A DNA stretch of 34,619 nt, taken from Hyphochytrium catenoides (lineage: Eukaryota > Sar > Hyphochytriomycetes > Hyphochytriales > Hyphochytriaceae). The DNA lies in the NCBI GenBank assembly GCA_900088475.1, contig FLMG01003967.1, forward strand, positions 1-34,619, given 5' to 3'. Under the pieces are notes generated by a model that saw only the letters and a list, made by a program, of their open reading frames with translations, did not search any database and was not told the DNA's origin. Shown one piece after another: positions 1 to 34,619 of the stretch. Every line of letters begins with the position of its first letter. Position 1 is the stretch's first letter. The position numbers and the translations under genes are program-made.

Positions 1-1824
1 AATAGACGCTGCTCCATGCCTAAGCAGTTCACTTATGAGTTATCAGCGAGAATAGCGTAGAGAAGATTAAGGCAATCAGACAGAGGAAGTGGGTAAATGC
101 TGACCAAAGGGAAAGACAGAAGATCAGGAGTGAAAGAGTCTATTAAGGCCATAGATTTGACAGTAGTCGCTGATAAAGAAAATTTACCTCGTAACATCGC
201 TGCGCCTCCAAAACAGACAATTCGCTCTGCGAGGCCAACGCGGGCGTCCACGGGTGTCTGGAGAAGCGCTTCTAAGGCCGCAGCTGCGACACTATCCTCT
301 GGGCTGTCTCCTGCAAGAGGCCAAAGACTAATATAAGGATGGAAGATGACAAAAGGGAATACCTTCCCCTTTTAGCCCTTCAACAAGAATGGACGAGAAA
401 GAATTGCAAATGAAGGTGGCATCTTACTATCAATGGCTTACCATTGAAGCAGACCGTTAGGGTTGCCTTATGCAACTCTCTTGGCACTGTTACGGTCCTC
501 AAGCCCGCAGCCGGGAAACTTGCACTCTCTCCTTGATTAGCCTGAAAGAAGTCTGTGCCTCGAACGAGAATATCTTCTGCCAGTTCCCTGGTGACAATTT
601 CTTGTTCCTGCATCTCCACGCCAGGAGGGCTGCTATCTACAAGGTTTGTCTGTATGGATTGGACCATACTGAAGGCGCCTAGAGGGCAGACTGCAAGGTG
701 TGAAAGGTTAAAGCAAGCTTTCGGGAAGTATTGATAAGAAGTAGAAATAGACCGTCGCCGACGGCATGCACCTGGCCGGAAGTAGAGTAGTATAACGGGG
801 AGAAGCCCAGAGACAGCGCTTGCAATGAAAAGGGTTAGGCAAAGGGAGGAACAGCTAGAAAGTGCCTCTTACCTTGATATGCTTTCAGAAGGACTCTTCC
901 TTGCACTATTGGGCAAATTCTGGTTTCTTTCCATCCCCAATCCACCATCAACCCGTCTGAGCCGCCTGTGGCAGCCAGGGCGGCTGTGCTGTAAGGCAGG
1001 AATGAGAGAGATGGAGCCTTAAACTTGTCCAAAAGAATCCGTGCCACAGCTTGCCGAAAAGAACTTTGAGAGAAGAGGTTCTCAAGCACTAAGACTCGTC
1101 TCTCCTTTGGCTTGACGAGGAGATACCTAGCAGGATATCACAAGGTCAATAATAGTGATGACCAGGTCAAATGTTCAAGAGAAGAAAGGAACCAGCTAGA
1201 GCGATGCAGGAGACCTGGAGGACTTGTAAAGCAGGACGCTCGAGAGGAAGCAAAGGCTGTTGAAGGAGCTGCGCTAGGCAAGCATAGAACAAGAAACATT
1301 GAAAGCATTATCGTTAGAAGTGTAAGAACTTATCAAAAGAGAGCGTGTGAGGACCATGCAGACGGAAAGTCACACTAGTGACAGGTGAAGATAAGCCAGA
1401 GAGAAAGAAGAGATAGAGAGAGTTAGGATCCCAGTCACCGCTTGACAGTGCTGGTGTTCACCTGGAGAAGAGCTGAACGAAAACAGGTGTGAGGAAGGCG
1501 TCCCAGTCCTCAAGCCGTGGTGGTGGCCGCTGCGCTTCAAATGAGCCGATCTGCGGTCGAGTAAACTTGATCAATGGCCGGAACACACATCGTGCACACA
1601 TAAGTTTAGGTAAGAAGCAGGGTCGCACCACATAATACTCCAGGCTCTTTAAGGCCCAGGCCCAAGCAAGAAGACAATTAAACAGGCCAGTAGTCACCAA
1701 GGCTCACCTCTGACTCGAGAATATATCTTGGCCCACTCTCTCCCGCGAAACCTGCCTTCAGGAGCGCGGCTCCGAGCTCTAAGACGATAGCGGGCTTCTC
1801 AGTGCTGATGTACGGCCTATCCAT
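1..1824 (-). CDS. ACTR10: Dynactin actin-related protein ARP10 (Arp11-type), 3' end off the window
   Basis: This is an actin-fold subunit of dynactin's pointed-end complex, which links dynein to cargo. Proposed exons (minus): 1824-1708, 1550-1462, 1126-873, 678-442, 310-188 and 19-1, giving about 279 residues with all phases in agreement; the last part of the protein lies outside the window. Exon 1 carries the phosphate-1 loop region (LELGAALLKAGFAGESGPR). Exon 3 carries the ARP10-like stretch KERRVLVLENLFSQ and the second nucleotide loop (VDWGWKET). Exons 5 and 6 carry QTPVDARVGLAERIV, GGAAMLRG and then MEQRL, the actin-family segment before the final helices. The phosphate-1 Asp of actins is Glu here. 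The exon 2 acceptor is uncertain: 1646 also keeps frame and would add 32 residues. Order and spacing fit ARP10 better than conventional actin or Arp1. Confidence is high for the family and moderate for exact ends. Confidence 0.82.
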
Positions 1825-3013
1825 CCTAACCTCATAAGAGAAAATGCTCCTTAATATAAGCTTGAAGTATAGAGCGTTGTTGGCACCCGTTGCGGCCTGG
1901 TACGTCCTTCTCGCTCAACGATAGCTTTCCGCCGCAGATGACTAGACATCACACAGGCATGGTGCCTTGTGTGTGTCTCTTCTACACGACGAGGGAAGCT
2001 TCTCCGGAACAGCGATTGGACTTGCTAATACGAAGGCCGCCGAGTACGCGCTCAACCCTCTCTACCTCTGAGACAGTTCAGACAAAGAGCTTGAACAGAT
2101 AGGACAGCTTGGCTGCGGAAGGCGAGGTCGAGGAGGCCCCGCAGAAGAAGGCGAACAGATTTCTTCTGAAAGTCTGAACATGAAGCTTTTTGACGTCAAG
2201 TAGTGAAAGTTACCCGGGCCTATTTTGGCTCGAGTCAAAGTATTCACTAGTACCAAATTATAAGTATGTGTATATCATCTCAGCCCGGAATAGGCTTATC
2301 GCAAATGACTCGGGTTAGAGGCTGCAATATTGGGTTGTCTTTTGGCAGAGATTCCGGGCGATCTGCGTCGGCGGCAAGGGCAGACAGAGATCAGAGCTCA
2401 GAGCTCCAGCTGTCAGACTTCCAGAGCTTGCAGTTTGCTGCTTGACAGTCAACAGTGAGAAAGAAAGTTGTCTGGGGACAAGAGGGCCTCGAAAGTCCTT
2501 ATTTAGGAGCAGGTAGAGGATGAGCTAAGCGCTTGGCTTATCTGTGCTTTGCTTGGAGGGCTGCCACGTCTCGCTCAACGACAAACTGGTGCTTAGGGGC
2601 CTGCTGTTCCTAAGGCTTTAGGAGCGATGGCTTCTCTCGTGAGGGAGCTTTTTCTCTCTATGCGTCCGAGCTTCTTTAGGTAGGCAGAGATAGCAAGCTT
2701 TGGTCAGAAAGACGCTACCTTAGAATTAGAGGAGAGGCAGATCTGTGATGAAGTCGGAACTGAGTAGGAGTTGAGATGCAAGGAGGCGGACGAAAGTGTC
2801 TTGATGAGAGAGGAATTGTGTGTGTGTGTGAGAGAGAGAAGAAAGAGAGAGAGAGAGAGAGAGGAATTGTGTTTGTGTGTGTGAGAGAGAGAAGAGAGAG
2901 AGAGTGTGTGTGAGAGAGAGAGGTTGGGCACACCACATGAAATGGGTGCCTCTGAGCTATGAAAGTGCAAAGCTAGTTCCAACCACGGACTGACGATCAC
3001 TACTTCTTCTTAG
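1825..3013 (+). other. Upstream region with candidate 5' exons of the FN3/VHL-beta gene
   Basis: No reading frame here has a recognisable family, but three short pieces splice in frame into the firm exon at 3014: 1844-1899 (ATG, a hydrophobic start with LLAPVAAW), 1957-2043 (LHDEGSFSGTAIGLANTKAA) and 2077-2199 (ending KLFDVK). The link needs a 33-nt intron (2044-2076) containing an in-frame TGA, then an 814-nt intron (2200-3013) holding the GA/GT repeat. The ATG would sit 20 bp from the ARP10 start on the other strand. This is an inference from phase and composition only; the true start could lie elsewhere. Confidence 0.35.
2806..2923. repeat. Duplicated GT/GA low-complexity block
   Basis: Two copies, about 50 bp apart, of a unit that begins GAGGAATTGTG, runs into (GT)n and then (GA)n. 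They start near 2810 and 2860. The serine/leucine-rich frames on the opposite strand are a by-product of this repeat. Confidence 0.85.
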
Positions 3014-5503
3014 GGCCGACTTTTTCGAGAAGCACTCTGCTGTCCGGACGCTGCTCTTCATGCTCCTTTTCTTCTACGCCATTACGGCGGTGAACTTTGT
3101 ACAGCTCTTGATGGACCCGGAGAGTAAGCTGACAAAGAGTTTGTCCCTGTCGATCAGAGGAGCGTTTAGGGCACTCGTTCAGGAGATGCCATCAGATCTG
3201 GAAGTCTATTTGGACAGCGCGAGAGGGAGGATTGACTTCAATAGAGCCGCCGAGGTGGGACCACTCAGACTGCTGCTACGTGGACATCTTAGCCTCTTGC
3301 AGTCTTCTTGTTGGCCTCTTGTCTACGACCTCTCTTTTCTCCGTTTCCATGCAACCCCATACATTATAGGCTAACGGTGTTGGCAGCTTCGCTTCGAGCG
3401 CTTCTATGATCTTATCGGTGAAGATCCAAAAGACGCGGTAAGCAGGGTAAAGGAGGTGGACGTGTCTCAACTATCATTTTCCCCCTTGTCAAGCTCTCTG
3501 TCTTCCACAGACTGTCCCCTCACTCACTATTGACTGAGCGTGCACTTATCACTAGCTTTATATGTCTAAGCCTCGTCTGTCTGCAGAGGAACTTCTGGGT
3601 TCTCCTTGCTTCAAACGACCGAGTCAAGGACCCAACGAAGACGTTCTTGGAGGGAGAGGAAGGTGGGGAGAAGTACAAAGGACATCCTCCGTCCGTAATT
3701 CTTACGCAGACAGCCATTTACTTTCGGCCTATGCTCTTTGTCGTGGGGGGAAAGAGGAGGGGAGAAGAAGACAGTGATGAGGGAGATGTGATTGAGAGCT
3801 CTCAGGAGCTACTTCTAGGGTTATTGGACGGGTCTTCTGTGCAGCTGAGCCGCAGCTATTGGCCTGTCCATTACGAATCTCTGTCTGCCGAACTCAATTC
3901 ATTTGGTCAGCTTTTCTGTGAGAAGATTAGCGTTCCGGAAAGAGATAGGGGTCGACAAGAAAGGAGAGGTGACCAAGCAAGAGAGCAGGAAGAAGTAGAA
4001 AGAGATACTTCTGGACGGAGATTTGTGCACAAATGCACTCAGGAGTCATTCAAGCAAGGGGTGGCCAAGATCCTGCAATCCCAGTCGTTTGCCTACGCGG
4101 ACCTGTTCTTTGCTCCAGCCTTTGCTGGATTATTCTTCTTAACCTCTCTCATCCTGAACTCCCTGGTCTGGGTGCGGTACTTCGTGACTGTCTCTCCGGT
4201 GCTGTACGGCTTCTCCAACCTTGCTTTTAGCCGCACGGTGCGGGGAGCAGAAAGAGAGAGAGAAGCAGTGACAATCTCTGAGGCTGTAAAGCTAGTCATT
4301 TATACGTCCTCTCCCTTCCTTCTGCGGGACTTGATCTTAGGCCCACCAGTCTTTGACTTGATGGAGCTGATTGTCTCTGTCCTCAGTCATTCTGCCTGGT
4401 TTATCATAGCTTTGTATAGAATCAAGGTACAGAGAATTCCTCCTTCTCCTTCCGATTCTTCAACGCCTTCCGCTGCTGACGATGAGCGAGGAGGAGAGAG
4501 ATTGGCAAGCTTCTTCTCCCTGGTCCCTGGCAGAACAAGAGGCGGATCCAGACCTGAAGTGAAAGACGTCAGCGCTACTTCGGTCCTTTTGGACTGGAGC
4601 AGCTACGCTGCCGCCCTGTCCTCCCCTTCCACAGTGTCTTCCTTCCGAATCTGGGCAAAACCTGCGTCTCAGCACACTTTCTTTCTCTTGGGCGACACGC
4701 ACAGTATCGGAACCTTCGCCCTTCTTTATGGGCTGTCCCCGGACACTTCGTACCAGTTCAAGGTGGAGGCAATAGATCAGCAAGGCAGGAATATCAGCCT
4801 ACCTTCTGCTGTCTCACTACCAGTCAAGACAAGGACCCTTGCAGATCCTTATTGGGGCTTCCTTGAACAGCGGCGAACGGTGTCTTCCTTCTTTTATGAG
4901 CAAGCAGGGGCTGCTGTTGAGAAAGCCCTTTCCACCTCAATAACAAGCCTTGCGACGATGCAAGAAGGAAGAAGAGAGCAGAAAGAGAGAGAGATTGCCC
5001 AGCTGAGAACTACAGCTGAACAGCTGGCTCATTTTAGGCGACAGAGCGAGGGGACTCTGCTCCAAATGGAAGCTCAGTACCGACTGGCCGCAGCTTTACA
5101 GGGGAGGGCTGAACCCGCTCTGTCGTCTACATCTCCTTCTTCTCCATTCTTTCTCCTTTTGACAAGTTCAGCAGCGCAAAGCGCTCTTGAACGGAGAGAC
5201 ATGAAGTCCGAGCGGGCAGATGTGGCTGTCGACGTGACATTTGTGAACAGAACAGACGAGTCTCTCACCCTAGAATGGCTGGACTATCAAGGAGCTAGAC
5301 AACCGCAGGGTCGGATAGAGAGAGGAGCAGAAGTGCAGATTCACACTTTCTTTTCGCACCCTTTCTTGATCTCTCGCTCCTCAGGAGCGATTATAGCTCT
5401 TTTTGCACCGACCCTTCCTCCTCCGTCTCAACCTCGTCCTCGGCGATACAGAGTGCTTATATCAAGGGCAGACCCGCCAACCGTGACTGTCGAGAGGGTC
5501 TGA
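3014..5503 (+). CDS. Membrane protein with FN3, coiled-coil and VHL-beta-like domains (5' end uncertain)
   Basis: Exons 3014-3254, 3387-3437 and 3587-5503 join in phase and give 735 residues to a TGA; the first codon is split with an upstream exon. With the candidate exons at 1844-2199 the protein would be 824 residues. Seen in order: a membrane segment near 3045-3110 (LLFMLLFFYAITAVNF); a charged linker; hydrophobic segments at about 4090-4230 and 4280-4420; a fibronectin type III domain at about 4550-4831 (VLLDW, then YGLSPDTSYQFKVEAID); a coiled coil at about 4960-5105; and at about 5216-5410 a VHL-beta-like domain (VTFVNRTDESL, EWLDYQG, then QIHTFF and SHPF). In human VHL this fold binds hydroxyproline; here the equivalents of Trp88, His110 and His115 are visible, but Tyr98 aligns with Gln and Trp117 with Phe. 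Function is unknown. A membrane-anchored adaptor is an inference. Confidence 0.75.
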
Positions 5504-5839
5504 CCAGAGGTGAGAGGAGCAGAGAGAACGAGAGGAACTCCCTTTTTAAGATATATTATTATACAACGTCCGGAGTTGAGAGTGAGACAGTGAGAGACAG
5601 ACAAACAGAGAGATAGAGAGAGGGAGAGAAACCCCAAGCAAGGCCTAAACAGCCCTAGTCTTAGCGTTCTCTATATGGCTTGGGGGTTTCATAGGGTCCA
5701 CGTGTAAGCCTGATAACTCAAGAGATTAAAAGGCTTAACGATCTCTCTCTCTCTCACTAGATTGGCTCTTTCTTTCTCAGCTTGCATCTCAAGCTCTCTA
5801 TTACACCTCTTCTCTGTCTGTCTCTCCTACGCACAGAAT
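5504..5839. other. Convergent intergenic spacer
   Basis: This 336-bp gap lies between two 3' ends. It holds an AT-rich patch (about 5543-5566) and a CT tract (about 5742-5755), and no coding signal. The minus-strand gene has TGTAA shortly after its stop (near 5800); the plus-strand gene has no clear poly(A) signal. Confidence 0.6.
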
Positions 5840-7303
5840 CTACATAGCACGGTAATGCTCCTCTCTGTCATCCTCGTACGCCAGGACCTCTTCTGTCTGT
5901 TTCTTCCTCCTCTTGTGTCTACGAACCGCAAGCACGACAATCCCAATGAAGATCACGGTGCCAGCCACCGCAGAAAGAACAATGATAAGAATCTTCACTG
6001 CAGGTTTAAGCGCAGACTGCCCGCCCTGTTCTCCCTCTCCTGGAGGAGACGGGCCATCTTTTCTAGTGTCATCCTCTCTTTCGCTGCAGAGACAGAAGGC
6101 CGGACAGTTAACAGGTCCCCGTCTGTTACAAGCCTCATTGCACCAGCCATTGTCGCTCCTATTCTGCGCATGGCAGTAGCGCGTAGGATAGGAACAGAAA
6201 GATGAAAAGGAGGAGCAGCAGGCTGAGGCAGGAGGACAGAAGAGGAGGAGAGACGAGTTTCTCTTGGTGATGGCGGTGGAGGCGTCCTGAGCTGTACCAG
6301 CAGCTACACATACGTCAGTAGCAGACGGGGAAGACGAGGTAAGAGACCCACAAGGGAGAGAAGAGGAACAGCGTTGGCAAGAAGGAGGATCCTCTCTGGA
6401 CATTCTATTGGTAGGAATGACTGGAGGAGGAGGAGGAGTCTGAGAGGACTCTGTTTCGGAGGGAGGTGGAGGAGGAGGAAGAGTGCCATCCCACATAGAT
6501 GGCCCAAGGAGGCAACGCACAGTTCCCGGGGGACAGGCTGCATTTTGGAGATCAAAGCACGCAGCGTCCCCAGTGTTTACGCAGACTGAGCCCAGTGAGC
6601 GCGGGGCACATGCCGCACATGAAGAGAAAGAAGAGAAAGAAGGGGACGTCGCCGGAGAGGAAGAAGGAGACGGTGATGCAGAAGAGCCCTCTCTCTCCTC
6701 AGCAGCACACAGCCTCGTGCCACTCGGACACTTCCCCTCGCGATCGACGCCATAGCACTTTCTTTCTCCAGAATGCAGGCACGGACTTTGAGGCCTACAG
6801 AGGCCTTCACAGTCCACGGTAGGCAGCAGAGGAAAGAGCGAAGATTGGTCTCCTTGGCACGGTGCTGTTCCCGCGGGACAGGGATCAGAGGGAGAGGGAG
6901 AGGAAAAACATACTCCGTTGGCTGTGTTCAGACAGTCTCCTGAGCTGCCGGCTGCGCATCTGATGCAGTTCTGTCGACGAGAGAGGTCTATGGGGGAGCA
7001 GAGGACACTAGCAGGAGGACAGACAAGGACAGAGGCGGCAGAAGGAGGAGGAGAGAGTGGAGCAGTGCACTGCGACGTGCCAGAGTTATAGCAAGGACTG
7101 CTATGAGTGCAGCTTTGGCAGCCTATCACTTGGGGCAGGAGGAGGCCTGAGAGAGAAGAGCCTGAGTCTCTTTCCCTTCCAGTCGGTAGCGCTCTCTGAG
7201 CCGAAGAGAACTGTCGTTTATGGATGGCAGCAGCCTCCAAGAGAGGAAGAGATGATAAGGACAACGTAAGAAGAACCGAGAGACAGAAGCTTGCTCTGCC
7301 CAT
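5840..7303 (-). CDS. Cysteine-repeat type I membrane protein, paralogue A
   Basis: 487 residues, no intron. The ATG at 7303 was chosen because it opens a clear signal peptide (MGRASFCLSVLLTLSLSSLP) and aligns with the start of the paralogue at 18699; the open frame runs upstream to 7513 but that part looks non-coding. The ectodomain has four six-cysteine repeats of the form C-x2/3-C-x(5-7)-C-hydrophobic-N/H-x(4-6)-C-x(7-20)-C-P-x-G/S-x3-C, with cores such as CPAGTAPC, CPSGTRLC and CPPGTVRC, then a degenerate fifth. Next comes a block with ITKRNSSLLLFCP and a WCNEACNRRG...CPAFCLC module resembling the WC-x-C-type modules of secreted protist and fungal proteins. One membrane helix (about residues 435-460) is followed by a basic stop and a 27-residue tail ending EEHYRAM; YRAM fits the tyrosine sorting signal YxxPhi. 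Probably a surface or endosomal receptor-like protein; ligand unknown. Confidence 0.8.
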   Translation of the reverse strand: MGRASFCLSVLLTLSLSSLPLLEAAAIHKRQFSSAQRALPTGRERDSGSSLSGLLLPQVIGCQSCTHSSPCYNSGTSQCTAPLSPPPSAASVLVCPPASVLCSPIDLSRRQNCIRCAAGSSGDCLNTANGVCFSSPSPSDPCPAGTAPCQGDQSSLFPLLPTVDCEGLCRPQSPCLHSGERKCYGVDREGKCPSGTRLCAAEEREGSSASPSPSSSPATSPSFSSFSSCAACAPRSLGSVCVNTGDAACFDLQNAACPPGTVRCLLGPSMWDGTLPPPPPPSETESSQTPPPPPVIPTNRMSREDPPSCQRCSSSLPCGSLTSSSPSATDVCVAAGTAQDASTAITKRNSSLLLFCPPASACCSSFSSFCSYPTRYCHAQNRSDNGWCNEACNRRGPVNCPAFCLCSEREDDTRKDGPSPPGEGEQGGQSALKPAVKILIIVLSAVAGTVIFIGIVVLAVRRHKRRKKQTEEVLAYEDDREEHYRAM

Positions 7304-7490
7304 CCTGAGGAGATCAAGGAGACAGTGAAAAACAGCGCCGCCGTTCACGAGGCAAGGGGAAAGAGAGAACGAGAGAGACAGAGAGTCATGCCAGTATGCC
7401 AAGATATAACCCTCTTGTCGCCTAACAACCAAGCCAGACACAGGGCAGATGTCTTGGTCTTCCCTTTTCGTTGTCTTCTTTTCGTTCCTT

Positions 7491-7880
7491 ATGGAAGCAC
7501 GAGACGAGGACAAGGATCGGTCTTTCGAAGATCTTCCTTTCTCTTCTCAGTTCTCCCGGCTCTACACCTCCGACTCGTGCTTTGACTCTAAGGCTCTTCA
7601 GGAGGCCCTTTCGTTGCAAGTGCCCTCTCTCCCTCTGCGCGATGACGCTTCAATGGCAGAGCAAGGGGAGAGATCCCAAGACGCGAGAGAGAGGGAGAGA
7701 GAGAGAAAAGCAGAGGCAACAACGGAGCTGGAGAGCTGGGGAGAAGGGAAGGCAAGGGAAGGTGAGGCGGCAGACAGGCAAACAGACAGAAGAGCCGCCC
7801 CGCCACCAACGCCTCAGCTCCTCCAAACTGGCAACTGCGCGAAAGGTCGTTCGTTGCCTCCAGCCCACCTTAGCTGCTAA
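7491..7880 (+). CDS. Hypothetical short ORF, doubtful
   Basis: ATG at 7491 opens 130 codons. The first 40 look protein-like (MEARDEDKDRSFEDLPFSSQ, then FSRLYTSDSCFDSKALQEAL). The second half falls into GA-repeat-derived RERERK and loses any domain look. A donor-like site after GCAA near 7613 could end a first exon there, but no matching downstream exon was found. It lies head-to-head with the cysteine protein at 7303. No family recognised; it may be noise in the promoter region. Confidence 0.25.
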   Translation: MEARDEDKDRSFEDLPFSSQFSRLYTSDSCFDSKALQEALSLQVPSLPLRDDASMAEQGERSQDARERERERKAEATTELESWGEGKAREGEAADRQTDRRAAPPPTPQLLQTGNCAKGRSLPPAHLSC

Positions 7881-8140
7881 CGGCATTTGTAGGATTCTGT
7901 TAGGAACAGAAAGTGAACTCATTTCTGATATAGCTTGTTCCTATGTCTTCTATCAGAGATAGATAGCTTTGAGGATTGAACGTTCATCTTCAAAAATTGC
8001 TGTTGGAGTGCTTTGGGCCGCTGCCGATGAGAAACGAAGCGATGTTGTCTCGGGGTCTGGGGCTCAGAAGAGCAGCGCAGCGGCAAGAACCGGTGAGAGC
8101 GCAGACAAGGAGAGGGACTAGGCCAGAGATGGGACAGCGC

Positions 8141-8192
8141 ACAGAGAGAGTGAGAGAGAGAGAAAGACAGACAGAGAGAGAGAGAAAGAGAG

Positions 8193-8223
<31 letters not shown>

Positions 8224-8224
8224 G
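8141..8224. repeat. (GA)n-rich tract
   Basis: Nearly pure purine on the plus strand, built from GAGAGAGAAA-like units. It lies in the spacer between two minus-strand genes. Confidence 0.9.
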
Positions 8225-8706
8225 GCAAGAAGAGACTGGAGGAGGGCGATGGGAGGACGAGAAGGCGAGAGTGGTGGTGGGAGGAATGAGGAGTGACTTT
8301 GCAAAATATAGTGGGCGCTATACTTGGTGAACGAGCAAACTGCTGGCGGCTGATGGCTGACATAGTTCTTGCCGAGAGACAGCCAGCAAGATTGGGACAA
8401 GAATATTTACGCCGAATAGATAGCCAGGCGTCAGGGTTCAATGTTATAGCAAGTGCTGGCTTATAGCTCGAGGGAGGGCGAGTCGGCGCGCCGGAAGACT
8501 GCTGGTTGGAATAAGTGTCCCAAGGTGCATGAGGAGCTGAAGAGAGTAAGAGAAACTAGCTCACCAGGAGCCCCATGCAGAGAGGTGAGAGAGGAACAGA
8601 GAAGGAGAGGGAGAGAGACAGAGGAAGAGAGAGGGTATGCATACTTGTAGGTGCAGAGCAGCAGATGGCAAGAGCGCAGAGGCCAATATTCACGGTTAAT
8701 CTAACA

Positions 8707-8712
8707 TTTATT
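8707..8712 (-). promoter_or_regulatory. Likely poly(A) signal of the antiporter
   Basis: TTTATT on the plus strand reads AATAAA on the minus strand, about 145 nt past the antiporter stop codon. A TGTAA lies about 15 nt before it. The position fits a 3' UTR end; not tested. Confidence 0.45.
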
Positions 8713-8856
8713 GACTTTTGACTTACAAGGAAAGAGGAGTGCCAATGCTCTCTCTCTCCCTCTCATCATGACGTCCACCAATATTCCACCTCTGCAACAG
8801 ATCCGTAGATCGATAAGTTTTCACTGGTGACTCTCTCTCTCGTCGCCCTGCCTTCT

Positions 8857-11800
8857 CTACAGCGCAGGAGGAGGAGGAGGAGGTCCTCGACCTGTTTTCC
8901 CATACGCTTCAGCGACGAGCTTTGAGATCCGGCCCATCGGCTGGGGCATGCCTCTCCCTCCGCGTTCTCCTCCTCTTGACATTGCGTTGAAGGCGATGGA
9001 GCCACGACCATACGGCGCAGGCGCTCCTCGATTATCTCCTCCTCCTGGGTAGTATGCACTCTCTCTTGGACTGAGATAGGCGCGATAGTTTTCAGCTCTT
9101 CCTCCATTCACGCCAAAGGCAACGTAAGAGGTGCGACTCTCTGCCCTGCCTCGTCCTTGCTGGCGTCCATACATTCCAGATGGGCGGTAGTAGAGGCTCT
9201 GCCCGACAGGGAGGAGAGAAATAGAGTTGGGAGGAGGAGGATAGAGAAATTCTTCCTCTTCCTCGTCTCTGCGATTGCCAAAGACCTGCGCGACATAGCG
9301 TGAAGCTCGGGCTGAGTCGACGCCGTGCATGTTCATCATGTTCCTGCCAATAGAGCCACGGCCCACCAGCTTCCGCTGCCTTCTTCCTCCCATAAAGCGA
9401 AGCTCTTCCTCGAGGAGGAAAACATTCTCTCCGCCCCTCTCCAGGTCTCTTTCTCCCTCTTTTCCGCAGGCTTCCAGGCTAATGTCGCAGGCAAGGCTCT
9501 GAGGGGCTTCTGCCAAGTTGGAGGCAAAGCGCGCTACCGTAAGGTTGGGCCTAATGACCATCACGCCCATGCGGTGCAGCTCCATGGCCTTCTCCGCCTC
9601 TCTTTCTTTCGCCTTGACTGTGGCCAGCAAACGAGGCTTCTTGTCTGGGAAGGCTCTCTGTATCAGCTGACAATACTCCTTGGTCCGCTCTGGGTCGTCC
9701 AGGAGGAAGATGACCGCGTCCGTGTTGCCTTCAATAGCAGAGAGGGAAGTAGGAGAGAGAGACAGAACTTCATCAACCAGTTCGATGTTCTTGGCTGCCT
9801 CTCTTCCTTCTTCTCCCTCTTTGTCGAGGAAACGGTGGAGGTTCTCTCTCACTGCGCTGTTGCCTAAAGCAGGAATACGGACTTTGGCGCCCGTAGAGCA
9901 GAGATGAAGAGAAAGAGAGAAGGCAAGCTCCGAGGCGCCGATGACCGCAGCCCTCTCTATCTTTAGAGGGAGACCTGCTTTCTGTGGATTCGCTGCTCCT
10001 CCTTCGCCATCTTCTCCTCCTCCTTCTCCATCTAACGTTTTCTTTCCATGATGGTCATCTCCATCACTCTCTAGCATCTTTCCTGCCTCCCCTGACCTCT
10101 TCACACCGAGTGAACAGAGAACGGGACCAAAGAGCTGAGCAATGACCACAGCGCCAACAATAGTAGCGGCAAAGAGTGGTCCCCACGTGTCAGGCGCCAA
10201 CATTTGAACTTCATTAGCTAATCCCAACGTAACGCCTGCTTGAGGCGTGAAGCACATCCACAGATTTGTATAGAACTCCTTCCCTTTCTTGAGAATGAAC
10301 TTCAAAGCAATGAACGTCCCAGCAATGAGGGCGAACCAGCGTACAGCGACGTAGGTCAGAGAGAGAGGAAGAGCCTTAGCCACCTGGTCAAGTTTCATGG
10401 CAGCCCCAGTCATGGTGAAGAACGGAAGAAAGACATAGGGAGCGGCAGTGTCAAGGATAACATGCATATCATGCCTGATGTGCTCGGATTTGTGACCAGC
10501 GATGCAGGAGGCGATCATGAGCACCAGGAGCTTCTCAAACTTTATCTCCCACTCCTCACCAAATTTCTCCTTTGAGAACTCAGCGAAGAACTCTGTAAAA
10601 GTGAACCAGCCGAACCCGGCCACCATCCAGACAACGCCCTTGACAGGGAGAGAGTACAGGAGAGAGAGAAGGGCATTCCCTCCTTCCTTAGGAGAGGGAT
10701 GGTGCAGAGAAAAAAGCCCGACGATGAAGAAGCTGAAGAGAGCTCCGATGAGAAGGTTTGAGAGAACAATGGCAAAGGTCACCAGAATAGCCGTAGGGTT
10801 GGCGGCCTTCTCAGTGCAAGAGAGCGAGGCCACAATCCTCGCTACAGAGAAGGTAACAAGCACAAGGAAGTCAGAGATCATCACCATACCGATCATTAGG
10901 TTCGTGAAGGGCCCAGCACTCTTCAGCTCTATTTGAATGGCTAGGGCAGTAGCAGGTGAGATCGCCACCCCAATAGAGGCGAAGAGAAGTGCGACAGAGA
11001 TGGAGCATGACCCGCCAAGTGCGCCGTAGAAGAACGCTCCAGCTGCCACGGAAAGGATTCCCGTCATGATGCTGAGAATCGTGACGTACTGCACGCCCAA
11101 TGTGATGCCAATATTTCTAATGTGAGGCTTCAGGTCGGGCCAGTACAGCTCCTGTCCAGCCTGGAAGGCAATGAAAGAGAGTGCCACGTTGTTCACAAAG
11201 GCAGCAAGACCCATCACAGTCTCCTTCTGAAGCAGATTGGTAAGGAAGGGCCCAGCCATAACGCCAATGAGAAGGTAGCCGGTGATAATGGGGAGTCGGA
11301 GGAGAGCAGGAAAGAGCATAGCGAGGGGAAATGCTGCCACACAGACGATAGCGAAGCCGATGCTGCCCATGATGGTACGGAAGAGGCTCAACTTTGGCAT
11401 TTCTCCTTCTTTGCCCTCTGCCTTCTCTTTCCCTTCCTCTGCTAGCTCTTCTGCATCGATGACGCCAGGAGCACCGTTCCCTCCTGTGGAGAGAGCTTGC
11501 TGCTGGGTAGTCTGATCTGCAATTTGTGCCCCTCCTCCGTTCACAGTACCTGTTGCTCCTCCCGCTCTTGTCTGATGGCTCTGTGCCGGGCTGGGGCTCA
11601 CAGCAGCAGGGATCATCTTAGGTTGCACCACAGGGGCTTGGGGTCTCCCCTGTCCTCCAGTTGCCGTTACGCCCTGTGCTCCGGTTGTTGTCGTGGTGGA
11701 CTGGGTACCTTTTACTGCAGTTCCCATGCTTTCTGCTCCTGCAGGTGCAGCTGGCATCATTCCTCCACTGGTGTCACCTTGCATTCCCATTGATCTGCTG

Positions 11801-12048
11801 TCCATTCCTGCTACTGGTCCGGCAGCAGAGACAGAGGGAAGGCTGTTTCCCTGCAAGATCTCTCTAACAGCGGCTTCATTGTTCAGTCCTTGAGCTAGGA
11901 TAGACGCGAGGTCTACATTCTGAGAGACAGAAAAACGAAGAGAGAACAGAAAGATAAGGAGAAGAAGAACAAGAGAAGAGAAGCTGACTCTGTTACTTCT
12001 CGACTTTCCCATAAAGAGGGAGGTAACTTCCGTCTGAACCTTCATCAT
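8857..12048 (-). CDS. CPA2/KEA-type cation-proton antiporter with signal peptide and Gly-rich tail
   Basis: 1063 residues in one uninterrupted frame. It exchanges a monovalent cation (K+ or Na+) for H+ by family; the ion cannot be read from sequence. A signal peptide is clear; the internal Met13 (MGKSRSNRVSFSSLVLLLL) would give an equally good start at 12012. Residues 44-216 are a Gly/Ala/Thr/Gln-rich linker predicted outside the membrane or in a lumen. Residues 221-650 form the antiporter core with about a dozen helices: the crossover stretch IGVAISPATALAIQ (359-372), then a helix with a single buried Asp393 (MVMISDFLVLV), and TPQAGVTLGLA (601-611) near the C-end. A cytosolic nucleotide-binding-like domain follows (698-845, AAVIGASELAFSLSLHL), but its glycine motif is not the classical GxGxxG of RCK/TrkA. 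The last 190 residues are Arg/Gly/Tyr-rich and end in poly-proline. Membrane location (plasma, plastid or endomembrane) is unclear. Confidence 0.88.
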   Translation of the reverse strand: MMKVQTEVTSLFMGKSRSNRVSFSSLVLLLLIFLFSLRFSVSQNVDLASILAQGLNNEAAVREILQGNSLPSVSAAGPVAGMDSRSMGMQGDTSGGMMPAAPAGAESMGTAVKGTQSTTTTTGAQGVTATGGQGRPQAPVVQPKMIPAAVSPSPAQSHQTRAGGATGTVNGGGAQIADQTTQQQALSTGGNGAPGVIDAEELAEEGKEKAEGKEGEMPKLSLFRTIMGSIGFAIVCVAAFPLAMLFPALLRLPIITGYLLIGVMAGPFLTNLLQKETVMGLAAFVNNVALSFIAFQAGQELYWPDLKPHIRNIGITLGVQYVTILSIMTGILSVAAGAFFYGALGGSCSISVALLFASIGVAISPATALAIQIELKSAGPFTNLMIGMVMISDFLVLVTFSVARIVASLSCTEKAANPTAILVTFAIVLSNLLIGALFSFFIVGLFSLHHPSPKEGGNALLSLLYSLPVKGVVWMVAGFGWFTFTEFFAEFSKEKFGEEWEIKFEKLLVLMIASCIAGHKSEHIRHDMHVILDTAAPYVFLPFFTMTGAAMKLDQVAKALPLSLTYVAVRWFALIAGTFIALKFILKKGKEFYTNLWMCFTPQAGVTLGLANEVQMLAPDTWGPLFAATIVGAVVIAQLFGPVLCSLGVKRSGEAGKMLESDGDDHHGKKTLDGEGGGEDGEGGAANPQKAGLPLKIERAAVIGASELAFSLSLHLCSTGAKVRIPALGNSAVRENLHRFLDKEGEEGREAAKNIELVDEVLSLSPTSLSAIEGNTDAVIFLLDDPERTKEYCQLIQRAFPDKKPRLLATVKAKEREAEKAMELHRMGVMVIRPNLTVARFASNLAEAPQSLACDISLEACGKEGERDLERGGENVFLLEEELRFMGGRRQRKLVGRGSIGRNMMNMHGVDSARASRYVAQVFGNRRDEEEEEFLYPPPPNSISLLPVGQSLYYRPSGMYGRQQGRGRAESRTSYVAFGVNGGRAENYRAYLSPRESAYYPGGGDNRGAPAPYGRGSIAFNAMSRGGERGGRGMPQPMGRISKLVAEAYGKTGRGPPPPPPAL

Positions 12049-12695
12049 CCTCGGCCACGCCTAACCGATGTTGCGATGTGCTCGCCTCCTCTCTCAGGGG
12101 CATGGAAAGACTGAAGATCGAGAGCAAAAAGAGGAATCGAGAGAGAAGAAGCGGAAAAGCCAGACTTTCTCTCTTTGGATGGCGCCACACAGAAAAGGGG
12201 AATGTACTGGAGTTTTAGCTAGGTGATCCAGTCAATTGCAGTAGGTCTAGAAGGTGGCGACGCTGTGTAAGAGGGAGAGATCGAAAGAACGAGAGGGAGA
12301 GAGTAGATGGTTGCGCGAAGGAGAGAGAGCAAAGTGATGGCGTATCAGTAGCAATGGAAGTTGCATACTGAGAAGCAGTGGTAAGATGTAAGGGAAGAGT
12401 AGAGAGCTGCCAGCGCTCTCCACCAGACCCGGCGTCTACCGTCTCTTCTTCTGCTGGCGACCTGCGCCTTCTCTACTTTACCGCCTCCAACGATTATATT
12501 TCCTCCCTCTTTCTTTCTCCCTTCCTGTATCTGCTGCAGGGGTATCGTGAGTGACCATGATAAGGTCAGCGGTGACTTCTCCGGCTCTCCATCGCCGCGG
12601 GAATCAGCTAGCAAAGTGCTGGAGAGGACTGGACAGAGCCAAGTGGAGATTAATTGGCGCACGAGAAGGGAATGAAAAGGAGGGGAATAGAACGT

Positions 12696-12702
12696 GAAGA
12701 GA

Positions 12703-12746
<44 letters not shown>

Positions 12747-12769
12747 AAGAAGAGAGAGAGAAAGAAAAT
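12696..12769. repeat. (GA)n tract with 10-bp sub-units
   Basis: About seven GAGAGAGAAA-like decamers in tandem, some 650 bp upstream of the antiporter start. On the antiporter's coding strand it is a CT tract. Confidence 0.9.
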
Positions 12770-12901
12770 AGAGAGCGTACTGAAAGTGTGAGGATGCAGC
12801 TCAACCTCTCGGCCCTAAGATACTAGAGGAGCAAGGATCTTCACTGATCTATAACCTATGGATGGCAGGGGATGATGAAAGGAGCAAATTTAGGGGGATA
12901 G

Positions 12902-12969
12902 ACAGAGAGAGGGGAACGAGAGAGAGGAGAGAGACACAAAGAGAGAGAGAGAGAAAGAGAGAGAGAGAA
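12902..12969. repeat. (GA)n tract
   Basis: A second GA-rich low-complexity stretch upstream of the antiporter, broken by short ACA and GGGG interruptions. Confidence 0.88.
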
Positions 12970-13446
12970 GGGAGAATAGCACCCAGAAGGGTCAACGAAC
13001 GGGGAAAATTGCTGAGCAAGTGCAAATTGATAGGTTAATAGGGCCTGCGTTCGACAGAGGATGGACATGAGACAGTAAAACGAAGAAAGTCTAACAGAGG
13101 AGTGGTCCGCTCTTTCTTCTTTCCTCAGCCTGTGCTCTGTGGCTCCTCTGTCCATGTTCTCCTCCCTCCTACTACCTAGCCAAGCGTCGTGTAAACAACT
13201 TGCTGCTGTACAAAGGCGAGAGACTAGTCAGGGACCACGGAAAAAGTAACCGGTCTTTTATGGTGCATCTCTACTTCGACTGCTCTTTTAAACGAGCTCT
13301 AAGCTGGGCAGCGGAAGCTTTCAACACGACGCAAAGGAGGAAGAGATAGGACAAGGAGAGCTCCAACATAAGCTTTTTATAAAGAAGTATGCGATGAAAG
13401 AAATTGAAGAGAGAGAAGAAGAGAGAGAGAGAGACAGAAGACACGC

Positions 13447-13518
13447 ACAACGGAAGAGGAAAGGAGAACAGTCGTACGTTTGACAACGGAAGGGGAAAGG
13501 AGAACAGTCGTACGTTTG
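13447..13518. repeat. 36-bp tandem repeat, two copies
   Basis: Copies 13447-13482 and 13483-13518 differ at one position (A or G after ACAACGGAAG) and both contain GTCGTACGTTTG. Origin and role unknown. Confidence 0.9.
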
Positions 13519-13611
13519 ACCAGCCCGGCCCAGAATCAATTAAGGGCCAGCTTCTAAAGGCACGAAGAGGCAAGTGGAAAGCACGCCACGTGACATTTTT
13601 ACCTCGCTTCA

Positions 13612-13633
13612 TCTCTCTCTCTCTCTCTCTCTC
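13612..13633. repeat. (CT)n tract
   Basis: A run of CT dinucleotides, about 22 nt, between the antiporter and paralogue B. Confidence 0.85.
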
Positions 13634-16600
13634 CCGTCCATAGCTTCCCTAGCTGCTTCTCTTCCTCAAGAGTAGCAAACGTTAGCGCTCTCACGCCGCA
13701 AGACAACAAGGAAGAAGAAGAGCATTATTGGACAGAGGATCGCATTTGTGCCCGCAGCAGTTCTGCGGCGTGACCAGCAAGTGTGGTGCTGACTGACGCC
13801 GCTGGGCCATGGCCAATGTCAGGCCGCCGCCGCCGCCCATCAATCCATCAGCCGCCACCTTGGCACTCTCCATTGTTTGGTATCTCGTCTCTCCTTCACT
13901 ATCTCTCTCTCTCTCTTTTTCGTGATCTGTGTTGTCTTACCCTAGACTTTCTCTATCTAGAGTTCACTCACTATCTGTCTCTCTACACTCTGTATCGATG
14001 CTGGAATTACCTTCAAGGTCGCTTCATCCTAGGATAGACGTATTACGTTGCAGTCTTAATTAAACACCGATAATCGCTATACTCTTTCCTCTTTCTCAAT
14101 ACTAGGTAAAGCAAACTAAAAGTAAAGAGTGATGTTGAAGTTCATATAATGTCGCGTTAGGGAGCGGTATGATAGCGGGGCTGCCCCCGCAGCACGGCAC
14201 TCCCTCCACTTCTTGTGTCGCCTCGAAGGTAAGAAAGGACGCCACCGCCCCGGCGCCACAGCAGCAGCAGCAGCAAGTTCCCCAGCACCTCCTGAGCTCA
14301 CCAGCAGCAGCAGAAGAAGAGTCATCATCCTCAGTACTTTAAGGCTGTCTTGGTACTACTGAACATAGAAGAAAGAAAGAGAGAGAAGAAGAAGAAGTGG
14401 CACAGGCCACGGACCTCCTCAGCTCTAGTAGCACACACTTTGTCGACCACCAGCTTTTATTGGCGACGAGGAGGAGGAGGAGGAGGACAATGCGATAGTT
14501 CCTTTGAGAGGACGGAAGAGGAAGAAATCGTCGTGGCCAACAAAATGCAGAGTTGCAAGGCAAAGAATGAGGAGATAGAGGAGCGCAGAGGTAGAAGTGA
14601 CGGACAGCTAATAAAGGCAGAGTGGAGTGAAGAGGTGGGACTGTTGAGACCCTTCAACGCAAGAGAAGAAGGTCGACAATAGAACTGCTACAGTGTAAAT
14701 GACCGCGGTCTTTCTGTCTGTTGCTGCGCTTACATCGTGCACCTCTATCTTGCTGCCACGACAACTCTTGTCCTCCTACTTTGTCACCTGAAAGACGACA
14801 GCGGCGTAGGGCTAGCCCCTCATCAACAATAGCTCCTACCTGAAAGAAGTATCCTCTCTTCTTGACTTTCCTAATCCAGCATTAGCATGAGTCTGTCTTC
14901 ACGCTGGCTCAATCAGCATAGCCGTTCCTCTCGTTCTCTCGGGACCAATAGAAGCTCGCCTGGAGAGCTAAAGTAACTAAGCGGTGGACATTGTTGAAGA
15001 ATTGTTATTAGAAGAAGGGGCAAACTCTATATGATATCTCTTCTTCTGCCGTTCTGCTATTAGGAAAGGCCCTGCAGGTCATGAATGCAGTCCTACCGCC
15101 CCCGGAATCCTTTCTCCTTGGTTGCTATAAGATAGCTGCTGCCCCTAACAAATCGCAATCGACCTTCTGAGAAAAGCTCTCCCTCAACTTCTCTGGAACT
15201 ACTAGCTGACGAAAGCCGATCCTCTTCCTGCTGGACAGGAGGAGGAGGATGTACAGTGTGGCGCGAAGGAAGAGGTTCATCTCAGTCCGGCAATGAAGAA
15301 AGAGAAGAGCCTTGTCGCAACGTTCTTACAGAGGAGCTAAGAAGGATAGTAGAAACCGACCAAGCGATAGAAAGCCTTCTTCTCAGGAGCTATTATCGAT
15401 GTGATGTTATTATCCTCCTCGCTCTCTCGTTCCACTCTCTGCTCGGGTTCTTGTTGTTCTTGGTGGCTGGGGTATGGCCGACAGAGCGTTGATTGAGCCC
15501 TCCTTAACCAGGTTACTTTGGACTTTAGTGGTAGAAGAGAGAACTGGTGAACAACCCTTCTTCTTCTTGTCGTTGGTTCCATGATGGAGCTCCCAGTTTT
15601 TCTGCGGCAACAAAAGTGATGAGGAGGTACAATTGATGCGGTGTGCCGCGGAGGCAGAAGACGACGCTGCTCCAGCCTGCTAATTCTCCTCTTGTTGTTG
15701 CTCATCACTGGCTACAGGTTACTCCCACTAACCAATCCTTCTTCTGGAACTATCTTCACAGTCGACGGTATACTACCGCTGCTGCCCAACTGGACAGAGG
15801 AGGTTGCATTGTCCGGCAATTATCAATGGATCGGTCAATTGTGTCCAATATCAGGAGGAAACGGTGAGCGGTGGGCACCAGGCTGCGAAGAGGAGAAAGA
15901 GAAACAAAGAGAACAGAAAAGTCGCAAGGATATACGAAAGGAGGAGAAATCTTCCATAGCTAGTGGTGAAGCTATGCACACGGGAAAGAAGGGCAGGAGG
16001 AAAGAGGATATTATTCATCAACCAGCAGAAGGAAAGATCGCTTTTCCTACTAGCGGCAATGCCATCAGAGATATCGGCAGGATTCCATCGCTTCGAGAGG
16101 CTAGTAGCCCAGGAGGTGGACACGATACTTCTGATCCTCCATGTTCGTTTCTCCTCTCTCACCCACGTTCTGCACTTATGTATCCTCTTGCTTGCATGGA
16201 TGGACGGAGGAAGCTGCCCTGTTATTTAGTCGATGACCAAGTACCATGACGATATCCTTCTTTTCTCTTCTTTTTGCCTTCCTTCTTTCTTCTCCTAGTG
16301 AGGAGGTGCTATCCAACCCCCGCAATGCACTAAAGACGATGAAGACAAGGAGAGCGAAAAGCGCCAATGAGGGCTCAACGATGTTGTTAGAGCGTGCCAA
16401 GTCGCAGAAAAGAATAGAGCAGGAAAGAGGCAGTCCGGAAGATGGGCAGCGGCGGCTCGGTCCACTTGTTACATGGCCACCGGCGGGCGGGACAGAGCAT
16501 GCCGAAGGCCGGAAAGAGCGAGAGGAGTGCCAAGATGGTGAGACTTTGAAATGAGCGAGGAAGAGACCCAAGCGTGTCTGATATCCGAAGCAGGAGGGCA

Positions 16601-16664
16601 TTTCTTTTGGGAATGGCCAAGGCGTTGTCGCCTTTCCTGTGACACACAGCGAAGGGAAGTCAGG

Positions 16665-16690
16665 AGCCATTAACGACAGCGTTAATGGCT
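16665..16690. other. Perfect 11-bp hairpin, ACAG loop
   Basis: AGCCATTAACG and CGTTAATGGCT are exact reverse complements separated by ACAG. It sits alone in a non-coding stretch; no T-run follows. It may be a chance palindrome or part of a structured RNA. Confidence 0.6.
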
Positions 16691-18698
16691 GCAGTGTGAG
16701 GGCAACGACAGTACGTCGGCTCTTGGATGACGATGGAGTTCTATTATTGGTCTCAAGGAGGGCAAGAATAGTCAACGTACTCTGAAGTCCTCCAAGGGCA
16801 GAATAGCGGTAACAGCACATGATGAAAGCGATTGGTGTGCGGATACATCATTTGTTATCACTAAAATCTCCTCAGTCATCATCACAGTAGCATCGTGACC
16901 AAATAAAGGTAAGCAGAACCATCCAACAACGAATGCCGCTCCTCCCGGCGCCACCCGCCGCCGGCATTATTTAGCCAGCCAAGTAGGTAACAGTGAACTA
17001 TGGTCGCTTGCACCTCCTCACTCTGTAGCGCTTCTGCTGGTCGTCATCAGCGTCCACCCGTTTATCGGCACACTCGTTAATTGGATGAAGGAGAACAAGG
17101 TCTAGGCATTGTCTTGTATATCATGGGTAACGAAGGAGAAAAGATGACCAAAGTCGTCTCATCGAAGACTGGGACGATGGAGAGCAAACAGGAGGAGCGG
17201 GGAAGGTTGTTGACGGAAAGAGTGCATCGCGGTGAACTTCTAGAGATTATCCTCAAGAAAAGAAGGAGTGTCGTTGTTTGATACTGATGCTGCCGCGCAG
17301 CTGCGACAAGCAGTAGTCCCTGACTGTGTTCCTACTGCACGACGATCGGCCGCTTTCATGCTGCTGGAGGAATAGGAAAGAGTACCGGCAGCACTAATTA
17401 TTATTTTCCTGGCATCACATCCAATGAGGTTCCTGTGGCTGCCGGCACAATGAGTTTGATAGGACCACCTCGCCTCTTCAACTTATCAGCAAACTGATAA
17501 GAAGGGCAAGCAAGAACGTGTCACCACAGTATCTCCAGATCTTCTGCGCAGAAAAAGCATGGGCCAGTGCCAAGGCCAGCATGGGCCACTGCCAGCAGGG
17601 ATACTCGACCAGCACAAACCAACTGATGCTGCTATCTCAGCTATCGAGATATTAGCCTGTGCATGAAGTTGAGCGAATCATACATAAAGATAATAAGCAG
17701 ATCATACAATTTTATAAGAACGAAGTATGTTAGTAGCCAATTGCCGTCGCAAAGCATATGCGACACGTCTTCCCGCGGACTCTCCAGTGTCTAGTGGTAC
17801 AATCCACCAGGTATCACATCAAAGGAAGATAGACCCAGAGACAGAAGTTGAAGCCTGCAGAGGCCAAGAAGCCTCTTACGCCCTGAATCAACCGAGCCAA
17901 CAGAGCTCTTCGACCTCCAGTCCGGCTCTTCTTGCTGCCGTCATGAAGTTCACGATGACATGAGACGACCGAGTGATGCCTTGACCCACTCTCAAACTAT
18001 CGACTATGGAAACCACGAGTCCAACGTCGCCCTAGAGCCTCTGAGTCTGTGCTATTCTGTCAGATCAATAGCCAGAGAGCTGCCCTTGTCCGTTTGACCT
18101 GCGGCCCATCGACAGACAACAGAAAGATCTGAGTCCATCATCCAGCCTATGACCGTTCAGAATGAATACGTACGTAAGTTTGTATAAGCCCAGACTCGAG
18201 GCCTATATCGCTGATCCGCACAAAGAAGTTGAAGCAGTGTTAGAATGTCCTTTCGCGCGTTTTCCACAGGAGCTTCGGGGATGGCAGAGCTCGTTCTTCT
18301 GTCTGACCCGCCAACCACCAGATCCGCAGCAGCGCCAGAGCCCTTGCTCCTCCCGGAAGACAGCATCTCTCTCACTCGTCGCCTCTCCACTGACTCTGCT
18401 GTCTTTTGCTGTCCCGCTGTGGTTTGTGTCTCTCTCAGTCTCTTTTCGGAAGGCGTCCTTTCTCTTCATTACCAGCTGTTTAGCTGTCTTTTGCTGCCGT
18501 GTCACTGCATTGCTAGACTTTCCGGCCTCGTTTTCCTACGGAAATAGTGGGAACATCTCAAGTCTCTGACGTCTCATAAGCTCTGTCAAGTGAGTTTGGG
18601 GTTGCTTCTCATCCTCCATCTTTAACTCTGCCTAGTTAGGCGAAGGACCTAACCCGTGCGACACAAGAGGCACGATACTAGCGAGAGGAGCGACAGTT

Positions 18699-20240
18699 AT
18701 GCGTTCAGGCAGTCTCTTTCTGCTCGTTCTCTGCGTGGGTCTCCTTCCTGTCACCAACTCTAGAGGAGGGGAAAGGCAGCAGTCCTTCTCTCGTTCGAGC
18801 AGGAAAAAGAAAGGGGGAGCTAATAGGACTGATCACCATCGTCTCTCGCGACCACCTCTCCAGGTGGTTGGCTGCACTACTTGTCCTGCCGGCTCACCTT
18901 GCTTTAACTCTGGGAACTCACAGTGCTATCCACTTCTTCAAGCTTGGGGCGCCTCATCCTCTGACAGCTATCAATCCTGCCCTGCAGGGAGTGCTCCTTG
19001 CGCTCCTTTGCAGCTCTCTTACCGCCAGCAATGCACACGTTGCACTGGAGAGAGCTCTGGCGACTGTGTAAACACTTTGAACGGAGCCTGTTTCTCTTCT
19101 GTCTCTCCCAATTGGTCATGCCCATTTGGGACAGCCCCATGTCAGAGGGGAATGGCCTCATCCTCCCCTATCGTTCCTACTGTGGCCTGTGAAGGGCTCT
19201 GTACCCCTGCAAGAGCGTGCTTGCACTCACTAGCTAGAGAATGTTACAATGCTGAAAAGGACGGAAGGTGTCCCAATGGAACCAGGCCGTGTGGCGCTGA
19301 ACCCGGTTCCCTTTCCCAACTCCTTCCACCATCATCTCCTTCGCCGTGCAGCAGCTGCGCCACCGGTTCGCCCGGCTCAGCCTGTATAAACACTCAAGAC
19401 TCTACGTGCTATGACCTAATTGGCGGCCGCTGCCCGACGGGCACTGCTCAATGTCTCTTAGGTTCAAGTATGCTTGACCCAACTGTACCATCTCCAACTC
19501 CACTATTTAACGGAGATGGGTCTTCTTCGGCAACACCATCCTCCTTTAGCTCAACTTTCTCTCCGCGTTCACCTCTGTCGCCTCCTGTTTCTGACGCCAC
19601 TGGGACCATTCCCTCAGGCGCCCCGCATCTGCCTGGACCGTCTGGTACCTCTCCTCTCACGCCTTCAGACAACCAGAGGACAAAAGCTCTGAGTGGTGAT
19701 GATCCTTTGACTTGCACGAGCTGTAGCTCAGCCCTACCTTGCGCCATTCTCTCACCATCCTCGGCTGAAGAAGTATGTGTAGCTGCCCTTACAGCCCAGG
19801 ACTTCTCCACGACCATCACCAAGAGAAACTCGTCTCTCCTTCTTTTCTGTCCCACGGCTTCTGCCTGCTGCTCTACCTTCTCCACTCTCTGTTCCTATGC
19901 TACTCGGTACTGCTACGCTCGGAACCACAGCGACGATGACTGGTGCAATGATGTGTGCAATAGAAGGGGATCTGTTAACTGCCCATCGTTCTGTGTTTGC
20001 AGTGAGACGGACAGGGAAGAAGATACCTCTGCTCCTTCTCAGCCTGAAGATGGCAAAAGCTCTCCTTCCCTGCCGTCAGCAGTGAAAGTTATGCTCATCG
20101 TCTTTGCGTCCCTTGCAGGCGCGGCACTCTTCGGCAGTATCGTCATGCTAATTATCGTCAGGTGTCGGAAGAGGCAGAGGCAGATTGAGGAGGTTCTACA
20201 TTTTGAAGATGAAAGAGAAGACCACTACACAGCTCTCTGA
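18699..20240 (+). CDS. Cysteine-repeat type I membrane protein, paralogue B
   Basis: 513 residues, no intron, ATG at 18699 opening a signal peptide (MRSGSLFLLVLCVGLLPVTN). It has the same order as paralogue A: four six-cysteine repeats (CPAGSAPC, CPFGTAPC, CPNGTRPC, CPTGTAQC), a Ser/Thr/Pro-rich stalk (about residues 260-340), a degenerate repeat, the ITKRNSSLLLFCP block and the WCNDVCNRRG...CPSFCVC module. A membrane helix (about 461-487) is followed by a basic stop and a 26-residue tail ending EDHYTAL; YTAL is again YxxPhi. The tail is closer to that of A than the stalks are, and 28 nt (19813-19840) match A exactly at 6246-6273. The two genes point away from each other with the antiporter between them. 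Likely a duplicated receptor or cell-surface protein; ligand and partner unknown. Confidence 0.8.
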   Translation: MRSGSLFLLVLCVGLLPVTNSRGGERQQSFSRSSRKKKGGANRTDHHRLSRPPLQVVGCTTCPAGSPCFNSGNSQCYPLLQAWGASSSDSYQSCPAGSAPCAPLQLSYRQQCTRCTGESSGDCVNTLNGACFSSVSPNWSCPFGTAPCQRGMASSSPIVPTVACEGLCTPARACLHSLARECYNAEKDGRCPNGTRPCGAEPGSLSQLLPPSSPSPCSSCATGSPGSACINTQDSTCYDLIGGRCPTGTAQCLLGSSMLDPTVPSPTPLFNGDGSSSATPSSFSSTFSPRSPLSPPVSDATGTIPSGAPHLPGPSGTSPLTPSDNQRTKALSGDDPLTCTSCSSALPCAILSPSSAEEVCVAALTAQDFSTTITKRNSSLLLFCPTASACCSTFSTLCSYATRYCYARNHSDDDWCNDVCNRRGSVNCPSFCVCSETDREEDTSAPSQPEDGKSSPSLPSAVKVMLIVFASLAGAALFGSIVMLIIVRCRKRQRQIEEVLHFEDEREDHYTAL

Positions 20241-20741
20241 GTAATATTCGAACTAAAGGGATAGAAGCCGTACTTGCACACCCGTACAAGTCGATCCTTC
20301 CATAGCAGCGCTCCCGCTAGGTATAGAGAAAAGAGTTAGATGACGACTAGTGTACTTTCCAGTGTGTCTGCTTTAGATATACTATTTATTCAAAAATCCT
20401 GCAGTTCCTGCGGCAGGAAGTGTGATTGGTAGGGCTCATCACCTTCCTCTATATACATCAGAAAAAGCCAAGCTCCCTTAATCCCCTCAGAAAGTTGGTC
20501 AAACTTTGATCCTCGCGAGGTATCGACCACGTTCCCAAGTCAAACCTCGGTGATAGGACTTGTAGCAGGAGCTGCGGCTGAAAAAGATTGTGTCCACCTG
20601 ACGTCTTGTTCTTTACTCTCACGCAGTGGCTGAAAGAAGATTAACAAGGATGCAGCGAAGGAACGACATAGCCCTTTACGGATGGGGACAAGGCATAAAC
20701 GGAGAAACATGAGCAAGAAATGCTTTGCAGAGCTCGACAAG
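20241..20741. other. Convergent spacer between paralogue B and AMPK beta
   Basis: 501 bp between two 3' ends. No coding signal and no clear poly(A) hexamer on either strand; an AT-rich stretch at about 20375-20398 is the only visible feature. Confidence 0.55.
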
Positions 20742-22568
20742 CTATGCGCCCGGCATCAGACTGTAGTACACTGTCGTCACAAACTTCTGCCTATACCTGT
20801 GACAAAGAGCAGTTACAGAAGGGAAACAATACGCTTAGTCGGCGGAAGTCAAGCTGTATAACTCTCAAAGCGAGAAGGTTTCGGAAAAGTGCAGAAGNNN
20901 NNNNNNNNNNNNNNNNNNNNNNNNNNNNNNNNNNNNNNNNNNNNNNNNNNCACCATCATTCCATCCTTAATAGCCGTGCAATAGAGATGATTCAGAGCCA
21001 CATGCTGCGGGATGGGGAGCAGATGTGTGTCGACTGTAGGGGGTACCTAGACGTAGAGGGAGACGCAATGGAGATAGAGTCAGCGCCTGCGAAATAGAGC
21101 AGTAAAATTGACAATGGGATAACCCTAACGAGATGAACTTCAAAGAAGTGAGGAGTCCTTCTTGTCAAGGGTCCCTACTCAAACGATAAAAGGCCCAAGG
21201 TACAGAGGACACACCGTGCCCCCTAAGAGGCGCTAAGATAGGACCTCTCGTCCTTGTCAGCCAGCTAATCGCTACAATAGGGAAAACATTCTACTAAAGA
21301 GCTGCTGTCTTCTTGCACTTATCGCCACGAAGGGGGTATGGCTGACCTTGTTAAGGATAATGTGTCGTAAATGAGGAGGCAGAGGCGGTGGCTCCTTAGT
21401 GTACATCTCAAAATCAGGAAACTCGGTCCCATACTTGAAGTTAGGGTTGGATAGACCTGGAAAGTTTCCAATGAGATGGAGAAGGACATCAGCGAGCTAG
21501 AGCAATTAGCGCTGCCAACGCGCGAAGAGGAAGACCGCGGTACACAAGCCAAAGAAGAGGCCTTAGTGGGAATGGTACGAAGTAGGAGTGAAAAGCTAAT
21601 AAACTGTATTGTTGAGAAGTGGGGAGAGCAACTATAGTTTAGGAAACAGAGAAGGACTGATAGGTTGAACGTACTGCGGGCAAATTCATCTTCGCCCAAG
21701 TCCTTCAAGGCCTTGAAATCACTGACGTCTATAAAGTTATTGATGTTGCCTTCGATGTCTGCCACAGTGGGCTAATATAGCAGGTTCGGATAATTTAGCG
21801 CAACCTCGTTACTCTTAGTGTGAGGGAAGCAATACCTGGTCAGGGGCGAACCTCCATTCATCATCAACTATAAACTTGTACGCATGCTTCCCCTATAGAC
21901 TTCTGGGGTTAGCAAGCCACATGAAGGTGATTTCGGACCATCCTTGACTCACCTTAGGGATATTGACAATGTACGTGAAGTCATTTCCACTCCGGTGCAT
22001 GGGAAGCTAGGACGCGGAAAAGGGGACGGAGGAGTGAGACCAGCCGAAACTGGAGGGACTTTGGGCATTTAGGCGACAGGGAAAGCAAGAGCAAGCAGGA
22101 GAGCAGGAAACATATAAACTTCTCAGTGCCACACCTGCTTGTGCCAGCCATTAAAGGTCCCAGTGATGTAGACCTGCCGACCACCGTGCTCCCAACGGAA
22201 CACAGTCGGGACAATATGACTTGCTATTCAGTAGAGCAGGCTAGTAAGATGACGCTGCAAGGCAGTACGACTCCTGCTTACACTTACTGGAATCCAAAGG
22301 ACCCGAGTCTGTTTCCATGGCGTCGCCACCTTCACCACGCTCGGACGCAGCTCTGCGAGAAGGAGAATGAGGGCATGCTAAGCTCAATATGGGGTTACGT
22401 GAAGCTCTAAGAAGATAGATGGGAATCTTACCCGGACGTATATTGACTGTAGAATCCCTCTGGGGTCGTTGTTGACGATGATGTAACACCAAGCTCTCTG
22501 CCTTGAGGGTAACTCCCATCGGCCGCCACGAAGGAGATGCCCTCATCTCGACTAGAGGTTGTCCCCAT
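20742..22568 (-). CDS. AMPK beta subunit (SNF1/GAL83-type) with glycogen-binding CBM48
   Basis: This is the scaffold subunit of the AMP-activated kinase trimer, joining alpha to gamma and binding glycogen. Exons (minus): 22568-22432, 22352-22288, 22223-22135, 22006-21953, 21892-21836, 21771-21675, 21456-21347, 21046-20951 (runs into the gap) and 20796-20742; about 257 residues. It starts MGTTSS, a good N-myristoylation signal. The CBM48 spans residues about 66-146: VPTVFRWEHGG, GTFNGWHKQ, HAYKFIVDDEW and GNINNFIDV. Equivalents of the sugar-contacting Trp, Lys and Trp of mammalian beta are Trp94, Lys121 and Trp128, and Ser103 sits where mammalian Ser108 does. The C-terminal domain is clear from EPPPLPPHLRHIILNK, then HVALNHLYCTAIKDGMMV, and after the gap YRQKFVTTVYYSLMPGA. 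Short and simple compared with animal beta; the myristoyl site suggests membrane recruitment. Confidence 0.92.
20898..20950. other. Assembly gap (53 N)
   Basis: A run of N inside the AMPK beta gene. It hides the end of the penultimate coding exon and its splice donor; on the family pattern only a handful of residues should be missing, so the gap size may be nominal. Confidence 0.98.
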
Positions 22569-23545
22569 GCTTCTTACCCTTGCTATTCAACCTTCCTCCT
22601 CAAGGTTTACCCGATGGCAAACCTCCGTCCCTTCTACAGACTATGCACTCCAGTGGCTGAGGGAGAAGCGAAAGCTATTCAAGCTGGTCGAAAACAACTA
22701 CGATCTTGCACGAGAAGAAATTGGGCTTTCCGTCCTTTCTAGGGCAACTCCTACACTTGGCTTGCAGATAGCAAGTGTAGATCTCAAGGCCGCATCAACC
22801 AGACTCTGAACTACATGCAGCTCAATCTTCAAGTTCCGGAAAGCACTCACACATGGGGGAGGCAAGCCAGTCCTCCTCCATAATAAGAGATGACAGATGA
22901 CCATGCTATGGAGAAAGAACGAAAATTCAGAGATTTTTATTATAATAACTACTGCAGACTTGAGATCTCAAAATGGGCCGCACTCTCACACGTTTTGTCG
23001 GTGGTACCAACTTTTTCGCGCTCTATCCAGCACGTAACAAAGCGGTGCGATCGCCATGAGGTGTGTCAGCGGGAGGAATTTTACCAGGCAAAGAAATCAC
23101 TTATCCTAGTCTAGATAATCATATCCTCTAGTTACCGGAGGTTTGAGAAGCTCCATCATCAACAGAGAGCGGGAGGATCTTCGGCTTCTCATGCCAACAG
23201 CCGTCAAGGCTCTTCATCCAGAGCTCTGCTCGGTCCTTGCGCCTCCTTCCATCAGCTCGCCTCTCATCACTTAGCAATGTCATCTTCCTCCCTAGTGCTT
23301 CAGCTAAGAGCAGCCCTTACGACAGCGTTTCCGCATCTTCATTTATCTGTCACAGCTGCTTACACCTGTCAGAGGGATTCTTCTATGCAGTGATGTGCCT
23401 AGAGATCAAGTGAAAAACCGCCAGTCATGGCGATCCCTCTCACTGGCAAGCTCAAGAGCTGCACTCAGGACTACGGCATAGGGATCATCACTTACTGAGA
23501 AGGGATTTTATTGGCAGCTTGCACACAACAGGAGCGGTGCGTGCG
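22569..23545. other. Divergent intergenic region (AMPK beta / MFS transporter)
   Basis: 977 bp between two start codons on opposite strands, presumably the promoters of both. Frames present here are short and have no family signal. No GA tract is seen, unlike other upstream regions of the window. Confidence 0.6.
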
Positions 23546-26158
23546 ATGGAGACTGAGCCAATACTGAAGGCTCGAGCTGGCGCACGGCAGCATCCTGTTG
23601 GCATCTTGGTGAAAGCTGCCTATTTTTTCAATAATCTAGCGCCTGCAGCTCTCCAGCCCTTCCTTCCGGTAAGCCACGCTGCGTCGTGCAGAAATCGAAG
23701 TCACGGAGACATGAAGCCTCTGCCTTACTGACGCATAGGTTATATTCTGGAACCATGGTCGCTCGGTTTTTGAGATTGGTCTACTTCTTTTCATCCCAGC
23801 GATTGTGTCGATTATTGGCGCCCCTTTCTGGTGCTCGATGGCGAAAGGGCCAAGAAGAGAGCGCCTTGTTCACATGTTTTGCATTGCATCTGGAGCCGCC
23901 TTGATGTATACGATCACTGCTTTTAAGGTCAGTAGTAAGCGTCCGATCGAATCCACGGGCCTCTCAGATGCTGTCGCCATATGTAGACTCTTACTGGTCT
24001 TATCGCCGTCGTGGCGGCTGCCAACCTTCAGCTCTCAGCTGTCTTTCCTCTGCTGGATAAGAAGATGATCCGACACCTTGAGCTATCAGAAGATGAGGAT
24101 GTCAGAGCCTACAGGTAGCGCTTGGGGTTTATCAGCGCCTTCCACAGCTTCTGCTTGTAGGGATAAGTGCCCGTCTCCTTCGCTTGCCAGCCTTCAGCTC
24201 TGCTACCTTCTCTCCTAGACATGGAAATTACTGTTGCACCTATAACTTCATTGGTGCTTAGTGACCCTCGTCCACCGTCGTGGTTTCCTACTGACCTTAG
24301 CCTTGGTCATCTTTGTCTGCACGGTCTGCCATGGTCCGTTTTCCTCCTTATGGCAGGTTCTCTGGCACCAGTGGCGTCGTCCTAGGCGCCCTTTCCTCGG
24401 GCTTACTAGTGGCGTGGCAAGGTGACGCTGACTGGGCCCTTGCGGTCTTTCTTGTTGGCCACGGGATGAACCTTGCCGTGGTCCTCCTCCTTCCTATCAG
24501 GGAGCTGACTGAAGATGTCATAATTCCTCTCAGCGGCGGAGGGAGCCTGCTTTCCTCCGTCTTTGGTTCTCTTCCTCTGCTGGTCCAGGTCAGTCTTCGA
24601 TTCATTTTCTTTCTTTCCACTCCACGAAATCTTCTTCAATGTGTACCAACCTCTCGCACCTTTCTCTCCTCAAGAGGCGGGACGTTGCCATGCTCATGAT
24701 CGTGACTTTGAGCTCCTCATTCCTTCATGGCGTCATCACGTGCTACCTGGCTTTCTACCTATACTCCGTGACAGGTTTGAGCCTCCTACGCTTCTGGCTT
24801 ACTTCGTCTGTCTACGTGTGTGTTGTACACTTGCCGGGTGCAATATTCTCTCTTGGCTATTTGGCTTGTCTGGCCTGGCACTGTCAAAGCTTCCTGTCGT
24901 AAAGCGTTTACCCTCAGGCGTCTTCTCCTTCATCCGGTCTTCAGTCTGCCACATATCATTCTTCATCCTTTCTCCTCTCTCTCGCTCTCACCGTCTCTGA
25001 TGGCGCCGGTCAACGGTTAATGTTCAACCAATTGCTTTGCGTCGTTGTTCTCTCAGTTCTTATTTGTGACTATTGCAGAGTCCGGCATTCTGGTGGGAAT
25101 GCTTGTCGCCGCGCAGACGGCATCCGAAGTATTTATTTACGAGGTTGTCGCCGAACCGTGGTACCAACGCCTAGGAATGGTGGGACTTCTTTACCTGGCT
25201 GCTGCTGCCTTTGCCATCCGACTTCTCTTCTTTGCCAGTGGCCCTCCAGGCTGGTCTATCGTCGTGGTGGAGGCGCTTCTTAATGGTAAGAGGGTGATCG
25301 ACGCAGGAGAACCTGTCCAATATTACGAGTCGGAGTAAGGTACCAAGGAAGGAGACAAAACAAGCAGACAGAACTGATGAAATGGTCCCTAAAACTTCCA
25401 TACGGTCGTTGGCATTCACGGCCTTTGCACCGTGCGTTCCTTCCTTCTCTTTGCTCTTTAAGTGGATAAAACCGTATTTTCACTTCGTTTCTGCCTTTCC
25501 GTTTTGCATGGTGATCGCTCCTAATGGTGACTACATCTCTAGGGTTGTCCTTCGTGGTGGTTTGGAACCTTACTGCCGTGTACGCCTGCTGCGCAGTGCC
25601 CTTAGAGCTAGAGGGGTATTGCATGAGCGCTCTATCACTTATAAGGAACTGCGTCGGCTTTAGTCTAGCAGCTCTCGTGGGTGGACTAGTATGGGAGCTG
25701 ACAGGCCCTCGTACTCTATGGTTTGTGACAGCCGGTACAGTACCTCTACTCTTTTGGATCATTCTAATCTTCAGGACAGCCAAAGGTAGGATTGGCAGTG
25801 CTAATCTCCTCCACATCTATCACGCCTATTCCTTTTGGTCGCTTGCGTCGAAGATCATCGTCCTCTTACTAGGCTAGCTTCTCTGCCTTGACGACCTTAA
25901 TAGTTCTTAGCATTACATCCTACCTCCGATATATCCTTATCTGTCACTGACAGCATCGAAATTGTATTTCCATCAGACAATCCTCCTTTAAGAAGCTTCT
26001 TTGTTTTTTCATCATCTTCTGTTTCCACAGTTGACGAGGATGAGGAGATCAACATCGACATTATTGTGCCGATTCAAGAGACAAGGATAGAACCTCGGCC
26101 TCCAGAGAGAGAAATGTCCAGGGCTCTTAGTCGGCGGCTCTCAATTGGCGCGCTGTGA
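23546..26158 (+). CDS. MFS_1-like 12-helix transporter
   Basis: Eight exons join in phase to 449 residues: 23546-23668, 23739-23927, 23987-24114, 24357-24588, 24675-24774, 25079-25285, 25543-25785 and 26031-26158. The start is the first ATG in frame (METEPILKAR); the frame extends a little upstream only with non-ATG codons. Family signs of the MFS_1-like group are the first helix KAAYFFNNLAPAALQPFLPV, the loop GAPFWCSMAKGPRRERL, DKKMIRHLELSED before the middle helices, the fourth-exon stretch SGTSGVVLGALSSGLL, and the late ARNCVGF-like segment (LSLIRNCVGFSLAALVGGLV) followed by WELTGPRTLWFV. The substrate cannot be told; members include uncharacterised sugar or nucleoside-type carriers. The C-terminal tail is acidic then basic (VDEDEEINIDIIV ... 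RALSRRLSIGAL) and cytosolic by prediction. Confidence 0.85.
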
Positions 26159-26507
26159 GGGGGACCTGTAAGGCGTAGCCAATATCTTTTCTTCTCTACT
26201 TGCTCTTCCTCCGCTAACGACCAACAGCAAGAACGCTTACTCTCTGGACTACAAGGCTGCAGAAGGACAGCAAAAGCGAGGTGTTGAAGAGTCATGGCCC
26301 CGAGACAAGTAGTGTATACTAGGACTGAGACTTTGTGCAAAGTAGCGGACAACGCTTGCGTAATGTAGCTTTTCAAAGAAGGAAGGAATGACCGACAGCA
26401 TGAGAAACCGGCCGATAAGATGACGTCTTAAGTTAAGGCATAAATGAACAGCCAGGAAGAAACGTTGCAGAGGTAAGAGATCAAAGACAAATATAATGGC
26501 AGAAGCG
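26159..26507. other. Convergent spacer between the MFS and WDR60 genes
   Basis: 349 bp between two stop codons. A TGTAA lies just after the transporter stop (near 26168); no AATAAA was seen on either strand. No coding signal. Confidence 0.55.
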
Positions 26508-27459
26508 CTAAAGAACGGTCTTGAAAAGGTTTTGAACGAAGGCTTCCTCGTCTTTTGTCTTGATCACCAAAGCGGGGCTGTAGAGCATGAAAGGAGAGAG
26601 AACAACATCAATTTGCCGACCTCAGCACTGTTAGAGTACAGATAGAAGCTAGATGACACTATGCACAAAGCGACTTGGCTACCTGAGATTTCCCACTATA
26701 ACGGTCCCTTCTTCGACTCTGACCATGCAAGGCTGTCGTGTCCGATGCCTGACCGAGCTACATAGGGTTAAATATAGGAAAAACGTCATCAGCCCTAGGT
26801 TTGTCACCGACAGAGGAAGGAAGTGCGCAGAATGATGGGTGTGGACTACGGAGAGCAAGAAGGATCCGCAACGTACGACAAACTAATGACATTTTGGCTC
26901 TTCATTGCTGCTTTTGTCCTCGATCTATAATGTATGCATGGGCTCTAAGGAGGTACAGTCGTTAGTCCATTAGCAACCCCGATTGGAACAATGAATAGAG
27001 AAATGTCACTCAAGCCAAGATAAAAGTGTCATTCAAAGATGTTATACAAAGCTTGGGTCTATCAGTGGAAAAAAACATCCTAGAGTGTTCTGAGTCCTAA
27101 AAATAGCGGGCCAGTGGCATGAATATGTAGAGGTAAAAAGCCCCAGTTGCATGCAGCAGAAGGGTGCAAACTGAAGGACATAGAGGAAAAGATGAATCTG
27201 TATCGTACATAGACATCTCTCTTGAGATCCCAGGCGAGGATATCGCCCAAGGCTGTAGAGGCAAAGAACACCGCCGGACGGGAGGGAGACCACTGCAAGG
27301 AGACTATGCCTTCTCCTGTCTTCTCGGCCCAGAGAGTGTGGTCATAATGCAAGACTAAGGACGCAAGAGACAGCATGTGGACACTGCCATAACAATAGAA
27401 GCGTAAGTCAAGACCCCAAAGATACAGTGTAGATAAGACAATAGCCAAAGGAAAAGAGG

Positions 27460-27505
<46 letters not shown>

Positions 27506-30500
27506 TGCTTGAGGAAAGGCAGGTCGTCCCACCTGACATCCCCATTGCTCCAGCCAATCAGCAGTATATCAGGATAAAACGGAGATATTTTCACCGAGGA
27601 CGGAAACGCCAAAGAGTAAGAGAGAGCTTGAGGTCGTGACAGGACCGTAGGATCTAGAGAGAAAGGTGAACGAATACACGAGATGCGGTTAGCATTGAGA
27701 GACATGTTCGTTAAGTTGTTGAAGATGATCTCTGAATGCACTACTACGTGGGAGAAGATGGAAGGTATGGCAGGCCGAACAGCACACCAAGGACATTTTT
27801 TACGAGGAGGAACAGGACAACTGATGCAGTCAGGGCGAAAGAAAAAAGGGGGAATAGCATACAAGACCGGAGACTCACTTCCTCCAAATCTTGAGCCGTA
27901 GATCACACTTCCTGATAGGGTGCCTACCACATATCTGGTTGTTTGAGACAGATTAGTAGAATGAACTGACCAGCGGTATGGACACGGGAAAGGGAATGAG
28001 TGAGAGGTAGTTGACAGACCTCAGTCAATAGTAGCACGAGATATGCAGCCCGTCAACACATGGACCAGTTCTAGACATCTTAAGAACACTCATGAAAGAA
28101 GAATAAAGAGAGCAATGGCAAGAAGACGGAGATAGCGGTAGAGGAGACAGTGAAAGATTGCGATGCGGCTTAACTGGTTGGCATTCCCTGGCACAAAGTC
28201 CATGCATGCAACTTGAGGACCTTTAGATGCCCAGGAGGGAAGGAAGGAGAATTGAGGCTCAAGTGAGTGATATATCACCTACTCACTAGCAAAGACAAGG
28301 GCTCTGAGGGCAGTGACGAGTAGACATTATAGAGTTGCCAGACTTTAAAGCACAACTGCACAGAGAGAGTGAAGGAAAGGCAAAACGGCTGATTTCACGA
28401 GTGCATGCGTCGCAAGAGCTGTGGCTAAGGGAGAGAGAGATCCAAAAAACGTCTATCGCAAAGATTGCCGGGAAGCGACGGAAATGTACCTGGGAATCGT
28501 CCTTTGCCAAGGTCAAATATAACGTCAACGGCTGCAGTCTTCAGCAACTTCACTCGTCCTCCGGTACTCAGACCCAAGTCAGACTCAGAACCAGCCCTAA
28601 CATAGAGTCAAGGTTGCGCGTTGGGATGAGAGAGCAGAAAGGACATAGTGAAAGGACATAGGGAAGAGAGTAGGCAGCCTAGCTATATCGCTGACATTGA
28701 ACACAGGCGCGGCCCTATGACTCAAAATTGCGTTTCGGATCAGCGCAAGGCGCAAGAAGGGGATTGGAATCGAAGTGCAGATAAAAGCAAGACGAGAGAA
28801 GCATTGGCCAAAATGATGGAGGAGTGATCGAGAGAGCTCTTACATATCTCCCCGCTGGAGCTCTACCACGCTCCAGATAATCAAGATGCCCCTGTCGTCT
28901 AGCGATGCGACCTGAATGACTCCACGGCCTTCCATAAGCGTCGAAGTCAAAGTGTAGAGAGGTCATAGCATGTACGTTTGAGTGACAGGGTAGCCATTCA
29001 AGAGAAGAGGTAAGAGCATCGTACCGTTGCCAAGCTGATTGAGCGGCAACAAGCCGCACTACGAGAGAGCAGCACAGCAAGAGAGAAAAAAGTCAGGCAA
29101 CTCAGACTTGAGTTCAAGGGGATAGAACTGTGGATGCTGTAGGACTTGCAGGTCTGGATAGGTAGACGGCAAGAAAGTAAGCACCCCGTGGTATTGACCA
29201 CTGAAGAACTAGTTGATGATGGGAGGAGAAAGACGGGTTCAACAGCTTCATAAGCAGTCTGAGAAGGAATATCACTAGTCGAGCTGCTTCATCCCCCTTA
29301 CTATGACTGACTGGTGACCCTCGCTTCCCATCATGGCGGTAGTGAACGTTGGCCGCCGGAATTCTTTGCTGACTTTGATATCCACGCTCCCTGGTGATAA
29401 GGTGAGTGAACAAACGCCACCCAACACGGCAGTAGGGATATAATTAGAGAAAATGAAGGATGAACCGCAATGAAGCCAAGATGGGCGCTAAGCAGACCCT
29501 ACTGTCGATTGCATATCACCAAATGATGTGCTGTAGATGCAGACATTAAGGTTGGGGGGCTGACAGAAGAGCATCAGAGATATTCTAGGCGAGGGGAGCG
29601 AAGTAATGGTTGTTGCGAGTCCTACCACTATGCAAGGACTTCGGCTCTCTAAGGTCCCACAGCTCTATTATTCCTGAGTTACTTCCAGCTAAGACCAAAC
29701 GATTCTGATCTGCCAAACTGCAGCAGCAGACCATAGCTTCGCTAATCAACACTCTATAGGGAATAAACACTATGAGTGAAAAATCGGAGACTGTAAGGAA
29801 AGCCTTACGAAGCGATGGTAGCAGCGGAGAGAGCCGCCCCTCTCCTCCACCATAAGAACGATAACGATCGAGGCAAGAGAATAGTGTTGGGCACGAACGT
29901 CACCACTAAGAAGAGAGGTAGAGTGCCCCTACCTTGAAGGTGCAATGGGCGAGTTGACGTCCCAGACCGTGAGGATACTCTTGCTTCGCAGTGGATACTT
30001 CTCCGAGTATCTCTCTAATGTGGGTGAGAGGTTCAGAGGGTCGTGACGTAGATGAAACTTGGTTGGCTGTGTAACGATAAGAGTACTTGATCGAAAAGGA
30101 CAAAGGACACACCGAGACATAGGAAAGGCTGATTCACATCGGGGAGGGCGACCGAGATAGACGGAGTGGCAAGGTAAAGGGACTTATCTATAAGAACAGC
30201 TTGAAGCAGAAGGGATTCTTGTATCTTACTTACCTTCCAACTTCTGGTATGCTGCTACGAGCAAATAGGGCGACGATGGAGAGAAGCTAACATCTATGAA
30301 GACGAGCGGCCAGGTAAAAGAAATTAGCTCATAAACATGAAGATTCAAGAGCTGGGTTAAGGGGAAGGTCCTGGTCACACAGACATTCGCAAGAAAGCTT
30401 CATCCGCTTTGCATTACCTGCGACTCTTCTGCCTTCCAGCTCCTCTTTCATTTCTCTGTCCTCCTTCCAGGCGAGCTCCTCACCCTCTTCTTTCCCTCCT

Positions 30501-33500
30501 GCATCTCTACTTTCTTGAAAGAGACTTATAGAGGAGAGCGAGGCTGCAGCCGGGTCCGATGGTGCTCTGCTACGGTCCTTACCGCTGGTCCTTGCATCAA
30601 CATTCTCTTCCAGTAGGACCTCCACCACCTGTAAGGGGAAAGTGAGAGGCATAGAGTAGAAAGACACAGGAAGAAAGTGGTAAAGAGCAAGACAGATCTT
30701 AGGTCTAGGAGGAATGTTGAGAAGGGGTGTTGCCGCTGGTGTTCAGGGTAGATGGGAGCCAAAGAAATGGAAGAAGAGAAGAGGAATGACCTCTGCGATG
30801 TTCTGCAGGAAGGCTGTCACTCTTTTCATGCTGATGCTGCTACTTCCTGTTCCTCTCTCTCCTAGATCGTCAGGAAACTGCATGTCCTTGTCACTTTGCT
30901 CAGGAGTCTCAGTCACCGTGCCAATGGTCCTGCGTTCATCATCATGCAAGCAGTTAATAGGGCAGCAGATAGTCAGCAGTCACCATAACCTGGTGTCCAC
31001 ATAGCAGTTGGCACCCATAAGCCCTAAATACCAGGACAAAACAGAAAGACAGAAGTAAATGTAGGACCGAGGGAAGAGGAGAGAGAAAGAGAGAGAGCGA
31101 GAAAAGTTGACCGGTGGATACGGATACAAGAAGAAGGGTAACCGGAGGGAGGAGAAGGAGAAGGGGAAAGAGAAGATCAATAGACCTGAAGGAGAGAGAG
31201 GGGAGAGAAGGAGGTCGATGGTCTGATGGCATTCATACCTAGAGTCCTCTCCAGTCTGTGTATGTGTTTGTACTTTCTCCCCAGCCCTGATCTTGTTCGT
31301 GTAGAGGTCATGAGCCGTCAAGGGGCGAAGGTCCAACCCAGGAAAGCGCTCGTCTGACAGTTTGAGCAAACGCTGCAAGTCCTGCGGAAAACAGCTGAGA
31401 AGGCGTTTCTCGGTCTATGCATCACTGCCTCCCATCGACGGGCTTAAGGAGCTCACTCTTTCTTTCATTCCTCTCACATATCTCCTCTCTGTCTTAGGGA
31501 GGACAGGACGAGATCAGTTGTGCCCTTGCCTAGGGAGGCATTATCTTTTCTTTTGAGCTTGAGCTCATAGCATCCATGCCATTTGTGCCTTGGCAGACCC
31601 AGTATATCACCTTTTTAATAGCTAGCTCTACCATCTCACCTGCGCCCTCTTGACCTTGGGATCCAGCTTCTGCACCAAAGACGTAAGCGAAGATAGAAGC
31701 GCGTTTCCTCCTGTCGATTGGCTTCTTTCACCCTTAGGTTCTGCTCTTCTCTGACCTAAAAACACGAGCTTAAATGTCGCGATATGCCTGATTGCTAGAG
31801 ATCATGACTTGTGATATATAATACTGGGTACCTATAAAGAACCGGTCGCTTACCTTCCACGACTGTCTCGAACTGTCCCTTGGCCTCAACGGTGACTCCA
31901 ATCTTGCTAGAGGAGCTCTACAGTTGCGAACAGTCAAAAACCGTAAGCATGTTAGGAGTTCAAAATGTTCAAATGAAACATATTGCTGACAAGGAAGAGA
32001 GAACAATCGCCTCTCACACAGCTACTCTGATAGAGGTTAATGGCAGAGAGCACGGAAGCCTAAACATTGAGGAAGAGGAACGAAAGATAACAGCCGAGGC
32101 GCTAGTATTGAGACGAAGGGCGGCCCAGAGAAAAGGTTAGCCGAAGGGAAAGGTCAGTTCAGAATGAAAAAGACAACATTCTGCTGCTCCATCGCCACCT
32201 TTGAGGAAGACTTGGCATCCCCTTTTCCCCTTTCTTTAGCAGCAGCATTTTCCATCTGAAGGGCCGCCTTCACCTGGAGTATGAGCAAAGGACAAGTGGG
32301 AAAAGGAATAAGGGAAGAGCAAGGCAAATAGCCGGCGGAAAGATAGTCTGTACCTTCTCGACATCCTCCTTCTTCGCACTGCCCGAGGCTGCCTGCGGCG
32401 GTTTGACGACCGTTGGCGGCTGAGTTGCTCCTTCCTCGTCAGCCTCAAATTCATCGTCCTCGTATGCCTAACATAGTCGAAAGCAGCGGACATAAGGAAA
32501 GCAGAGCTCGTCAAATACAAAGCGAACAAAGAGATGAGACAGAGAAGACAGAGACAGCACTCTCTTAGAGGTGGAACAATGATTGCAGGAGAGTGCCACT
32601 CGGGACAAATAGGCAGAGAAGACACTCAGCGACAAAAAAGAGAGCGAAAGACAGAGTCAGATATGAAAGGAGCAAACGACTTTCAGTTGAAGGAATAACA
32701 GTACTTCAAAATCTTCCTCATAGCCTCCCTCGTCCTCGTCACATTCTTCAGCACTGGCTATTAAAAGGAGAAGAGAGCAGAAGCCACCGAAGTGGGAATG
32801 TTAGGATCAAAGGAGAGATAGAGCGAAGTAACCAAAGAGCCTAAGTCCGCCCTTCAGATTTCACCTCAGTGGTGCGAGGATGAGAACTAGCGAACGACGT
32901 GAGAAAGAGGAACAGAACCTAGAAGAAGTGAAGAGAACAGCTTTGAAGAAGTATAAAGGTGCTTTGCTGTTCAGAAAGAGACAAGTGGTTCATGCCTGCC
33001 GCCTGCTTCACTTCCTCTCGTTTCCTCTGCTCCTCTTCCCTCCGCTGCGCCTCCTGGATGGCGCGAAGTTGGGCCGCTTCCTGTTCTTTAAGCTCCTGTT
33101 CTCTCCTGTATATCATAGATAGTAGAAGAATGAGCAAGAGACGATAAACGATAGGAATGAGAGAGACTTACTTCTTCTTTGCGGCTTCTTTCTCTCTATC
33201 CTCCTGCTCCTTCCTACAACGAGTGCGGAACACGCCGCAGAACGTTAAGACAGTGGGAACCTGTATAGATGCCACCAATTAAAGGAGCAGAAGGGAGTGA
33301 TGCTTACCTTTTCCGTGCCTCCTCCTCTGCTTTTCGTGCCCTCTCCTTCTTTGCCTCTAGAGCTGCTCTCTTTCTCTCCTCCTCTCCTTCCTGGCTCTCA
33401 GGAGCCTTAGCAGGGGCAGGGATGGTGCCTAAGGGCAGGGGCGGTGTATTGGCCGCCGTGGAAGTAGGAGGTGCCTCACCCTCCTATCAGAGCACGACGA

Positions 33501-34244
33501 AGAAACATCATAAGCCAAAGACTGCAACTTCTGTCACGCTTGGCAAATACGAAGGCTGTCACGGTGATCCAGAGAGAAGGAAGAGAAAACCGGACGCGCT
33601 CAAGATATGAAGACCGTGATTGACGAAAGAGGCAGGAGAGGGAAGAGACCAATAGAGCCTGGATAAAGCTTAGATATCGCGAAAAGCTTCATCTGGCGAG
33701 AGAAGTCTGGCAGGGGTGATTCCAGAGAAAACGAAAGGGGCAGCAGAGCCAAAGAGAATGCTAGAGATAGTGTCCATCCCCACCTGCGGCTTCTTCTTTG
33801 AAGATTTTTTCTTTGCTGTGACATCTGGCAGAGGGGTTAGTTGAGGTCAAGAGGCAAGCCAAAACAGACAGAAAAGCGCAAGCCTTGGGCCTTGAAAATG
33901 AGAACGGACTGGGAGAGACAGATACGGACTCTGAAAGCAGGGGATATGCTAAGAGAAGAGCTCAGAGGCAAGGGGTCGAGCAGAACAGAAAGAACTTTAT
34001 GACGGACAAGTGGAAGGGCGGGATGCCATCTGAGACCTGTCTCCGCCTGAGGTTGTGCTTTGGACTCTGCTTTCTCGGGCAGCGGCAAGGGCCCAGCAGG
34101 TAGTTGAGTAGGAGGTGGAGGAGCACTGGACGGCGCCGATGCTTCTCCTGCCGGCTGCTTCTTGGATGACTTCTTCGAGGACTTCTTCAAGGCGGCTGCC
34201 TCTCCTCCGGCCCCTCCTTCCAGCTTGGGCTCGGCAGAGGACAT
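26508..34244 (-). CDS. DYNC2I1: Dynein-2 intermediate chain, WDR60 type (intraflagellar transport)
   Basis: 902 residues from 27 exons, phases all consistent: 34244-34037, 33824-33784, 33483-33308, 33213-33172, 33105-32996, 32757-32705, 32467-32354, 32273-32199, 31917-31854, 31755-31640, 31381-31239, 30929-30791, 30628-30418, 30293-30234, 30014-29933, 29753-29626, 29390-29302, 29058-29025, 28928-28844, 28596-28490, 28220-28175, 27934-27879, 27653-27533, 27383-27215, 26944-26850, 26757-26683, 26577-26508. The first 190 residues are Lys/Glu/Ala-rich and partly coiled coil, then two acidic patches (GGYEEDFE, YEDDEFEADEE). Exon 11 has the WDR60-like LSDERFPGLDLRPLTAHDLY and a TQT light-chain anchor. 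WD40 blades run from about residue 498 (VSFSPSSPYLLVAAYQ; SNSGIIELWDLRE; ASLDDRGILIIWSVVEL; VVGTLSGSVIYGSRFG; SLQWSPSRPAVFFAS ... ILAWDLKR). It carries retrograde IFT motors in the flagellum. Least certain: the 34-nt exon 18, the exon 24 donor (27215 or 27209) and the GC donor after exon 5. Confidence 0.87.
27461..27502. repeat. (AG)n microsatellite in a WDR60 intron
   Basis: About 21 AG units between exons 23 and 24. On the coding strand it is a long CT run just after the donor at 27532, so it is not the acceptor's own pyrimidine tract. Confidence 0.92.
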
Positions 34245-34619
34245 TTGAGAGCCGCACGAGGGAAGAGATAAGGGCTAACCTCTATAAAGTTGAAGGTAGA
34301 GCAGGTACCGAGAGAGATAATAATCGAGGAGAACTCGAAGAGAAGAGGGACAGACAGCAACGCGTGAACAGTTGAAGAGCGCTGAGTCACGCGACAGACA
34401 CAGAGCTAAACCTCCGTGTCGGAGGGATAAGTTCAGCAGCGGCGGAAGAGTAAGAGTGGCTAGGGAGTTTGTCAGCGTATAAAGAGGTAGGAAAGAGCTC
34501 CGGACGAAAGGTGAAGGGTTGGACGAAAGGGAAAAGCAGACAAAGAGGTGATGGCATCAGAAAACGGAGGAGAGAGAGAAAGAGAGATGAAGAGAGAGGA
34601 GAGAGGTGAGAGAGAGAGA
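34245..34619. other. Upstream flank of WDR60, GA-rich end
   Basis: 375 bp before the WDR60 start codon. From about 34562 to the window end the plus strand is nearly pure GA, which is CT on the gene's own strand. No coding signal. Confidence 0.6.

Follow-up and report, generated by a model that had tools for sequence, protein, structure and literature searches.

A VHL-beta domain at the C-terminus of a predicted FN3-containing membrane protein from Hyphochytrium catenoides

In animal oxygen sensing, hydroxyproline is read by the von Hippel-Lindau protein (VHL). A gene of Hyphochytrium catenoides (assembly GCA_900088475.1, contig FLMG01003967.1) appears to encode the reading half only, placed at the end of a protein with several hydrophobic segments, and so raises the question of what this half might bind there and with what consequence. 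Together with bacterial relatives that keep nearly all of the pocket, it offers a direct way to test whether hydroxyproline or proline was read in this way before oxygen sensing and ubiquitin arose. The identity of the domains, the predicted fold, the residues of the pocket, the lack of an alpha domain and the hydrophobic segments all come from computation. The whole 34,619-nucleotide stretch of DNA is hereafter the window, to which coordinates refer unless a locus is named. The window is eukaryotic in look, and its assembly totals 42.5 Mb in 1105 contigs. Among the 120 beta-tubulin matches listed of 1122, the best full-length identity is 96%, with Phytophthora cactorum; a delta-like tubulin (L012) was also seen, and a search for light-harvesting proteins gave no match, a picture suggestive of a flagellated protist close to stramenopiles that does not photosynthesise.

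Gene model and domain architecture

The part coding for the FN3 and VHL-beta domains is carried by an open reading frame at 3422-5503 on the forward strand. Within it, the last exon (3587..5503, acceptor at 3586/3587) encodes a non-membrane region, hydrophobic segments, the FN3 domain, a linker and the VHL-beta domain, ending in a TGA stop at 5501-5503. At least two exons probably precede it: one at 3013..3254 (+), delimited by frame-keeping GT..AG borders and carrying the first hydrophobic segment by hydropathy, and a short one at 3387..3437 (+), LRFERFYDLIGEDPKDA, picked on GT..AG borders and frame among several frame-keeping combinations. Exon sets other than 3013-3254, 3387-3437 and 3587-5503 also keep the frame, and our choice reflects the appearance of the splice sites and the protein. 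No start codon was found upstream, so the 735-residue spliced model is incomplete at its N-terminus. The initial annotation had set the limits at 4550..5410, which indeed lie inside the gene and span just part of it. A contaminating bacterial gene was considered and thought unlikely, because probable introns precede the open frame.

The description of the product as a membrane protein with several hydrophobic segments agrees with three hydrophobic regions in Kyte-Doolittle profiles. The first (3051-3107, +) sits in the probable upstream exon; the second (about 4088-4204, +; peaks 1.55-1.94) would make one or two membrane helices; and the third (about 4331-4423, +; peaks 1.68-1.86), followed by KVQR, is probably the last membrane helix. 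An FN3 domain, also claimed earlier, was recovered at 4556..4792 (+) by Pfam PF00041 with 32.5 bits against a curated cut-off of 25 (residues 343-421 of translated window:3530-5500). The FN3 profile has 44 matches across the organism's own genome; we also noted an 11308-residue open frame with several FN3 matches at about 48-67 kb on contig C984 of genome G000. The charged linker at 4844..5107 (+) is possibly helical; the coiled coil proposed for this protein is not established, as a crude heptad test scored 300 of 1000 shuffles no lower than the real sequence.

Homology searches, which score about 8000 candidates sharing words with the query and may let distant relatives escape, returned no whole-protein homologue for residues 340-657 at E ≤ 0.01, nor for residues 1-400 of the spliced model at E ≤ 10. 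Two weak matches elsewhere in the organism's own genome, at E 0.007 and 0.05 and interrupted by stops, fall in the charged stretch and the hydrophobic one beside it and were discounted. The combination of hydrophobic segments, FN3 and VHL-beta was met neither in these searches nor in the open-licence literature searched, and is a new architecture of a known domain. By architecture it can be likened to SELENOM-pVHL of the alga Aureococcus anophagefferens, described as a fusion of VHL-beta to selenoprotein M (PMC7539508); both are non-animal eukaryotic fusions of VHL-beta with an unrelated domain, selenoprotein M being the partner there, whereas FN3 and hydrophobic segments accompany the domain here (PMC7539508). 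A choanoflagellate VHL is reported by one survey, which cites others finding none (PMC9618697).

Fold and pocket of the VHL-beta domain

Pfam PF01847 matches 5204..5371 (+) with 25.4 bits (curated cut-off 21; residues 559-614 of translated window:3530-5500), and a six-frame search across the organism's 42.5-Mb genome returned no other PF01847 match at E ≤ 0.001. The structural match is longer: the stretch at 5213..5476 (+) is equivalent to human VHL 67-156, so the 65 residues originally allotted to the domain are too few. An alignment-based model (pLDDT 87.8) superposes on human VHL 67-156 with an rmsd of 1.7 Å over 80 residues, several of the best structural rows against human VHL lie at 1.5-1.7 Å over 79-80 residues with 22-24% identity, and the entire beta domain (63-154) is predicted to form a VHL-type beta-sandwich. 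A model of 5150-5500 folded from the single sequence had a pLDDT of 44.8 and was set aside. When the domain alone was compared with PDB sequences, human VHL was the best match, a weak one (E 0.034). Profile and predicted fold together indicate that the initial annotation was right to see a VHL-beta domain at the C-terminus of the last exon. A second structural comparison, topped by HGSNAT in a tie with pVHL, counts against the peptide-binding role proposed below; the HGSNAT luminal domain (8vkj) differs from the window domain by an rmsd of 2.6 Å at 8% identity, and the sequences lend no support to a kinship.

The alpha domain of VHL, residues 155-213, is described as recruiting Elongin B/C (PMC9528729). 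The window chain stops 8 residues past the stretch equivalent to VHL 67-156 and is over before any SOCS-type alpha domain, as had been noted, and its absence rules against a ubiquitin-ligase receptor, a role for which the initial annotation had likewise seen no support. A VHL-type substrate receptor that took Elongin C in trans, or an alpha domain from another gene, might still be imagined from the homology of the beta domain to human VHL and from the Elongin-C-like proteins reported in alveolates (PMC11321763); with the alpha domain missing, we regard it as very improbable.

In human VHL, the hydroxyproline site is lined by Trp88, Tyr98, His110, Ser111, His115 and Trp117, with Ser111 and His115 binding the hydroxyl and Tyr98 the carbonyl of hydroxyproline (PMC9528729). 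Aligned with it, the window domain keeps Trp88 (5276..5278) and His115 (5357..5359), has Thr in place of Ser111 with the hydroxyl retained (5345..5347), and carries Gln for Tyr98 (5306..5308) and Phe, a smaller aromatic, for Trp117 (5363..5365; all on the forward strand). The pocket at 88/98/111/115/117 thus reads W, Q, T, H, F, with three of five positions kept if Ser to Thr is counted; the hydroxyl-reading pair is preserved, and the carbonyl contact and one pocket wall are altered. These are the two changed aromatics remarked on before, and they make the domain a natural pocket variant of use to VHL ligand chemistry. The human beta domain (PF01847; PDB 1LM8, 4AWJ) shares with it the fold, W88, H115 and, as Thr, S111; the window protein differs in lacking the alpha domain, in Y98Q and W117F, and in having FN3 and membrane segments.

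The same two substitutions might instead signal a generic interaction or scaffold version of the fold, whose hydroxyproline pocket has been lost to decay and whose ligand has nothing to do with proline. We consider this a distinct possibility, if short of probable: W88, T111 and H115 are kept, and W117 is swapped for another aromatic, all of which speak against decay.

VHL-beta domains in bacteria

Far from being limited to animals and scattered protists, as first supposed, the VHL-beta domain was found at 25 bacterial loci in six phyla; its presence in bacteria has already been published (PMC9002001). Its distribution is sparse: a cyanobacterial phylum sample contained it in 9 of 292 genomes, the centre genome counted, against 0 of 14 control genomes. 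Phage records yielded no VHL-beta relative at E ≤ 1, and 0 of 8 pattern-fitting stretches in viral contigs were confirmed as one.

Exclusion of L029, whose domain is the same as that of L028, and of L039, which is truncated on the 5′ side and contains X, left 23 rows for a bacterial profile without the window. This profile gave the window domain 62.0 bits and human VHL-beta 36.0, a comparison that is tilted towards the window and not fully independent, because the query alignment used to collect the loci included the window domain. Against it, 1000 shuffles of the window-domain residues reached 4.3 bits at best, and among 269 window frames of at least 60 residues only that of the VHL-beta gene exceeded 3.0 bits. 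By these scores the window domain is nearer in sequence to the bacterial domains than to human VHL, and the closest proteins are bacterial (L013-L040; Litorilituus EMK97_00595, PMC9002001); a Jannaschia protein is 34% identical to it over 71 residues.

At 17 of the 25 bacterial genome loci the protein has at most 309 residues; compared with these mostly short proteins, the window gene is eukaryotic and probably spliced, and adds several hydrophobic segments and FN3. The domain also occurs within or at the end of large bacterial proteins, at L020:2461-5025 (855 residues; presumably akin to S9-type peptidases) and L017:277-3222 (982 residues). In the cyanobacterial L037:2038-3207 it is C-terminal on a pilin-like protein with GFTLIELLVAG near the N-terminus, and L033, cut at its 5′ end, is similar.

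Export was judged from the hydrophobic-segment score alone, signal- or anchor-like, in 23 of the 25 loci (L039 and L040 outside). The segment before the domain scored at least 1.9, the set threshold, in 17/23 proteins and at least 1.8, an added one, in 20/23, with L020, L028 and L029 at 1.82-1.89 and L019, L033 (both 5′-open) and L023 (Calothrix NIES-4101) below 1.8; a loose lipobox pattern flagged 9 of 23 rows and is given no weight here. Bacterial VHL-beta thus looks to be mainly an exported domain, and since these proteins mostly look exported, a membrane or secretory setting, which had seemed an oddity of the window protein, would be usual for their kind. Nor does their cell biology favour a substrate receptor working through Elongin: we know of no eukaryotic-type cullin/Elongin system in the bacteria in which these relatives live.

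The bacterial pocket is strikingly uniform. Across 32 distinct domains (L057, with an internal stop, lies outside them), many of them collected with two patterns jointly fixing W88, T111, H115 and F/W117, W88 and H115 are invariant (32/32 each), position 111 is always Ser or Thr (30 T, 2 S), and Y98 and W117 are present in 29 and 31. Seven distinct domains obtained from the Pfam profile only, which itself favours such residues, have W88, S/T111, H115 and W117 in all seven and Y98 in six (W in the other). More broadly, the proteins at L013-L040 and L043-L058 are mostly export-like, with the human VHL hydroxyproline pocket almost wholly kept. This conserved bacterial pocket is, to us, the point of greater interest, beyond the window protein itself. 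The Jannaschia homologue, which has a signal-like N-terminus, shows W, S, T, H, F at these positions; it alone among the 32 has both aromatics changed, at the same two positions as in the window domain; though a single homologue, it suggests a sub-type over the decay that a scaffold role would imply.

A possible membrane-tethered peptide binder

The reading we favour, at slightly less than even confidence, is a membrane-anchored binder of a proline-rich, probably 4-hydroxyproline-bearing peptide, acting in tethering or adhesion and not in degradation. The hydrophobic segments would fix the protein in the membrane, and FN3 and the charged linker would present, at the C-terminus, a VHL-beta domain like those of exported bacterial proteins. 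The peptide would sit in the groove that binds HIF in VHL, contacted by the kept Trp88, Thr(111) and His115; the replacements at Tyr98 (Gln) and Trp117 (Phe) would shift affinity or ligand choice. Because the alpha domain is absent, Elongin C would not be recruited, and binding would end in tethering or adhesion. The modification itself is probably available: the 2OG-FeII_Oxy_3 family has four matches in the organism's own genome, the best of which resembles the prolyl 4-hydroxylase 2jig in the PDB (E 1.4e-27), an enzyme that we take to be algal.

Several observations weigh against this peptide-binding reading. Tyr98, the human contact to the hydroxyproline carbonyl, is Gln and Trp117 is Phe, both near-invariant elsewhere; and a limited search of open-licence literature found no paper on a ligand or pocket of bacterial VHL-beta domains. 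Basic residues past the last hydrophobic segment also hint at a cytosolic C-terminus, whereas the bacterial setting suggests the lumen or the surface; L005-type prolyl hydroxylases usually act in the secretory path.

Membrane side likewise bears on whether the protein is an outer-face or luminal adhesin, at the cell surface or wall, for the organism's own hydroxyproline glycoproteins. Mostly export-like bacterial relatives, the prolyl 4-hydroxylase in the genome, a pair of Cys-rich single-anchor proteins in the same window and the FN3 domain, of a type common in surface proteins, are all compatible with such an adhesin; the basic residues, noted by inspection, favour a cytosolic C-terminus instead, and we hold the idea to be rather improbable.

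Taken with the bacterial data, the peptide-binding reading can be extended, speculatively and with more doubt than belief, to the history of the domain. VHL-beta may be an old, mostly exported peptide reader whose pocket was fixed in bacteria and to which animals added the alpha domain for oxygen sensing; the window protein would then represent a eukaryotic branch that is tethered to a membrane and whose pocket has been re-tuned (Y98Q, W117F), reading hydroxyproline proteins without degrading them.

Other genes in the window were also noted. The two Cys-rich proteins, encoded at 5840-7546 (-) and 18636-20240 (+), are paralogues that agree in 240 of the 523 columns of their alignment (46%); by inspection, the N-terminus of each is signal-like and each has a single membrane segment, and neither has a Pfam family above cut-off. 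A 1063-residue protein at 8857-12060 (-), without a Pfam match at E ≤ 1, presumably resembles CPA2/KefC-type cation:proton antiporters. At 27080-27568 (-) lies a WD-repeat-like piece, SLQWSPSRPAVFFASTALGDILAWDLKRD, which we take to resemble dynein intermediate chain.
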